NCBI RefSeq assembly: GCF_014267175.1
Contig: NZ_JACMTR010000002.1
Location: forward strand, 5,977,501 to 6,041,500
Direction: 5' to 3'
DNA from: Pseudonocardia sp. C8
GTDB lineage: Bacteria; Actinomycetota; Actinomycetes; Mycobacteriales; Pseudonocardiaceae
DNA: 64,000 nt
In this document: one piece after another, positions 1 through 64,000 of the stretch
Layout of the letters: every line of letters begins with the position of its first letter
Numbering within the stretch: position 1 is the first letter of the stretch
The notes under the pieces: model-generated
The model's input: the letters and a program-made list of their open reading frames with translations, nothing else
What the model was told of the DNA's origin: nothing
The model's database searches: none
Made by a program: the position numbers and the translations under genes

Positions 1-3000
1 GGCGAGGGGCTGAGCACCGTGGATCCTGCCGCACTGCCCGGGAGCAGCCGCGCCCGCGGACGCCGCTTGGGCAGACCGGCGGAGGTCAGTTCGTCCGGAC
101 GGTCGCCGTCCTCGACCTCCTGGGCCTGGCGCCACGCCTCGTCCGCGGGGGAGGCGAAGCCGGGGTCACGGCCGTCCTCGGTCGCGGTGCCGGCCCGTGC
201 GGTGGGCGCGGGCTGCTCGGCCGGGCCGTCGGCTCGCGCGGGGCCACCGGACTGCCACCGGACCGGCACCGACCGGTTCGAGCGGAACCAGGCGGAGGCG
301 ATGTCGTCGAAGATCGGCGTGGTCTGCTCGACCTCCTGCCCGGTGTACACCCGGGCGGGCTCGAGCGCGCCCGGCCGGCGCAGCTGGCCGCGGTCGCCCT
401 CGACGGGCACCCGCGGTGCGAACAGCTCGTCCGCCGCGGCGCCGCCCGCCCCGGGCTGCGGGGCGGTGGCACCGCGGGCCGGGTACGGCTGGTCGGCCGG
501 GCCACCGTGCGGAGCGTCCGGTGCCCCGGCGCCCGCCGGACCGCCCGGGGTGGGCCCGTACAGGGCGTTGCGGCCGGGGACGCGCTGCGGCAGACCTTGC
601 TGCCCGGGCCCGTGCTGTCCGGGTCCCTGCTGGCCCGGTCCCTGCTGGCCGGGCCCGTGCTGGCCGGGCCGGCGGGTCGGGAGCGATCCCGGCCCCCGGG
701 ACGGGCCGCGGCCGGCCGGCATGACCGGGCGGCGGCCGGGGCTGGGCCGGGCCCCGTTCGGCCGGGACGACGGCGGGCCCGCCATCGGCTCCCGCCCGGA
801 CGGCCGGACCGTCGGGAAGGCGGCGGTCGTCGGGTCGTGGTCGCCGGTCCCGTCGGTGCCGCTCGTGCTGGTGCCCGCCGCACCGGCGCCGCCGGTGCCG
901 GTGTCCGTGCCGCCGGTGTTTGCGCCGCTGGTGCTGCTGGTGCCGGCGCTGCTGGTGCCGGTGTCGGAGTCTCCGGTGCCGGTGGTGCCGGTGCCGGAGC
1001 TGCCGATGTCGCCCCGGTCGGAGCCGGCGGTGCCGGTCTCGCCGCCGGTGTCACCGGCCGTGGAGGCACTGCCCTCGGTGCCGGTGCGCCCGGCGTCACC
1101 ACCGGTCACGCCGGCGCGGCCGGCATCGTCGCGACGGGCCTCGTCGGGCCGGTCGGTGGCCGTGCTCCCGGCGGTCTCCCCGCCGGATGCTCGCTCGGCC
1201 GCCGCCTGCCCGGATGCGGACCGTTCGGCATCGGACCGCTCAGTGGTGGACCGCTCGGTGGTGGACTGCTCGGCAGTCCCGTCCGTGGTGGACCGCTCCG
1301 CGGTGCGGTCGGCGGTGCGCGCCGCGCCGAGGCCCGCGACCGCGGCCGCCCCGGCCACGGCCGCACCTGCGGCGGCCGCGCCGGCCGTCGCCGCACCGTT
1401 TCCGGTCTCCGCGGGCGCGTCCTCGCCGCTCGGCCCGGTGGATCCGGTCGTGCCGGCCGTCCCCGTGGCGTCCGAGGCTCCGGCGGTGCCGGAGCCCGCA
1501 CCGGCGGACGCCGGCGTCCCGGTGCCCGTGCTGGTCCCGGCCGACGGCCGGTCGGTGTCGCCACGATCGGTGGATCCGGCTGCGATCGAGCCGGTCGCCG
1601 TGGAGCCGGTCGTGGTCGAGCCGGTGGCCGCGGAGCCGGCCTCGGCGGCCCGGGCACCGGACCCCCGCTCGGCGTCCGTGGCCCCGGCCCCCTCCGCGGA
1701 ACCGGGCAGGGTGCTGCCGGCCGACCCGTCGGCGGTGGTGCCGGACCCGGTCGTGCCGGTCGACCCGGCGTCACCCGTGTCGGGGGCCGCGGTGGTCGCC
1801 GCCCGGGCCTCGGCCGGCGCGTCCGCGAACCCACCGGGCAGGTCGATCTCCCCGGTCTCCCCGGTGACGTCCTGCCCGGCCGCGTCCGCCCGGTCGGCCG
1901 GCGCGTCCCCGGCGGCGGGCGGCGGACCGTCCCCGGTCGCCGCGTCGATGACCACGGTGTCGTCCATCTCGCCGCCGGCCGGCCGGCCGGTGCCGGACCG
2001 TGCCGCGGCCGCCCCGGCGAAGCCGAGCCCGAGCCCGAGCGCGGCGGCGGTCCCGGCCCCGGCCGACCGGGGGGCGTCCCCGGCGTCCGTGGCCGTGCCG
2101 CCGGCGGTGTCGCCGCCGGTCGGCGCGTCGTCCCCGGTGCGGGTGCCCGGCCGGCCCTGCAGGGCGTGCGGGCCCGTGCCGGTGCGCTCGTCCGCACCGC
2201 CGGCCTCCTCGGCCGGGGTGAACATGTCGGCCGGTCCCCGGTCGTCGTCGCGGGACGGCGAGAACGCGTCCAGCCCGCCCGGGGCGACCCCGTTCGCCGA
2301 CGCTTCCTGTCCGCTCGGCGCATCGCCGGCGGCATCCGAGGCGCTCTTGCGGAGCGACGAACCGGGCGTGCGGGTCGGCAGCGCGGCGGCGGCGCCGTTC
2401 CGGGCACCGCCGGTGACCGTTGTGCCCGCCTCGAACGTCGGCGTCAGCGGGCCGTCGGAGCCCGCCACCAGCGACGGCAGCGACCCGCTCCGGCCGGCGC
2501 CGTTGACCGCCCCGGCCGGCACCGGGGCGGCGCCCTCCGCGGCCTCCGGGGCCTCCGGCGCGGGCGGCGCCGCGGCCGCGGCCTGCGGCGGCGGGCCGGC
2601 GTCGAGGTGCTCCTCGGGCCGCTGCGCGGACGGCACGAGCTGCGCCGGCACCGTCACCGACGCGCTCAGGCCACCGGACCCGCCACCGACGGCAGCCGAC
2701 GCGAGCCGGACGCCGACGTGGTGCCGGGCCGCCAGCCGTCCGACCACGAACAGGCCCATCCGGCGCGAGGCCGACACGTCGACCTCGGCGGGGCCGGAGA
2801 GCCGCTGGTTGGCGTCGGCGAGCTCGGCGTCGGACATGCCGACACCACGGTCCGAGATCTCGATCAGCAGCGACTCGTCGGCCGTCCTCGTCGTCGACAT
2901 GACGACCTGCGAGTCCGGCGGCGAGAAGTTGGTCGCGTTGTCCAGCAGCTCGGCCAGCAGGTGGACGAGGTCGTTCGCGGCCCGCCCGGCGATCGTCGCG

Positions 3001-4550
3001 GTCGGCGGGGTCTGCACGACCACCCGCTGGTACTGCTCCACCTCGGACACCGCAGCCCGCAGGACGTCGACGACCTGCACCGGCGCCACGTTCCGCTTGG
3101 CGAGGTCGGTCCCGGCGAGCACCAGCAGGTTCTCGCTGTTGCGCCGCATACGGGTCGCGAGGTGGTCGAGCTGGAACAGGTTCGACAGCTGGTCCGGGTC
3201 CTGCTCGTTGCTCTCCAGCTGCTCGATCAGCTGCAGCTGCCGCTCGACCAGCGCCTGGGAGCGGCGGGAGAGGTTGACGAACATGCTGTTGACGTTCTGC
3301 TGCAGCCCCGCCTGGTCGGCCGCCAGGCGGATCGCCTGGCCGTGCACGGCGTCGAACGCCCGCGCGACCTCGCCGATCTCGTCCCGGCTGTCCAGCGGCA
3401 CCGGCTCCACCAGCGCGTTCGGCGCCTGACCCGAGCGCATGGACTGCACGGCCGCCGGCAGCTTGCGCTCCGCGACCTCCAGCGCCGAGCTGCGCAGCAG
3501 CCGCAGCGACCGCACCATCTGCCGGCCCAGCAGCAGGATGACGCCACCGGTCAGCAGCAGGGTCAGCATCAGCAGCACCGAGTTGAGGCCCGCGGTGTTG
3601 CCGGCCTCCTCGGCGGCCGCGGACCGGGCGTCCACGAGTGCCTGCTCGGCGGCCTCCGTCGACCGCTCGACGGCCTGCCCGGAGCGGTCCACGGCGCCGT
3701 TCCATGCCGCCGGGTCCACCGAGGGGGACGGCCCGGCCAGCGCCTGGTCGCGCAGCCGGTTGCGGTCGGCGTCGCCCGGGCCCGCCAGGTCACCGATCGT
3801 GCCGGCCTGCTCCGGCGACAGCGAGGACCGGAAGTCCCCGGCCGCAGCCTGGAAGGAGGCCTCGGCCCCGGTGACCTGCGCGCGCTGCACCTCGTCGAGC
3901 CGGCCCCCGGACACCGCGCCGTTGATCACCGTGCGTTCGAGCTCGAGCGCCTCGCGGGCGTTCGCGCCCGCGCCGACCGCGCCGGCCAGGCCGCCGGTGT
4001 CGGCGGTCTGGAGCCGGCCGACGATCGCCCGGTCGAGCCCGAGCGTCCGCTGCACCACCGAGGTGTAGCGGCTCGTCACCTCGGATGCGGGGGCCGGGCC
4101 GCCCGTCACCTGCGCCCGGATGGCGGGCAGCTGCTGCAGCGTCGACTCGGCCTGCTCGCGGGCCGTCGCCAGCTGCGGCTCGTCCGCCGTGGCCGCGTCG
4201 AGCTGGGCGGTGGTGTCGCGCAGCGCGGTGTCGGTGGCGCCCTGCGCCCGGTCGACGGCGGCGCGGTCGCCCTGCCGGTTCCCGGCGACGAACGTCACAC
4301 CGGCGTTCCGCTCGGCCTGCAGGGCCCCGGTGAGCGTCTCGATCTGGCGGTGGACGTCCACCAGGCCGGTGCCCCGGCTCAGGTCCTCGGCCACTCCTGC
4401 CTGGTCCATCACCCGGAGCGCCCCGATGGTCAGGGCGAGCACCGTCGGGACCAGGCCGACGACCGCCAGCTTGGCGACCAGGCTCCAGTTCCGCGGGTCG
4501 AGTCGCTCCGACCAGGTGCTCGGGCGTTCCGTGCTGGTCACGGTGGTCAC
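1..4550 (-). CDS. Cvn-type (nitrate/nitrite-sensing) sensor histidine kinase, 3' end outside window
   Basis: Read on the minus strand from a GTG at 4550, with an AGGGAG ribosome site 8 nt upstream. The frame stays open to the window edge, giving at least 1,516 residues. Order: membrane segment (residues about 18-40), extracellular NIT-like helical sensor (about 45-315), second membrane segment (about 322-343), HAMP, then a kinase core. The core has an N-box (LLDNATNFSPP, near 527) and a G-box (SDRGVGMSD, near 562). It is followed by some 900 residues of Ala/Gly/Ser/Thr/Pro-rich low-complexity tail, ending in a conserved-looking TPIFDDIASAWFR block. This is the layout of actinobacterial conservon (CvnA) kinases, which usually precede roadblock, DUF742 and GTPase genes; those would lie left of base 1. 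The canonical phospho-acceptor His box is not evident (NLSRRSQALVERQL), as in this family. Family certain, signal unknown. Confidence 0.85.
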   Translation of the reverse strand, partial: MTTVTSTERPSTWSERLDPRNWSLVAKLAVVGLVPTVLALTIGALRVMDQAGVAEDLSRGTGLVDVHRQIETLTGALQAERNAGVTFVAGNRQGDRAAVDRAQGATDTALRDTTAQLDAATADEPQLATAREQAESTLQQLPAIRAQVTGGPAPASEVTSRYTSVVQRTLGLDRAIVGRLQTADTGGLAGAVGAGANAREALELERTVINGAVSGGRLDEVQRAQVTGAEASFQAAAGDFRSSLSPEQAGTIGDLAGPGDADRNRLRDQALAGPSPSVDPAAWNGAVDRSGQAVERSTEAAEQALVDARSAAAEEAGNTAGLNSVLLMLTLLLTGGVILLLGRQMVRSLRLLRSSALEVAERKLPAAVQSMRSGQAPNALVEPVPLDSRDEIGEVARAFDAVHGQAIRLAADQAGLQQNVNSMFVNLSRRSQALVERQLQLIEQLESNEQDPDQLSNLFQLDHLATRMRRNSENLLVLAGTDLAKRNVAPVQVVDVLRAAVSEVEQYQRVVVQTPPTATIAGRAANDLVHLLAELLDNATNFSPPDSQVVMSTTRTADESLLIEISDRGVGMSDAELADANQRLSGPAEVDVSASRRMGLFVVGRLAARHHVGVRLASAAVGGGSGGLSASVTVPAQLVPSAQRPEEHLDAGPPPQAAAAAPPAPEAPEAAEGAAPVPAGAVNGAGRSGSLPSLVAGSDGPLTPTFEAGTTVTGGARNGAAAALPTRTPGSSLRKSASDAAGDAPSGQEASANGVAPGGLDAFSPSRDDDRGPADMFTPAEEAGGADERTGTGPHALQGRPGTRTGDDAPTGGDTAGGTATDAGDAPRSAGAGTAAALGLGLGFAGAAAARSGTGRPAGGEMDDTVVIDAATGDGPPPAAGDAPADRADAAGQDVTGETGEIDLPGGFADAPAEARAATTAAPDTGDAGSTGTTGSGTTADGSAGSTLPGSAEGAGATDAERGSGARAAEAGSAATGSTTTGSTATGSIAAGSTDRGDTDRPSAGTSTGTGTPASAGAGSGTAGASDATGTAGTTGSTGPSGEDAPAETGNGAATAGAAAAGAAVAGAAAVAGLGAARTADRTAERSTTDGTAEQSTTERSTTERSDAERSASGQAAAERASGGETAGSTATDRPDEARRDDAGRAGVTGGDAGRTGTEGSASTAGDTGGETGTAGSDRGDIGSSGTGTTGTGDSDTGTSSAGTSSTSGANTGGTDTGTGGAGAAGTSTSGTDGTGDHDPTTAAFPTVRPSGREPMAGPPSSRPNGARPSPGRRPVMPAGRGPSRGPGSLPTRRPGQHGPGQQGPGQQGPGQHGPGQQGLPQRVPGRNALYGPTPGGPAGAGAPDAPHGGPADQPYPARGATAPQPGAGGAAADELFAPRVPVEGDRGQLRRPGALEPARVYTGQEVEQTTPIFDDIASAWFRSNRSVPVRWQSGGPARADGPAEQPAPTARAGTATEDGRDPGFASPADEAWRQAQEVEDGDRPDELTSAGLPKRRPRARLLPGSAAGSTVLSPS
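598..670 (-). repeat. Short tandem repeat encoding GPGQ(Q/H) units
   Basis: A roughly 15-nt unit is repeated about five times inside the tail of the kinase gene and encodes GPGQQ/GPGQH pentads. It adds to other Ser/Thr/Gly tracts (about 1200-1300 and 1560-1640). It looks like replication-slippage expansion in a disordered region. Confidence 0.7.
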
Positions 4551-4993
4551 GGCGAGGTCTCCCTGTCGGTCTCCGGTCCGGGCACGGGCAGCGCCGTCGG
4601 CGCGGCCGGCGCAGCGTCGCTCGGCACGGTGGCTCCCGCGCGTTCCCGGCGGGCAGCGGGCGGTCGTCCCGGCCGTGTGGGGTCGAGGAAGGGGAGCATC
4701 AGCTGGTCCGGTGCGCCTTTCGGGGTCACGACGGATCCGTTCGACCGGCTCCGCGCCGACACGGGGCGGCAGTGCCGCGCCCCGGGGGAGCCGGGCGGAT
4801 ATGATCGAGCCGGGTCTCGTCTGTGCATGACGGACGGCTCCGGAGTCTAGCCCCCGTAAGGTGCCCCTCCCGAGTGGCGTATCGCCGGTTCGGGCACCGG
4901 TCACGTGATGTGACCCACCCCGACCGCTCGTCTCTGCTCGTCGTCCGGCGGGCCCGTCCAGCTCGAAGAACCGGCGTCGAAGGGATCCGTTCC
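4551..4993. other. Divergent intergenic region between the kinase and XPB genes
   Basis: 443 nt without a convincing gene. It must carry the promoters of both divergent neighbours. Seen: a TATGAT hexamer at 4800-4805 without a clear -35, and GTCAC-N5-GTGAC at 4900-4914. That repeat runs into TGTGACCCACCC, a string that recurs upstream of livF. A minus-strand frame at 4547-4828 overlaps the kinase start by 4 nt, but its composition is not protein-like. Confidence 0.5.
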
Positions 4994-6655
4994 GTGACCG
5001 ACGGTCCACTGATCGTGCAATCCGACAAGACCCTTCTGCTGGAGGTCGACCACCCCGATGCGGAAGCCGCCCGGGCCGCGATCGCGCCGTTCGCCGAGCT
5101 CGAGCGCGCCCCGGAACACGTCCACACCTACCGGGTCACGCCGCTGGCCCTGTGGAACGCCCGTGCCGCGGGGCACGACGCCGAGCAGGTCGTCGACGCA
5201 CTCGTCCGCTGGGCCCGCTACCCGGTGCCGCAGCCGCTGCTGGTCGACGTCGTCGACACGATGGGCCGCTACGGGCGGCTGCAGCTGTCGAACCACCCGG
5301 CGCACGGCCTGGTCCTGACCGCCCTGGACCGCGCGGTCCTCGAGGAGATCGTCCGGCAGAAGAAGATCACACCGATGCTGGGGGCGCGGATCGACGACGA
5401 CACCGTCGTCGTCCACCCCTCCGAGCGCGGCCGGCTCAAGCAGGCGCTGCTCAAGGTCGGCTGGCCGGCCGAGGACCTGGCCGGCTACGTCGACGGCGAG
5501 GCGCACCGCATCGAGCTCGAGCAGGACGGGTGGTCGCTGCGGGACTACCAGCGCCAGGCCGTCGACGGGTTCTGGGAGGGCGGCTCCGGCGTGGTCGTGC
5601 TGCCGTGCGGGGCCGGGAAGACCCTGGTCGGCGCGGCAGCGATGGCCAAGGCCGGTGCGACCACGCTGATCCTGGTCACCAACACCGTCGCGGGCCGGCA
5701 GTGGAAGCGCGAGCTGATCGCGCGGACGTCGCTGACCGAGGAGGAGATCGGCGAGTACTCCGGCGAGCGCAAGGAGATCCGGCCGGTCACGATCGCCACC
5801 TACCAGGTCGTCACCCGCAAGACCCGGGGCGAGTACAAGCACCTGGAGCTGTTCGACTCCCGGGACTGGGGCCTGGTCGTCTACGACGAGGTGCACCTGC
5901 TGCCGGCCCCGGTGTTCCGGATGACGGCCGACCTGCAGTCCCGGCGCCGGCTCGGCCTGACCGCGACCCTGGTCCGCGAGGACGGCCGCGAGGGCGACGT
6001 GTTCTCGCTGATCGGCCCGAAGCGCTACGACGCGCCGTGGCGGGACATCGAGGCGCAGGGCTGGATCGCGCCGGCCGAGTGCATCGAGGTCCGGGTGACG
6101 ATGACCGACGCCGAGCGCATGGCGTACGCGACCGCCGACTCCGAGGAGCGCTACCGCACGGCGTCCACCGCGCACACCAAGCTCGACGTCGTCCAGGCGA
6201 TCCTGGACCGGCACCGCGGCGAGCAGACCCTGGTGATCGGCGCCTACCTGGAGCAGCTGGAGGCGCTCGGCGAGAAGCTCGACGCCCCCATCGTGCAGGG
6301 CTCCACCCGCAACCGGGAACGCGAGAAGCTGTTCGACGCGTTCCGCCGCGGCGAGATCGACCGGCTGGTCGTCTCCAAGGTCGCGAACTTCTCGATCGAC
6401 CTCCCGGAGGCGACGATCGCGGTGCAGGTCAGCGGCACGTTCGGGTCACGGCAGGAGGAGGCCCAGCGGCTCGGACGGCTGCTGCGGCCCAAGTCCGACG
6501 GCCGGCAGGCGCACTTCTACTCGGTCGTCTCCCGGGACACGGTCGACACCGACTACGCCGCGCACCGGCAGCGGTTCCTCGCCGAGCAGGGGTACGCCTA
6601 CCGGATCGTCGACGCCGACGACCTCCTCGGCCCCGCGCTGCCCGACTCCGGCTGA
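4994..6655 (+). CDS. DNA repair helicase XPB (superfamily 2, 3'-5' helicase)
   Basis: 553 residues, close to the usual size of mycobacterial XPB (about 540). The N-terminal damage-recognition-like domain comes first. The helicase motifs follow: Walker A CGAGKT (residues about 205-210), DEVH box (about 297-300), the RED motif typical of XPB (LVREDGRE), and the C-terminal helicase domain with SGTFGSRQEEAQRLGRLLRP. The GTG at 4994 is chosen because the N-terminus TDGPLIVQSDKTLLLEVDH matches the start of the M. tuberculosis protein as I recall it; the frame is open further upstream to 4823 but looks non-coding. In archaea and actinobacteria XPB unwinds DNA and can pair with Bax1-like nucleases. 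No such partner is next to it here. Confidence 0.95.
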   Translation: MTDGPLIVQSDKTLLLEVDHPDAEAARAAIAPFAELERAPEHVHTYRVTPLALWNARAAGHDAEQVVDALVRWARYPVPQPLLVDVVDTMGRYGRLQLSNHPAHGLVLTALDRAVLEEIVRQKKITPMLGARIDDDTVVVHPSERGRLKQALLKVGWPAEDLAGYVDGEAHRIELEQDGWSLRDYQRQAVDGFWEGGSGVVVLPCGAGKTLVGAAAMAKAGATTLILVTNTVAGRQWKRELIARTSLTEEEIGEYSGERKEIRPVTIATYQVVTRKTRGEYKHLELFDSRDWGLVVYDEVHLLPAPVFRMTADLQSRRRLGLTATLVREDGREGDVFSLIGPKRYDAPWRDIEAQGWIAPAECIEVRVTMTDAERMAYATADSEERYRTASTAHTKLDVVQAILDRHRGEQTLVIGAYLEQLEALGEKLDAPIVQGSTRNREREKLFDAFRRGEIDRLVVSKVANFSIDLPEATIAVQVSGTFGSRQEEAQRLGRLLRPKSDGRQAHFYSVVSRDTVDTDYAAHRQRFLAEQGYAYRIVDADDLLGPALPDSG

Positions 6656-6717
6656 CCCGCGGAAACCGGGAGTCCGATTCGTTCCGATCCGGGTGCCGTT
6701 GTGCCATCGTCTCGCAC

Positions 6718-7914
6718 ATGCCGGCGTCGGAACGGTCCGCGGTGGAGCGGGCCCGGGAGCGGGAGCACCTCCTGGACTCCCTGCTCGCCGAGCGGGACGG
6801 CCTGGAGACCGTCCTGGACCGGGTCCTCGCCCTCGACGGGACCGCCCGCATGGTCCGGGAGGCCGCCGGGCTGGACGCGGCGTTCGTCGCCGACATCGAC
6901 CGGCCCGGCCGCGCCGTGGTCCGCTGGCAGTGCGGCAACCGGACCGACCTGCTGCAGGACCTGGTGGTGCCGGAGGGGCGCGGGATCGGCGGCCGGGCGA
7001 TCGCGCTCGGCGTCCCGGTCCGGGTCGACGACTACCTGACCTCGTCCACCATCACCCATCACTTCGACGTCCCGGTGCTGCACGAGAAGCTGGGCGCGAT
7101 GCTCGCGGTGCCGGTGCTGGACACCGGCCGGGACGGCACGGCGCGCCCGGTGGCCGTCGCCTACGGCGCACTGCGGCACGCCGCGGTGATCGGCGACGAC
7201 GCGGTCGACGCGGTGGAACGGGTCGCGGCCCAGGCGGCCAGGGCGCTGCGGCTGGCCGAGCGGGCCGAGGCGGGGCGGATCACCGCGGTGCTGGCCGAGC
7301 GGCAGCGGATGCAGGCCTCGCTGCACGACTCGGTCGGCGCGATGCTGTTCTCGATCGGTGCCCAGGTCCGGGACCTGCGGGCCGCGCTGCCGGACAACCC
7401 GGAGCTGGCCGGCCAGTTCGGCCGGCTGGAGGCCGACGTCTCGGCCGCCACCACCGCGCTGCGCGAGGCGCTGCTGGCGCTGTCCGAGACCACCCCGGAG
7501 CGCGCGCTCCCGGTCGAGCTGGCCGAGCACTGCCGCAGCTTCTCGGCCCGGACCGGGGTGCCGGCCCGGTTCGTGCAGCTCGGCCCGGTCGAGCCACTGG
7601 ACCCGGAACGCACCGCGGTCCTGGTGGCCGCGGTCCGGGAGGGCCTGCTGAACGTCGAGAAGCACGCCGCGGCGCGGACCGTGGTGGTCAGCCTGGGAGC
7701 CGAGTCCGGCACCGTCCAGGTCGCCGTGGCCGACGACGGCACCCCGCCGGACCGGGACGGGCCGGCCGGCCCGACCGGGGTCGGCATGCGGATGCTGGCC
7801 GAGAAGGCCGCCCGCACCGGCGGCCGCGCCGTGCTGCTGCGCGACGAGGACGGCGGCAGCACGCTGCGCGTCACCGTCCCGCTGCCGCCCCGCCCGGAAG
7901 GGGAGCCGTCGTGA
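6718..7914 (+). CDS. GAF-domain NarL-type sensor histidine kinase
   Basis: 398 residues, no membrane segments, so a cytoplasmic sensor. An N-terminal coiled helix is followed by a GAF domain (about 40-185). A HisKA_3 dimerisation domain follows, with LHDSVG (phospho-acceptor His about 203) and a HATPase_c domain carrying NVEKHA and DDG motifs. The ATG at 6718 is the only good start. The stop overlaps the next gene's GTG (GTGA), so kinase and regulator are translationally coupled. The liv-type ABC operon starts 170 nt further on, which suggests (inference) that the pair controls the transporter. The ligand of the GAF domain is unknown. Confidence 0.9.
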   Translation: MPASERSAVERAREREHLLDSLLAERDGLETVLDRVLALDGTARMVREAAGLDAAFVADIDRPGRAVVRWQCGNRTDLLQDLVVPEGRGIGGRAIALGVPVRVDDYLTSSTITHHFDVPVLHEKLGAMLAVPVLDTGRDGTARPVAVAYGALRHAAVIGDDAVDAVERVAAQAARALRLAERAEAGRITAVLAERQRMQASLHDSVGAMLFSIGAQVRDLRAALPDNPELAGQFGRLEADVSAATTALREALLALSETTPERALPVELAEHCRSFSARTGVPARFVQLGPVEPLDPERTAVLVAAVREGLLNVEKHAAARTVVVSLGAESGTVQVAVADDGTPPDRDGPAGPTGVGMRMLAEKAARTGGRAVLLRDEDGGSTLRVTVPLPPRPEGEPS

Positions 7915-8555
7915 CCGCCGCGGTCCCGCGCCCGGCCCCGGCCGAGCCGGCCCGGGTGCTGGTGGTCGACGACCACCCGGTCGTCCGGGACGGGGTGGCG
8001 CTGCTGCTGCGTGACGAACCCGGCCTCAGCGTGGTGGGCTCGGCGGAGAACGGCCAGGCCGCACTGGCACTGGCCCCCGAGCTGCGGCCGGCCGTCGTGC
8101 TGCTCGACCTGCGGCTGCCCGACCTGTCCCCGACCGAGGTCACCGTCCGGCTGCGGCGCATCTGCCCGGAGGCGCGGATCGTGGTGTTCACCGCGCACGG
8201 CGACGGGCCGGCCGTGCAGGCCGTCCTGGACGCCGGCGCGCACGGCTGCCTGCTCAAGGACGCCGCCGCCACCGACCTGGCCGCCGCGCTGCGGCGGGTG
8301 CTGGCCGGCGAGCGGGTCGCCGACCCGCGGATCGCGCTGCACGGCCCGGCCCCGGCGGCCGCGGCCGGGCTGACCCGGCGCGAGATCGAGGTGATCCGGC
8401 TGGCCGCCCGGGGCCTGACCAACCCGGAGATCGCCGCGCGGACCGGCCTGGCGCGCAACACCGTCAAGACCTACCTGCAGTCGGCGCTGCACAAGCTGGG
8501 GGCGCGCAACCGGATCGAGGCGATCGTCCGGGCCGCCGAGCTCGCCCTGCTGTAA
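7911..8555 (+). CDS. LuxR/NarL-family response regulator
   Basis: 214 residues. The receiver domain has the acidic pair (VVDDHP), the phospho-acceptor Asp in VLLDLRLPD and the Lys in LLKDA. A C-terminal LuxR helix-turn-helix follows (LTRREIEVIRLAARGLTNPEIA). The GTG at 7911 overlaps the kinase stop by 4 nt. It is the cognate partner of the GAF kinase, probably binding DNA near this locus, for example in the 8556-8722 gap before the ABC operon. Confidence 0.92.
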   Translation: MTAAVPRPAPAEPARVLVVDDHPVVRDGVALLLRDEPGLSVVGSAENGQAALALAPELRPAVVLLDLRLPDLSPTEVTVRLRRICPEARIVVFTAHGDGPAVQAVLDAGAHGCLLKDAAATDLAAALRRVLAGERVADPRIALHGPAPAAAAGLTRREIEVIRLAARGLTNPEIAARTGLARNTVKTYLQSALHKLGARNRIEAIVRAAELALL

Positions 8556-8722
8556 CCGCACGGGCACGGAGGGTCCGCCGGTCCCGGCGGCTCGGTAACG
8601 GTGCGTTCACGAAACCCCCGCACCTCTCCACATGGAGGTACTCCGGCGGTGTGACCCATCCCACGATGTGCGCCTCGCATGCAGTCGTCGGGAGGGGAGC
8701 CACGACCCGTGGATGATCGAGG

Positions 8723-9535
8723 GTGCTGAACGTGCAGGGCCTGACCGTGCGGTACGGCCGCGCGGTGCAGGCGCTGAGCGACGTCGACCTGGAACTTCCC
8801 GACGACGGCGTCCTGGCCGTCCTGGGCGGGAACGGGGCCGGCAAGTCCACCCTGCTGCGGGCGATCTCCGGGACGCTGCGGCTGCACGGCGGCGCGGTGA
8901 CCGCCGGCGAGGTGCGGGTCGACGGCGACCGGATCGACGGACTCGACCCGGCGCTCGTGGTCCGTCGCGGGGTGGTCGCGGTGCCCGAGGGGCGCCAGGT
9001 GTTCGCCGGGATGACCGTGGAGGAGAACCTGCGGGCCGGCGGGCTGGGCACCCGGTCGTCGGCGGTGCGGGCGGCGGCCCGGGAGCGGATCCGGGAGCTG
9101 TTCCCGGTGCTGACCGAGCGGGCCCGCCAGCCCGCCGGCCTGCTCTCCGGCGGTGAGCAGCAGATGCTGGCCATCGGCCGGGCACTGATGTCGGGGCCGA
9201 GGCTGCTGCTGCTCGACGAGCCGTCGCTGGGCCTGGCCCCGCAGATGGTGGGGCGGATCGCGGCGATCATCCGGGAGATCCACGAGCAGGGCACCGCGGT
9301 GGTGCTGGTCGAGCAGAACGCGACCATGGCGCTCGGCGTCGCCGACCACGCCGTCGCCCTCGAGGTCGGCCGGGTCGCCCTGTCCGGCCCGGCCCGGGAG
9401 CTGGCCGAGAGCGACGAGGTGCAGCGGCTCTACCTGGGCGGGCACGCCGAGTCGGCCGAGCAGGCGGAGGTCGAGGGCCGGGCCGCGGCCGCGCACCGCG
9501 GCGCGGCCCCGACGCTGGCCCGGTGGTCCGGGTGA
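8723..9535 (+). CDS. livF: Branched-chain-type ABC transporter ATPase (LivF-like)
   Basis: 270 residues. Walker A GGNGAGKST (about 34-42), signature LSGGEQQ (about 140), Walker B LLLLDEPSLGLAPQ (about 163), and a C-terminal extension rich in Ala. The GTG at 8723 gives the family N-terminus (LNVQGLTVRYG), though only a weak AGG precedes it; no better in-frame start exists because upstream starts run into a stop. First gene of a five-gene operon in which every junction overlaps. LivF and LivG together power uptake of amino acids, amides, urea or similar small molecules; the substrate cannot be told from sequence. Confidence 0.92.
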   Translation: MLNVQGLTVRYGRAVQALSDVDLELPDDGVLAVLGGNGAGKSTLLRAISGTLRLHGGAVTAGEVRVDGDRIDGLDPALVVRRGVVAVPEGRQVFAGMTVEENLRAGGLGTRSSAVRAAARERIRELFPVLTERARQPAGLLSGGEQQMLAIGRALMSGPRLLLLDEPSLGLAPQMVGRIAAIIREIHEQGTAVVLVEQNATMALGVADHAVALEVGRVALSGPARELAESDEVQRLYLGGHAESAEQAEVEGRAAAAHRGAAPTLARWSG

Positions 9536-10347
9536 GCGCCCCGGAAACCGCGGCCCCGCGGACCGGGCGCGACGACGTCCCCGAGCTGCGGGTCGACGCG
9601 GTCAGCCTGCACTTCGGCGGCATCCGGGCGCTCGACGACGTGTCGTTCACCGTCGTGCCCGGCACCGTCCACGCGCTGATCGGCCCGAACGGGGCCGGGA
9701 AGTCCAGCTGCTTCAACGTGATCTGCGGGGTGTACCGGCCCACCGCGGGCCAGGTGCTCCTCGACGGGGAACCGATCACCGGCCTCCCGCCGCACAAGCT
9801 GGCCGGCAAGGGGATCGGCCGCTCGTTCCAGAACCTCGCGCTGTCCCCGCACTCGTCGGTGCTGGACAACGTGATGCTCGGCCGGCACGTCCTGACCCGG
9901 GGCGGGTTCCTCACCGGCGGGCTGCGCCTGCCCGGCCGGATCCGCGAGGAACGCCGGCACGCCGACCGGGTGGCCGACATCTGCACCTTCCTCGGCATCG
10001 GTCACGTTCTCCACCAGCCGGTCGGCGCGCTGCCCTACGGCGTGGCCAAGCTCGTCGACATCGCCCGCGCGCTGGCCGTCGAGCCCCGCGTGCTGCTCCT
10101 CGACGAACCGGCGGCCGGGCTCAACGCGGCCGAGACCGCCGAGATCGCCGTGACCATCGGCAACCTGCGCGACGCGCTGGGCATCTCGGTGCTGCTCGTC
10201 GAGCACGACATGGGCCTGGTCATGGGCATCGCCGACCGGGTCAGCGTCCTGGACTTCGGCCGGCTGATCGCCGACGACGTGCCGTCCGCGGTGCAGGACG
10301 ACCCCGAGGTCATCCGCGCGTACCTCGGCACGGGGGAGGAGTCCTAG
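9532..10347 (+). CDS. livG: Branched-chain-type ABC transporter ATPase (LivG-like)
   Basis: 271 residues from the GTG at 9532, which overlaps the livF stop (GTGA); an in-frame GTG at 9523 is possible. Walker A GPNGAGKSS (about 50-58) and Walker B LLLDEPAAGLN (about 188) are intact. The signature is LPYGVAK rather than LSGG, a normal LivG-type variant. The long helical insert FQNLALSPHSSVLDN, typical of LivG, is present. Partner of LivF in the same importer. Confidence 0.92.
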   Translation: MSAPETAAPRTGRDDVPELRVDAVSLHFGGIRALDDVSFTVVPGTVHALIGPNGAGKSSCFNVICGVYRPTAGQVLLDGEPITGLPPHKLAGKGIGRSFQNLALSPHSSVLDNVMLGRHVLTRGGFLTGGLRLPGRIREERRHADRVADICTFLGIGHVLHQPVGALPYGVAKLVDIARALAVEPRVLLLDEPAAGLNAAETAEIAVTIGNLRDALGISVLLVEHDMGLVMGIADRVSVLDFGRLIADDVPSAVQDDPEVIRAYLGTGEES

Positions 10348-11225
10348 TGGGCACGTTCGTGCAGCTGCTGGTCAACGGGCTGGGGAAGGGGGCGGTGTTC
10401 GCGCTGCTGGCCCTGGGCTTCGTGGTCATCTACAAGTCCACCGAGGTCATCAACTTCGCGCACGGCTCGCTGGCCCTGATCGGCGGGTACGTCATCGCGT
10501 TGACCCACGAGACGCTGGGGTTCTGGCTCGCCGCGCTGCTCGGCATCGTCGGGGCCGCGGTCGCGGCGCTGCTGGTGGAGCGGCTGCTGCTGGCCCGCAG
10601 CCGCAACGCCGACCCGGCGGCGCTCGCCCTGCTGACGATCGGGGTCGACGTCGTCGTGGTCGAGGACGTGTTCCGGCGGCTCGGCACCCGGGTGCCGTTC
10701 CTCGGCGCCCCCTGGGACGCGCGCCCGATCCGCATCGCCGGGGTGGCGATCTTCTCCACCCAGCTGGTGGCGCTGCTGGTCGGGCTGGTGCTGATCACCG
10801 CGTTCTTCCTGGCCTTCCGGTACACGAACTGGGGCGTCGCCATGCGGGCCCAGGCCGAGAACCGGGAGGCCGCGGCGCTGATGGGGATCCGCAGCTCCCG
10901 GGTGACCGCGACGGCCTGGCTCGTCGGCGGGGCACTGGCCGCGGTGGCCGTCACGTTCATCGTCACCCAGGACTTCTCCGGCAGCGGCCTGTCCCGCACC
11001 ACGCACGCGATCGCGTTCGCGGCGTTCCCGGCCGCGATCATCGGCGGGCTCGACTCGACGGCCGGCGCGGTCGTCGGCGGGATCGTGGTCGGGCTGACCC
11101 AGGCGCTCACCGAGGTCTACGTGTCGATCCCGTTCGCCAAGGTCGCGGTGTTCCTGGTGATGCTGCTGGTGCTGGTCGTCCGCCCGTCGGGCCTGTTCGG
11201 GAGCCGGGTACTCAGCCGTGTCTGA
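10347..11225 (+). CDS. livH: Branched-chain-type ABC transporter permease (LivH-like)
   Basis: 292 residues, about eight membrane segments. It carries the LivH hallmark YKSTEVINFAHGSL near the N-terminus and the ENREAAALMGI coupling loop. The GTG at 10347 shares one base with the livG stop (TAGTG). Forms the membrane channel with LivM. Confidence 0.92.
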   Translation: MGTFVQLLVNGLGKGAVFALLALGFVVIYKSTEVINFAHGSLALIGGYVIALTHETLGFWLAALLGIVGAAVAALLVERLLLARSRNADPAALALLTIGVDVVVVEDVFRRLGTRVPFLGAPWDARPIRIAGVAIFSTQLVALLVGLVLITAFFLAFRYTNWGVAMRAQAENREAAALMGIRSSRVTATAWLVGGALAAVAVTFIVTQDFSGSGLSRTTHAIAFAAFPAAIIGGLDSTAGAVVGGIVVGLTQALTEVYVSIPFAKVAVFLVMLLVLVVRPSGLFGSRVLSRV

Positions 11226-12426
11226 CGCCGTGACCGCTCGTTCCTCCGCGCCGTCCACCGACCCGGAGCCGGACGCCACCGGCCCGGCCGGTCACGGCCG
11301 CGCCCCCGCAGGCGGGATGCGGTGGGTGCGCCGGGCGGCCTGGCTGGTGCTGCTGGTGCTGCTGCTCGTCCTGCCGCTCTACGTGCAGCCCGCCCTGCTC
11401 GGCGCCGGGCGCTTCGTGATGGTCGGCGTGGTCGGTGCGATCGGGCTCACCCTGGTGATCGGGCAGGCCGGCCAGCTGTCCCTGGCGCACGCGTTCTTCC
11501 TGCTCGTCGGCGGCACCGCCTACACGGTGCTGGCCGGCAGCACCGGGCAGGAGGGCGCGGAGCACGTCGTCGGGCTGGGCCTGCCACCGGTGATCGCGCT
11601 GGTCGGCGCCGTGGCCGTCTCGGCACTGGCCGGGCTGGCGTTCGCCCCGGTCGCCGGCCGGCTGACCGGGATCTACCTCGGTGTGGCCTCGCTGGCACTG
11701 GTGTTCGTCGGCTTCTACCTGGGGCAGGCGCTGCCCGCGCTGACCGGCGGCCCGGCCAGCGGGCGCAACCCGGAGCCGTTCTCGCTGTTCGGGTTCCCGT
11801 TCACCAACGAGGGCCGGTTCGAGGTGCTCGGCGTGCCGTTCCGCGAGGAGGAGCGGCTCTGGTACCTGTTCGTGGTCCTGACCGTGGTGGCCTACCTGCT
11901 GGCCCGCGGTGCGGTGAACAGCCGGGTCGGCCGGGCCTGGCGGGCCGTGCGGGACAACCAGGTCGCCGCCGGGGTGCTGGGCGTGAACGTGCTGCGGGCC
12001 AAGGCCGGGGCGTTCGCGGTCAGCGCCGGGTACGCCGGCCTGGCCGGTGTGATGCTGGTCCTCTGGTTCGGGCTGCTCAAGCCGGACGAGAGCGAGTTCG
12101 GCAGCTACGGGCTGAACACGTCCATCGCGTTCCTGGCGATGGCGATCATCGGCGGGCTCGGGTCGGTGCCCGGGGCCGTGGTGGGCGCCGTCGTCGTCTA
12201 CGGCACCCAGCAGCTGCTCACCCTGTACGCCGACGACCTGGGCCTGGGCGGCGACGCGCTGTCCGGGTTCAGCCCGACCGTGGTCAGCCTCTACGTCTAC
12301 GGCCTCGCGGTGATCGTCGTCGTGCTCTTCGAGCCCGGCGGCCTGGCCGCCATCGGCCGGCGCGTCGCCGCCGCCGTCGACCGGCGGATGCACCGCCCGT
12401 CTCGTGATGGAGAGGAACAACGATGA
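11218..12426 (+). CDS. livM: Branched-chain-type ABC transporter permease (LivM-like)
   Basis: 402 residues, with a 40-residue polar N-terminal extension before the first membrane helix. It contains the LivM motif IGQAGQLSLAHAFF and the DNQVAAGVLGVN coupling loop. The GTG at 11218 overlaps livH by 8 nt; the stop overlaps the next ATG by 4 nt (ATGA). Second channel subunit of the importer. Confidence 0.92.
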   Translation: MSDAVTARSSAPSTDPEPDATGPAGHGRAPAGGMRWVRRAAWLVLLVLLLVLPLYVQPALLGAGRFVMVGVVGAIGLTLVIGQAGQLSLAHAFFLLVGGTAYTVLAGSTGQEGAEHVVGLGLPPVIALVGAVAVSALAGLAFAPVAGRLTGIYLGVASLALVFVGFYLGQALPALTGGPASGRNPEPFSLFGFPFTNEGRFEVLGVPFREEERLWYLFVVLTVVAYLLARGAVNSRVGRAWRAVRDNQVAAGVLGVNVLRAKAGAFAVSAGYAGLAGVMLVLWFGLLKPDESEFGSYGLNTSIAFLAMAIIGGLGSVPGAVVGAVVVYGTQQLLTLYADDLGLGGDALSGFSPTVVSLYVYGLAVIVVVLFEPGGLAAIGRRVAAAVDRRMHRPSRDGEEQR

Positions 12427-13715
12427 CTCGACGTCGAATGTCCGGGCGCCCCGCGCCGGGCCGTGCCCGGGCGCTGGCCGCCGTCGCCCTCGCGGCCGCG
12501 ATGGTCCTGGCGGGCTGCGGCACCCGCGGCGGGGACACCGGTGGCGGCGGTGGCGGCAACATCGCCACCGACGTCGGCGTCAGCGCCGACACGATCACCC
12601 TGGGCGTGCTGGGTGACACCTCCGGCCCGTTCCGCAACCTGGGCACCGGACTCGTGCAGGGCAACCAGCTCTGGGCCGACGACATCAACGCCGCAGGCGG
12701 CATCTGCAACCGGCGGATCGCGCTGGACGTCAAGGACAGCGGCTACAAGGCCGACGTCGCCACGACCCAGTACCGCCAGCAGGAGCCGAACATCCTCGGC
12801 TACCTGCAGCTGCTCGGCTCCCCGATCAACGCGGCCCTGCGCGGGAACCTGGAGAGCGACCAGGTGACCTCGCTGGCCCTGTCCTGGTCGTCGATCATCC
12901 TGGACAACCCGTACCAGATCATCCCGGGCACCACCTACGACCTCGAGATGGTCAACGGGATGGCGTTCCTGCAGCAGCAGGGCAAGCTCGCCGACGGCGA
13001 CACCGTCGGGCACATCTACATCGGCGGGGAGTACGGCGACAACGGCCTGCTCGGCGCCCAGGCCTACGCCCAGCAGCACCGGCTGAAGCTGCTGCCGGCG
13101 AAGGTCGCCGCCACCGACACCGACATGTCCAACATCGTCACCGGCTTCCAGGGCCAGGGGGTCAAGGCCATCCTGCTGACGACCACCCCGGCGCAGACCG
13201 CGAACGCGCTGAACGCGGCCCGGACGCTCGGGCTCAACGTGCCGGTGCTCGGCAACAACCCGACGTTCGACCCGGCGGTGAACCTGGCCGGTGCCGCGGC
13301 TCAGTCGGTCGGCAACCTCTACGTCTCGGCCAGCTCGGTGCCGTACTCGGCCGCCGTGCCGAAGGCCCAGGAGATCCGGACCAAGTTCACCGCCAAGTTC
13401 CCGCAGGCCACCAAGAACGCCGGTGTCCCGTACGGCTACGCCGGCGGCCTGGTCTGGCAGCAGATCCTCACCAAGGCCTGCCAGAACGGTGACCTGACCC
13501 GGGCCGGCGTGCACGAGGCGTTCACGACCGCCGGCTCGATCACCACCGACGGCCTGGTCGCGAGCCAGCTGGACTTCTCCAGGCCCGGGTCGCCGCCGAG
13601 CCGCTCGGTGTTCATCGGGCAGGCCGACCCGAGCCAGGAGGGCGGGCTGCGCCAGGTCTCCGAGGTGTTCAGCGCACCGGAGGCGGCCTCCTACAAGGCC
13701 CCGCACGAGCGCTGA
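12423..13715 (+). CDS. ABC transporter substrate-binding lipoprotein (LivK/Peripla_BP_6 type)
   Basis: 430 residues. Signal peptide with a lipobox (MVLAGC, Cys about 34) followed by a Gly-rich linker. The type I periplasmic-binding fold starts at DTITLGVLGDTSGPF. It should sit outside the membrane as a lipid-anchored receptor delivering substrate to LivHM. It is last in the operon, overlapping livM by 4 nt. Receptors of this class bind leucine-type amino acids, amides, urea or aromatic acids; I cannot assign the ligand. Confidence 0.9.
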   Translation: MTRRRMSGRPAPGRARALAAVALAAAMVLAGCGTRGGDTGGGGGGNIATDVGVSADTITLGVLGDTSGPFRNLGTGLVQGNQLWADDINAAGGICNRRIALDVKDSGYKADVATTQYRQQEPNILGYLQLLGSPINAALRGNLESDQVTSLALSWSSIILDNPYQIIPGTTYDLEMVNGMAFLQQQGKLADGDTVGHIYIGGEYGDNGLLGAQAYAQQHRLKLLPAKVAATDTDMSNIVTGFQGQGVKAILLTTTPAQTANALNAARTLGLNVPVLGNNPTFDPAVNLAGAAAQSVGNLYVSASSVPYSAAVPKAQEIRTKFTAKFPQATKNAGVPYGYAGGLVWQQILTKACQNGDLTRAGVHEAFTTAGSITTDGLVASQLDFSRPGSPPSRSVFIGQADPSQEGGLRQVSEVFSAPEAASYKAPHER

Positions 13716-13744
13716 CGCCCACGAGCGCCGGCGCTGCGGCGCAG

Positions 13745-13784
13745 GCGCACCCCGCTCCGGCCCGTGCGCGGGTGCGGGGTGCGC
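13745..13784 (+). terminator. Hairpin after the ABC operon
   Basis: 11-bp perfect stem (GCGCACCCCGC with its complement at 13774-13784), 18-nt loop, no T-run. It lies 30 nt after the receptor stop. A likely actinobacterial-style terminator for the liv-type operon. Confidence 0.6.
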
Positions 13785-13890
13785 CCGGCCGGCCCGGGCC
13801 GGTGCCCCTGAGCGGGCCCGGCACCGGTTCCGGGTCGGACTCCGGGGTCGTCCCGAGCCGCCGGGCCGCACCGGGGACCAGTCTCGAGGC

Positions 13891-14250
13891 ATGGACATCG
13901 CAGCGCAGAACCCCTCCTCCGACACCGACCCGACGACCGCGGTCCCCGGCACCGGGCCGGCGAGCGCGGTCCCCGGCACCGGGCCGGCGAGCGCGGTCCC
14001 CGGCACCGACCGGCCGGCGGCGGGGGTCACCGGGACGCCCGCGCCGTCCCTCGGCGACCGGCTCGCCTCCTACCGGCTGCGGCGCAGCACCACCGACAAG
14101 ATGCTCGGCGGGGTCTGCGGCGGCCTGGCCCGTGACCTCGGCGTCGACGCGGCCCTGCTCCGGATCGCCGTGCTGGTGCTGACCCTGGTCACCGGGGGCG
14201 CTGCTGCACTGGTCTACCTCGCCGCCTGGATCGTCGCCCCGGCCGACTGA
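13891..14250 (+). CDS. PspC-domain membrane protein
   Basis: 119 residues. The N-terminal 60 residues are disordered and contain a tandem AVPGTGPAS repeat. The C-terminal half is a PspC domain: LRRSTTDKMLGGVCGGLARDLGVD, then two short hydrophobic helices ending in YLAAWIVAPAD. PspC proteins sit in the membrane and take part in envelope-stress responses; here it stands alone between two terminators. ATG at 13891. Confidence 0.85.
   Translation: MDIAAQNPSSDTDPTTAVPGTGPASAVPGTGPASAVPGTDRPAAGVTGTPAPSLGDRLASYRLRRSTTDKMLGGVCGGLARDLGVDAALLRIAVLVLTLVTGGAAALVYLAAWIVAPAD
13939..14010 (+). repeat. 27-bp in-frame tandem repeat
   Basis: Two identical 27-bp units (13939-13965 and 13966-13992) plus an 18-nt partial third unit. 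They encode AVPGTGPAS in the disordered N-terminus of the PspC protein. Exact identity suggests recent duplication. Confidence 0.85.
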
Positions 14251-14397
14251 GCGGTGATCACGGATCCGGAGCAGATGCGGCCACCCGTGGCCGGATCGAC
14301 GACGGTTCGTGGATCAGCGGCGGCACCGCCCCGGGCTGCACCTCGGCGGGAATCGGGGACGGGCGCCCGGGGCGCCGGCGGTCCCGGCCACCGCACG

Positions 14398-14437
14398 CCG
14401 CGGGGGCGGCACCGGCGAACCGGTACCGCCCCCGCGG
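14398..14437. terminator. Bidirectional hairpin between pspC-type gene and groEL
   Basis: 18-bp stem with one mismatch and a CGAA loop at 14416-14419, placed 17 nt beyond the groEL stop on the minus strand. It can end transcription from both convergent genes. Confidence 0.7.
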
Positions 14438-14453
14438 ATGGTGCTGAGCGGGA

Positions 14454-16249
<1,796 letters not shown>

Positions 16250-16300
16250 GCTGGTGGCGCCGGGGTGCGGGCCGTCCGGGCCGGGGGGCAGGATGGCGCC

Positions 16301-17539
16301 ATGAGCACCTGGTCGGAGACCGGTCCGCGCACCGTCGAGCAGCACGCCGCCGTGGTGGCCGCGCTCCTGCACCCGACCGGTGCCGAGACGGTGCCGCTCG
16401 CGGAGGCGAGCGGGCGGGTGCTGGCGGCGGACCTGACCGCCGGCGTCGCGCTGCCGCCGTTCGACAACTCCGCGATGGACGGCTACGCGGTGCGGGCCGC
16501 CGAGCTCGCCGGCGCGTCCGGCGAGGCGCCGGTGGACCTCCCGGTCGCCGCCGACATCCCGGCCGGCCGGACCGACGTCGGGCCGCTGGAGCCCGGCACG
16601 GTCGCGCGGATCATGACCGGCGCCCCGGTGCCGGCGGGGGCCGACGCGATCGTCCCGGTGGAGCGGACCGACGCCGGCACCGAGCGGGTGCGCATCTCGG
16701 CCGCCCCCGAGCCCGGCGCGTTCGTCCGCCGCGCGGGCGAGGACACCGCCGCCGGTGCCGTGCTGCTCACCGCGGGAACGGTGCTCGGTGCGTCGCAGAT
16801 CGGCCTGGCGGCCGCGGTCGGCCGGCCGGAACTCCCGGTCCGCCGCAGGCCCCACGTCCTGGTGCTGTCGACCGGCTCGGAGCTGGTCCCCCCGGGGGAG
16901 CCGCTCGCGCCGGGGCAGATCTACGAGTCGAACGGGACGATGCTCGCCGTCGCCGTCCGGGAGGCGGGGGCGACGGCCGAGCAGCTGTCGTTCGTCCCGG
17001 ACGACGTCGAGAAGTTCCGAGCGGTGCTCGCCGAGAAGGTCTCCGACGGGGTGGACCTGGTCCTCACCTCGGGCGGGGTGAGCGCGGGCGCCTACGAGGT
17101 CGTGAAGGAGGCGCTGACCGGGCACGGCGTCGAGTTCGGCAAGGTCGCGATGCAGCCCGGCGGGCCGCAGGGGTGCGGCCGGCTCGACCTGGGCGGCGCG
17201 ACGGTGGCGGTGGTGACGCTGCCCGGCAACCCGGTCAGCTCGCTGGTGTCGTTCGAGGTGTTCGTCCGGCCCGCCCTGCGCGCCGCGGCAGGGCATCCCG
17301 CGCCGGTGCGGCCGGTGGTGACGGCCCGGCTCGCCGGCGGGCTGACGTCCGTCCCCGGCAAGCGGCAGTTCCGCCGCGGCGTCCTGGACGCTGCGTCGGG
17401 CACGGTCGCGGAGATCGGCGGCGCCGGATCGCACCTGATCGCGGCGCTGGCGCGGGCCGACTGCCTCATCGACCTCCCCGCGGAGACGACCTCGGTGGCC
17501 GACGGTGACCCGGTCGCGGTCTGGCTGCTGGACGGCTGA
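16301..17539 (+). CDS. moeA: Molybdopterin molybdenumtransferase MoeA
   Basis: 412 residues. Signatures: DNSAMDGYAVR, GAPVPAGADAIVPVE, LSTGSELV, TSGGVSAGAYE and LPGNPVSSLV. MoeA inserts molybdate into adenylylated molybdopterin. The cofactor would be needed by the two molybdenum hydroxylase operons in this window. ATG at 16301, directly divergent from groEL with about 50 nt to CIRCE 2. Position next to groEL and psd matches mycobacterial moeA2. Confidence 0.95.
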   Translation: MSTWSETGPRTVEQHAAVVAALLHPTGAETVPLAEASGRVLAADLTAGVALPPFDNSAMDGYAVRAAELAGASGEAPVDLPVAADIPAGRTDVGPLEPGTVARIMTGAPVPAGADAIVPVERTDAGTERVRISAAPEPGAFVRRAGEDTAAGAVLLTAGTVLGASQIGLAAAVGRPELPVRRRPHVLVLSTGSELVPPGEPLAPGQIYESNGTMLAVAVREAGATAEQLSFVPDDVEKFRAVLAEKVSDGVDLVLTSGGVSAGAYEVVKEALTGHGVEFGKVAMQPGGPQGCGRLDLGGATVAVVTLPGNPVSSLVSFEVFVRPALRAAAGHPAPVRPVVTARLAGGLTSVPGKRQFRRGVLDAASGTVAEIGGAGSHLIAALARADCLIDLPAETTSVADGDPVAVWLLDG

Positions 17540-17720
17540 CGGGCGCGGTCCGCGGTGAGCGGTACCGCCGGACACCGGAGCCGAACGCGCTGTGCGACAG
17601 GGCCACCACCCGCGCGGCCCTCGTGCTGGGCCGAAAGTGTGACCTGATTCATAGGCAGACGGGGCAACGAACTCACCCCGCGCGACGTCGGTGGGGGTGC
17701 GCGTTCGGCCGAACGAGGTA

Positions 17721-17746
17721 GATCACGGTGTTCATCCATCGTGATC
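17721..17746. promoter_or_regulatory. 26-bp palindrome, putative operator
   Basis: GATCACGGTG-N6-CATCGTGATC, nine of ten positions paired. Too A/T-flanked to be codon-driven. It sits just upstream of the putative RNA, so an operator is the simplest reading. Confidence 0.5.
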
Positions 17747-17759
17747 TGGACGGCCGGTC

Positions 17760-17894
17760 GCCGGGGAGGAATACTTTTGCTCACGAGGGGGTAGACCCTT
17801 CACAGCACAGGACCCACCGCCCGTCGCTGGGGAGCGGACGAGCGGTTCCACGGCCGGGGTCGTCGTCTCGGGGGACGACGGCCCCGGCCCTTTT
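17760..17894 (+). ncRNA. Candidate small RNA or terminated leader
   Basis: The segment between the palindrome and the terminator carries a hairpin at 17817-17845 and the terminator hairpin, with no ribosome site plus ORF. It is inferred to be an independent transcript or an attenuated leader. Boundaries are approximate, I cannot place it in a known RNA family, and the 5' end is a guess. Confidence 0.35.
17852..17894 (+). terminator. Intrinsic terminator with T-run
   Basis: 16-bp GC-rich stem (17852-17867 with 17874-17889, one G-U), 6-nt loop, then CTTTT. One of the few U-tailed terminators visible in this window. Confidence 0.85.
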
Positions 17895-18105
17895 GTCGGC
17901 CCGTCCCGGTGCCCGCCCGGGAGATCCGGCAGGAGCGCGTGCTGCACCGCCCGCGTCACGAGCCGGTGATGGTGCCACGTCTCCGTGGCCGTGGCACGGA
18001 CGGGGCCGGCCCGGCGTGTCCCGGTCGTCCCGCCGGTCGTGTGCGCGGGGTGTCCGCGTAGCGTGACGGGTCCCCAACCGGAGTATCAGGAGTCCACGAC
18101 CCGCC

Positions 18106-18843
18106 ATGGCCGAAGGAACCGGGACCTCGCCGACCCGCATCGCCCGACTGGTCCGGGACGCGATCCCCCCGATGCACCCGGGCGGGCGGCCGATCGTCGC
18201 CGGGGTCGCGCTCGCCGCCGCCGGAGTCCGGGCCCTCAGCGGCCGCGGCGCGCTGCCCGGCCTGCTGGCCACCGCGGCCACCGCCCTGTTCTTCCGCGAC
18301 CCGCGCCGCACCCCGCCGCTGCGGACCGACGCCGTCCTGGCCCCGGCCGACGGCGTCGTCGCGACCGTCGACGAGGTCGTGCCGCCGGAGGAGCTGGCGC
18401 TGCCGCGCGAGCCGCACACCCGGGTGTCGGTCTTCCTCACCGTGCTCGACGTGCACGTCCAGTGGGTGCCGGTGAACGGCCGGGTCGCCGCGGTGGGTTA
18501 CCGGACCGGGAAGTTCCTGTCGGCCGACCTCGACAAGGCCAGCGAGGACAACGAGCGCAACGCGATCACCTTCGTCCGCCCGGACGGCGCCCGGGTCGGT
18601 GTCGTCCAGATCGCCGGGCTGCTGGCGCGCCGGATCGTGTGCTCGCTGGCGGCCGGTGACGAGGTCGCGGCGGGCGAGCGGTTCGGCCTGATCCGGTTCG
18701 GCTCCCGCGTCGACACCTACCTGCCCCCCGGGACCGCGCCGCTCGTCCGCCCCGGCCAGCGCACGCTCGGGGCGGAGACCGTCCTCGGCGTCGTACCGGA
18801 GTCGACGGGCGATCCGCAGCCCCCGCACCGGGCGGAGGACTGA
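18106..18843 (+). CDS. psd: Phosphatidylserine decarboxylase proenzyme
   Basis: 245 residues, the short actinobacterial form. It shows LAPADGVV, FLTVLDVHVQWVP and the C-terminal self-cleavage site FGSRVD, where Ser becomes the pyruvoyl group. It converts phosphatidylserine to phosphatidylethanolamine at the membrane. Three nucleotides separate it from pssA, which makes its substrate, so the two form an operon. ATG at 18106. Confidence 0.95.
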   Translation: MAEGTGTSPTRIARLVRDAIPPMHPGGRPIVAGVALAAAGVRALSGRGALPGLLATAATALFFRDPRRTPPLRTDAVLAPADGVVATVDEVVPPEELALPREPHTRVSVFLTVLDVHVQWVPVNGRVAAVGYRTGKFLSADLDKASEDNERNAITFVRPDGARVGVVQIAGLLARRIVCSLAAGDEVAAGERFGLIRFGSRVDTYLPPGTAPLVRPGQRTLGAETVLGVVPESTGDPQPPHRAED

Positions 18844-18846
18844 GCC

Positions 18847-19857
18847 ATGGGGATCGGCCGTCCGCCGAACGGATACCCGGCCGGCGTCCGGCTGCTGCCG
18901 AACGCGGTCACCGTCCTCAACCTCTGCGCCGGGCTGTCCGCGGTCTACCTGGCGTTGCAGAACCGGTTCGACCTCGCCATCGGGGCCGTGCTCGCGGCCG
19001 CGCTCTGTGACGCGCTCGACGGCGGCCTCGCCCGGCTGCTCGACGCGTCCAGCCGGATCGGCGCCGAGCTCGACTCGCTCGCCGACCTGGTCTCGTTCGG
19101 TGTCGCGCCGGCCCTGGTGATCTACATCTGGGCGTTCGACGACTCGTCGCGCGCGGGTTGGATCGTGTCGCTGGTGTTCGCGGTGTGCATGGCCCTGCGG
19201 CTGGCCCGGTTCAACACCCTCATCGACGACGAGAGCGCGCCCCCGTTCGCCCGGGAGTTCTTCGTCGGCGTCCCGGCTCCGGCCGCGGCGATGACCGCCG
19301 GGATCCCGCTCTACCTGTGGCTGCACTTCGGCGACGGCTGGTGGTCGGCCGAGCCGCTGGTCGCGGCCTGGGCCCTGGTCACGGCGGCGCTGATGGTGAG
19401 CCGGATCCCCACGCTGTCGCTGAAGACCGTCCGGGTGCCGCAGCGGGCGATCGCCCCGCTGCTGGCCGGCGTGGCCGTGATCGTCGCGGTGATGTTCACG
19501 GTGCCGTTCCTCGGCATCACGATCGCCGGCGTCGGCTACCTGCTGCTGATGCCCTACACGATCTACCGCCACCGCTGGCTGTCCAAGCACCCCGAGGCCT
19601 GGGACGTCCCGGTGCGCCAGCGCCGCGCCGTCGCCCGGGCCGCACGCTCGGCCCGGCGGTTGGGCCTGCGCCCGCCGCTGCGCAGGCGGGTCGCCGGACG
19701 GGCCGGGGCGATGGCCCGCGGCGTGCGCCGCCGGCTGGACCCGGAGGGCGCGGCCCGGCGGGAGAACGACGCGAACCGCCGCGCCGCCGCCCGCGGCCCG
19801 GGCGTGGCCCCCGCCCCGCGCGGCAGCGGCCGCCGCCTCGGCCTGCGCCGCCGCTGA
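18847..19857 (+). CDS. pssA: CDP-diacylglycerol-serine O-phosphatidyltransferase
   Basis: 336 residues. CDP-alcohol phosphotransferase signature DALDGGLARLLDASSRIG followed by AELDSLAD (D-x2-DG-x2-AR-x8-G-x3-D-x3-D), then about six to eight membrane helices. The last 85 residues are an Arg/Ala-rich basic tail, longer than usual for the family. It makes phosphatidylserine, passed to Psd encoded just upstream. Confidence 0.95.
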   Translation: MGIGRPPNGYPAGVRLLPNAVTVLNLCAGLSAVYLALQNRFDLAIGAVLAAALCDALDGGLARLLDASSRIGAELDSLADLVSFGVAPALVIYIWAFDDSSRAGWIVSLVFAVCMALRLARFNTLIDDESAPPFAREFFVGVPAPAAAMTAGIPLYLWLHFGDGWWSAEPLVAAWALVTAALMVSRIPTLSLKTVRVPQRAIAPLLAGVAVIVAVMFTVPFLGITIAGVGYLLLMPYTIYRHRWLSKHPEAWDVPVRQRRAVARAARSARRLGLRPPLRRRVAGRAGAMARGVRRRLDPEGAARRENDANRRAAARGPGVAPAPRGSGRRLGLRRR

Positions 19858-19885
19858 CCCTGCGCCGCACCGTCCCGCCCACCGG

Positions 19886-19949
19886 GACGCTCACCGAACC
19901 CGGGAACGCTCGCTCGATCCGGTGAGCGTGGCCGGGTTCCGTGAGCGTC
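19886..19949. repeat. Nested inverted repeats after pssA
   Basis: An 18-bp arm (19886-19903) pairs with 19932-19949 with one mismatch. The same 5' arm can also pair, nine bases perfectly, with GGTGAGCGT at 19921-19929. It may act as a terminator for psd-pssA or be a copy of a mobile palindromic repeat. Confidence 0.6.
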
Positions 19950-20015
19950 GCCGGGGCCGGTCGTACGCCGGGCCGGTCAGCGTCGCCGTCGCCGCCGGTG
20001 GATAGCGTGGGCGCC

Positions 20016-22448
20016 GTGGGAGATCCCTCGCTGACCCTGGTCGCACGCCTTGCCTCCGCGGCCGTCGACGCCCGCCGCGGCGTGATCCGGCTGCACCCCG
20101 AGGTGCTCGCCGGGCTCGGCCTGCGTTCCTGGGACGCGGTCACCCTCACCGGAGCCCGGGTGACGGCCGCGCTCGCCGTGGCCGGGGACGCCGGCACCCC
20201 GCACGGACAGGCCCGGCTCGACGACGTGACCCTGTCCAACACCGGGCTGACCGACGGTGCTCCGGTGGTCGTCGCGCCGGCGGCGGTGTCCCCGGCCCGC
20301 GAGGTGCGGCTGCTCGGCTCCCGGCTCGCGACGGCGTCGGTCACGCCCGCGACGCTGCGGCTCGCGCTGATGGGCAAGGTCCTGGTCCGTGGGGACGCGG
20401 TGTCGCTGCTGCCGCAGGACATCGCACCGCCGCCGGGCGCGGACGTCCACTCGGCGCGGCGCGCCCTGGCCGCCGCCGTCGGCGGGGCGTGGACGTCCGA
20501 GCTGCTGACCGTCGCGGTCGCCGACCCGAACGGCGTCCCGGTCGTCGTGCAGCCGTCGACGGTCGTCGGCTGGCAGGGCGGTGCGGACACCGGGTCGGTC
20601 CTGGTCAGCCGGACGGCCGGTGGGCCCGGTCCCACCGGCGCCCCGGGCGCCCCCGGCCCGGCCGGCATCGTGGGCGCCCCGGGCTCCCCAGGCTCGGCCG
20701 GCATCGTGGGCACGCCGGGCGGCGGGACACCGGCCGGTGGCGTTCCGGCCGACGGCGCACGGGCTCCCGGCTCTGCCCGATCCGGCGCCGGCAGTGCACC
20801 CCCGGCTGCCGCGGGCCCGGCCGCCGCCGGCCCCGGGACGCCCGGGGCCACTCCCGCCGCGACCGACCCGCCGATCGCCCTCGACGACCTGGCCGCCAAC
20901 GAAACGGTCGCCCGCAGGCTCGTCGACTGGCTGGAGCTGATGTTCCGCCGCCCCGAGCTGCTCACCCGGCTCGGTGGCAGCGCGCGGCTCGGCGTGCTCG
21001 TCACCGGGCCCGAGGGGGCCGGCAAGGCGACCCTGGTGCGCAGCGCCGCCGCCGCGGTCGGGGCGCGCTGCGTGGAGCTGGTGGCGCCGGGCGTCGCCGC
21101 CGTGGAACCCGCGGCCGCCGCCGAGCGGGTCCGGGCCGCGATCGCCGACGCCCGCAGCACGCCGGACGACCCGGCCGTCCTCCTGGTGCACGACGCGGAC
21201 GCCCTGCTGCCGGCGTCGAACCCGCCCCCGCTGGCGACCCTGGTGCTCGACGAGCTGCGCGCGGCGACCGCGCCCGGCGGGCCCGCGCTCGTCGTCACCA
21301 GCGCCGAGCCGGAGGGGCTCGACCCGCGGCTGCGTGCCCCCGATCTCGTGGACCGCGAGCTCGCCGTCCCGTTGCCGGACACGGCGACCCGGCGTGCGCT
21401 GCTCGAACGGCTGCTGTCCGGCGTCCCGCGGGCCGGCGACGTCGACCTCGCGGCGATCGCGGCCCGCACGCCGGGGTTCGTGGTGGCCGACCTGGCAGCG
21501 GTCCGCCGGGAGGCCGCGATCGCGGCCGCGCTGCGGGGCGGGAGCGACCCCGGGAGCGAGGAGCTCCGCCAGCAGGACCTGCTCGACGCCGTGGGCTCGG
21601 TCCGCCCGATCTCGCTGTCCGGTGGCGGGACGCTGAGCGCGGGCGGCCTCACCCTGGACGACGTCGGCGACATGACCGAGGTCAAGCAGTCCCTCACCGA
21701 GGCGGTGCTGTGGCCGCTGCGGCACCCGGACTCGTTCGCCCGGCTCGGTGTGGACGCCCCGCGCGGCGTGCTGCTCTACGGCCCGCCCGGCGGTGGCAAG
21801 ACGTTCCTGCTGCGGGCGCTGGCCGGGTCCGGCGACCTCAACGTGTTCGCGGTGAAGGGCGCCGAGCTGCTCGACAAGTACGTCGGCGAGTCCGAGCGTG
21901 CGGTGCGCGAGCTGTTCCGGCGGGCCGCCGAGGCCGCGCCCGCGCTGATCTTCCTGGACGAGGTCGACGCGCTCGCCCCGCGCCGCGGCGGCTCGACCGA
22001 CGCCGGTGTCGCGGACCGCGTCGTCGCCGCGCTCCTCACCGAGCTCGACGGCGCGACCCCGCTGCGGGAGGTGGTCGTCGTGGGTGCCACCAACCGGCCG
22101 GAGCTGATCGACCCGGCGCTGCTGCGGCCGGGCCGGCTGGAGCGGCTGGTGTTCGTCCCGCCCCCGGACGCCGAGGCCCGTGCCGACATCCTGCGCGCGG
22201 CCGGCCGGGACGTCCCGCTGGCCGGTGACGTCGACCTGGACGCGCTCGCGTCCGACCTGGAGGGCTACTCGGCCGCGGACTGCGCGGCGCTGCTGCGCGA
22301 GGCCGCGCTGACCGCGATGCGGGAGTCCCTCGAGGCGGGCGAGGTGACGGCCGCGCACATCGTGACCGCCCGCGCGGCGGTCCGCCCGTCGCTGGACCCG
22401 GTGCAGGTCGCCGAGCTGGAGGAGTACGCGCGGCGCCGCAGTGCCTGA
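20016..22448 (+). CDS. CDC48/VAT-family AAA ATPase (Rv0435c-like)
   Basis: 810 residues. The N-domain is a double-psi-barrel-like region (LTLVARLASAAVDARRGVIRLHP). A Gly/Ala/Pro-rich linker (about 205-285) precedes two AAA modules. The first has a weakened Walker A (GPEGAGKAT instead of GKT/S). The second is canonical, with GPPGGGKT, FLDEVDAL and the second region of homology GATNRPELIDPALLRPGR. Such proteins unfold or remodel substrates, often feeding proteases; here the second ring is probably the active motor. GTG at 20016 chosen; GTG at 20007 also fits. Confidence 0.9.
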   Translation: MGDPSLTLVARLASAAVDARRGVIRLHPEVLAGLGLRSWDAVTLTGARVTAALAVAGDAGTPHGQARLDDVTLSNTGLTDGAPVVVAPAAVSPAREVRLLGSRLATASVTPATLRLALMGKVLVRGDAVSLLPQDIAPPPGADVHSARRALAAAVGGAWTSELLTVAVADPNGVPVVVQPSTVVGWQGGADTGSVLVSRTAGGPGPTGAPGAPGPAGIVGAPGSPGSAGIVGTPGGGTPAGGVPADGARAPGSARSGAGSAPPAAAGPAAAGPGTPGATPAATDPPIALDDLAANETVARRLVDWLELMFRRPELLTRLGGSARLGVLVTGPEGAGKATLVRSAAAAVGARCVELVAPGVAAVEPAAAAERVRAAIADARSTPDDPAVLLVHDADALLPASNPPPLATLVLDELRAATAPGGPALVVTSAEPEGLDPRLRAPDLVDRELAVPLPDTATRRALLERLLSGVPRAGDVDLAAIAARTPGFVVADLAAVRREAAIAAALRGGSDPGSEELRQQDLLDAVGSVRPISLSGGGTLSAGGLTLDDVGDMTEVKQSLTEAVLWPLRHPDSFARLGVDAPRGVLLYGPPGGGKTFLLRALAGSGDLNVFAVKGAELLDKYVGESERAVRELFRRAAEAAPALIFLDEVDALAPRRGGSTDAGVADRVVAALLTELDGATPLREVVVVGATNRPELIDPALLRPGRLERLVFVPPPDAEARADILRAAGRDVPLAGDVDLDALASDLEGYSAADCAALLREAALTAMRESLEAGEVTAAHIVTARAAVRPSLDPVQVAELEEYARRRSA

Positions 22449-22460
22449 GGAGTCCACCGG

Positions 22461-22506
22461 CGGACACACGACGGCCCCGGACGGAACCCGTCCGGGGCCG
22501 TGTCCG
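22461..22506. terminator. Bidirectional terminator hairpin
   Basis: 14-bp perfect inner stem (22471-22484 with 22488-22501), extended by a further GGAC/GTCC pairing. Lies between convergent genes, 13 nt after the ATPase stop. Confidence 0.75.
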
Positions 22507-22529
22507 CGCGCCGGGGAGCGGAGTCGGTG

Positions 22530-23378
22530 TCAGGCCGCCGAGAAGTCCTTCGTGACGATCACGATCACGCCCGGGGTGGCGTCCTGGATGCCCGGGAAGC
22601 GGGGCTCGACGCGCATGCCGAACTTCTTCCCGATCTCCTCCGCGGCCGCCTTCTCACCCGAGCCCTCGCGGTAGTAGACGGTCGTGGTCGGGACGACACC
22701 CTGGGAGTAGTTCTGCACCTGCGAGACGTCCCAGCCGTTGGTGCGGAACTTGCCGGCGGCCTTCTCGGCGAGTCCGCGGATCGTCGAGTTGTTGTAGATC
22801 CGGACGGCCGGGCGGGCCGTGGCCTTGGACCCCTCGGCGGCCGCGACGCCCCCGGAGCCGGGGGGCGGGGGCGGCGGTGCGACGGCCGGCCCGACGCCGT
22901 CGTAACCGGGCGACCCCGGGGTGCCGGGCGCGCCCGGGGTGAACGGCGAGGTGCCCGCGCCGGGGGTACCGGGCGCACCGGGCGTGCCCGGCGCTCCGGG
23001 GGTGCCGGGAGCACCGGGGGTGCCGGGCGCGCCAGGGGTCCCGGGGGCAGGTGCGCCGGGTGCGCCGGGCGTGCCGGGAGCCGGTGCTCCGGGAGCGCCG
23101 GGTGCGCCGGGCGTGCCGGGAGCCGGTGCTCCGGGAGCGCCGGGGGCGGGTGCTCCGGGAGCGCCGGGTGTTCCGGGCGCGGGGGCGCCGGGTGCGGGCG
23201 CACCGTCCGGTGCGGGCGAGGTCTCGGAGGTCGCCGACGGCGGCGCCGCCTGCGGGCTCTCCTGGCCTCCGCCGCCGAGCCCGGCCAGGCCGACGATGCC
23301 GGCGACCGCACCGACGCCGATCAGGGCGATGCCGGCGATCTTCAGGGGCGAGCGTCCGCCCGACGCGGGTGCGGTCAT
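22530..23378 (-). CDS. LytR_C-domain membrane-anchored protein with collagen-like repeats
   Basis: 282 residues. One N-terminal membrane anchor (about 11-35), then roughly 95 residues of Gly-Ala/Thr-Pro triplets. The C-terminal LytR_C domain (about 190-282, [21 protein letters not shown]) follows. ATG at 23378 with GGAGGTCAGG in front. The folded domain would sit outside the membrane on a stalk. Position next to DUF3263 and def matches mycobacterial Rv0431. Role presumably in cell wall biology; unknown in detail. Confidence 0.85.
22918..23206 (-). repeat. Collagen-like Gly-X-Pro coding repeat
   Basis: Imperfect 9- to 18-nt units encode GAP, GTP and GAPAP tracts in the LytR_C protein. The pattern is irregular, with internal near-identical blocks, as expected from slippage. 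Confidence 0.8.
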
Positions 23379-23429
23379 CCTGACCTCCGATAGGGGCTCG
23401 AGCTGCGGCTCACGGCTGTCGTCCGTCGC

Positions 23430-23747
23430 TCAGGGCTCGAGGCCCAGCCGGCGGGCGGCACGGGTGCGCTGCCGGCTGGAGCGCAGCCGGCGCAGGCGCT
23501 TGACCAGCAACGGGTCGACGGCCAGCGCCTCCGGCTTGTCGACGAGCGCGTTCAGCACCTGGTAGTAGCGGGTGGCGGACATGTCGAACAGCTCGCGGAT
23601 CGCCTGCTCCTTGGCGCCCGCGTACTTCCACCACTGGGCCTCGAACGCGAGGATCTCGCGCTCCCGGCGGTCGAGCTCGCGCGAGGGAGCGGCAGAGCGC
23701 CGGTGCGCTCCGCGGCTTTCCGACAGGGACCCAGCGGACTCCATCAC
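23430..23747 (-). CDS. DUF3263 protein
   Basis: 105 residues. The conserved block [38 protein letters not shown], a helix-turn-helix-like segment, identifies the family. The rest is basic. Probably DNA-binding by its shape and charge, but no function is established that I know of. 51 nt upstream of the LytR_C gene on the same strand, so likely co-transcribed. Confidence 0.85.
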
Positions 23748-23949
23748 GCTCCTCGAGCGGCCGACGAACTCAGGTGGTGGCGGCCCGTGCGCGGGACGGC
23801 ACCACCTGCGAATGACACGCCTGTCATTCGCGGCACGGATTCAACCACACAGGACCGACAGGAACCGGTCGCGACGCGCCCCGGGGCGCGAAACCGCCCG
23901 GACGGGTCCGGCGGCGGGAGCGGGTGGGTGCTGACCGTACCCTGCGACG

Positions 23950-24534
23950 GTGACCGTTCTGCGCATCCGCATGGTCGGCGATCCCGTGCTGCACCGGCCC
24001 ACCCGGCCCGTCGAGCAGGTGGACGACGAGCTCAGGACGCTCGTCGCGGACATGTTCGAGACGATGGCGGCCGCGCACGGCGTCGGCCTGGCGGCGAACC
24101 AGGTCGGTGTCGACCTGCGGCTGTTCGTCTACGACTGCCCCGACGAGGAGACCCGCACGATGCGCCGCGGGCACGTCCTCAACCCGGTGCTGGAGACCAG
24201 CGAGCGCCCCGAGATCATGCCGGACCCGGACGACGACCTGGAGGGCTGCCTCTCGGTCCCGGGTGAGAGCTTCGCGACCGGGCGCGCCGAGTGGGCCCGG
24301 GTCACCGGGACCGACCTGGACGGGAACCCGGTCGACGTCGAGGGCAAGGGTTTCTTCGCCCGGTGCCTGCAGCACGAGACCGACCACCTCGACGGCCACC
24401 TGTACCTGGACCGGCTGATGGGCCGGAACCAGCGGGCGGCCCGCAAGATGCTCAAACGCAACGGCTGGGGCAACCCGGACGACTCGTGGGACCCGTCCGC
24501 GCTGCTGGCGGAGGACGTCCCCCGGCAGGGCTGA
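23950..24534 (+). CDS. def: Peptide deformylase
   Basis: 194 residues. All three catalytic motifs are present: [18 protein letters not shown] (metal ligand Cys) and HETDH (two metal His and the Glu). Removes the formyl group from nascent proteins. GTG at 23950, divergent from the DUF3263 gene across a 200-nt promoter region. Confidence 0.96.
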
Positions 24535-24539
24535 CGCCT

Positions 24540-24581
24540 CGTGAGTGGTGACGCGGGCCCTGGCCCACGTCACCACTCACG
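24540..24581. terminator. Palindromic terminator, repeat family copy A
   Basis: 14-bp perfect arms (24540-24553 with 24568-24581) between convergent def and the oxidoreductase gene. The ends CGTGAGTGGT and ACCACTCACGGGCGC recur at 46505-46555, so it also belongs to a dispersed repeat. Confidence 0.8.
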
Positions 24582-24587
24582 GGCGCG

Positions 24588-26814
<2,227 letters not shown>

Positions 26815-26901
26815 GCACCGGGCGGACCGGCCCGGTGCCGGGGAACCGGGTTACCGTCGTCGGTGCAGGACGTCGCCGGTGCACGAGGCGCCGGCGATCA
26901 G

Positions 26902-27003
26902 GACGCGGGAGCTCGCGGGGCGAGCGGGCTGAGAGGGCGGCTGGTGTCCGGACGGACCACCGCCGCCGACCGCGGGACCGGCCGGGTAATGCCGGCCAGG
27001 GAG
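26902..27003 (+). promoter_or_regulatory. TPP riboswitch upstream of thiD
   Basis: Second THI element with GCTGAGAGGG, GACCGCGGGACC, GGCCGGGTAATGCCGGCC and CAGGGAGG. The variable stem is longer than in the thiC copy. It lies in the 198-nt gap between thiC and thiD, so each gene is regulated separately. Confidence 0.95.
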
Positions 27004-27012
27004 GACCGGGCC

Positions 27013-27879
27013 ATGGAACCCACCGTCGGCACCACCCCGCCGCGCGTCATGACGATCGCCGGCACCGACTCGGGCGGCGGCGCCGGGATCGCCGCCGACC
27101 TGCGCGCGTTCGCCGCCTGCGGGGTGCACGGCTGCCTCGCGGTCTGCGCGGTCACCGTGCAGAACTCGGTCGGCGTCACCGGCGTCCACACGATCCCGAC
27201 CGGGACGATCACGGGGCAGATCGCCTCGGTCGCGTCCGACATCGGGCTGCAGGCCGCCAAGACCGGCATGCTGGCCAACGCCGAGATCATCGAGGCGGTC
27301 GCGTCGGCGTTCGACGAGAACGGGATCGGTGCCGGGCACGCCACCCCGCTCGTCGTCGACCCGGTCGCGGCGTCCATGCACGGCGACCCGCTGCTCGCCG
27401 CCGAGGCCCTGGACGCGTACCGGCACGTCCTGTTCCCGCGGGCCACCCTGGTCACCCCGAACCTGGACGAGATCCGGCTGCTGGTCGAGCACGACGTCCA
27501 CGACCGGGACGGCCAGTACGCGGCGGCGAAGGCGCTGCACGCCCTCGGGCCGCGGGCCGTGCTGGTCAAGGGCGGCCACCTCGCCGGTGACCGGGACGGC
27601 TGCCTCGACCTCCTCTTCGACGGCGAGTCCTTCGTGGAGCTCCCCGGTCCGCGCTTCGACACCGGGAACACCCACGGCGGCGGGGACTCCCTGGCGGCCG
27701 CGACCGCGTCCGGGCTGGCCCGCGGGCTGTCCGTCGAGGGCGCGGTCCGGTTCGGCAAGCGCTACATCGTCGAGGCCGTCCGGCACTCCTACCCGCTGGG
27801 CGCGGGACACGGCCCGGTCTCTCCACTGTGGGCGATCCGGCCGTGGTGGGACGACCCCGCGGCGAGCGCCGGCAGGTAA
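27013..27879 (+). CDS. thiD: Hydroxymethylpyrimidine/phosphomethylpyrimidine kinase
   Basis: 288 residues. Ribokinase fold: TIAGTDSGGGAGIAADLRAF at the N-terminus, VVDPV(A) and LVTPNLDE in the middle, and THGGGDSLAAA at the nucleotide-binding turn. Phosphorylates HMP and HMP-P. The turn reads GGGD where E. coli ThiD has GTGC; Asp there is usual in ribokinases. ATG at 27013 right after the riboswitch. Confidence 0.95.
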   Translation: MEPTVGTTPPRVMTIAGTDSGGGAGIAADLRAFAACGVHGCLAVCAVTVQNSVGVTGVHTIPTGTITGQIASVASDIGLQAAKTGMLANAEIIEAVASAFDENGIGAGHATPLVVDPVAASMHGDPLLAAEALDAYRHVLFPRATLVTPNLDEIRLLVEHDVHDRDGQYAAAKALHALGPRAVLVKGGHLAGDRDGCLDLLFDGESFVELPGPRFDTGNTHGGGDSLAAATASGLARGLSVEGAVRFGKRYIVEAVRHSYPLGAGHGPVSPLWAIRPWWDDPAASAGR

Positions 27880-27953
27880 GGGTGCCCTGACCTGCGGATC
27901 CGCCATCGTGTGGATCTCGCCGACACCGGTGCGCGCGTATACGCTCGCGCTCG

Positions 27954-30220
27954 ATGAGCATCTTGGGCACGCGCGTCGTCCGCACGGAGGATCCGGTCTT
28001 CCTCACGCGCGGCGCGACCTACACCGACGACCTGATCGACGAACGGCTGACCGGAGCGTTGCACCTGACGCTCGTCCGCTCGCCGCTGGCCCACGCGGAG
28101 ATCACCTCGATCGACACCTCGGCGGCGCTCGAGTCGCCCGGCGTCGTCGCGGTGGTCACCGGCGCCGACCTCGACATCGCCCCGGCGCTGCTGTTCCCCG
28201 GGGCGAACAAGGCGATGACCCGCCCCTTCCTCGCCACCGACCGGGTCCGGTTCGTCGGCGAGCCGGTCGCGGCGGTGCTGACCGAGGAGTTCTACCAGGG
28301 CGAGGACGCCGCCGAGCTGGTCGACGTCGAGTACGAGCCGCTGCAGGCGGTGATCGACCCGCTGGCGGCGGCCCGCGACGAGGTCCTGCTCTTCGACGAG
28401 GCCGGCACCAACACGGCGGCCGCGTACGGCTACGACACGGAGCCGGCCGCGGACTTCTTCGACGACTGCGAGGTCGTCGTCACCCAGGACCTGGTCAACC
28501 AGCGGCTCGCCGCCGCCCCGCTGGAGACCCGCGCCGCGAGCGCGTTCTGGGAAGGGGACCGGGTCACGATCTACCTGTCCAACCAGAACGCCCAGGGCGG
28601 CCGCGACGAGATCGCCGGCTGGCTGGGCATGGACAAGGAGAACGTGCGGGTCGTCCTGCCCGACGTCGGCGGCGGTTTCGGCGCGAAGATCGGCTCCGAC
28701 CCGGAGTTCGCGCTGGTGGCCTGGCTCGCCCGCCGGCAGGGCCGCCCGGTCCGCTGGAACGAGTCCCGCTCGGAGAACATGACCGGGATGGTGCAGGGCC
28801 GCGCCCAGCGCCAGACCGTCACCATCGGCGGCACCCGTGACGGCAGGGTGACCCACTACCGGCTCGACGTCACCCAGGACCTCGGCGCCTACCCGCGGCT
28901 GGGGACCTTCCTGCCGATGTTCACCCGGATGATGGCGCCCGGCACCTACGACATCGAGCACGTCGAGTCGCGGGCCCGCGCCGTCGTCACCAACACCACC
29001 TCGGTCGCCGCCTACCGCGGCGCCGGGCGGCCGGAGGCGACCGCGGCGATCGAGCGGGCGATGGACCTGTTCGCCGCCGAGATCGGCAAGGACCCGGCCG
29101 AGGTGCGCAAGCTCAACGTCGTCGCGCCGGACAAGTTCCCGTTCAAGACCAAGGGCGGCGTCGAGTACGACTCCGGCGAGTACGCCAAGGCGATCGACCT
29201 GGCGCTCACCGAGGCCGGCTACGAGCAGCTGCGTGCCGAGCAGAGGGCGCGCCGCGAGCGCGGCGACGTCCGCCAGCTCGGCGTCGGCGTCTCGTCCTAC
29301 GTGGAGATCACCGGCGGTGGCGCGTTCGCCGAGGACGCCTCGGTCGAGGTGCACGCCGACGGCTCGGTGACCGTGCTGACCGGCACCTCCCCGCACGGGC
29401 AGGGGCACGCGACGGCCTGGGCGATGCTGGCCTCCGACCAGCTCGGCGTGCCGATCGAGAAGATCACCGTCAAGCACGGCGACACCGACCTGGTGCCGCG
29501 CGGCGGCGGCACGATGGGCTCGCGGAGCCTGCAGACCGGTGGCGTCGCGGTGCACCAGGCCTCTGCCGAGCTGATCGACCTGGCCAAGCAGCGGGCCGCG
29601 GACCTGCTCGAGGCGAGCGTCGAGGACCTGGAGCTCGATCCCTCGAACGCGGCGATCACCGTCCGCGGCGTCCCGTCGGCGAAGTCGGTCACGCTGGCCG
29701 AGCTCGCCGCGCAGGAACCGCTCAAGGTCGACACCACCTGGGACGGCAAGAAGCCCACATTCCCGTTCGGCGCGCACGTCTGCGTCGTCGAGGTCGACAC
29801 CGAGTCCGGGAAGGTCACCGTCGAGCGGATCGTCGCGGTCGACGACGCCGGCCCGGTCCTCAACCCGCTGCTGTGCGACGGCCAGCGGCACGGCGGCATC
29901 GCCCAGGGCATCGCGCAGGCGCTGCTGGAGGAGGTGCTCTTCGACGAGGAGGGCCAGCCGCTCACCGGCACGTTCGCCGACTACGGCATCCCCTCGGCGG
30001 CCGAGCTCCCGAGCTTCGACCTCGTCGAGATGACCACGCCGACGCCGATCAACCCCATGGGGTACAAGGGCATCGGCGAGGCCGGGACGATCGGGTCCAC
30101 CCCCGCCACCCAGAGCGCCGTCATCGACGCCCTGTCCCACCTCGGCATCACGCACATCGACATGCCCCTGACCCCGCTGCGGGTCTGGGAGGCCATCCAC
30201 GCCGCTTCGGAGGCGAGCAC

Positions 30221-30224
<4 letters not shown>
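27954..30224 (+). CDS. Molybdenum hydroxylase large subunit (form II CoxL-like)
   Basis: 756 residues. Molybdopterin-binding motifs VGGGFGAK (about 237) and the C-terminal catalytic Glu in GEAGTIGSTPA (about 710). The active-site loop is AYRGAGR (about 352), the form II signature, not the AYXCSFR of true CO dehydrogenases, so the substrate is probably an aldehyde, purine or N-heterocycle. First of an L-S-M operon with 4-nt overlaps. ATG at 27954. Confidence 0.9.
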
Positions 30225-30765
<541 letters not shown>

Positions 30766-30769
<4 letters not shown>

Positions 30770-31590
30770 TCCCGCTCGCGTTCGACTACGCCCGCCCGGA
30801 CACCCTCGACGACGCCATCGCGCTGCTCGCCGAGAAGGGCGAGGACGCCAGCGTCCTCGCCGGCGGGCACTCGCTGATCCCGGTCATGAAGGTCCGGCTC
30901 GGGGCACCCGAGTTCCTGATCGACATCGGGCGGCTGTCCGAGCTCAGCTACATCACGCTCGACGAGGCCGCGGGCGAGGTCGCCATCGGGGCCGGGACCA
31001 AGCACCGCGACCTGGTGAGCTCCGAGGTCCTGGCGGCCGAGGTGCCGCTGCTGCCGGCGGTGGCCCGCACCGTCGGGGACCCGCAGATCCGGGCCCGCGG
31101 CACCCTGGGCGGGACCCTCGCGCACGCCGACCCGGCCGCCGACCTGCCCGCCGCGGTGCTCGCCCTGGACGGCACGGTCGTCCTGCAGGGCCCGCGGGGG
31201 CGCCGCTCGGTGCCGGTCGGCGAGTTCTACACCGGTGTGTTCACCACGGTCCGCGAGCCGGACGAGCTGATCGTCGAGATCCGGATCCCGCGGTGCGGGG
31301 ACCAGGGCTGGGCGTACGAGAAGTTCACCCGGCGCTCCAACGACTGGGCGATCGTGGCCGTCGCGGTGTCCGGTGACCGGGTCGGGCTGGTGAACATGGG
31401 CTCGACGTCGTTGCGGGCCACCGCCACCGAGCAGGCGCTGAAGGACGGCAGGTCGATCGCCGAGGCGGCCGCGCTGGCCGCCGAGGGGACCGAGCCGCCC
31501 GCCGACACGCACGGCACCCCCGCCTACCGCACCCACCTGGCGCAGGTCCTCACCCGCCGGGCCCTGGAGACGGCACGCGGGCAGCGCTGA
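30766..31590 (+). CDS. Molybdenum hydroxylase FAD subunit (CoxM-like)
   Basis: 274 residues. FAD motifs LAGGHSLIPVMKVRL and TLGGTLAHADPAAD, typical of the CoxM/xanthine dehydrogenase FAD domain. ATG at 30766 overlaps the small-subunit stop by 4 nt. Completes the L-S-M trimer. Confidence 0.93.
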
Positions 31591-31628
31591 TCCCGGGGCG
31601 GCGCCGACCCCACGGGTCGGCGCGCGCC

Positions 31629-31667
31629 CGCCCCTTCCCACGAGCGGACCCCTCGTGGGAAGGGGCG
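31629..31667. terminator. Bidirectional hairpin
   Basis: 16-bp stem: CCCCTTCCCACGAG at 31631-31644 and its exact complement at 31652-31665, extended by two outer pairs, with a 7-nt loop. Lies between the convergent CoxM-like and response regulator genes. Confidence 0.8.
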
Positions 31668-31698
31668 CCACGGGGCGATGAGTGCGCCGCTGTGACCG

Positions 31699-32346
31699 TC
31701 AGACGAGGCCGGCCTCCTGGGCGGCGATCGCCGCCTGGGTACGGGAGCGCAGGCCGAGCTTGGCGAGCACCCGGGAGACGTGCGTCTTCGTCGTCGCCTC
31801 GGAGATCACCAGCTCCGCCGACAGCTCCGCATTGGACAGGCCCCGGCCGAGGCCGGCGAGCACGTCGGTCTCCCGTGCGGTGAGCGTCTCCAGGCCCGGC
31901 ACCGACGACGCCCGGGGCGCCCCCGCGTAGCGCGCGATCACCCTCCGGGTGATCTCCGGGGCCAGCACGCCGTCGCCACGGGCGACCGCGCGCACTCCCT
32001 CCTGCAGCCGCACGGCGTCCACCGACTTCAGCAGGAAGCCGGCCGCCCCGGCGGCGAGCGCGCCGTCCACCAGCTCGTCCAGATCGAACGTCGTCAGCAC
32101 CAGGACCTGCGCCGATCCCGCGGCGAGGATCCGGCGGGTCGCCTCGATGCCGTCGATGCCGGGCATCCGGATGTCCATCAGGACGACGTCCGGCCGGTGC
32201 TCGGCGGCCGCGCGCACGGCGGCCAGCCCGTCCCCGGCCTCGGCGACGACCTCGACGTCCGGCGCCCCGCCCAGGATGAGCACCAGCCCGGTCCGCACCG
32301 CGTCCTGGTCGTCGGCCACCACCACCCGCACCCGTTCCACGGTCAC
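31699..32346 (-). CDS. LuxR/NarL-family response regulator
   Basis: 215 residues. Receiver with DDQ acidic pair, phospho-acceptor Asp in VVLMDIRMPG and Lys in FLLKS, then a LuxR HTH (LTARETDVLAGLGRGLSNAELS). GTG at 32346. Its likely sensor kinase is on the same strand at 33472-34713, with the iron-siderophore lipoprotein gene in between, so the three may be one operon. Confidence 0.9.
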   Translation of the reverse strand: MTVERVRVVVADDQDAVRTGLVLILGGAPDVEVVAEAGDGLAAVRAAAEHRPDVVLMDIRMPGIDGIEATRRILAAGSAQVLVLTTFDLDELVDGALAAGAAGFLLKSVDAVRLQEGVRAVARGDGVLAPEITRRVIARYAGAPRASSVPGLETLTARETDVLAGLGRGLSNAELSAELVISEATTKTHVSRVLAKLGLRSRTQAAIAAQEAGLV

Positions 32347-32404
32347 ATCCCAGCACGGCGGCAGCCCGGCCGCGTCCGTCGAAGGATGCAGGGGCGCGCC
32401 TGCC

Positions 32405-33433
32405 TCAGCCCGCGGCCGGGACCGGGGTCGCCGGGTTGCCGTCGAGGGCGGCGACGAAGCGCGGCACGGTCTCGTCGAGCGCCTTCGGCAGGCTCAGCAC
32501 CGACCCGAACGACAGCGTGCCGTTCAGCGTGCTCATCTCGGGCATCAGGACCGTGCGCCCCTCGCGGACGACGCGCAGGCTCTGCACGACCGGGTCGGTG
32601 GTGAAACGCCGCTGGGCCTCGCCGCCGTAGAGCCCGACGAGCAGCAGGTCGGCCTCCAGCAGCGCGAGACGCTCGCGGCTGACCGCCTGCGGCGCCCGCT
32701 CCGGGCCGGTGAAGATCGCGGCGGTGGCCGGGGGGAGCGTGAAGCCCAGGTCGGTGAGGAAGCGCGGGGCAGGGCCCTCGGCGTAGACGTAGTAGGAGCC
32801 GTCCTCCAGCACCGTGGCCAGGAGCGCGGTACGCCCGCCGAACTCCGGGTGCCGGGCCCGCGCGTCGGCGAACCGTGCCTCGACCTCGCGGGTCAGCTGC
32901 GCGGCCCGCTCCTGCTGGCCGAGCGCGGCACCGGTCATCTCCATGATCTTCTGCCACGGTGCGCCGTAGTCGGCGAACTCGCCCGGCTGCGGCACGGTCG
33001 GCGCGATCCGGGAGAGCTGGTCGTAGTCGGCCCGGGTGATGCCCGCGCTGGGCCCGAGCACCAGGTCGGGGCGCAGCCGCACGATCTGCTCGAAGTCGAG
33101 CGCGTCCACCGGCAGCACCTCGGGGACGGCCGCGCCAGCCCGCTCGCGCGCCCACGGCCACAGGCCGCCGGGCTGGTTGCCGAACCACTCCCGCACGCCG
33201 ACCGGCACGGTGCCGAGCGCGACCGCGTAGTCCTGGTCGGTGAGGCCGATCGTGACGACCCGCGTGGGCGTGCCGGAGATCTCGGTGCTGCCGAACTTGT
33301 GCGCGATCGTGCGGGCGTCGGGCGCCGGCGCCCCACCGGCGCCGCCGTCACCGGCACAACCGCCCAGCAGGGCGGCGAGCCCGAGACCGCCGGCTGCGCG
33401 CAGCAGGGTGCGCCGATCGAGGTGCAGGGACAC
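32405..33433 (-). CDS. Iron-siderophore ABC substrate-binding lipoprotein (FecB/FepB type)
   Basis: 342 residues. Signal with a twin-Arg (DRRTLLRAAGG) and lipobox (ALLGGC). The periplasmic-binding class III fold includes RVVTIGLTDQDYAVALG and DLVLGPSAGITRADYDQLSRIAPTV. The GTG at 33433 has GGAGG 6 nt upstream. An iron-box-like 19-mer lies 39 nt upstream of the start, so iron repression is likely. No permease or ATPase genes are adjacent. Confidence 0.9.
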   Translation of the reverse strand: MSLHLDRRTLLRAAGGLGLAALLGGCAGDGGAGGAPAPDARTIAHKFGSTEISGTPTRVVTIGLTDQDYAVALGTVPVGVREWFGNQPGGLWPWARERAGAAVPEVLPVDALDFEQIVRLRPDLVLGPSAGITRADYDQLSRIAPTVPQPGEFADYGAPWQKIMEMTGAALGQQERAAQLTREVEARFADARARHPEFGGRTALLATVLEDGSYYVYAEGPAPRFLTDLGFTLPPATAAIFTGPERAPQAVSRERLALLEADLLLVGLYGGEAQRRFTTDPVVQSLRVVREGRTVLMPEMSTLNGTLSFGSVLSLPKALDETVPRFVAALDGNPATPVPAAG

Positions 33434-33471
33434 GATGGGCCTCCGTCGTACGCGATGGTCGGACGCCCAAG

Positions 33472-33490
33472 TTAGCCAAGCCTCAGCTCA
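33472..33490. promoter_or_regulatory. IdeR/DmdR-type iron box
   Basis: On the minus strand TGAGCTGAGGCTTGGCTAA, 13 of 19 matches to TTAGGTTAGGCTAACCTAA by eye. It overlaps the last codons of the upstream kinase gene and sits at promoter distance from the siderophore lipoprotein gene. Confidence 0.6.
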
Positions 33491-34713
33491 TTCTCCATGT
33501 CGTGATGATCACCTCGTCCGGACGGGAGCTCGGCCCGGACCGCCCAGCCGTCGCCGTCGGGGCCGGCGTCGATCGTGCCGCCGACCGCGGCGGCTCGTTC
33601 GGCCAGCCCGGCCAGCCCCGTGCCGGCCCGGGTCCCGGGCGCCCGGGCGAGTGGCCGGGTGGCGGCGCCGTTGCCGATCTCGATCCGCAGCGGCCCGCCC
33701 GCCCGGCCGGTCGCCAGCCGGACCCGGACGGCGGACCCCGGGGCGTGCTTGATCGCGTTGGTCAGCGACTCCTGCACGATCCGGTAGGCGGTCAGCTCGA
33801 CCGCAGCCGGCAGCTCGGTTCCGGCGGCCCGCTCGTCGTCGAGCCGCACGGTGAGGCCGGCGTGCCGCGCGTCGTCGACCAGCCCGTCCAGGTCGGACAG
33901 GCGGGCGGGGGCCGACGGCGGGTCGGCCGGGCCGCCGTCCCGCAGCAGGCCGATCATGGTGCGCATCTCGCCGAGCGCGGCCACCCCCGACTCGCGGACC
34001 GTGCCGAGCACCCGGCGCACCAGCTCGGGGTCGGCGCCCGGCTGCAGCGCCGCCTCGGACTGGAGCGCGATCGCCGAGAGCCGTCCCGCGACGACGTCGT
34101 GCAGGTCGCGGGCCATCCGGGCCCGCTCGGCGGCGACCGCGGCGTCCCGTTCCCGCTCCGCCGCCCGGGCCGCCTCCTCGGCGCGTTCCCGCTCGGCGAC
34201 CGCGAGGTCCCGGTGCCGGCGCACCTCGGTGCCCCACAGCAGCGGGACGCCGACGATCAGGACCAGGTTGAGCAGGTGCAGCGCGGCGAGCCGGGTGCCC
34301 TGCAGGACCAGCGAGGCCAGCGCGAGCCCGGCGATCGCCAGCCCGACCGTGACGGCGATGATCCGCGAGGTGCGCCGGGGCGGGTACACCACGGCGCAGT
34401 AGAGCAGGTCGGTGAACACCGCGATCGTGCCGATGTCGGTCCCGCCGACCCAGAGCGGCCCGGCGAGCAGGGCGACGGTCCCGATCGCCAGCCCGACCGG
34501 GGCGAGGACCCGCCGGAGCACGACGCCCGCGCAGCCGACGGCCAGCACCAGCACCGACGCCGCCGTGACCGCGGTGTCGCGCGGGCCCCACCACGTGATC
34601 CGCAGTTCGGGCAGCCCCCACAGCAGCAGCACCCCGAGCGCGAACCAGGTCAGCGCCACACCGGCGTCCCGCCACGGCGATCCCTCGTCGCGGTCCGCCA
34701 GGAAGGAGATCAC
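33472..34713 (-). CDS. NarL-type sensor histidine kinase, membrane
   Basis: About 413 residues from the GTG at 34713. An earlier start (34836) would run into the divergent gene, and residues before 34713 look non-coding. Five or so membrane helices, a short coiled coil, HisKA_3 with ARDLHDVVAGRLSAIALQSEAAL, and HATPase_c with ESLTNAIKHAPGS and GTGLAGLAERA. Likely partner of the regulator at 31699-32346. Signal unknown; the intervening siderophore gene hints at iron. Confidence 0.85.
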   Translation of the reverse strand: MISFLADRDEGSPWRDAGVALTWFALGVLLLWGLPELRITWWGPRDTAVTAASVLVLAVGCAGVVLRRVLAPVGLAIGTVALLAGPLWVGGTDIGTIAVFTDLLYCAVVYPPRRTSRIIAVTVGLAIAGLALASLVLQGTRLAALHLLNLVLIVGVPLLWGTEVRRHRDLAVAERERAEEAARAAERERDAAVAAERARMARDLHDVVAGRLSAIALQSEAALQPGADPELVRRVLGTVRESGVAALGEMRTMIGLLRDGGPADPPSAPARLSDLDGLVDDARHAGLTVRLDDERAAGTELPAAVELTAYRIVQESLTNAIKHAPGSAVRVRLATGRAGGPLRIEIGNGAATRPLARAPGTRAGTGLAGLAERAAAVGGTIDAGPDGDGWAVRAELPSGRGDHHDMENELRLG

Positions 34714-34823
34714 CGGCCCATCCCAGCACGACCACGGGCCCGCGGCGTCCGACGAAGGAGGTACGGCCGGGTCGGTCGCGCGCCCGACGACCGGGGGCGC
34801 GGGCGTGGGCACGCTCGTCGGCC

Positions 34824-36020
34824 ATGGGGGACTCACTGCTCACCGTGCCCGACCGTCGCCTCGTCGCGCCGGACGTGCTGCGCGGGATCGCCATCGCCGG
34901 CACGTTCGCGACGAACGTCTGGGTGTTCGCCGACCCGCGCGGGCCCGGCGCGGTCCTCGCCGGGTACGCCGGTGGCTGGTGGCTCGACGTGCTGCTGCGT
35001 GCTGCAGCGAACGGGAAGTTCCTCGCCCTGCTCACCCTGCTGTTCGGGATCGGGATGGAGCTGCAGTACCGCTCGGCGGTCCGGCGGGAAATGCCCTGGC
35101 CCGGCCGCTACCTGGTCCGGGCGGGGATCCTGTTCACCGAGGGACTCCTGCACTACGTGCTGGTGTTCGAGTTCGACGTGCTGATGGGGTACGCGATCGC
35201 GTCGGTGCTGGTCGCGTGGCTGGTCGGCCGGTCGCGCGCGGCGCAGGTCGCGGCCGGCGCGGTGGCCGGCGGGATCGTGGTGCTGGTCGTCGGCGCGCTC
35301 ACCGTCGCGGCCGCGGGGACGTCCCCGGGTGGCGTGGTGCTCCCGCCGTACCCGGCGACCTGGACCGGCCAGGTGTGGGTCCGGATCACCGAGGCGTGGC
35401 TGTACCGGATCGAGCTCGTGCTGATCGTGCCGTCGGCGGTGGTGCTGTTCCTGGCCGGCGCGGCCTTGCTGCGGGCGGGGGTGTTCGACGGCGGCGGCGC
35501 CCGGATCCGGCGGACGCTGATGGCGATCGGGGCGGCCGGCGTGGTGCTGAACGTGCTGACGGTGCTCGCCGGGCCGGCCTGGTTCGCCGTCGAGCGGTAC
35601 CTGGTGGCGCCGATGGTCGCGGCCGGGCTGCTGGGGCTCGTCCCGGCGCTGCTGGCGCGGACGCGCGGGCCCGCCGGGCGGGTGCGGCGCGGGGTCACCG
35701 CGATCGGCCGGACCGCGATGACCTGCTACGTCGGCCAGAACGTGGCCGGGGCGGTGCTGTTCCACGCGTGGGGGTTCGGGCTGGCCGGGGCGCTGTCCAC
35801 GGTCGCAGCGCCCGCGCGCACCGCGGCCGTCGCCGGGATCTGGGCCGCGGTGATGGTGGCGTCGGCGCTCGCCGCGTCGTGGTGGCTGCGGCGGTACGCC
35901 CGCGGCCCGCTGGAGACTCTCACCCACGCGTTCCTGGGGCGGCCCGCGGCCGCACACCCCTCCGCGCCCCCGCTCAGAGGTCGATCACGAGCCAGCCGCC
36001 GTGGTGCTCGGACACCGTGA
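34824..36020 (+). CDS. DUF418 (YeiB-type) multi-pass membrane protein
   Basis: 398 residues, about nine membrane helices. N-terminal RRLVAPDVLRGIAIAGTFATNVWVF and the C-terminal RYARGPLETLTHAFLG are hallmarks of DUF418 proteins. Function unknown; the family is sometimes linked to acyl-transfer-like membrane enzymes. The stop overlaps the convergent methyltransferase gene by 47 nt, so the last residues (basic, low complexity) may be read-through sequence. Confidence 0.85.
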   Translation: MGDSLLTVPDRRLVAPDVLRGIAIAGTFATNVWVFADPRGPGAVLAGYAGGWWLDVLLRAAANGKFLALLTLLFGIGMELQYRSAVRREMPWPGRYLVRAGILFTEGLLHYVLVFEFDVLMGYAIASVLVAWLVGRSRAAQVAAGAVAGGIVVLVVGALTVAAAGTSPGGVVLPPYPATWTGQVWVRITEAWLYRIELVLIVPSAVVLFLAGAALLRAGVFDGGGARIRRTLMAIGAAGVVLNVLTVLAGPAWFAVERYLVAPMVAAGLLGLVPALLARTRGPAGRVRRGVTAIGRTAMTCYVGQNVAGAVLFHAWGFGLAGALSTVAAPARTAAVAGIWAAVMVASALAASWWLRRYARGPLETLTHAFLGRPAAAHPSAPPLRGRSRASRRGARTP

Positions 36021-36696
36021 ACGGCCGCCCGGTGCGCTCACCGATCCGGCGCAGCACGCCGGTGTCGAACACCCGCACGTGCCCCCACGCCGGGTTCGGG
36101 CGGTCCTCGAACGGGACGGCGAGGACCACCCGCCGGCGGGCGAGCCGCAGCATCTCCGCGACCACCGCGTCGCACTCGGCCTCGGGCAGGTGCTCGACGA
36201 GGTGCACGGCGAACACGGTGTCCGCGCAGCCGTCGGGCAGGTCGACGGCGCGGGCGTCGGCCACCCGGGTCGCGAGGTCGGCGCCGAGCCGCGGGGCCAT
36301 CCGGGCCAGCAGGTCCACGGTGCCGGCGGTGAGGTCGGTGGCGGTGACCCGGTGGCCGTCGCGGGCCAGCTGGAGGGAGAGGAAACCGAAGCAGCAGCCC
36401 AGCTCCAGCACGTCGTGCCCGGCGACCAGCGACCGCGCCCTGGCGTGCACCGGGGCCATCTCGGCGTTCGTGCCGCCCGGCTCCGGGACGCCGGCCAGGG
36501 CGTCGAGGGTGTTGCGGTAGAACGCGAGCCACGCGTCGTCGGGGGCGTCCGGGTCCGTCGCCGCGCTCGCGACGCAGGCCACGAACGCCTCCTCGAACCG
36601 TTCCGGCGGCAGCAGGCCGGGGCGGACGAGGGTGCGGTCCAGCCATCCGGCGAGGTCGTTGCTGAGCCGGTCGGCTCCGATCATCGGTAGCTCCAT
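35974..36696 (-). CDS. mftM: Class I SAM methyltransferase, probable mycofactocin oligosaccharide methyltransferase MftM
   Basis: 240 residues. SAM-binding motif LELGCCFGFLSLQLA (about 96), acidic turn TATDLTAG, and a conserved ending SEHHGGWLVIDL. An N-terminal FEEAFVACVASAATDPDAPDDAWLAFYRNTLDAL-like helix region fits what I recall of MftM proteins, which methylate the glucose chain of mycofactocin. That assignment is from memory of the family and needs a profile search; a generic methyltransferase is the fallback. The mft cluster is 10 kb away. A second ATG (36684) has the better-spaced GGAG and may be the true start. Confidence 0.6.
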   Translation of the reverse strand: MELPMIGADRLSNDLAGWLDRTLVRPGLLPPERFEEAFVACVASAATDPDAPDDAWLAFYRNTLDALAGVPEPGGTNAEMAPVHARARSLVAGHDVLELGCCFGFLSLQLARDGHRVTATDLTAGTVDLLARMAPRLGADLATRVADARAVDLPDGCADTVFAVHLVEHLPEAECDAVVAEMLRLARRRVVLAVPFEDRPNPAWGHVRVFDTGVLRRIGERTGRPFTVSEHHGGWLVIDL

Positions 36697-36769
36697 GGCG
36701 TTCGGGGAGCTCCCACGCTAGGGGCGGCGCGCGGGCCGCACCACGTCCGACCGGGGAGGCTCGGAACGC

Positions 36770-37369
36770 TCAGGCGGTCTGCGCGTCGGCGAGCCGGGCC
36801 TTCAGCTCGGCGTCCTTGTTGACCGGGTCGTGCGCCCCGTCGGGCGTGGTCCCGGCGGCGACCGCGATCTCGTTCATGGTGCCGACCATCCGGCAGAGGT
36901 GGGCGATCCGGCGCTCGTCCGAGTCGATCGGTGCGCCGCCGTCGAGCAGCGCGAGCGTGCGGTCCACCCAGATCACCTCGGCGTGCAGGCCGGCCTCCTC
37001 GAGCACCGACCGGAGCCGCTGGCGGATCTCGCGCCGGGACAACCCGATCCAGCCGTCCAGGGTGCGCGCGTCCAGCGGGAACAGCCGGCCCCGGTCACGC
37101 AGGTAGATCAGCTCCAGGGCGTGCGCGCGGCCGTAGGCGCAGTACACGCACCCGTTGGTGAGGGAGATGGTGAGCCCGGCGAGATGGGTCCGGACGGGGC
37201 CCAGCACACGCTGGGTGACCAGGAACCGCGGGAAGTTGGCGGCGAACCAGCGCAGCGCCGGTCCGCTGCCCATGGACGCGACCATCGCGGGGATCACACC
37301 CGGCGTGTAGCCCCAGAGCGCGGTGCACGCGCTTCCGACCAGGCGGACGGCCATCCCACCGTCACCCAT
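36770..37369 (-). CDS. AhpD/carboxymuconolactone decarboxylase-like protein
   Basis: 199 residues. The CxxC-x-H-type redox motif NGCVYCAYGRAHALEL sits near residue 75; the surroundings are all helical, as in AhpD-like proteins. These act as thiol peroxidase partners or small decarboxylases. ATG at 37369 has GGGAGGGAG 8 nt upstream; an in-frame GTG one codon earlier is also possible. Stands alone; partner and substrate unknown. Confidence 0.75.
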   Translation of the reverse strand: MGDGGMAVRLVGSACTALWGYTPGVIPAMVASMGSGPALRWFAANFPRFLVTQRVLGPVRTHLAGLTISLTNGCVYCAYGRAHALELIYLRDRGRLFPLDARTLDGWIGLSRREIRQRLRSVLEEAGLHAEVIWVDRTLALLDGGAPIDSDERRIAHLCRMVGTMNEIAVAAGTTPDGAHDPVNKDAELKARLADAQTA

Positions 37370-37494
37370 CACCGGTACTCCCTCCCCGCAGGGGACGACC
37401 GAGTGTAACCCAGCGGTGCCCCGCGGTGGTCGGATGTCGACCGATCGGCACAGCGGGCCTGGTCCGCGGGGCGGAGGACGGTGATCGAGTGGGG

Positions 37495-39042
37495 TCAGCG
37501 GCCGATCAGCTCGCCCGCCATCTCGTTGGTCGTCGCCTCGAGTCCGGACAGGTCGCGGACGACGCGGACGCGGTCGCAGTACTCGGCGTAGGCGGGCAGG
37601 TCGCAGCGGCCCAGGCCCCACGAGTAGCGGGGCTCCGGGGTGAGCCAGATCGTCTCCCGGGCCCGGCGGGTGATCTCGACGAAGGCCTCCATGTTCGGGT
37701 CGTTGCCGTTGCCCCGGCCGTCGCCGAGCACGAGCACCGTGGTCCGCCGGGTGACGGCCGAGCCGTGCTCGTCGAGGAACTGCCCGAACGCCAGGCCGTA
37801 GTTCGAGTTGGCGTCGACGTCGAGCTGGTCGCCCCCGAAGATGAGCCCGAGGGCCTGCTCGACCGGGTGGTCGGCGAACAGCTCGGTCACCTCGACCAGG
37901 TCGGCCACGAACGCGAACGAGCGCACCTGCCCGAACAGGTCCTGCAACCCGTGCACCAGGTGCAGGGTGAACCGGGCGGTGGCCCGCACCGACAGCGAGA
38001 CGTCGGCCAGCACCACCAGCCGTGGCTTGTCCTCCTGCCGCTGCACGGTGACCGGGGTGAACGGCACGCCGTCGTGGCGCATGTTCTTCCGCATCGTGCG
38101 CGCCGAGTCGATCCGGCCGCGCGGCGACACCCGGCGCCGGTGGGTGAGCGCCCCGTGCAGCGACTTGGCCAGCCGGCGCAGCGAGTCCTCCAGCTGCATC
38201 CGCTCGGCCTCGGACGCTCTGTCGACCTCGGAGGCCCGAGCCGAGCCGTCAGCGTCGTCGTGGCCCTCGACGATCCGCTGCTCGATCTCGAGCAGCTTCT
38301 CCAGGTGCGCCTTGAGCAGCTCGGGCAGGTTGTCCAGCACCCCCGCCAGCCGGCGGCGCAGGGCTGCGGCGTCGTCCTCGGTGCCCTGCTCCTCGGCGAG
38401 CCGATCCTCCTCGGCGTTGAGCCAGCCCAGCAACGCGTCCTGCTGGGCGACCGACAGGTCGGCGTCGACCTTGGTGCCCTGCGTCTGCGAGATGTCACCG
38501 GGCACGCCGCCGCCGGAGAACCGGTCGGTCTCGATCTGGACCCGCCTGCCGTCGGTGACGTCGTTCGCCTGCTCCTTGGACAGCACGATCTCGTCCGTCA
38601 TCGAGGCCATGTCGATCTTGTTGGCCTCCTGGTGCAGGTTGTACTGCTCGGCCAGGTCCTCCGGGTCGAAGAAGTCCCGGATGTCGGCCGGTGCGCCGTG
38701 GTCGTGCCCTTCCTGCGGGGTCTCGGACGGCTCCTCGGAGAGCGTGAAGTCCTCCAGGGGCGCGTCGTCGGTCATGTCGCCGTGCCCGTGCCCGTGACCG
38801 TGCCCCGTCCCGGACTCGCCGACCTTGACCAGCGAGAAGAACAGGTCGAAGACCTCGTCGAAGGTCTCCTCGTCGCGCCGGTCCTTCACCAGCGCGACCC
38901 GCAGGGCCTCCTTGAGCACGGACCTGTCGGCGAGCACCCCGGGCTGGGCGGCGCACGCCATGGCGTCGAGCGCCTCCGAGACCGAGATGCGTACCGACCG
39001 GATCCGCAGGAGCCGGACGAAGCGGTGGATGCTCGCCTCCAC
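37495..39042 (-). CDS. VWA-domain protein (CoxE-like) of the mno operon
   Basis: 515 residues. N-terminal helical domain, a His-Gly run (TGHGHGHGHGD, about 80-90) plus EGHDHG, and an acidic middle. The C-terminal von Willebrand A domain has the metal-ion site DVSLS (about 343). MoxR ATPases and VWA proteins work as pairs that mature or insert metal into enzymes. Here the pair follows methanol dehydrogenase, so it is likely a maturation factor for it. GTG at 39042 behind AAGGGAGG, 24 nt after the ATPase gene. Confidence 0.88.
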   Translation of the reverse strand: MEASIHRFVRLLRIRSVRISVSEALDAMACAAQPGVLADRSVLKEALRVALVKDRRDEETFDEVFDLFFSLVKVGESGTGHGHGHGHGDMTDDAPLEDFTLSEEPSETPQEGHDHGAPADIRDFFDPEDLAEQYNLHQEANKIDMASMTDEIVLSKEQANDVTDGRRVQIETDRFSGGGVPGDISQTQGTKVDADLSVAQQDALLGWLNAEEDRLAEEQGTEDDAAALRRRLAGVLDNLPELLKAHLEKLLEIEQRIVEGHDDADGSARASEVDRASEAERMQLEDSLRRLAKSLHGALTHRRRVSPRGRIDSARTMRKNMRHDGVPFTPVTVQRQEDKPRLVVLADVSLSVRATARFTLHLVHGLQDLFGQVRSFAFVADLVEVTELFADHPVEQALGLIFGGDQLDVDANSNYGLAFGQFLDEHGSAVTRRTTVLVLGDGRGNGNDPNMEAFVEITRRARETIWLTPEPRYSWGLGRCDLPAYAEYCDRVRVVRDLSGLEATTNEMAGELIGR

Positions 39043-39066
39043 GCGGCCCTCCCTTCGCGATGCGGG

Positions 39067-40359
39067 TCAGACCGGCCGCTTGCGGGAACCGCCGAACGAG
39101 CGGGACCCCTGGCCGGGGCTCACCGGCCGGGGCTGGGCGTTGCCCGCGGTGGCGGTCACGCCGCCGTAGACGGGGTGCCGGCCGGGTTCGTCCCGGGAGG
39201 CCCGCCTGGCACGGCCGTCGACGTCGCCGTCGTCCGGGCCGGCCGCACGTGCGGTGCGGGCCGGCGGGGTGTCGTCGTGGGTGTGGTCGCCGTCGTGGCC
39301 GTGCCCGTGTCCGTGGCCATGTCCATGGCCGTGCCCGTGGCCGTGCTCCTCGACGGAGGCGTTCGGGTCGACCAGCGCCGGGATGGCGTCGAGCGCCTTG
39401 CGGACGTCCTTGTCGTACTTGACGACCACCGACACCGTGTCGGAGAGGATCTGCGGGTTGAGCTCGTCCACGCCGAGCACCGCGAGGGTGCGGGCCCAGT
39501 CGATCGTCTCCGAGATGGACGGTGCCTTGCGCAGCTCCAGCTCCCGCAGCCCGCGCACCACGTTGACGAGCTCCTCGGCGAGCTGGTCGCCGAGCCCGGT
39601 CTTCTTCGACCGCACGATCTCCAGCTCGCGCCGGGCCGAGGGGTAGTCGAGGAACAGGTGCAGGCAGCGCCGCTTGAGCGCGGCGGCAAGATCGCGGGTG
39701 TTGTTCGAGGTCAGCAGCACGTACGGGCGGTGCTTCGCGCTGAACGTCCCGACCTCGGGCACCGAGATCTGGTACTCGCCCAGCGTCTCCAGCAACACCG
39801 CCTCGAGGGCCTCGTCGGCCCGGTCGACCTCGTCGATGAGCAGCACGCACGGCTCGTCGGAGCGGATCGCCTCCAGCAGCGGGCGGGGAGCGAGGAACCG
39901 CTCGGAGAAGAAGACGCTCTCCTGCGCCCCGATCCGCTCGACCGCGCCGGCGAGGTCGGGGGCGTCGGCGACGACCTGCCCGATCTTCTCGCGCAGGATC
40001 TGCGTGTACATGAGCTGCTTGCCGTAGTCCCACTCGTAGAGGGCCTTGGTCTCGTCCTGGCCCTCGTAGCACTGCAACCGCAGGAAGCGGCGGCCGGTGA
40101 CGGCGGCGAGCACCTTCGCCAGCTCGGTCTTGCCGACGCCCGCGGGGCCCTCCAGCAGCAGCGGCTTGTCGAGGCGGGTGAGCAGGAAGACGGTCGTCGC
40201 CAGCCGGGTGTCGGCGATGTAGCCCTGCTCGCGCAGGGCCTCGACGACCTCGTCGACCGACTCGAACGGGCCGCCGTGGGCGACGGCGTCGGCAGCCGCC
40301 CCGACATCGGCCGGGGACGGGACGGTGCTGTCGACGGTGCTGTCAGCTGCCTCGGGCAC
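39067..40359 (-). CDS. MoxR-type AAA ATPase with C-terminal His-rich tail
   Basis: 430 residues. Walker A GPAGVGKTE (about 69-77), Walker B CVLLIDEVDRAD (about 170), sensor TSNNTRDL, and KRRCLHLFLDYPS. After the AAA core comes an alternating His-Gly run of about ten repeats ending DGDHTHDD (about 336-360), then a basic tail. His-Gly runs bind Ni, Zn or Cu in metallochaperones such as HypB. GTG at 40359 with GGAG upstream. Works with the VWA protein downstream. Confidence 0.9.
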   Translation of the reverse strand: MPEAADSTVDSTVPSPADVGAAADAVAHGGPFESVDEVVEALREQGYIADTRLATTVFLLTRLDKPLLLEGPAGVGKTELAKVLAAVTGRRFLRLQCYEGQDETKALYEWDYGKQLMYTQILREKIGQVVADAPDLAGAVERIGAQESVFFSERFLAPRPLLEAIRSDEPCVLLIDEVDRADEALEAVLLETLGEYQISVPEVGTFSAKHRPYVLLTSNNTRDLAAALKRRCLHLFLDYPSARRELEIVRSKKTGLGDQLAEELVNVVRGLRELELRKAPSISETIDWARTLAVLGVDELNPQILSDTVSVVVKYDKDVRKALDAIPALVDPNASVEEHGHGHGHGHGHGHGHGHDGDHTHDDTPPARTARAAGPDDGDVDGRARRASRDEPGRHPVYGGVTATAGNAQPRPVSPGQGSRSFGGSRKRPV

Positions 40360-40410
40360 GTGGCATCTCCTTCGCAGGCCGCACCGGTTCCGGTGCGGGA
40401 GGGCGCGCAG

Positions 40411-40461
40411 CCAGCAGGCCCACCCCCTCCGAGTGTCCCCGGAGTGGCGTGGGCCCGCTGG
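40411..40461 (-). terminator. Hairpin between mno and the MoxR gene
   Basis: Outer stem CCAGCAGGCCCAC (40411-40423) with GTGGGCCCGCTGG (40449-40461), one mismatch, and an inner CTCCG/CGGAG stem. Probably lowers transcription past mno so the ATPase and VWA protein are made in smaller amounts. Confidence 0.55.
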
Positions 40462-40488
40462 TGTGGACTGGGCGGACTGGCCGGACGA

Positions 40489-41781
40489 TCAGGTCAGGAG
40501 GTCGTCCAGGTCGCCGTTGATCGAGTGCGCGACGACCGGCCGGACGGTCTCGAAGGTGCACTCCTTCGCGTTGCCCGGGGTGCAGGCGTCACCCAGGACG
40601 TGGTTGGTGATCCGGTCGATGTCGGCGTCGTCGCCGATGATCCTCGGCGCGTTCTCGTAGAACTTGGTCGGGCCCTTGCCCAGCCGGTTCTTCGAGTACG
40701 TGTCCTGCGTGACGTCGGCGAACTTCTCCGGGATGCCCACGTCGCGCAGCAGCCGGATGGAGGCCGCGAGCGCGGCGTCGGCGGCCTGCGGCTTGGTCAT
40801 GCCGTGGGTGTCGATGCCCATCGCCTCGGCGATGTCGGCGAACCGCTCGTAGCAGACCGGCATGTTGAACGCCCACACGCGCGGCAGCGCGATGGCGTTG
40901 TTCAGGCCGTGGTGGGTGTCGTAGAACGCCGACACCGCGTGCGAGATCGAGTGGATGATCCCGAGGCCGCCGGAGTTGAACGCCTGCGCGGCGATGTACT
41001 GCGCGTACATCATGCCCTCGCGGCCGGCCAGGTCCTGGCCGTTCCAGACCGCCTGGCGCAGGTGCTGCGCGGTCAGCTTGATCGCGTGCAGCGCGTTGCC
41101 CAGCGACGGCTGGAAGTTCAGCCGGGAGACGTAGGGCTCGGAGGCGTGGGCGAGCACGTCGAACCCGCACTGCGCGGTGTAGTCGACCGGGCAGTCGTAG
41201 TACAGGACCGGGTCGTCGATGGCCAGCGAGGTCACCGACGCGTCGTCGAACGCCACGTACTTGTGCGGGTTGTCCGGGTCGGTCGTGGTGTCGGTGATGA
41301 CGTAGGCCCACGAGGTCTCCGAGCCGGTGCCGGCCGTGGTGGAGACCGCGATGTGCGGCGGGTTCGCCGGGTTCTCGGACTTGTTGAAGCCCTCGAACTC
41401 GTTGACGTTGCGGCCGTCGTGGGCGACCGAGACGCGCGCACCCTTGCAGGCGTCGTGCGAGGACCCGCCGCCGATCGAGACGAACGAGTCGCAGTTGTTC
41501 TGCTGGTAGAGGCCCACAGCGTCCATGACGTTGTAGTCCTTGGGGTTCGACTCGACCTGGTCGTACACGACGACCTCGAGGCCGTGGTACTTCATCGACT
41601 CGACGATCTTGTGGACGACGTCCGTGCCCCGCAGGCCCGAGGTCATCACCAGGGTCTTCTTGAAGCCCATCTTCAGGGCCTCGGGGCCGATCAGCTCGTG
41701 CGAGCCGGGACCCATGAGTGCCCGGGGGAACGGGTGGAACTCCTTGATGGGGAACGGCTTGAGCAGCTCGTCTACCTGCAT
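40489..41781 (-). CDS. mno: NDMA-dependent methanol dehydrogenase (iron-containing ADH family)
   Basis: 430 residues, nearly the same as recalled Amycolatopsis methanolica/mycobacterial enzyme throughout: VDELLKPFPIKEFHPFPRALMGPG, SIGGGSSHDACKG, STTAGTGSETSW. The metal site is in IIHSISHAVSAFYDTHHGLNNA. A decameric nicotinoprotein that oxidises methanol to formaldehyde with tightly bound NAD; its in vivo electron acceptor path depends on mycofactocin. ATG at 41781 after AAAGGG. The MoxR and VWA genes follow on the same strand. Confidence 0.95.
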   Translation of the reverse strand: MQVDELLKPFPIKEFHPFPRALMGPGSHELIGPEALKMGFKKTLVMTSGLRGTDVVHKIVESMKYHGLEVVVYDQVESNPKDYNVMDAVGLYQQNNCDSFVSIGGGSSHDACKGARVSVAHDGRNVNEFEGFNKSENPANPPHIAVSTTAGTGSETSWAYVITDTTTDPDNPHKYVAFDDASVTSLAIDDPVLYYDCPVDYTAQCGFDVLAHASEPYVSRLNFQPSLGNALHAIKLTAQHLRQAVWNGQDLAGREGMMYAQYIAAQAFNSGGLGIIHSISHAVSAFYDTHHGLNNAIALPRVWAFNMPVCYERFADIAEAMGIDTHGMTKPQAADAALAASIRLLRDVGIPEKFADVTQDTYSKNRLGKGPTKFYENAPRIIGDDADIDRITNHVLGDACTPGNAKECTFETVRPVVAHSINGDLDDLLT

Positions 41782-41972
41782 GTCAGCCCTTTCATCGGCC
41801 AGGCGGATGGGTCGGAAACCGGACCGTAGGACCGCGCGTGGTCGCCGGCACAGAGATGATCGCGATTACCCCTCGGGAGTCCGGGCAGGAACCCCCTCCG
41901 AACGGAGGGGGACGGGACGGTGCCGGACCCGGCGGCGCCGGCGTGACCGGGCCGGTCCGTCCCGGCATCGGC

Positions 41973-41991
41973 TAAGGTTCACCTCACCTAA
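41973..41991. promoter_or_regulatory. IdeR/DmdR-type iron box
   Basis: TAAGGTTCACCTCACCTAA, 14 of 19 matches to TTAGGTTAGGCTAACCTAA by eye. Located 26 nt upstream of the siderophore-interacting protein start. Confidence 0.75.
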
Positions 41992-42016
41992 CTCGAGCGA
42001 CCGCGCTGGAGGCGCC

Positions 42017-42874
42017 GTGACCCAGCCCCTGCCCCCGTACACGATCGGCCGGGTGGTGGGGGTCGAGCCGCTCACCCCGCGGATGCGCCGGATCACCTGC
42101 GCGTCCGACCGCTGGCGGGGTGCCCGGTCGATCGCCCCGGACCAGCAGGTGAAGCTGTTCTTCGCCCGGGACGGCGGGACCCCCGAGGTCCCCGCCGCCC
42201 CGGAGGACGGCAGCGGCATCGGCGGCTGGTACGCCCGCTACCTGGCGGTACCGGAGGAGCGGCGCCCGTGGATGCGCTCCTACACGGTGCGGGCCCTGGA
42301 CCCGGACGCCGGCCGGATGGTGATCGACTTCGTGCTGCACGGCGACGGCTCGCACGACTCCGGCCCGGCGAGCCGGTGGGCGGCGCGGGCGGCGATCGGC
42401 GACGTCCTCGGCGTGCTGGGGCCCGCCGTCGCCGGCTACCGGAGCCCGTCCGGGCAGGCGGTCCGGCTGCTCGCCGGCGACGAGACCGCGCTGCCCGCGA
42501 TCGCGGCCACCCTGGAGGCGCTCCCGCCCGATGTGCGCGCGGTGGCGGTGATCGAGGTCGCCGACGCCGCCGAGCAGCAGGAGCTGTCCTCGCCGGCCGA
42601 GGTGGAGGTGCACTGGGTGCACCGGCCGGCGTCGCTGATCGATGCGGTCCGGTCGGTGAGGCTCCCCGCGGGGGAGGTGTTCGCGTGGGTGGCGGGTGAG
42701 GCCTCGGCGGTGCGCGCCGTGCGCCGGCACCTGGTCGGGGAGCGCGGGCTGGACAAGCGGGCGGTGGCCTTCACCGGGTACTGGCGTCGCGACCTGACCC
42801 AGGACGACGCGCCCACCGAGCAGGACGTCGCGGACGCGACCGAGCAGATGGAGGCCGCAGGTACGACCGGGTGA
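42017..42874 (+). CDS. Siderophore-interacting protein (FAD ferric-siderophore reductase)
   Basis: 285 residues. FAD-binding RSYTVR, the nicotinamide-side motif LLAGDETALPAI, and the C-terminal KRAVAFTGYWRRD, all typical of the SIP family (ViuB, FscN). Releases iron from imported siderophores by reducing it. GTG at 42017; an iron box just upstream points to repression when iron is plentiful. Not next to a siderophore synthesis cluster here. Confidence 0.92.
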   Translation: MTQPLPPYTIGRVVGVEPLTPRMRRITCASDRWRGARSIAPDQQVKLFFARDGGTPEVPAAPEDGSGIGGWYARYLAVPEERRPWMRSYTVRALDPDAGRMVIDFVLHGDGSHDSGPASRWAARAAIGDVLGVLGPAVAGYRSPSGQAVRLLAGDETALPAIAATLEALPPDVRAVAVIEVADAAEQQELSSPAEVEVHWVHRPASLIDAVRSVRLPAGEVFAWVAGEASAVRAVRRHLVGERGLDKRAVAFTGYWRRDLTQDDAPTEQDVADATEQMEAAGTTG

Positions 42875-42931
42875 CGGTGGCTCCGGTCACGGCTCCGCTG
42901 CTCGCTTGACTCCCTCCGGCATCGGAACGAC

Positions 42932-42961
42932 CATACATCCGCGCAATTGTTCAGATGTATG
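42932..42961. promoter_or_regulatory. 30-bp inverted repeat upstream of cbtB, putative metalloregulator operator
   Basis: CATACATC-N14-GATGTATG with a CAATTG centre. A/T-rich against a GC-rich background and similar in layout to ArsR/SmtB-family operators. TTGACT at 42906-42911 could be the -35. The in-frame ATG at 42955 lies inside the repeat, which favours the later start for cbtB. Confidence 0.6.
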
Positions 42962-42978
42962 AGCCGAGGGAGCTGGTC

Positions 42979-43191
42979 ATGACCCACGCCGTCGCCGACG
43001 TGCCGGGAGCCGTACCCGCGCCGATCCCGTTGCGGGAGATCGCGCCGTGGGCGTTGTTCGCCGGGACCGGACTGCTCGTGCTGCTGTACCTGGTCGGCCT
43101 GGACCAGGGGGTCACCTCGCTGGTGCCCGGCGAGATGATCCACGAGTTCGTCCACGACGGCCGGCACCTGCTGGCCTTCCCGTGCCACTGA
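42979..43191 (+). CDS. cbtB: Cobalt transporter subunit CbtB-like
   Basis: 70 residues. One membrane helix, then the diagnostic C-terminus HEFVHDGRHLLAFPCH, rich in His and Cys for metal capture. ATG at 42979 with GAGGGAG 6 nt upstream. The stop overlaps the cbtA ATG (TGATG). Predicted cobalt importer part; no cobalamin riboswitch is visible. Confidence 0.85.
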   Translation: MTHAVADVPGAVPAPIPLREIAPWALFAGTGLLVLLYLVGLDQGVTSLVPGEMIHEFVHDGRHLLAFPCH

Positions 43192-43934
43192 TGATCGTGC
43201 GATCGCTGCTGGTCCGCGGGATGCTCGCGGGCCTGGTGGCCGGGCTGGCCGCCTTCGTGTTCGCGCGCGTGTTCGGCGAGCCCGCCCTGGAGGCCGGGCT
43301 CGCCTTCGAGGACGCGCTGGCCCACGCGGCCGGCGAGCACCAGCACGAGGAGCTGGTGGGGCGCGGCGTCCAGGCCGGGCTCGGGCTCGGGGTGGCCCAC
43401 GCCGTCTTCGGCATCGTCGTCGGCGGGATCGTCGCGCTGGCGTACGCGGTCGCCCGCGGCCGGCTCGGCCCGCTCGGGGCACGCGGGACCGCGGTGCTGG
43501 TGAGCGTGCTCGGGTTCGTCTCGGCGATCCTGGTGCCGATGGTGAAGTACCCGGCCAACCCGCCTGCGGCGACCGACGACGACACCATCGGCGCCCGGAC
43601 CGGGCTGCACCTGCTGTTCGTGGTCGCGTCGGTGCTGCTCGCCGTGGCGGCGGTCGTGGTCGCCCGGCGGCTGGCCGAGCGGGCGGGCTGGTGGACCGCC
43701 ACCCTTGCCGCGACCGGCGGGTACCTGGTCGTGATGCTCGTGCTCGGGGCGCTGCTGCCGGCGTTCGCCGAGACACCGCCCGCTTTCCCGGCCCCCGTGC
43801 TGTACGACTTCCGGATGGCCGCGCTCGGTGGTCACGCCGTCCTGTGGGGCGTGCTGGCGGCGGTGTTCGGCTCGCTCGCCGGCGGCCGGGCCGGCGCTCG
43901 GACCGGGAGCCCCGGCCGGGCCGCGGTCGGCTGA
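43191..43934 (+). CDS. cbtA: Cobalt transporter subunit CbtA-like
   Basis: 247 residues, five to six membrane helices. RGMLAGLVAGLAAFVFARVFGEPALEAGLAFED and the GEHQHEE His cluster (about 48), then VPMVKYPANPP, are characteristic of CbtA. Coupled to cbtB. Metal specificity (Co or Ni) is inferred from the family only. Confidence 0.88.
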   Translation: MIVRSLLVRGMLAGLVAGLAAFVFARVFGEPALEAGLAFEDALAHAAGEHQHEELVGRGVQAGLGLGVAHAVFGIVVGGIVALAYAVARGRLGPLGARGTAVLVSVLGFVSAILVPMVKYPANPPAATDDDTIGARTGLHLLFVVASVLLAVAAVVVARRLAERAGWWTATLAATGGYLVVMLVLGALLPAFAETPPAFPAPVLYDFRMAALGGHAVLWGVLAAVFGSLAGGRAGARTGSPGRAAVG

Positions 43935-44018
43935 CCGGTGTCACCGTCCGGGGTCTCGCCGCGCGGACGGCGTGGCGGGACACTCGGACCCTGCCGGTGA
44001 CGAGGACAGGGGGTCGCC

Positions 44019-44903
44019 ATGAGCGGGGACGCAGCGGTGATCGTGGGGGTCGACGGCTCCGGTCCGGCGACCGAGGCGGTGCGCTGGGCGGCCCGCGAGG
44101 CGGCGCGCCGCGCTGCGCCGCTGCGCCTGGTCGGGGTGCTGGACTGGGCGGCGTTCCGGCCGCTGGCCCGGCTGGCCGACCTGGAACACCGGGACCGCGA
44201 GCGCCTGCACGAGCACGTCAGCGGGTTCGTGACGGCGGACGCGGACGAGGCCCGCGCCGTCGCCCCGGACGTGCCCGTCTCCCAGGTGGTCCGCTCCGGA
44301 TCGGTCCGGGAGGTCCTGCTGGCCGAGGCGGAGACCGCGCAGCTGCTGGTGGTCGGCAGCCGGGGGCACGGCGGGTTCTCCGGTCTGCTGGCCGGGTCGA
44401 CGTCCCGGGCGATCTGCGCGCTGTCGCCGTGCCCGGTGGTCGTGGTCCGCGGTGAGGGCGAGCACGACGGGCCGGTGGTGGCCGCGTTCGACGGCTCACC
44501 GCCCGCGCGGGCCGCGCTGGCGTTCGCGGCCGCCGCGGCGGCGAGCCGGGACGCGACCCTGCACGTGGTGCGCGCCTGGACCCACGACACCGCCGAGGCC
44601 TGGATCATGGACATGGTGCCGTGGGACCAGGTCGAGGCCGAGGTGGACGCGGAGCTGCAGGCCGCGGTGCAGCCGTGGCGCGCCCGGTACCCGGAGCTGC
44701 GGATCGAGACCGAGCTCGTGCACGCGCACCCGATCCCGGCCCTGGTCCGGGCCGCGCGGGGAGCCCGGCTGCTCGTGACCGGGTCGCGCGGGCGCGGCGC
44801 GATCGCCGGGCTGCTGCTGGGCTCGGTCAGCCAGTCGGTGCTGCACGACGCGGAGTGTCCGGTGGCGATCGTGACCGCCCGTGGCGAGCGGGCCCCGGCC
44901 TGA
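44019..44903 (+). CDS. Tandem-domain universal stress protein
   Basis: 294 residues, two Usp domains (about 6-143 and 152-290). Both carry the ATP-binding pattern G-x2-G-x9-G-S (GSRGHGGFSGLLAGS; GSRGRGAIAGLLLGS). Cytoplasmic ATP-binding stress protein of the mycobacterial two-domain type. ATG at 44019. Monocistronic. Confidence 0.93.
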   Translation: MSGDAAVIVGVDGSGPATEAVRWAAREAARRAAPLRLVGVLDWAAFRPLARLADLEHRDRERLHEHVSGFVTADADEARAVAPDVPVSQVVRSGSVREVLLAEAETAQLLVVGSRGHGGFSGLLAGSTSRAICALSPCPVVVVRGEGEHDGPVVAAFDGSPPARAALAFAAAAAASRDATLHVVRAWTHDTAEAWIMDMVPWDQVEAEVDAELQAAVQPWRARYPELRIETELVHAHPIPALVRAARGARLLVTGSRGRGAIAGLLLGSVSQSVLHDAECPVAIVTARGERAPA

Positions 44904-44958
44904 CGACCGGCGCGCGGACGGCCGGTGCATCCCCCGGCCGGACCGGGCCGGCCCGCGT

Positions 44959-46488
44959 TCAGCCGAGCCGGACCCGGTGGAACCGGGCCCACGTGCCGGT
45001 GTCCGGCCGGGCGGGCCGCACGCCGGACAGGCCGGCGGTGACCCCGATGTGCTCCGCGCCGTCCGACCAGACCGTCGCCGCGTCGCGCAGCAGCGCCTGG
45101 GCCCGGCGCAGGGCGCCGTCGCGGGCCCGCTCGTCCGGGGTGGCGGCGGCGGTCGCGAGCAGCCCGGCCACGTCCGGCCGGGCGGTGACCCGCCGCCCCG
45201 AGCCGGCGTCGTCGACCGTGGGATCGGGGTCGCCGCCCTGCGCGGCGGCGCGCAGGTAGAGCGGGATCGGCTGGGCCGGAGCCCGGCGGAACCGGATCCC
45301 CGGGACCGGCGCGGCATCCGGCGGAGCCGGCTCGCGGGGCTCGACGCGCAGGCCGACCTCCTCCAGCTGCTCGGCGAGCACCTCCGCCGCCCGGCGGGAC
45401 AGCGGGTCGAACGGGTCGAGCAGCAGCGGCACGGTCGTGTCGCGCACCCCGGCGGCGGTGACCAGCTCGCGGGCCCGGCCGACGTCGCGGACGACCGGTG
45501 GCACGCCCGCCAGATGGTGGGCCAGCCCCGGCCCGAACAGGTCGTCACCGGGGGTGCCGAGGTCGAGCAGCACCGTGCGGACGAGCTCGTCGCGGTCGAT
45601 GCCGAGCCGGAGTGCCTCGCGCAGGCGCGGGTCGTCGAGCGGGCCGGACCGGCGCCGCGTCCCGACGACCTCCAGGAACCGGGTCGCCGAGCCGGGGGTG
45701 GACACGACACCGGTCCCGGTGCGGCCGAGGATGCGCCGCACGCTGTGCGGGAACAGGTCGTGGGCGTAGGCGACGTGCCCGTCGAGCAGCGCCCGGTAGC
45801 GGTTCTCCTCGTCGTCGTCGACCAGGAACTCCAGCTCGCGGTGGTGTGCCGGGCCGAGCCAGTGCGCGTCGTGCCGGGTCAGGACGGCCCGGTCGCGGCC
45901 GGCGACCCGGAACGCGCCGGTGCCGACCGGGGCGTCGCCGCGGCCGCCGCGGACGATCCCGGTCCCGGGCGCGCCGAGGACCAGCGGGAACAGGAAGTCG
46001 GGGGTGCCGAGGACGATCTCCAGCTCGGTCGGCGAGACCGCCCGGCTGGCGTCGAGGTCCACATGTGACAGGAGGGCGGCTGCGGTCCCGCGGGTCGCCG
46101 GGTCGGTGATCCGGCGGAACGACGCCAGCACGTCGGCCGGGGTGAGCGGCCGGCCGTCGTGGGCGATCACCTCCCGCAGCCGGATCCGCCACCGGGTGCC
46201 GGTGCGGTCCGGCCCCACGGACGCGGCCAGGTGCGGGCCGGGGCGCATCTCCTGGTCCCACACGAGCAGGGTGTCCGCGACGGCGGCCGCCCGGGCCCGG
46301 TCCACGGGCCGCCACACGACGTGCGGATCCGGGACGTCGAGCGGGCCGAGCCCGGCGAACGCGACCGTCAGCCGGGACGTCGCGGGCGCGGCCGGTGCGC
46401 CGCAGGCCGCGAGTGCCGGCAGGCCGGCCGCCGCGACGGCGGCCCCGGTGGCGCGCAGGAAGGCCCGTCGGCTCAGTGGCACCCGCAC
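44959..46488 (-). CDS. Peptide/nickel-type ABC substrate-binding lipoprotein (SBP_bac_5)
   Basis: About 509 residues. Twin-Arg start SRRAFLRATG and lipobox ALAAC. SBP_bac_5 body with WRIRLREVIAHDGRPLTPADVLASFRR, GTGAFRV and the C-terminal oligopeptide-binding lobes. GTG at 46488 or 46482. No permease or ATPase nearby, so it either works with a transporter encoded elsewhere or is a stand-alone sensor. Divergent from the mycofactocin operon. Confidence 0.85.
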   Translation of the reverse strand: MRVPLSRRAFLRATGAAVAAAGLPALAACGAPAAPATSRLTVAFAGLGPLDVPDPHVVWRPVDRARAAAVADTLLVWDQEMRPGPHLAASVGPDRTGTRWRIRLREVIAHDGRPLTPADVLASFRRITDPATRGTAAALLSHVDLDASRAVSPTELEIVLGTPDFLFPLVLGAPGTGIVRGGRGDAPVGTGAFRVAGRDRAVLTRHDAHWLGPAHHRELEFLVDDDEENRYRALLDGHVAYAHDLFPHSVRRILGRTGTGVVSTPGSATRFLEVVGTRRRSGPLDDPRLREALRLGIDRDELVRTVLLDLGTPGDDLFGPGLAHHLAGVPPVVRDVGRARELVTAAGVRDTTVPLLLDPFDPLSRRAAEVLAEQLEEVGLRVEPREPAPPDAAPVPGIRFRRAPAQPIPLYLRAAAQGGDPDPTVDDAGSGRRVTARPDVAGLLATAAATPDERARDGALRRAQALLRDAATVWSDGAEHIGVTAGLSGVRPARPDTGTWARFHRVRLG

Positions 46489-46504
46489 AGCCTGCCGCAG
46501 GCGG

Positions 46505-46550
46505 CCCGTGAGTGGTTGGGAGGGCCGGGGCCCTCCCAACCACTCACGGG
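46505..46550. repeat. Palindromic repeat, family copy B
   Basis: 20-bp perfect arms (46505-46524 with 46531-46550), 6-nt loop. Shares the ends CGTGAGTGGT and ACCACTCACGGGCGC with the hairpin at 24540-24581. It lies between divergent genes, so it is not an ordinary terminator. Confidence 0.8.
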
Positions 46551-46585
46551 CGCCCCTCCGAACGGACGGGCGTGGCCGCAGGATC

Positions 46586-46615
46586 TTGCATTGCGGCACC
46601 GGGTGCCAATAAGTT
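46586..46615 (+). promoter_or_regulatory. Putative mft promoter with internal inverted repeat
   Basis: TTGCAT (46586-46591), 18-nt spacer, TAAGTT (46610-46615), about 80 nt before mftA. A perfect GGCACC-G-GGTGCC repeat (46595-46607) fills the spacer and could be a repressor operator. Assignment by pattern only. Confidence 0.5.
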
Positions 46616-46694
46616 CGGCCGCGCTGCCACCGTCGGCCGGCGGGGCGGCTCACCACCTCTCTCGCCGAGAGCCGGAACCCAGCGGAGGTAGCCC

Positions 46695-46781
46695 ATGAGC
46701 GAGCACCAGACCGAGGACGCCCTGGTCGAGGAGACCCTCGTCGAGGAGGTCTCCATCGACGGCATGTGCGGTGTCTACTAA
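46695..46781 (+). CDS. mftA: Mycofactocin precursor peptide MftA
   Basis: 28 residues. Acidic leader (VEETLVEEVS) and the invariant core IDGMCGVY, whose C-terminal Val-Tyr becomes the cofactor. ATG at 46695 behind GGAGG. MftB carries it, MftC decarboxylates and cyclises the Val-Tyr end, and MftE cuts it off. mftB starts inside its last codons. Confidence 0.97.
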   Translation: MSEHQTEDALVEETLVEEVSIDGMCGVY

Positions 46782-47124
46782 GCCGGTCGACGCCGCGGTG
46801 CCGGGCAGCAGCCCGCAGGAGGCCGCGGGGTCGGTGTTCGACCCCGCGGCCCCGTACCGCGTCAGCGAGAGCGTCTCGCTGCGCCCGGAGCCGTTCGGCG
46901 CACTGGTGTACGACTTCGTGACCCGCAAGCTGTCGTTCCTCAAGACCCCGCAGCTCGTCGAGGTCGTCACGAGCCTCGAGCAACACCCCGACGCCCGGTC
47001 CGCGGTCGAGGCCGCGGGCGTCCCGGAGTCCCAGCGGGAGGCGTACCTGAAGGCGCTCGCCGGGCTGTTCGCGTCCCGGACCATCGTCGCCCGCCAGACC
47101 CCCGAGCCGTCCACCACACAGTGA
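46771..47124 (+). CDS. mftB: Mycofactocin biosynthesis chaperone MftB
   Basis: 117 residues. PqqD-like peptide-binding domain (AAPYRVSESVSLRPEPFGALVYDFVTRKLSFLKTPQLVEVV). Binds the MftA leader and presents it to MftC. GTG at 46771 overlaps mftA by 11 nt, so the two are translationally coupled. Confidence 0.95.
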   Translation: MSTKPVDAAVPGSSPQEAAGSVFDPAAPYRVSESVSLRPEPFGALVYDFVTRKLSFLKTPQLVEVVTSLEQHPDARSAVEAAGVPESQREAYLKALAGLFASRTIVARQTPEPSTTQ

Positions 47125-47125
47125 G

Positions 47126-48349
47126 GTGCCCGTGAAGCTGGTCGATCACTTCCAGTACGGCCTCAACTCGCCCATCTGCCTGACCTGGGAGCTCACCTAC
47201 GCGTGCAACCTCGCGTGCGTGCACTGCCTGTCCAGCTCCGGGCGTCGTGACCCGCGCGAGCTGACCACCGCCGAGGCCAAGGCGGTGATCGACGAGCTGC
47301 AGCGGATGCAGGTCTTCTACATCAACATCGGCGGTGGCGAGCCGACCGTGCGCCCGGACTTCTGGGAGCTGCTGGACTACGCCATCGCGCACGACGTCGG
47401 GGTCAAGTTCTCGACGAACGGCGTCAAGCTCGACAAGGCGCGGGCCGCGCAGCTGGCCGCGACCGACTACGTCGACATCCAGATCTCGATGGACGGCGCG
47501 ACGGCCGAGGTCAACGACCACGTCCGTGGGCCCGGGTCGTTCGACACCGCGATCACGGCACTGGAGAACCTGGCCGAGGCCGGGTTCGACCGGCCCAAGA
47601 TCTCGGTGGTGATGACCCGGGAGAACGTCGACCAGCTCGACGAGTTCAAGGCCATCGCCGACAAGTACGGCGCCCAGCTGCGGATCACCCGGCTGCGCCC
47701 GTCCGGGCGCGGCGCGGACGTCTGGGACGAGCTGCACCCGACCCAGGCCCAGCAGAAGCAGCTCTACGACTGGCTGGTCGAACGCTCGGCGGCAGCCGAC
47801 AACCCAGTGCTGACCGGGGACTCGTTCTTCCACCTGTCGGCCTACGGCGAGGCGCTGCCCGGGCTGAACCTGTGCGGGGCCGGCCGGGTGGTCTGCCTGA
47901 TCGACCCGGTGGGCGACGTCTACGCCTGCCCGTTCGCGATCCACGAGAACTTCCTGGCCGGCAACGTGCGCGACACCGGAGGGTTCGCCGAGGTGTGGGC
48001 GAACTCGGAGCTCTTCCGGGACCTGCGCTCGCCGCAGACCGGCGGGGCGTGCACGTCGTGCGCCCACTACGACGCCTGCCAGGGCGGCTGCATGGCGGCG
48101 AAGTTCTTCACCGGCCTGCCGCTGGACGGCCCGGACCCGGAATGCGTGCAGGGCTACGGCGAGCAGATGCTGGCCGCCCGCGACGCGGACACGGTGATCC
48201 CGAAATCCGACGTGGACCACTCCCGGTCGGCGCCGCGGAACTCCCGCACGCCGAAGCAGCCGACGATGCTGTCCCTGGCCCCGCCGCCGCGGCGGCCGGA
48301 CCGGGCGTGCGACGAGAACCCGCTGGCCGGGTTCAGCCCCGGGCACTGA
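47126..48349 (+). CDS. mftC: Mycofactocin radical SAM maturase MftC
   Basis: 407 residues. Radical-SAM cluster CNLACVHC (about 28-35), GGGEPTVRPDF, and a SPASM domain with auxiliary cluster cysteines (CGAGRVVC, CTSCAHYDACQGGCMAAK). Oxidatively decarboxylates the C-terminal Tyr of MftA and links it to Val. GTG at 47126, one nucleotide after mftB. Confidence 0.97.
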   Translation: MPVKLVDHFQYGLNSPICLTWELTYACNLACVHCLSSSGRRDPRELTTAEAKAVIDELQRMQVFYINIGGGEPTVRPDFWELLDYAIAHDVGVKFSTNGVKLDKARAAQLAATDYVDIQISMDGATAEVNDHVRGPGSFDTAITALENLAEAGFDRPKISVVMTRENVDQLDEFKAIADKYGAQLRITRLRPSGRGADVWDELHPTQAQQKQLYDWLVERSAAADNPVLTGDSFFHLSAYGEALPGLNLCGAGRVVCLIDPVGDVYACPFAIHENFLAGNVRDTGGFAEVWANSELFRDLRSPQTGGACTSCAHYDACQGGCMAAKFFTGLPLDGPDPECVQGYGEQMLAARDADTVIPKSDVDHSRSAPRNSRTPKQPTMLSLAPPPRRPDRACDENPLAGFSPGH

Positions 48350-51300
48350 CCGCCGGCCTGCTGACGGGGCCCGCCGTCCTGCGCGGCCGGCGGGCCCCGT
48401 CGCGGGTGCTGTTCGGCCCGCACGAGACGAACCTCGGCAACGCCCGCCGGGAGATCACCGCCGACCACGCGGCGTACTACGCGGCCCGCGCGGCCGGCGG
48501 GGCGGGGCTGATCGTGGTCGAGCCGGCGTCGGTGCACCCCTCCGACCACCCCTACGCCTACGCCCCCGCCGCGTCCGCGGCCGCGCCGGGATGGGTGGCC
48601 GTCGTCGAGGCGTGCCGGCCGTACGGGACCCTCGTGCTCGCCGGGCTCGCGCACGCCGGCGGGCAGGGGACGTCCGCGCACTCCGGGCACCCGCTGTGGG
48701 GGCCGTCCGCCGTCCCGGACGTGGTGACCCGCGAGACCCCGGTCGCGATGGGATCCGCCGAGATCGACGCCGTCGTCCGCGCCTTCGCCGCCGCCGCCCG
48801 GTCCGCCGTGGACTCCGGCGTGGACGGTGTGGAGATCTCCGCGGGGCAGCACTCGCTGCTCCGCCAGTTCTGCTCCGGGCTGACCAACCACCGCACCGAC
48901 GGCTACGGCCGCGACCGCGCGCGGCTCCTGCGCGAGGTCCTGGCCGCGGTCCGGGACGCGATCGGGCCGGCCCCGCTGCTGGCGCTGCGGCTGTGCGTCG
49001 ACGAGCTGGCGCCGTGGGCCGGCATCCGGTTCGGTGACGGCCTCGCACTGGCCCGGGAGGTCACCGGGGACGTCGACCTGCTCGTCCCGGTGGTCGGCAG
49101 CGGCCCGTCCGTCGGCGCGACCCGGCCGGACCTGCACACGCCCGAGGCGTTCCTGCGGGGGCGGTGCGCGGAGGTGCGCAGAGCTGTGGGAGGTGCGGCC
49201 CGGGTCGTGCTGGCCGGGAGCGTCGCATCGGTTTCGGTCGCGTCCGACGCCCTGACCTGCGGAGACGCTGATCTTGTCGAGATGACGAGAGCGCAGATCG
49301 CCGATCCGGGACTGGTCGCGCTCGCCCGCGCCGGGACGCCCGAGCGGATCCGGCCCTGCCTGCTCACGAACGCGCTCGCCGCGGCCCGGGATCCGCGCAA
49401 CCCCGTCGTCGGGGACGAGCTGGAGCCCCGGTCGGGGCACGAGCGCACCGAGCCGCCCGCAGGACCGCGCATGATCGACGATCGGGCACCGGAACCGGCC
49501 GGATCCGGCCGCCTTCCGTGCCCGATCGTCGATCACCCGGCGCCGCGGCCCGTCCTCGTCGTCGGGGGTGGGCCGGCCGGGCTGGAAGCGGCGTGGACCC
49601 TCGCCCTGCGCGGGCACCCGGTCACCGTGCACGAGCGCTCCGACCGGCTGGGCGGGCTGCTGCACGCTGCCGCGGTGCTGCCCGGCCGCGCTCGCCTCGC
49701 GTTGCCCGCAGCCTGGTGGGCGCGCGAGCTCGCCCGGCTCGGCGTCCACGTCGAGCTCTCCTCCGAGGTGGACGACGCCGGCGTCCGTGCCGCCGAGTCG
49801 CGCGGGGAGCTGGTGGTGCTCGCGACCGGGTCACGGCCCGGCCCGCACGGGTACGACGCCGACGTCCCCGTCCTCCCGGCGGCGGAGCTCGCCGGTGCCG
49901 TCGCGGGCGCGCTGCCCGGGCCCGGGCGCGTTCCGCGGAACGCGGCGGACTGCCCGTCGCGTGCGGTCCGGACGGTCCTCGGGGCGCGCGGTGTCCCGAT
50001 GGGCGCGCCGGTGCTGGTCCGGGACCCGCTCGGGGACTGGACCGGGCCGGGCGTCGCGGAGCTGCTGGCGTCGGCCGGGTACGCGGTCACCCTGTCCACG
50101 CCGGACGCCGTCGCCGGGCACCAGCTCGGGCGGTGCGGCGACATGGCACCGGCGAACGCCCGGCTGGAGCGCGCCGGCGTCGTCCGGGCCGTGTTCACCG
50201 AGGTCGGTGGGGTCGCCGGCGGGATCGCCGAGCTCGCCGACGTGCACACCGGTGCGGCGACGCGCGTGGCGTGCGCGGCCGTCGTCGACTGCGGGTCCCG
50301 GCTGCCCGAACGCACCCTCCCGGACGCGCCCGGCCGGTGGAGCGCCGGGGACCGGGTCGCCCCGAGGACGCTCGCCGAGGCCGTCCGGGAGGGCCGCCGC
50401 GTCGCGCTCGGGATCGCCACGGGCCGGGTCGCCGGGGTGGCCGGCGCACGGCCCGCTCCGCGGCCGAACCGTTCCGAGCCGGCCGCTCGGGGAAGCACTG
50501 CCGGCGCGACCGGTGCGCGGGCGGCGACCCCGGCCGGGCTCGGCGCCCCGCTGCGGCTCGGCCGGCGTGAGCTGCGGAACCGCATCGTCTTCACCGCGCA
50601 CCTCACCGGGTTCGCCGAGGGCGGCCTGCCCACTGCGCGGCACGCGGCCTACTACGCGGCCCGGGCTGCGGGCGGCGCCGGGCTGGTGATCACCGAGGAA
50701 CACGCCGTCCACCCGCACGACCGGCCGTACGAGCGGCTGATCCGCGGCCACGACCCGGCCGTGCTGCCGGGCTACCGCCTGCTCACCGAGGCGGTGCGCG
50801 GGCACGGCGCGGTCGTGCTCGCCCAGCTCAACCACAACGGTGCGCAGGGCTCCGGGATGTACTCGCGGGAGCCGGTCGTCGGGCCGTCGGCGCTGCCCGA
50901 CCCGATGTTCCGCGAGGTGCCGTCCGAACTGGACGCGGCCGGGATCGCGGAGATCGTCGCGGGGTTCGCCGACGTCGCGGCGCGATGCGTCGCGGGCGGG
51001 TTCGACGGCGTCGAGCTGCAGTGCTCGCACGCGTCCCTGCTGCGCCTGTTCCTCTCCCCGGCGACGAACCGGCGGACCGACGCGTGGGGTGGCGACCGCG
51101 CCCGCCGGGCCCGGATCGTGCTGGACGCCGTCGCGGCCGTGCGCGAGGCGATCGGGCCGGACCCGGTGCTGGGCCTGCGGATCGGTGCCGACGAGCGCGT
51201 CCCGGGCGGCATCACCCCCGGGGACGGCGCCGATCTGGCCCGCCGCCTCGCCGGGACCGGGATGGTCGACCACCTCACCACCTCGATCGGCGTCGCCACC

Positions 51301-52593
51301 TCGACGCTGCACCTCGTCGAGCCCTCCATGCACACGCCGGCCGGGTACGCCGGGCCGCTCGCCGCGACCCTGCGCCGCGCCGTTTGGGCCGCCGGTGCGG
51401 ACATCCCGGTGATCGGTGTCGGCCGCTTCACGACCCCGGACCAGGCGGCGGCCGCGCTGGAGCGCGCCGAGTGCGACCTGGTCGGCGTCACCCGCGGACA
51501 GATCGCGGATCCCGGGTTCGCGGCCAAGGCGCTGGTCGGGCGCCCGGTGCGCCGCTGTGTCGGGTGCAACCAGGACTGCATCGGGCGGGTGGGGATGAAC
51601 CTGCCCCTGGGGTGCGTGGTGAACCCCGAGGCGGGGCGCGAGCGGCTCGTGCTCGCGGGCCCGGCTGCGACCGCGGCGTCCGGCCCGGCCGCGACCGGTC
51701 CGCTGCTGCACGGGCGCGGCGCCACCGGCTCCGGCGGGCGCGGCGCCCGGCGGGTGCTCGTGGTCGGCGCCGGGCCGGCGGGGCTGTCCGCCGCCGCGTC
51801 GCTCGCCGGCCGGGGCCACCGGGTGCTGCTCGCCGAACGCGCCGAGGGACCCGGCGGGCGGCTCACCCTCGCCGCGGCCGCACCCGGCCGTGCGGAGCTG
51901 GGGAACGTGGTCGCCGACCTGGTGCGCGCGGCGGAGGAGGCAGGCGCCGAGGTCCGGTACGGGACCGGGGTGGACGCCGAGGTCGTCGCCGAGCACGGCC
52001 CGGACGCCGTCGTGCTCGCGACCGGGGCGGAGCCGGCCGTGCCGCACTGGGACCCGGACCGGCTGACGGTCCCGGCCGACGACGTCCTGGCCGGGGCCCG
52101 GCTCCCGGCCGGAGCGGTGCTCGTCGTCGACGGGACCGGGTTCCACGAGGCGACCTCGACCGCCGAGCTGCTCGCGGCCCGGGGGCACGACGTCGAGATC
52201 GTCACGGCGGCACTCGTCGTCGGCCAGGATCTCGGGCTCACCCTGGACCGCGAGGGCTTCCGGCGGCGCGCGCACGCCGCCGGGATCCGCTGCCGCACCG
52301 ACCGGGTGGTGCTGGGGGTGGCGCGTACCGGTGAGCAGAGCAGGACGGTCGAGCTCCTGCACCACCCGACCGGGCGCACCGAGCGCCGCGAGGTCGCCGC
52401 GGTCGTCACCGCCCTGCCCGCGGTGCCCCGCGTGCTGCAGTGCGCCGGGCGGTTCCGGTCCGACCCCGGCGGCGGTCCTCCCCGGCCGGGTGGGCCCCGT
52501 ACGGTCGTCCGGATCGGGGACGCCCTTGCCCCGCGCCGCGTCGACGCGGCGATCCGGGAGGGAGCAAGTGTCTTGACCTGTAGTCAAGTCTAG
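48307..52593 (+). CDS. Fused tandem FadH/OYE-family oxidoreductase of the mycofactocin locus
   Basis: One uninterrupted frame of about 1,428 residues made of two 2,4-dienoyl-CoA reductase-like modules. Module 1: OYE TIM barrel (about 30-370) and FAD/NAD domain with VVGGGPAGLEAAW (about 418). An Ala/Gly/Pro linker (about 710-745) follows. Module 2: OYE barrel with QLNHNGAQGSGMYSREPVVGPSALP, the 4Fe-4S set RRCVGCNQDCIGR...CVVNP, and VVGAGPAGLSAAA. Module 1 lacks the Fe-S cysteines (RPCLLTNALAAARDPRNP). In other mycofactocin loci two separate genes of this class (OYE 1 and 2) occur. Start uncertain: GTG 48307 overlaps mftC; the next GTG (48406) would trim the barrel. Confidence 0.85.
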   Translation: MRREPAGRVQPRALTAGLLTGPAVLRGRRAPSRVLFGPHETNLGNARREITADHAAYYAARAAGGAGLIVVEPASVHPSDHPYAYAPAASAAAPGWVAVVEACRPYGTLVLAGLAHAGGQGTSAHSGHPLWGPSAVPDVVTRETPVAMGSAEIDAVVRAFAAAARSAVDSGVDGVEISAGQHSLLRQFCSGLTNHRTDGYGRDRARLLREVLAAVRDAIGPAPLLALRLCVDELAPWAGIRFGDGLALAREVTGDVDLLVPVVGSGPSVGATRPDLHTPEAFLRGRCAEVRRAVGGAARVVLAGSVASVSVASDALTCGDADLVEMTRAQIADPGLVALARAGTPERIRPCLLTNALAAARDPRNPVVGDELEPRSGHERTEPPAGPRMIDDRAPEPAGSGRLPCPIVDHPAPRPVLVVGGGPAGLEAAWTLALRGHPVTVHERSDRLGGLLHAAAVLPGRARLALPAAWWARELARLGVHVELSSEVDDAGVRAAESRGELVVLATGSRPGPHGYDADVPVLPAAELAGAVAGALPGPGRVPRNAADCPSRAVRTVLGARGVPMGAPVLVRDPLGDWTGPGVAELLASAGYAVTLSTPDAVAGHQLGRCGDMAPANARLERAGVVRAVFTEVGGVAGGIAELADVHTGAATRVACAAVVDCGSRLPERTLPDAPGRWSAGDRVAPRTLAEAVREGRRVALGIATGRVAGVAGARPAPRPNRSEPAARGSTAGATGARAATPAGLGAPLRLGRRELRNRIVFTAHLTGFAEGGLPTARHAAYYAARAAGGAGLVITEEHAVHPHDRPYERLIRGHDPAVLPGYRLLTEAVRGHGAVVLAQLNHNGAQGSGMYSREPVVGPSALPDPMFREVPSELDAAGIAEIVAGFADVAARCVAGGFDGVELQCSHASLLRLFLSPATNRRTDAWGGDRARRARIVLDAVAAVREAIGPDPVLGLRIGADERVPGGITPGDGADLARRLAGTGMVDHLTTSIGVATSTLHLVEPSMHTPAGYAGPLAATLRRAVWAAGADIPVIGVGRFTTPDQAAAALERAECDLVGVTRGQIADPGFAAKALVGRPVRRCVGCNQDCIGRVGMNLPLGCVVNPEAGRERLVLAGPAATAASGPAATGPLLHGRGATGSGGRGARRVLVVGAGPAGLSAAASLAGRGHRVLLAERAEGPGGRLTLAAAAPGRAELGNVVADLVRAAEEAGAEVRYGTGVDAEVVAEHGPDAVVLATGAEPAVPHWDPDRLTVPADDVLAGARLPAGAVLVVDGTGFHEATSTAELLAARGHDVEIVTAALVVGQDLGLTLDREGFRRRAHAAGIRCRTDRVVLGVARTGEQSRTVELLHHPTGRTERREVAAVVTALPAVPRVLQCAGRFRSDPGGGPPRPGGPRTVVRIGDALAPRRVDAAIREGASVLTCSQV

Positions 52594-52600
52594 ATTCTAG
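52572..52600. promoter_or_regulatory. Adjacent inverted repeats before the MFS gene, putative operator
   Basis: CTTGAC-N5-GTCAAG (52572-52588), directly followed by CTAGATTCTAG (52590-52600). Both are perfect palindromes in an otherwise GC-rich region, 11-39 nt before the MFS start. They overlap the end of the fused oxidoreductase gene. Likely target of a TetR/MarR/MerR-type regulator encoded elsewhere. Confidence 0.6.
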
Positions 52601-52610
52601 CGTCCCCGCC

Positions 52611-54128
52611 ATGCCGACCGAACCTCTCGCCGCCGCCGACCGTGCCGGGCCCCGCGCCTGGATCGGGCTGGCCGTGCTCGCCCTGCCCCTGCTCGTCCTC
52701 GCGCTCGACGTCAGCGTCCTCTACCTTGCGGCGCCGACGCTGGCCGCGGACCTGCAGCCGTCGGCCACCCAGCAGCTGTGGATCCTCGACATCTACGGCT
52801 TCCTGATCGCCGGGTTCCTCATCACCATGGGTGGCCTGGGCGATCGCATCGGGCGCCGCCGGCTGTTGCTGGCCGGGGCGGCGGCGTTCGCGCTCGCCTC
52901 GGTCGTCGCTGCGTTCGCGCCCACCGCCGAGCTGCTGATCGCGGCCCGCGCGCTGCTCGGCGTCGCGGGAGCGACCCTCATGCCCTCGACGCTCGGGCTG
53001 ATCTCGACGATGTTCCCCGACCCGGGCCGGCGCCGGTTCGCGGTCGCGGTGTGGATGACGACCTTCTCGGCCGGTATCGCGCTCGGCCCGCTGATCGGTG
53101 GCGTCGTGCTCGACGCGTTCTGGTGGGGCGCGGTGTTCCTGCTCGGTGTCCCGCCGATGCTGCTGCTCCTGGCGGTGGGCCGGTGGTTGCTGCCGGAGGA
53201 GCGCGGGACCGGGACCGGCCGTCCGGACATGCCGAGCGTGGGGCTCTCGCTCGCGACGATGCTGCCGCTGGTCCTCGCGGTGAAGGACCTCGCCGCGTAC
53301 GGCCCCGACCTGCAGGTACTGATCGCTGCGCTGGTCGGCATGCTGGCAGGTGTCCTGTTCGTGCGGCGGCAGCGGCGGCTCCCGGACCCGTTGCTGGACA
53401 TCGCGTTGTTCACCCGCCCGGCGTTCACCGCCGCCGTGGCGGTGCTCCTGATCGGACTGGTCGCGGTGAACGGGCTGTTCTTCGTCCTGCCGCAGTACCT
53501 GCAGCTGGTGGAGGGCACCTCGGCGCTGGTCGCCGGCGTCTGGATGCTGCCGCTCGCCGGGGTCAACGTGGCCGGCTCGTTGCTCACGCCCGCGCTCACC
53601 CGGCGGTTCAGCGTGTCGGCGGTGGTCGCGGCCTCCGCCGGGACGGCCGCGCTCGGTGCGCTGCTGGTCGGGCTGACCGGTACCGGCTCCGGCCCGGTCG
53701 CGCTGGTCGCGCTGATGTGCGGCACGGTGCTCGGGCTGAGCCCCATCGGCGTGCTGGCCACCGACCTGGTGATCGGGTCGGTGCCGACCGCACGGGCCGG
53801 GTCGGCGGCGTCGATCTCGGAGACCGCCGGGGAGCTGGGGGTGGCGCTGGGCGTCGCCGTCACCGGGAGCGTGCTGACCGCCGTCTACACCGGACGGCTG
53901 GTGGTCCCGCCCGGGGTACCGGCCGTGGCCGCCGCCCGGTCCGGGGAGAGCCTGGCCGGTGCGGTGACCGCGGCCGGGGAGCTCCCCGGCGATCTCGCCG
54001 GAGCGCTCCTCTCGTCGGCCCGGGAGGCGTTCGGCGCCGGGCTCTCCGCGGTCGGCCTGCTCGGGGCGGGCCTGCTGCTGGGTGCGGTCGCGCTGGCACT
54101 GACCGCGCTGCGCCGGACCGGTGCGTGA
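52611..54128 (+). CDS. MFS drug-resistance-type transporter (DHA2, 14 helices)
   Basis: 505 residues, about 14 membrane helices. DHA2 signatures LDVSVLYLAAPTLAADLQPS, the GDRIGRRRLL loop, and SPIGVLATDLVIGSVP in the second half. ATG at 52611. Stop overlaps mftE by 4 nt (GTGA), so it is in the mycofactocin transcription unit, perhaps exporting a product or toxic intermediate. The substrate is unknown. Confidence 0.9.
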   Translation: MPTEPLAAADRAGPRAWIGLAVLALPLLVLALDVSVLYLAAPTLAADLQPSATQQLWILDIYGFLIAGFLITMGGLGDRIGRRRLLLAGAAAFALASVVAAFAPTAELLIAARALLGVAGATLMPSTLGLISTMFPDPGRRRFAVAVWMTTFSAGIALGPLIGGVVLDAFWWGAVFLLGVPPMLLLLAVGRWLLPEERGTGTGRPDMPSVGLSLATMLPLVLAVKDLAAYGPDLQVLIAALVGMLAGVLFVRRQRRLPDPLLDIALFTRPAFTAAVAVLLIGLVAVNGLFFVLPQYLQLVEGTSALVAGVWMLPLAGVNVAGSLLTPALTRRFSVSAVVAASAGTAALGALLVGLTGTGSGPVALVALMCGTVLGLSPIGVLATDLVIGSVPTARAGSAASISETAGELGVALGVAVTGSVLTAVYTGRLVVPPGVPAVAAARSGESLAGAVTAAGELPGDLAGALLSSAREAFGAGLSAVGLLGAGLLLGAVALALTALRRTGA

Positions 54129-54862
54129 CCGGGCAGGCTGTACCCGTGCTGCTCGCGGATCTGACGTGGACGGACCTCGTGGACCGGCCGTGCACCCTGC
54201 TGGTCCCGGTCGGCTCGACCGAGCAGCACGGACCGCACCTGCCGCTGGGCACCGACACCGCCGTCGCGTCCGCGGTCGGGACGGCCCTGCAGGCGGGCGA
54301 CCCGGCACTGGTGCTGGCCCCGGCGCTGGCCTACGGCGCGGCCGGGGAGCACGAGGGGTTCCCGGGGACGGTCTCCATCGGGGAGGAGGCGCTGCGCACC
54401 GTGCTGGTCGAGTACGGCCGGTCGGCCTGCCGGTGGGCCACACGGCTGGTGCTGCTCAACGGGCACGGCGGCAACGTGGCGGCACTGACCGCGGCCGTGA
54501 CCCGGCTGCGCGGGGAGGGGCGCGACGCCGCCTGGCTTCCGTGCGTGGCCAGGGTCCCGGGGGTTCCGCTGGACGCGCACGCCGGGCGCTACGAGACGTC
54601 GCTGCTGGCGCACCTGGACCCGGACCGGGTCCGCACCGACCGGGCGGTCGCCGGCGACACCCGGCCGCTGCGCGAGGTGATCGACGCGTTGCAGGCGCGC
54701 GGTGTCGCGGCCGTCAGCCCGAACGGCGTGCTGGGGGACCCGGCCGGGGCGTCCGCCGGGGAGGGTCGGGAGCTGCTGACGGCGATCGTCGCGGCCGCGC
54801 GCGCGGCGATCGCCGTCTGGGAGCCCGACCCGGGCACCGGGCGGCTCCGGGTCCCCCGGTGA
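54125..54862 (+). CDS. mftE: Mycofactocin precursor peptidase MftE (creatininase family)
   Basis: 245 residues. Creatininase-fold metal motifs VPVGSTEQHGPHLPLGTDT, EHEGFPGTVSIG and LLNGHGGNVAAL. Releases the modified Val-Tyr dipeptide from MftA. GTG at 54125 overlaps the MFS stop. Normally mftD lies between mftC and mftE; here it does not. Confidence 0.95.
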   Translation: MTGQAVPVLLADLTWTDLVDRPCTLLVPVGSTEQHGPHLPLGTDTAVASAVGTALQAGDPALVLAPALAYGAAGEHEGFPGTVSIGEEALRTVLVEYGRSACRWATRLVLLNGHGGNVAALTAAVTRLRGEGRDAAWLPCVARVPGVPLDAHAGRYETSLLAHLDPDRVRTDRAVAGDTRPLREVIDALQARGVAAVSPNGVLGDPAGASAGEGRELLTAIVAAARAAIAVWEPDPGTGRLRVPR

Positions 54863-54872
54863 GCGTCCGGGG

Positions 54873-55997
54873 TCAGCGCACGAGCAGCGGGACGAGCTGC
54901 TCGGCCGCGGTGAACGACCCGTGCTGCCCGGGGAACGACGACAGGTAGGGCTCGGCCTGCCGCCGCACCACGGCCGCCGTGCCGTGCAGCGCGGCCACGA
55001 CGTCGCCGATCCGGTCCTGCACCCGGTCCCCGACCGGGCCGAACCAGCCCTCGGCGACCGCCTCCTCCCGGGAGACCACCCGGGCGTCCTCGCCGAGCGT
55101 CGCGCGCCAGGCCGCCAGCACGTCGTCGGTCGCGCCCGGGCGGGCGTAGACGTGCCGGGCACGCGGGTCGCCGCCGAGCAGCGCGACGCCGTCCTGCAGC
55201 GCCGGTTCGGCGTCGGCGTCGACGATCCGGTCGACCGTGACCATCCCGTGGTCACCGGTGACGGCGAACAGCGTCCCCGGCGGGAGCACCTCGAGCAGCA
55301 TCCCGGCCAGCGTGTCGATCTGGCGGAGCTGCCAGCGCCACGCCGGCGTCCCGGGGCCGTACAGGTGGCCGACCTTGTCCAGGTCGGCGTGGTAGGCGTA
55401 GACGAGCCGCGGGCCGGGCCCGTCCAGACCCGACAGGATCTCGGTGGCGAGGTCGCCGAGCGCGGCCACACCCCGGTACTCGCCACCCCGCAGGCCCGAC
55501 CGGGTGAGCCCGGACGTCCGGAACTCCAGAGGGGACACCGACCGCACGGTGACACCCGCCGCCGCGGCCCGTTCCAGGACGGTCGGTTCGGGCTGCACCT
55601 GCTCCGGGACGAGCTTGTCCCGCAGGTCCTTGCGGTCCTCCGACCAGCCGAGCGCGTCGAGGAGCCTGCCGTCCACCCGGAACCGGAGCCCGAGCGTGCC
55701 GTGCGCGCCCGGCGGGAGCCCGGTGCCCAGCGAGGTGAGGCTGATCGGGGTCGTCGAGGGGAACCCGACGGTCAGCGGGCCGGCGTCGGCGAGCCCGGCC
55801 AGCACCGGTGCGTCCTCGGCGTGCGCGTGCAGCAGCTCGTGGCCCAGGCCGTCGACGAGGAGCAGGGCCGCGGCCCGCGCGGGCGGCAGCGCGAAGGCGG
55901 GTGGGCGCTCGTCGAGGGGCGCGCCGATCGCGTGCAGCAGGGCGGGGAGGACGTCGGCCAGGGTCGCGACACCGTAGCGGGGCAGGAGGGCGGTCAT
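54873..55997 (-). CDS. Alkaline phosphatase-superfamily nucleotide pyrophosphatase/phosphodiesterase
   Basis: 374 residues. Metal-binding LLLVDGLGHELL near 48-58, catalytic-Ser/Thr region FPSTTPISLTSLGTGLPPG, YAYHADLDKVGHLYG and TGDHGMVTVD. These are the metal ligands of type I phosphodiesterases. ATG at 55997. Lies opposite to and between mftE and mftF, only 10 nt from the mftE stop. Substrate unknown. Confidence 0.9.
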   Translation of the reverse strand: MTALLPRYGVATLADVLPALLHAIGAPLDERPPAFALPPARAAALLLVDGLGHELLHAHAEDAPVLAGLADAGPLTVGFPSTTPISLTSLGTGLPPGAHGTLGLRFRVDGRLLDALGWSEDRKDLRDKLVPEQVQPEPTVLERAAAAGVTVRSVSPLEFRTSGLTRSGLRGGEYRGVAALGDLATEILSGLDGPGPRLVYAYHADLDKVGHLYGPGTPAWRWQLRQIDTLAGMLLEVLPPGTLFAVTGDHGMVTVDRIVDADAEPALQDGVALLGGDPRARHVYARPGATDDVLAAWRATLGEDARVVSREEAVAEGWFGPVGDRVQDRIGDVVAALHGTAAVVRRQAEPYLSSFPGQHGSFTAAEQLVPLLVR

Positions 55998-56087
55998 GCG
56001 ACGAGTGTGCGGGGGAGGGAGGTGTTGCGCGATCGCCGGCGCATCCGGGTGTCGACCCGGGAGCGGCCGGGATGGAAGGCTCGCCCG

Positions 56088-57755
56088 GTGACCGCTGCCG
56101 ACACCCTCCCCGACGGCCCCGAGCCCCCCGACGCTCCCGGGCCCCGCGGCGGATCCGGCCCCGCGGCCCCGGCGACCGGGGAACACCGAGCGGACACGGG
56201 CCCCGCGGACCGGCGGCTCCCCGACGGGTTCCGGATCGTGCTGGACCGCCGCGCCCGCCGGATCGACGGGGGCGCTGCCCTGCTCGGCGGGGCTCCGCCG
56301 CGGCTGGTCCACCTGTCCGCGACGGCCAGGGCCCTGCTGCCCGCACCGGGCGCGCCGCTGGTCGTCGAGGGGCCCGTGCACCGGGCGCTCGCCCGGACCC
56401 TGCTCGATGCCGGGCTGGCCCACCCGGTCCCGGCGCCCGCCGACGCTGCCCACCCGGCCCCGGCGCCCGCCGACGCTGCCCACCCGGTCCCGGGAGGCCC
56501 CGCTGCGGCCGGCCCGCACGCGGGGACCCCCGCCGCGGTCCGGCCGTGCGAGGTGACGGTCGTCGTCCCGGTGAAGGACCGCCCGCTCGACCGGCTGCTC
56601 GCCGCGCTGGGGCCGGTCGGGAACGGTCCGGACCAGCCGGGCGGCCTCGTCGTCGTCGACGACGGGTCGGCGGACCCGGAGCCGCTGCGCCGCACCGTCG
56701 GGGCCGCCGGGGGCACCGTCCTGCGGCACGACCGCCCGCAGGGGCCCGCCGCGGCCCGCAACGCCGGGCTCGCCGCGGCCCGCACGCCGTACGTGGTGTT
56801 CCTCGACTCCGACGTCGTCCCCGAGCCGGGCTGGCTGGAGCCGCTGCTCGGGCACCTGGCCGACCCGGCCGTCGGGCTCGTCGCCCCGCGGATCGTCGCG
56901 CTGGACCCCGAGACGGGGGCCGGGCTCCGCGGGGTGGTCGGACGCTACGAGGCGGTCCGGTCCTCGCTGGACCTCGGTCCGGAGCCGGCCCTGATCGTCC
57001 CGCGGTCCCGGGTCGCCTACGTGCCGAGTGCCGCGATGCTGGTGCGGGTGACGGCGGTGGCCGGGGCGGGCGGCGCGTTCGACCCCGCCCTGCACGTCGC
57101 CGAGGACGTCGACCTGGTCCTGCGGATGCATGCCGCCGGATGGGCGATGCGGTTCGAGCCGACCGCGCGGGTCGCCCACGACCACCGCACCCGGCCAGCC
57201 GAGTGGTTGCGCCGCAAGGCCTTCTACGGCACGGGTGCGGCACCGCTGGCGCTGCGGCACCCGGGCGCGGTGCCGCCGATGGTGCTGTCGCCGTGGACCG
57301 CCGCGGTCTGCCTGCTCCTGCTCGTCCAGCGCCGCGGCACGACGGCCGCCGCCGCGACGGTCACCGCCGTGGCGACGGAACGGCTGTCCCGCAAGCTGAC
57401 CCGCCTCCAGCATCCCCGGCGTAGCGCCGCGCGGCTCACCCTGCTCGGCCTGTCCGGGGCGCTGTGGCAGACCGCCTCGGCACTGACCCGGCACTTCTGG
57501 CCGGTCGCGGCGGTTGCGTGCCCGTTCTCGTCGCGGGCCCGGCGCGCGGTCGTGGTGGCCGCGCTCGCCGAGGGAGTCGCGGACTGGTGGCTGCATCGCG
57601 ACCACGATCGGCGGGTGCGGGTTCCGGCGGTCGCCCACCTGGTCGCGCACCGATTGGACGATCTGGCCTACGGCGCCGGGTTGTGGTGGGGCGCCTGGCG
57701 GCACCGCACGACGGCCCCGCTCCGCCCGGGCGGGCCTGGCCCGCGGTCGCGATGA
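56088..57755 (+). CDS. mftF: Mycofactocin glycosyltransferase MftF
   Basis: 555 residues. N-terminal small domain resembling PqqD (about 44-120), a repetitive Ala/Pro linker, then a GT2 domain (about 152-380) with VTVVVPVKDRP, VVDDGSADP, FLDSDVVPEPGWL and EDVDLVLRMHAAGW. The C-terminal region is membrane-associated with LSPWTAAVCLLLLV and ends in a basic tail. Adds glucose units to premycofactocinol. GTG at 56088 after GGAAGG. Confidence 0.93.
   Translation: MTAADTLPDGPEPPDAPGPRGGSGPAAPATGEHRADTGPADRRLPDGFRIVLDRRARRIDGGAALLGGAPPRLVHLSATARALLPAPGAPLVVEGPVHRALARTLLDAGLAHPVPAPADAAHPAPAPADAAHPVPGGPAAAGPHAGTPAAVRPCEVTVVVPVKDRPLDRLLAALGPVGNGPDQPGGLVVVDDGSADPEPLRRTVGAAGGTVLRHDRPQGPAAARNAGLAAARTPYVVFLDSDVVPEPGWLEPLLGHLADPAVGLVAPRIVALDPETGAGLRGVVGRYEAVRSSLDLGPEPALIVPRSRVAYVPSAAMLVRVTAVAGAGGAFDPALHVAEDVDLVLRMHAAGWAMRFEPTARVAHDHRTRPAEWLRRKAFYGTGAAPLALRHPGAVPPMVLSPWTAAVCLLLLVQRRGTTAAAATVTAVATERLSRKLTRLQHPRRSAARLTLLGLSGALWQTASALTRHFWPVAAVACPFSSRARRAVVVAALAEGVADWWLHRDHDRRVRVPAVAHLVAHRLDDLAYGAGLWWGAWRHRTTAPLRPGGPGPRSR
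56421..56493 (+). repeat. 30-bp tandem repeat in mftF linker
   Basis: Unit at 56421-56450 repeated at 56451-56480 (one mismatch) plus a 13-nt remnant, encoding HPVPAPADAA. Lies between the small N-domain and the GT2 domain, so it lengthens the linker. Confidence 0.85.
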
Positions 57756-58036
57756 AGGCGAGGCTGCCCTGATCCGAGGAGGGGGGACCACTCCGTCCGG
57801 GGTGGCCTGAACGGGTGATTCCGATTGCCTGGTGGATCCGTTTCTGCGGGCCCGGTGCGGTGTGGCGACCCGCGCGTGCGGGGAAGGGTTCGGAGGCGAC
57901 CCGGTCAGGCGCTCGACCTGACGATCACCCGGCACTCGGCCGTCCGGCCGCTCTCCTTGCACCCCTGGAAGATCGGGAGTGAGATGTGGGCGTCGCCACA
58001 GGCCAGCGCGTGGTCGCGTACGAGGAGTGAGAGTCC
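57756..58036. other. Intergenic region before the second molybdenum hydroxylase operon
   Basis: 281 nt. Contains GTCAGG-N7-CCTGAC at 57904-57922, a possible operator, and no clear gene. A promoter for the downstream operon is expected; I cannot define -35/-10 with confidence. Confidence 0.45.
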
Positions 58037-58558
58037 ATGACAGAGGTCCGGGTCACCGTCGACGGCGTGAACTACGCCGACGACGTCGAGCCCCGCATGT
58101 TGCTCGCGCAGTACCTGAGGGAGACGCTGGGCAAGACGGGAACGTTGATCGGGTGCGACACCAGCAACTGTGGTGCCTGCACCGTCAGCCTCAACGGTCA
58201 GAGCGTGAAGTCCTGTTCGGTGCTCGCGGTCCAGGCGGACGGCTGCGAGGTCACCACGATCGAGGGTCTCGCCCGCGACGGCCAGCTGCACCCGGTGCAG
58301 GAGGCGTTCCGCGAGTGCCACGGCCTGCAGTGCGGCTACTGCACACCGGGGATGATCATGGCTGCGGTCGATCTGCTCGGTGACAACCCCGACCCCACCG
58401 AGCAGGAGGTGCGGGAGGGCATCGAGGGCAACCTCTGCCGCTGCACCGGCTACCAGAACATCGTCCGTGCGGTCCAGACCGCGGCGCAGAACATGAAGCC
58501 GGCCGCCGCGGCCCGTCCCACCGAGCAGGCCGCCCCGGTCGCCGGGGGAGGGAACTGA
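58037..58558 (+). CDS. Molybdenum hydroxylase iron-sulfur subunit (CoxS-like)
   Basis: 173 residues. Two [2Fe-2S] sites: [22 protein letters not shown] region and CGYC...CRC. Similar in all motifs to the CoxS-like protein at 30221-30769 but with a separate Ala/Pro C-tail. ATG at 58037 after GAGTGAGAG. First gene of an S-L-M-G operon. Confidence 0.93.
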
Positions 58559-58559
58559 G

Positions 58560-61052
58560 TTGACGACGACCGCCGAACCCACCACCGAGATCGGGAAGGC
58601 GCGGGTCCGCAAGGAGGACCAGCGCCTGATCACCGGTCGCTCCCGCTACACCGACTCGATCACGCCGACGGGGACCGTCCACATCGCCGTCGTCCGGTCG
58701 ACGATCGCGCGCGCGACGATCAACTCGATCGACAAGTCCGAGGCCGAGAAGGCCCCCGGCGTCTACGGCGTCTACACCGCCGCCGACCTCGGGGCCGAGG
58801 AGATCGGGCTGCCCTGCGCGTGGCCGGTCACCCCGGACCAGAAGGCCCCGCAGCGCCCGGTGCTGGCCACGAACCGGGTGAACTTCTCCGGTGAGGGCGT
58901 CGCCGTCGTGGTCGCCCGGTCGGCCGCTGCCGCCCGGGACGCCGCCGAGCTCGTCGACGTCGACTACGAGCCCCTCGACCCGGTGCTCGACATGGAGGCC
59001 GCCGCCCAGGACGGCGCCGAGCTGGTGCACCCCGATCTGGGCACCAACGTGTCCGCGACCTGGGTGTTCGACTCCGCGCAGGCCGGCACCGGCGGTGACG
59101 TGGCCGAGGCGATCCGTGCTGCCGAGTCCGACCCGGACCAGGTCGTCGTCCGCCGGCGGTTCCGCCAGCAGCGCCTCATCCCGGCGTTCATGGAGCCGCG
59201 CTCCTGCGTCGTCGACCCGACCGGCGAGCAGCTGACGATCTGGGCGGCCACCCAGGTCCCGCACATCCTGCGCACGATGACCACGGTGACCCTCGGCGTC
59301 CCGGAGTCCAAGCTGCGTGTCATCGCCCCGGACGTCGGCGGCGGCTTCGGCGGCAAGATCGGCGTGCTGCCCGAGGAGATGCTCTGCGTCCTGCTGGCGC
59401 AGAAGCTGAACCGGCCGGTCAAGTGGACCGAGACCCGCAGCGAGTGCATGCTCACCGCGCACCACGGCCGGGACCAGATCCAGGACCTGGTGATGACCGC
59501 CCGCAAGGACGGCACCATCACCGGCTTCGACGTCCACCTCTACGCCGACATGGGTGCATACCTGGGCCTGGTCGGGCCGGGCGTGCCGATCCTGGGCGCG
59601 TTCATGTTCAACGCGATCTACAAGATCCCGGCGCTGAAGTTCACCTGCTCCAACGTCTTCACCAACAAGACGCTGACCGACGCCTACCGCGGGGCCGGCC
59701 GCCCGGAGGCCACCTTCGCGATCGAGCGGATGATGGACGAGCTCGCCGTCGAGCTCGGCCGGGACCCGATCGAGCTGCGCGAGCAGAACTGGATCAAGCA
59801 CGAGGAGTTCCCGTACAGCACCGTCGTGGGCCTGACCTACGACACCGGCAACTACGAGCAGGCCACGCAGCGTGCGATGGAGCTGTTCGACTATGCCGGC
59901 CTGCGCCGCGAGCAGGAGGAACGGCGGCGGAACAACGACCCGGTGCAGCTGGGCATCGGCATCTCGACCTTCACCGAGATGTGCGGCCTCGCCCCGTCCC
60001 GGGTGCTCGGCTCGCTCGACTACGGCGCAGGCGGCTGGGAGGCGGCCAACATCCGCATGCTGGCCACCGGCAAGGTCGAGGTCACCACCGGTGCCTCCGC
60101 CCACGGCCAGGGCCACGAGACGGCGTTCTCCCAGATCGTCGCGGACAAGCTGGGGGTGCCGTTCGAGGACGTCGAGATCCTGCACGGTGACACCCAGGTG
60201 GCGCCGAAGGGCCTGGACACCTACGGCTCCCGGTCGCTGGTCGTCGGCGGCATCGCGATCGTCAACGCCGCCGAGAAGGTGATCGAGAAGGCGAAGAAGA
60301 TCGCCGCGCACCTGCTGGAGGCGTCCGAGGACGACATCGAGTTCGGAGGAGGGCAGTTCACCGTCCGGGGCACCGACAAGGGCAAGGCGATCCAGGAGAT
60401 CGCGTTCGCCACGTTCATGGCGCACGACTACCCGGAGGGCATGGAGCCCTCGCTGGACTCGGACGCCGTGTTCGACCCGGAGAACTTCTCCTTCCCGCAC
60501 GGCACGCACCTGTGCGCGATGGAGGTCGACACCGAGACCGGCCGGGTCAACCTGCGCAAGTACGTCTGCGTGGACGACATCGGCAACGTGATCAACCCGC
60601 TGATCGTCGAGGGGCAGGTGCACGGCGGCCTCGCCCAGGGCATCGCGCAGGCCCTGTTCGAGGAGGCGAACTACGACGACCAGGGCACCCTGGTGAACGC
60701 CACGTTCGTCGACTACACCCTGCCGTCCGCGGCCGACCTGCCGAGCTTCACCACCGAGACGGTGTCGACGCCGTCGACGACGAACCCGCTCGGGGTCAAG
60801 GGGGTCGGCGAGGCCGGCACCATCGCGTCCACCCCGGCGATCGTCAACGGTGTGCTGGACGCGGTCCGGCACCTCGGCGTCGACGACATCGAGATGCCGA
60901 CGACCTCGCAGCGGGTCTGGCGCGCGCTGCAGGTCGCGAAGGGCCGGAGCGTGCAGCAGACCCCGAGCGACACCCACGCACCGGGCGGCGGCCTCGGCTC
61001 GGTCGATCCGAAGCAGTCCGACCCGAACAACCCCCAGGGAGAGATCCAGTGA
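58560..61052 (+). CDS. Molybdenum hydroxylase large subunit (form II CoxL-like)
   Basis: 830 residues. VGGGFGGK (about 258), AYRGAGR loop (about 374, form II, so not a classical CO dehydrogenase), and catalytic Glu in GEAGTIASTPA (about 752). A 50-residue polar C-terminal extension follows the core. Start is TTG at 58560, one nucleotide after the small-subunit stop; no ATG or GTG fits. Stop overlaps the CoxM-like gene by 4 nt. Confidence 0.9.
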   Translation: MTTTAEPTTEIGKARVRKEDQRLITGRSRYTDSITPTGTVHIAVVRSTIARATINSIDKSEAEKAPGVYGVYTAADLGAEEIGLPCAWPVTPDQKAPQRPVLATNRVNFSGEGVAVVVARSAAAARDAAELVDVDYEPLDPVLDMEAAAQDGAELVHPDLGTNVSATWVFDSAQAGTGGDVAEAIRAAESDPDQVVVRRRFRQQRLIPAFMEPRSCVVDPTGEQLTIWAATQVPHILRTMTTVTLGVPESKLRVIAPDVGGGFGGKIGVLPEEMLCVLLAQKLNRPVKWTETRSECMLTAHHGRDQIQDLVMTARKDGTITGFDVHLYADMGAYLGLVGPGVPILGAFMFNAIYKIPALKFTCSNVFTNKTLTDAYRGAGRPEATFAIERMMDELAVELGRDPIELREQNWIKHEEFPYSTVVGLTYDTGNYEQATQRAMELFDYAGLRREQEERRRNNDPVQLGIGISTFTEMCGLAPSRVLGSLDYGAGGWEAANIRMLATGKVEVTTGASAHGQGHETAFSQIVADKLGVPFEDVEILHGDTQVAPKGLDTYGSRSLVVGGIAIVNAAEKVIEKAKKIAAHLLEASEDDIEFGGGQFTVRGTDKGKAIQEIAFATFMAHDYPEGMEPSLDSDAVFDPENFSFPHGTHLCAMEVDTETGRVNLRKYVCVDDIGNVINPLIVEGQVHGGLAQGIAQALFEEANYDDQGTLVNATFVDYTLPSAADLPSFTTETVSTPSTTNPLGVKGVGEAGTIASTPAIVNGVLDAVRHLGVDDIEMPTTSQRVWRALQVAKGRSVQQTPSDTHAPGGGLGSVDPKQSDPNNPQGEIQ

Positions 61053-61900
61053 TCCCGGCGAAGTTCGACTACGTCCGGCCCTCGTCGGTCGAGGAGGCCG
61101 TCCAGGCGCTGCAGCAGGCCGGTGAGGACGCCAAGATCCTCGCCGGCGGGCAGAGCCTGCTGCCGGTGCTGCGGCTGCGGATGGCCGCACCGTCCACCGT
61201 GATCGACCTCGGCGGGATCCCGGAGCTCCGGCGGATCGGCGAGGACGACCAGTTCGTCATGATCGGTGCGATGGCCACGCACCACGAGGTCATGCGCAAC
61301 GAGCTGGTGACCCGGCACGTCGAGCTGCTCTCCCAGGCCACCGAGACCGTCGCCGACCCGCAGGTCCGGCACCGCGGCACGCTGGGCGGTGCGCTCGCGC
61401 ACGCCGACCCGGCCGGTGACCTGGGCGCGGTCGCCCTCGCGCTGGACGCCGAGTTCGTCATCCTCGGGCCGGGCGGCACCCGGCTGGTCCCGGCGCGGGA
61501 GTTCTTCCAGGACTACTTCACGACCGCGATCGGCGAGGGCGAGATCCTCACGATGGTCCGGTTCCCGAAGTACACCGGCTGGAAGAGCCACTACGAGAAG
61601 TTCAACCGGGTGGCGCAGGCGTGGTCCATGGTCGCGGTCGCGGTCGCGCTCAAGGTGGACGGCGGCACCGTCGCGGAGGCCCGCGTCGGCCTGACCAACA
61701 TGGGCAGCACGCCGATCCGGGCGACCGGCGTCGAGCAGGCCCTGGTCGGGCAGGCCGCCGGTCCGGACGTCGCGAAGGCGGCGGCGGAACACGCCACCGA
61801 GGGCACGTCCGCTCCGAGTGACGCGGACGCCGCGGCCGACTACCGTGAGCACCTGGCGAAGGTGCTCACCGGGCGAGCGGTGCTGGCTGCGGCCGGCTGA
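61049..61900 (+). CDS. Molybdenum hydroxylase FAD subunit (CoxM-like)
   Basis: 283 residues. FAD motifs ILAGGQSLLPVLRLRM and RGTLGGALAHADPAGDL. The GTG at 61049 overlaps the large-subunit stop (GTGA). Completes the heterotrimer; a hairpin follows at 61921 before coxG. Confidence 0.93.
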   Translation: MIPAKFDYVRPSSVEEAVQALQQAGEDAKILAGGQSLLPVLRLRMAAPSTVIDLGGIPELRRIGEDDQFVMIGAMATHHEVMRNELVTRHVELLSQATETVADPQVRHRGTLGGALAHADPAGDLGAVALALDAEFVILGPGGTRLVPAREFFQDYFTTAIGEGEILTMVRFPKYTGWKSHYEKFNRVAQAWSMVAVAVALKVDGGTVAEARVGLTNMGSTPIRATGVEQALVGQAAGPDVAKAAAEHATEGTSAPSDADAAADYREHLAKVLTGRAVLAAAG

Positions 61901-61920
61901 ACGCCGACGACGCACGGGAA

Positions 61921-61956
61921 GGGGCGCCTGTCCGGGACCTCCCGGACGGGCGCCCC
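61921..61956 (+). terminator. Attenuating hairpin between CoxM-like and CoxG-like genes
   Basis: 16-bp stem (61921-61936 with 61941-61956, one G-U) and ACCT loop. It is within the operon, so it probably reduces rather than ends transcription into the CoxG-like gene. Confidence 0.65.
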
Positions 61957-61994
61957 GTCTGTTCCCGGCCCTTTCGAGGAGGCAGTGAGAGAAG

Positions 61995-62717
61995 ATGCAG
62001 CTGGAGAACAAGTTCACGATCGCGGCGCCGATCGAGGACGCCTGGAAGGCACTCAACGACCCGGAGCTGATCGCTCCGTGCTTCCCCGGGGCGACCCTGA
62101 CCGAGTACGAGGGTGACTCGTTCCAGGGCACGGTGAAGGTCAAGCTGGGCCCGATCTCCTTGACCTACAAGGGGAAGGGCACCTACATCGAGCGTGACGA
62201 CGCCAACCACAAGGTCGTCATCGACGCCTCGGGCCGGGACGCCCGCGGCAACGGCACGGCGAAGGCCGTCGTGACCGGCACGATGGTCGCCGACGGCCCG
62301 GACAAGACCGAGGTCACGATGGTCACCGACATGACGGTCACCGGCCGTCCGGCGCAGTTCGGCCGCGGTGTCATCTCCGACGTCGCCGACAAGATCATCG
62401 GCCAGTTCTCGACGTGCGTGGCGGACAAGCTGACCGGGCCGGCGACGACGTCGACCAACGGCTCCGGCCCGAAGCACGCCGCCGACGAGACCGGCCCGAT
62501 CCCGGCGGTCCCCCCGGCACCCGGCGAGCGGGCCGCGACGGCCACCCCGGCCCCCGCGGTCCAGCCGCAGAGCCAGCCGGTCGAGGCGATCGACCTGCTC
62601 GACTCGGCCGGCGCCCCGGTGCTGAAGCGCCTCGCCCCGGTGCTCGGCGGCCTCGGGGTCCTCCTGCTCCTGTTCGTGGTCCTCAAGCGGGCCCGTGGGG
62701 GGAAGAAGGAGGACTGA
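61995..62717 (+). CDS. CoxG-like SRPBCC membrane-anchor protein
   Basis: 240 residues. SRPBCC fold (about 1-150) with MQLENKFTIAAPIEDAWKALNDPE and CFPGATLTEYEGD; a Pro/Ala linker; then a C-terminal membrane helix (GGLGVLLLLFVVLK) and a positive end (KRARGGKKED). CoxG proteins bind quinones and tether the hydroxylase to the membrane. ATG at 61995 after GAGGAGGCAGTGAG. Confidence 0.92.
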   Translation: MQLENKFTIAAPIEDAWKALNDPELIAPCFPGATLTEYEGDSFQGTVKVKLGPISLTYKGKGTYIERDDANHKVVIDASGRDARGNGTAKAVVTGTMVADGPDKTEVTMVTDMTVTGRPAQFGRGVISDVADKIIGQFSTCVADKLTGPATTSTNGSGPKHAADETGPIPAVPPAPGERAATATPAPAVQPQSQPVEAIDLLDSAGAPVLKRLAPVLGGLGVLLLLFVVLKRARGGKKED

Positions 62718-62743
62718 GCCGAGCCGGGTCCTGGCGACACGCG

Positions 62744-62779
62744 ACGGGCCGGCTCTCCCGCGAGGGGGAGCCGGCCCGT
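62744..62779. terminator. Bidirectional terminator
   Basis: 16-bp stem (62744-62759 with 62764-62779, one wobble) and GCGA loop between the convergent coxG-like gene and the small secreted protein gene. Confidence 0.75.
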
Positions 62780-62805
62780 GCCGTACGTCCGTCCGGTCGG
62801 CCGGG

Positions 62806-63033
62806 TCAGCCGCCGCCGCTGAGGCACTCCGCGTCGGCCTCGAGGGTGCCCGCCGGGTCCTCGAGCGTGCCGGTCAGGGCGCCGGCGGGATCGGCGAACG
62901 CCGGAGCCAGGCAGTCGGCGGGGGACGACGTCGGCATCGTGGCGGGCGCGGCCGCCCACGCCGCGGCCCCTCCGGCCAGCAGCAGGCAGCCTGCGGCGGA
63001 ACCGGCGACGGCGGCTCGGGTCACGGTCTTCAT
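62806..63033 (-). CDS. Small secreted protein of unknown function
   Basis: 75 residues. Signal peptide MKTVTRAAVAGSAAGCLLLAG then AAAWAAAP cleavage region; the mature part is about 45 acidic residues with two Cys (ADCLAPAF and DAECLSGGG) that could form one disulfide. ATG at 63033 with AAGGAG 8 nt upstream. I do not recognise the family; the longer frame upstream is basic and unlikely to be coding. Confidence 0.7.
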   Translation of the reverse strand: MKTVTRAAVAGSAAGCLLLAGGAAAWAAAPATMPTSSPADCLAPAFADPAGALTGTLEDPAGTLEADAECLSGGG

Positions 63034-63197
63034 GAAATGATCTCCTTGCGTGTCGGGTGATCGGGACCGGGTCCCGGTGCGGCGGTGGTCCCGGCCGTGA
63101 TGTGACGAAGATCGTAGTGACCGAAGTGACGGTGTCCACTCCCAGTGGACGTCTGCGGCGGGTTCCACCCGGACGTGTGGCCGGAGGCGAGGAACGG

Positions 63198-64000
63198 ATG
63201 CATGCGGGTGCGGGTAACGGGCTGACCGACGTGACCGGGCTGCGGGTGGGGCATGCCGCGCTCACCGGCCCGGGAGCGCGCAGCGGCACGACCGTGGTGC
63301 TCGCCCCGCCCGGTGGGGCGGTGGCCGGCGTGGACGTCCGCGGCGCCGCCCCCGGCACCCGGGAGACCGACCTGCTGGCCCCGACCGCGACCGTGCAGCG
63401 GGTGCACGCGATCACGCTGTCCGGTGGGAGCGCGTACGGCCTGGACGCCGCGTCCGGGGTGATGGCCCGGCTGGAACGCGACGGCGAGGGGTTCCCCGTG
63501 CCGGGCGCGGTCGTCCCGATCGTCCCGGCCGCGGTGGTGTTCGACCTGGGCCGCGGCGGTGACCCGGCGGCGCGGCCGACCGCGGCGACCGGCGCGGCGG
63601 CCTACGACGCCGCGCACGCCGGCCCGGTGGAGCAGGGCTCGGTCGGTGCCGGTACGGGCGCGGTGGCCGGCGGGCTGCGCGGCGGCATCGGGTCGGCGTC
63701 CGCGGTCCTGGACACCGGGGAGACCGTCGCCGCGCTCGTCGTGCTCAACTCCGCGGGCTCGGCGACCGACCTGACCAGCGGCGAGGTCCTCGGCGCCCGG
63801 TACGGGGCGCCGGGCGAGTTCGGCGCCGGCACCGCGCCACCCGCCCGGCTCGCGGAGCTGTACGCCCGGCACCACAACCCGCTCGGGACGGCGACGACGC
63901 TGGTCGTCGTCGCCACCGACGCGGCGCTGGACAAGGCGGGCTGCACCCGCCTCGCCACCATGGCGCACGACGGCCTCGCCCGCTCCGTCCACCCGGTGCA
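63198..64000 (+). CDS. P1-family peptidase (DmpA/S58 type), truncated by window end
   Basis: At least 267 residues seen. N-terminal GLTDVTGLRVGHAAL and SGGSAYGLDAASGVMARLERDGEGFPV, then PIVPAAVVFDLGRG and HNPLGTATTLVVVATDAALDKAGCTRLATMAHDGLARS. These are the blocks of DmpA-like aminopeptidases, which self-cleave before a Ser/Thr nucleophile in the GTATT segment. ATG at 63198; a competing ATG at 63202 meets a stop at once. Confidence 0.9.
   Translation, partial: MHAGAGNGLTDVTGLRVGHAALTGPGARSGTTVVLAPPGGAVAGVDVRGAAPGTRETDLLAPTATVQRVHAITLSGGSAYGLDAASGVMARLERDGEGFPVPGAVVPIVPAAVVFDLGRGGDPAARPTAATGAAAYDAAHAGPVEQGSVGAGTGAVAGGLRGGIGSASAVLDTGETVAALVVLNSAGSATDLTSGEVLGARYGAPGEFGAGTAPPARLAELYARHHNPLGTATTLVVVATDAALDKAGCTRLATMAHDGLARSVHPV

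Follow-up and report, generated by a model that had tools for sequence, protein, structure and literature searches.

Two mycofactocin-locus oxidoreductases, mycofact_OYE_1 and mycofact_OYE_2, are encoded as one protein in the mycofactocin locus of a soil actinobacterium. The fusion recurs in other genomes, both halves are conserved, and the full set of cluster cysteines is found in the C-terminal half only. As the N-terminal half (half 1) has lost most of its iron-sulfur site and the C-terminal half (half 2) retains it, the protein has the look of a functional enzyme joined to a degenerate one. The best explanation, to which we assign a probability of about 0.4, is a covalently tied OYE1/OYE2 flavoenzyme with a live C-terminal half and a cluster-free N-terminal partner.

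A single open frame encodes both modules

The window, the whole stretch of 64,000 nucleotides analysed, carries the fused gene on the forward strand, adjoined by mftA, mftB, mftC, mftE and mftF, all in the same orientation. The precursor gene mftA (46695..46781; 28 aa, ending IDGMCGVY) matched Pfam MftA and TIGR03969 (52.8 bits, cut-off 25), and is followed by the chaperone gene mftB (46771..47124; TIGR03967, 108.2 bits, cut-off 33) and the radical SAM maturase gene mftC (47126..48349; TIGR03962, 643.7 bits, cut-off 265). Downstream of the fusion are an MFS transporter gene (52611..54128), for which the NCBIfam matches listed were all under cut-off, mftE (54143..54862; TIGR03964, 317.2 bits, cut-off 172) and the glycosyltransferase gene mftF (56052..57755; TIGR03965, 454.2 bits, cut-off 280), the 5' coordinates of the last two being provisional.

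Translation of 48307-52593 (+) gave 1428 residues with a single, terminal stop, and none was found between the modules (about 50,440-50,560). The fused gene was placed at 48346..52593 (+) with an uncertain start, CTG 48346 or GTG 48307. The latter is doubtful because it falls within mftC (stop 48347-48349), and the next in-frame ATG, GTG or TTG downstream, GTG 48406, already falls within the conserved domain; CTG 48346, the alternative, overlaps the mftC stop.

The N-terminal module, comprising a barrel and a Rossmann-type domain, lies at 48361..50403 (+; TIGR03996, residues 3-683 counted from 48355), and half 1 (48355-50475) scored 640.1 bits, above the curated cut-off of 627.9. The C-terminal module lies at 50539..52572 (+; TIGR03997, residues 729-1406 of the chain). 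Half 2 (50476-52593) matched this model at 762.6 bits when searched alone, slightly below the curated cut-off of 793.15, and the whole chain scored 1189.4 bits summed over two stretches. The profile search of both halves called for by the sequence-only reading thus put half 1 above its threshold and half 2, taken alone, just short of its own. Each of the two models matched two stretches of the whole chain, as did Pfam Oxidored_FMN, and both halves preserve the Rossmann-type motif. The halves cover most of the NCBIfam FadH/OYE 1 and 2 models and share their locus and order; they differ from those systems in forming one chain rather than two, and in the absence of three of the four cluster cysteines from half 1.

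Between the two model matches is a low-complexity linker of about 45 aa with abundant Ala, Gly, Pro and Arg and no stop (50404..50538, +). An internal restart ahead of OYE2 is possible at GTG 50437, the sole in-frame ATG, GTG or TTG found in the ~60 codons preceding the OYE2 module, but inspection of the sequence before this codon revealed no Shine-Dalgarno-like motif. The earlier description of a true fusion of mycofactocin OYE 1 and OYE 2 through an Ala/Gly/Pro linker is thus borne out by profile matches in one open frame, and the 1:1 stoichiometry that it foresaw follows from the presence of both halves in a single chain.

Distribution and origin of the fusion

Across 62 genomes of the genus, the analysis covered 43 loci in which both halves are present. 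Another 19 genomes fell outside the count: G012 and G023 (no OYE pair), G009 (pair on two contigs), G049 (pair on a 3.4-kb contig), G016 (an apparent near copy of G015), G028 and G045 (partial matches), and the rest without OYE1 over cut-off. The halves were two ORFs in 29 of the 43 loci, in agreement with the prior expectation of neighbouring genes, and one-frame fusions in 13, among them L117, counted as fused though its OYE2 match ends early. In the last locus (L121) an IS110 transposase gene lies between the halves, both of which are still open. The survey of relatives also detected a fusion in a genome of another family (G102), with an ATG start. The fusion is therefore real, as had been claimed, but less of a singular case than had been implied, since two groups of the genus, one of them the clade of the window, and this other-family genome all have it. 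A sequencing or assembly artefact was ruled out by this recurrence in independent assemblies.

Trees placed the two fused genus groups apart. Two independent fusions within the genus were considered and not retained, as a single origin survived the AU test (p 0.097 for OYE2, 0.40 for OYE1 and 0.41 for the joined alignment). The OYE2 tree leaves out L103, the AU tests L103 and L125, and the OYE1 tree the repeat loci L063, L071-L074, L076, L081, L085 and L086, the near-identical Thermogemmatispora loci L088 and L091, and L089, L090 and L092. We claim two putative origins, one in the genus and one in G102, and no more.

Loss of the cluster site and constraint on both halves

Alignment to 1ps9 and to other OYE1 rows located the degenerate [4Fe-4S] site of module 1, CLLTNALAAARDPRNPVVGDE, at 49357..49419 (+), where the four cluster positions are C, T, A and D, so that one of four cysteines is left. 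Cysteines 2-4 were missing in 43/43 genus OYE1 rows; OYE1 rows from outside the genus had all four in 32/36 and three in 4/36. This loss was overlooked in the sequence-only reading, and the four-cysteine motif is no stated criterion of the TIGR03996 model. In module 2, alignment to the 1ps9 cluster region and motif scans found an intact CVGCNQDC...C motif (51556..51615, +) of the form CxxCNQxC...C, which is intact in 42 of the 43 genus loci. In 2,4-dienoyl-CoA reductase electrons run along an FAD/4Fe-4S/FMN chain; without cysteines 2-4 this chain cannot run in half 1 as known. The suggested electron transfer between modules was accordingly not upheld, and no computed result brings the cofactors of the two halves close together.

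Purifying selection acts on both halves: comparison of the window with L111 (P. parietis) gave dN/dS values of 0.26 and 0.24 for halves 1 and 2, that with L099 gave 0.28 and 0.28, and the L114-L096 pair gave 0.37 and 0.29. Mean identity to the window was 56.8% for half 1 vs 61.3% for half 2, the latter being higher in 38/42 comparisons. The DELAPWAGI and VEMTRAQIADP motifs of half 1 are kept in most genus rows. The consensus of each OYE1 group has Ser where DCR has an Arg that we take to contact the FMN phosphate. At the position of the DCR Gln, presumably another contact of FMN, the genus OYE1 groups have Gly or Ser, and the remaining groups show no majority residue. The OYE1 barrel of the second fused group also has additional gaps.

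Solved relatives

The best solved relative of both halves was E. coli 2,4-dienoyl-CoA reductase FadH (PDB 1ps9). The barrel and Rossmann-type domain of both halves align with it, as does the cluster motif of half 2; FadH, however, has one module per chain, half 1 lacks the cluster, and CoA-ester activity of the halves is hypothetical. Further relatives include BaiCD and bilirubin reductase. Half 2 also matched the histamine and trimethylamine dehydrogenase (TMADH) chains (PDB 3k30, 1djn) at E 1e-45 or better, and belongs to the same superfamily. These dehydrogenases are homodimers with one cluster per subunit, whereas the fusion joins two unlike subunit types in one chain. An amine-dehydrogenase reading is weakened by the top solved match of half 2 being a reductase rather than an amine dehydrogenase. 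A related enzyme, Pno, is described as containing one FMN and one [4Fe4S], and its gene cluster as including etfAB and an ETF-ubiquinone oxidoreductase gene (PMC5500553).

Association with ETF genes, mftD and MftG

Two Streptomyces plasmid records are annotated in the order OYE1-OYE2-mft_etfA-FixC-like-FixX-like-mft_etfB; a third lists no OYE2 gene and labels OYE1 only as 'FAD-dependent oxidoreductase'. The same OYE1-OYE2-ETF/Fix arrangement was found in G003 of the genus (L094), the one locus of the 43 with ETF/Fix genes within the stretch covered per locus. Across the order, mft_etfA was over cut-off in 10/298 genomes, with the OYE pair genes adjoining in each. An mftD over cut-off was missing in 8/10 of these and present in 27/27 order genomes that have OYE1 but not mft_etfA above cut-off (Fisher p 1.2e-6). 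G185, whose OYE1 match comes in two pieces below cut-off, was grouped with the mft_etfA genomes for these counts, and G326 was omitted (OYE1 498 bits, under cut-off; OYE2 adjoining, mftD elsewhere). All eight mftD-less genomes come from a single family, and the association may thus reflect just one event; seven are 75-92% complete and G070 is 100% complete. Within family f10 the gene order is B-C-D-E-SDR-F in G136 and (B-)C-OYE1-OYE2-ETF/Fix-E-SDR-F in G070, G114, G122 and G164; the OYE pair of these latter genomes occupies the mftD slot, and they have no mftD above cut-off. In G073 a weak partial ETF-alpha match (79 bits) adjoins OYE2.

MftD, the premycofactocin synthase (TIGR03966), shares this operon slot with the pair but is of another protein family, and is a homologue of the lactate dehydrogenase LldD2 (PMC7491314). 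The 15 Pfam families matching the chain at E <=0.001 did not include PF01070, the superfamily to which TIGR03966 is assigned (PMC3023750), and TIGR03966 was not among the best 25 of the chain's 82 NCBIfam matches. In the window genome two mftD homologues, located elsewhere, score above cut-off (685 and 671 bits), and mft_etfA does not (best match E 2.9e-39); mftD was over cut-off in 57/62 genus genomes. MftG (TIGR03970), by which mycofactocin oxidation is tied to respiration (PMC11778925), resembles one proposed role of the OYE pair in this respiratory link but belongs to the GMC family. TIGR03970 was barely over cut-off in G000 (396.2 vs 387.45), and the Gordonia-type MftG model TIGR04542 was over cut-off in 0/62 genus genomes. 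In G309 and G348, mftC, mftD, OYE1, OYE2 and MftG stand in a single locus, which shows that the pair does not simply stand in for MftD or MftG. Replacement of MftG as a general rule was ruled out by this coexistence, and replacement of MftD as the whole story for the window by the same two genomes together with the homologues elsewhere in the window genome.

Proposed function and alternatives

We propose that the fused protein acts as a TMADH-like dehydrogenase on a substrate of the mycofactocin pathway, each chain having one live redox path. OYE1 and OYE2 would normally form a two-subunit flavoenzyme, probably kin to 2,4-dienoyl-CoA reductase and trimethylamine/histamine dehydrogenase. The C-terminal half would provide the single live path, FMN to [4Fe-4S], oxidising mycofactocinol or, as in the MftD step, the amine AHDP, and an electron-transfer flavoprotein would relay the electrons to quinone. 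The cluster-free N-terminal half may be a conserved partner shaping the substrate or docking site, and the long variable linker could allow the halves to pair like a dimer. The evidence for ETF as acceptor is the gene neighbourhood in relatives, absent from the window genome; two mftD homologues and the lack of mft_etfA over cut-off in that genome count against an MftD role and a dedicated acceptor here. More broadly, and with considerable doubt, the OYE1/OYE2 pair, with the ETF module where present, could serve as an alternative premycofactocin synthase, coupled to respiration, that would remove the need for MftD; in Pseudonocardia one subunit of it would be cluster-free and, in some lineages, fused to the active one.

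The C-terminal half might instead work in the 2,4-dienoyl-CoA-reductase direction, from NAD(P)H through FAD, [4Fe-4S] and FMN to a C=C or C=O bond (of mycofactocin or a xenobiotic, for example), again with the N-terminal half as partner. The E. coli enzyme as closest solved structure, the relationship to BaiCD and bilirubin reductase and the two Rossmann-type motifs argue for this, whereas the dedicated ETF alpha/beta and FixC/FixX-like neighbours, themselves absent at the window locus, fit quinone export better; such a direction is possible but tentative. It is decidedly improbable that the N-terminal half is a cluster-free flavoprotein of its own, acting on a second substrate, with the fusion channelling an intermediate between two active sites: selection on it is almost as strong as on half 2 and its two motifs persist, but the cluster ligands are lost, the presumed FMN-contact Arg and Gln are replaced, the second fused group shows further barrel gaps, and conservation is lower on average.

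A neutral origin, by loss of a stop between translationally coupled genes whose products were already 1:1, would leave the function that of the separate pair. Split relatives have the same gene order, many with gaps of <=50 nt between the two matches, and the L121 halves have stayed open despite the transposase gene; against this, the frame is kept in all 13 fused genus loci across gaps of 21 to 327 nt, which suggests that the fused state is tolerated or favoured, and we consider a neutral fusion unlikely.

In the literature collection searched, no published function was found for mycofactocin-locus OYE proteins, the paper retrieved describing the gene as one of unknown function, and no paper combined 'mycofactocin' with 'electron transfer flavoprotein'. 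Their fusion singles out OYE1 and OYE2 as partners, the cluster loss points to which half is likely the redox engine, and the mftD slot exchange offers a direct handle for testing the role of the pair. The favoured reading of a live half tied to a cluster-free one would, if true, provide an example of a two-subunit flavoenzyme becoming a single chain with a degenerate half.

A 64-bp palindrome of two 32-nt arms, 88% complementary, was also observed at 49472..49535, inside the open frame and between the module 1 domains. Its arm has 10 matches in the genome at <=1 mismatch, two of which are the palindrome itself.

The fused gene and its start

The window lies on contig 2 of the 6.24 Mb Pseudonocardia sp. 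C8 assembly (5977501-6041500), and its closest named relatives are Pseudonocardia parietis, P. ammonioxydans and P. endophytica. The mycofactocin genes are arranged in the order mftA (46695-46781), mftB, mftC (47126-48349), the fused frame, an MFS transporter gene (52611-54128; nearest models QepA/LfrA-type efflux, scores far below their cut-offs), mftE, a reverse phosphodiesterase-like gene and mftF. The fused frame is open to a stop at 52593 and matches the OYE1 model (TIGR03996) first and the OYE2 model (TIGR03997) second. The sequence-only reading had proposed a real fusion through an Ala/Gly/Pro linker, and both points were borne out; the gap between the two matches is ∼45 residues, stop-free and also rich in Arg, and a fused frame recurs in 13/43 genus loci. 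The ORF is a real, recurrent fusion of two known mycofactocin-locus families and, as an event, is ordinary; its greater interest lies in the cluster loss in one half and in the neighbourhood's hints at the role of the pair. An NDMA-dependent methanol dehydrogenase gene is located on the reverse strand at 40489-41781, ∼5 kb from mftA (TIGR04266, 672.7 bits, cut-off 625).

The start previously proposed, GTG 48307, falls within mftC and is uncertain. In the window ATG, GTG and TTG were all absent in frame between this codon and GTG 48406, which sits within the conserved domain. The 150 nt upstream of the same point contained no in-frame ATG, GTG or TTG in relatives' loci L097, L099, L111, L116 and L121, and a TTG was present in L096. 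In L115 and L116 this stretch contains a stop in frame and none of the three codons from there to the domain, which rules out a canonical start inside mftC for both. The missing canonical start may reflect a CTG start or unusual coupling; the simplest reading is a putative CTG start adjoining or overlapping the mftC stop.

Recurrence and origin of the fusion

The OYE_1 search covered 62 genus genomes, and 43 loci with both halves were examined. The halves formed one frame in 13, two ORFs in 29 and were separated by a transposase gene in one (L121, IS110-family RNA-guided, 8276-9583, opposite strand), which belongs to an otherwise fused clade. In both the OYE1 and OYE2 trees the window grouped with eight close rows, including L121, and P. 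endophytica, while four further fused rows were placed apart; a single origin within the genus was not rejected (AU p 0.10 to 0.41). A genome from another family of the order (G102) has its own fusion, in which OYE1 retains four/four cluster cysteines, therefore fusion and cluster loss are separable. In the fused frame of L117 the OYE2 part stops early, possibly by frameshift, and fused relatives L097 and L114 carry low-complexity, repeat-rich stretches within or between modules.

Loss of the iron-sulfur cluster from half 1

Compared with the E. coli 2,4-dienoyl-CoA reductase structure (1ps9), half 1 retains cluster cysteine 1, with positions 2-4 occupied by T, A and D. Cysteines 2, 3 and 4 were missing from OYE1 in all 43 genus rows, while the OYE2 motif was complete in 42 (exception L103). 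Outside the genus (n=36) all four cysteines were found in 32 OYE1 rows and three in the remaining four, of which L046, L056 and L062 belong to the same family as the window (f1) and L084 is Actinomycetospora. Other f1 rows (L047, L061 and L064) have all four, and this mixture within one family suggests that the cysteines may have been lost stepwise. The three Streptomyces records viewed have four/four in OYE1. In the second fused group the OYE1 barrel has additional gaps. FMN-contact roles assigned to residues are putative.

For three pairs dN/dS was 0.26-0.37 in half 1 and 0.24-0.29 in half 2; on these values half 1 is not a decaying remnant. Between the two domains of half 1 lies an in-frame 64-bp palindrome (49472-49535, ∼21 codons). 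Its arm has 10 genome matches at ≤1 mismatch, two of which are at this site, and several form palindromes; among the relatives' loci compared it was found only in L099, once, outside the fused gene.

ETF/Fix neighbours and the relation to mftD

In two Streptomyces plasmid records the annotated gene order is mftA-B-C-OYE1-OYE2-ETF alpha-FAD oxidoreductase-4Fe-4S protein-ETF beta; the third lists no OYE2 gene, the plasmid gene tables being incomplete. Proteins of locus L143 matched mft_etfA (383.5 bits) and mft_etfB (321.0 bits), with FixC and FixX matches below cut-off. mft_etfA scored above cut-off in 10/298 order genomes, with OYE matches adjoining in all ten. ETF/Fix genes lay inside the stretch compared in 1/43 genus loci (L094), and the profile search of the C8 genome gave no mft_etfA above cut-off. 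In Thermogemmatispora loci L075, L082, L088 and L091, OYE1-OYE2 and ETF/Fix-like genes lie next to each other, and neither mftB nor mftC was matched inside the region retrieved.

By counts read from match listings, mftD above cut-off was missing from 8/10 mft_etfA genomes, all in family f10 (G070, G114, G122, G164, G185, G198, G204 and G234), and was present somewhere in 27/27 order genomes with OYE1 but not mft_etfA above cut-off (Fisher p 1.2e-6, taking genomes as independent although they are not). Within f10 the slot of OYE1-OYE2-ETF/Fix in G070, G114, G122 and G164 is the mftD slot in G136. MftD catalyses the step from AHDP to premycofactocin, and mycofactocins are abolished in M. smegmatis when mftD is deleted (PMC7491314). 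The occurrence of OYE genes where mftD is lacking has already been published in part; a Saccharopolyspora study describes mftD-less clusters with a TIGR03997 gene and states that S. erythraea makes methylated mycofactocin (PMC11162802). The ETF link and the mftD slot exchange were not found in the portions consulted of these two papers, and a literature search returned no paper combining mycofactocin with electron transfer flavoprotein. The OYE pair is compatible with MftD, since mftD, the pair and MftG occur together in one locus in G309 and G348, mftD is above cut-off in 57/62 genus genomes (mftC in 59/62), and C8 has two mftD homologues outside the window locus.
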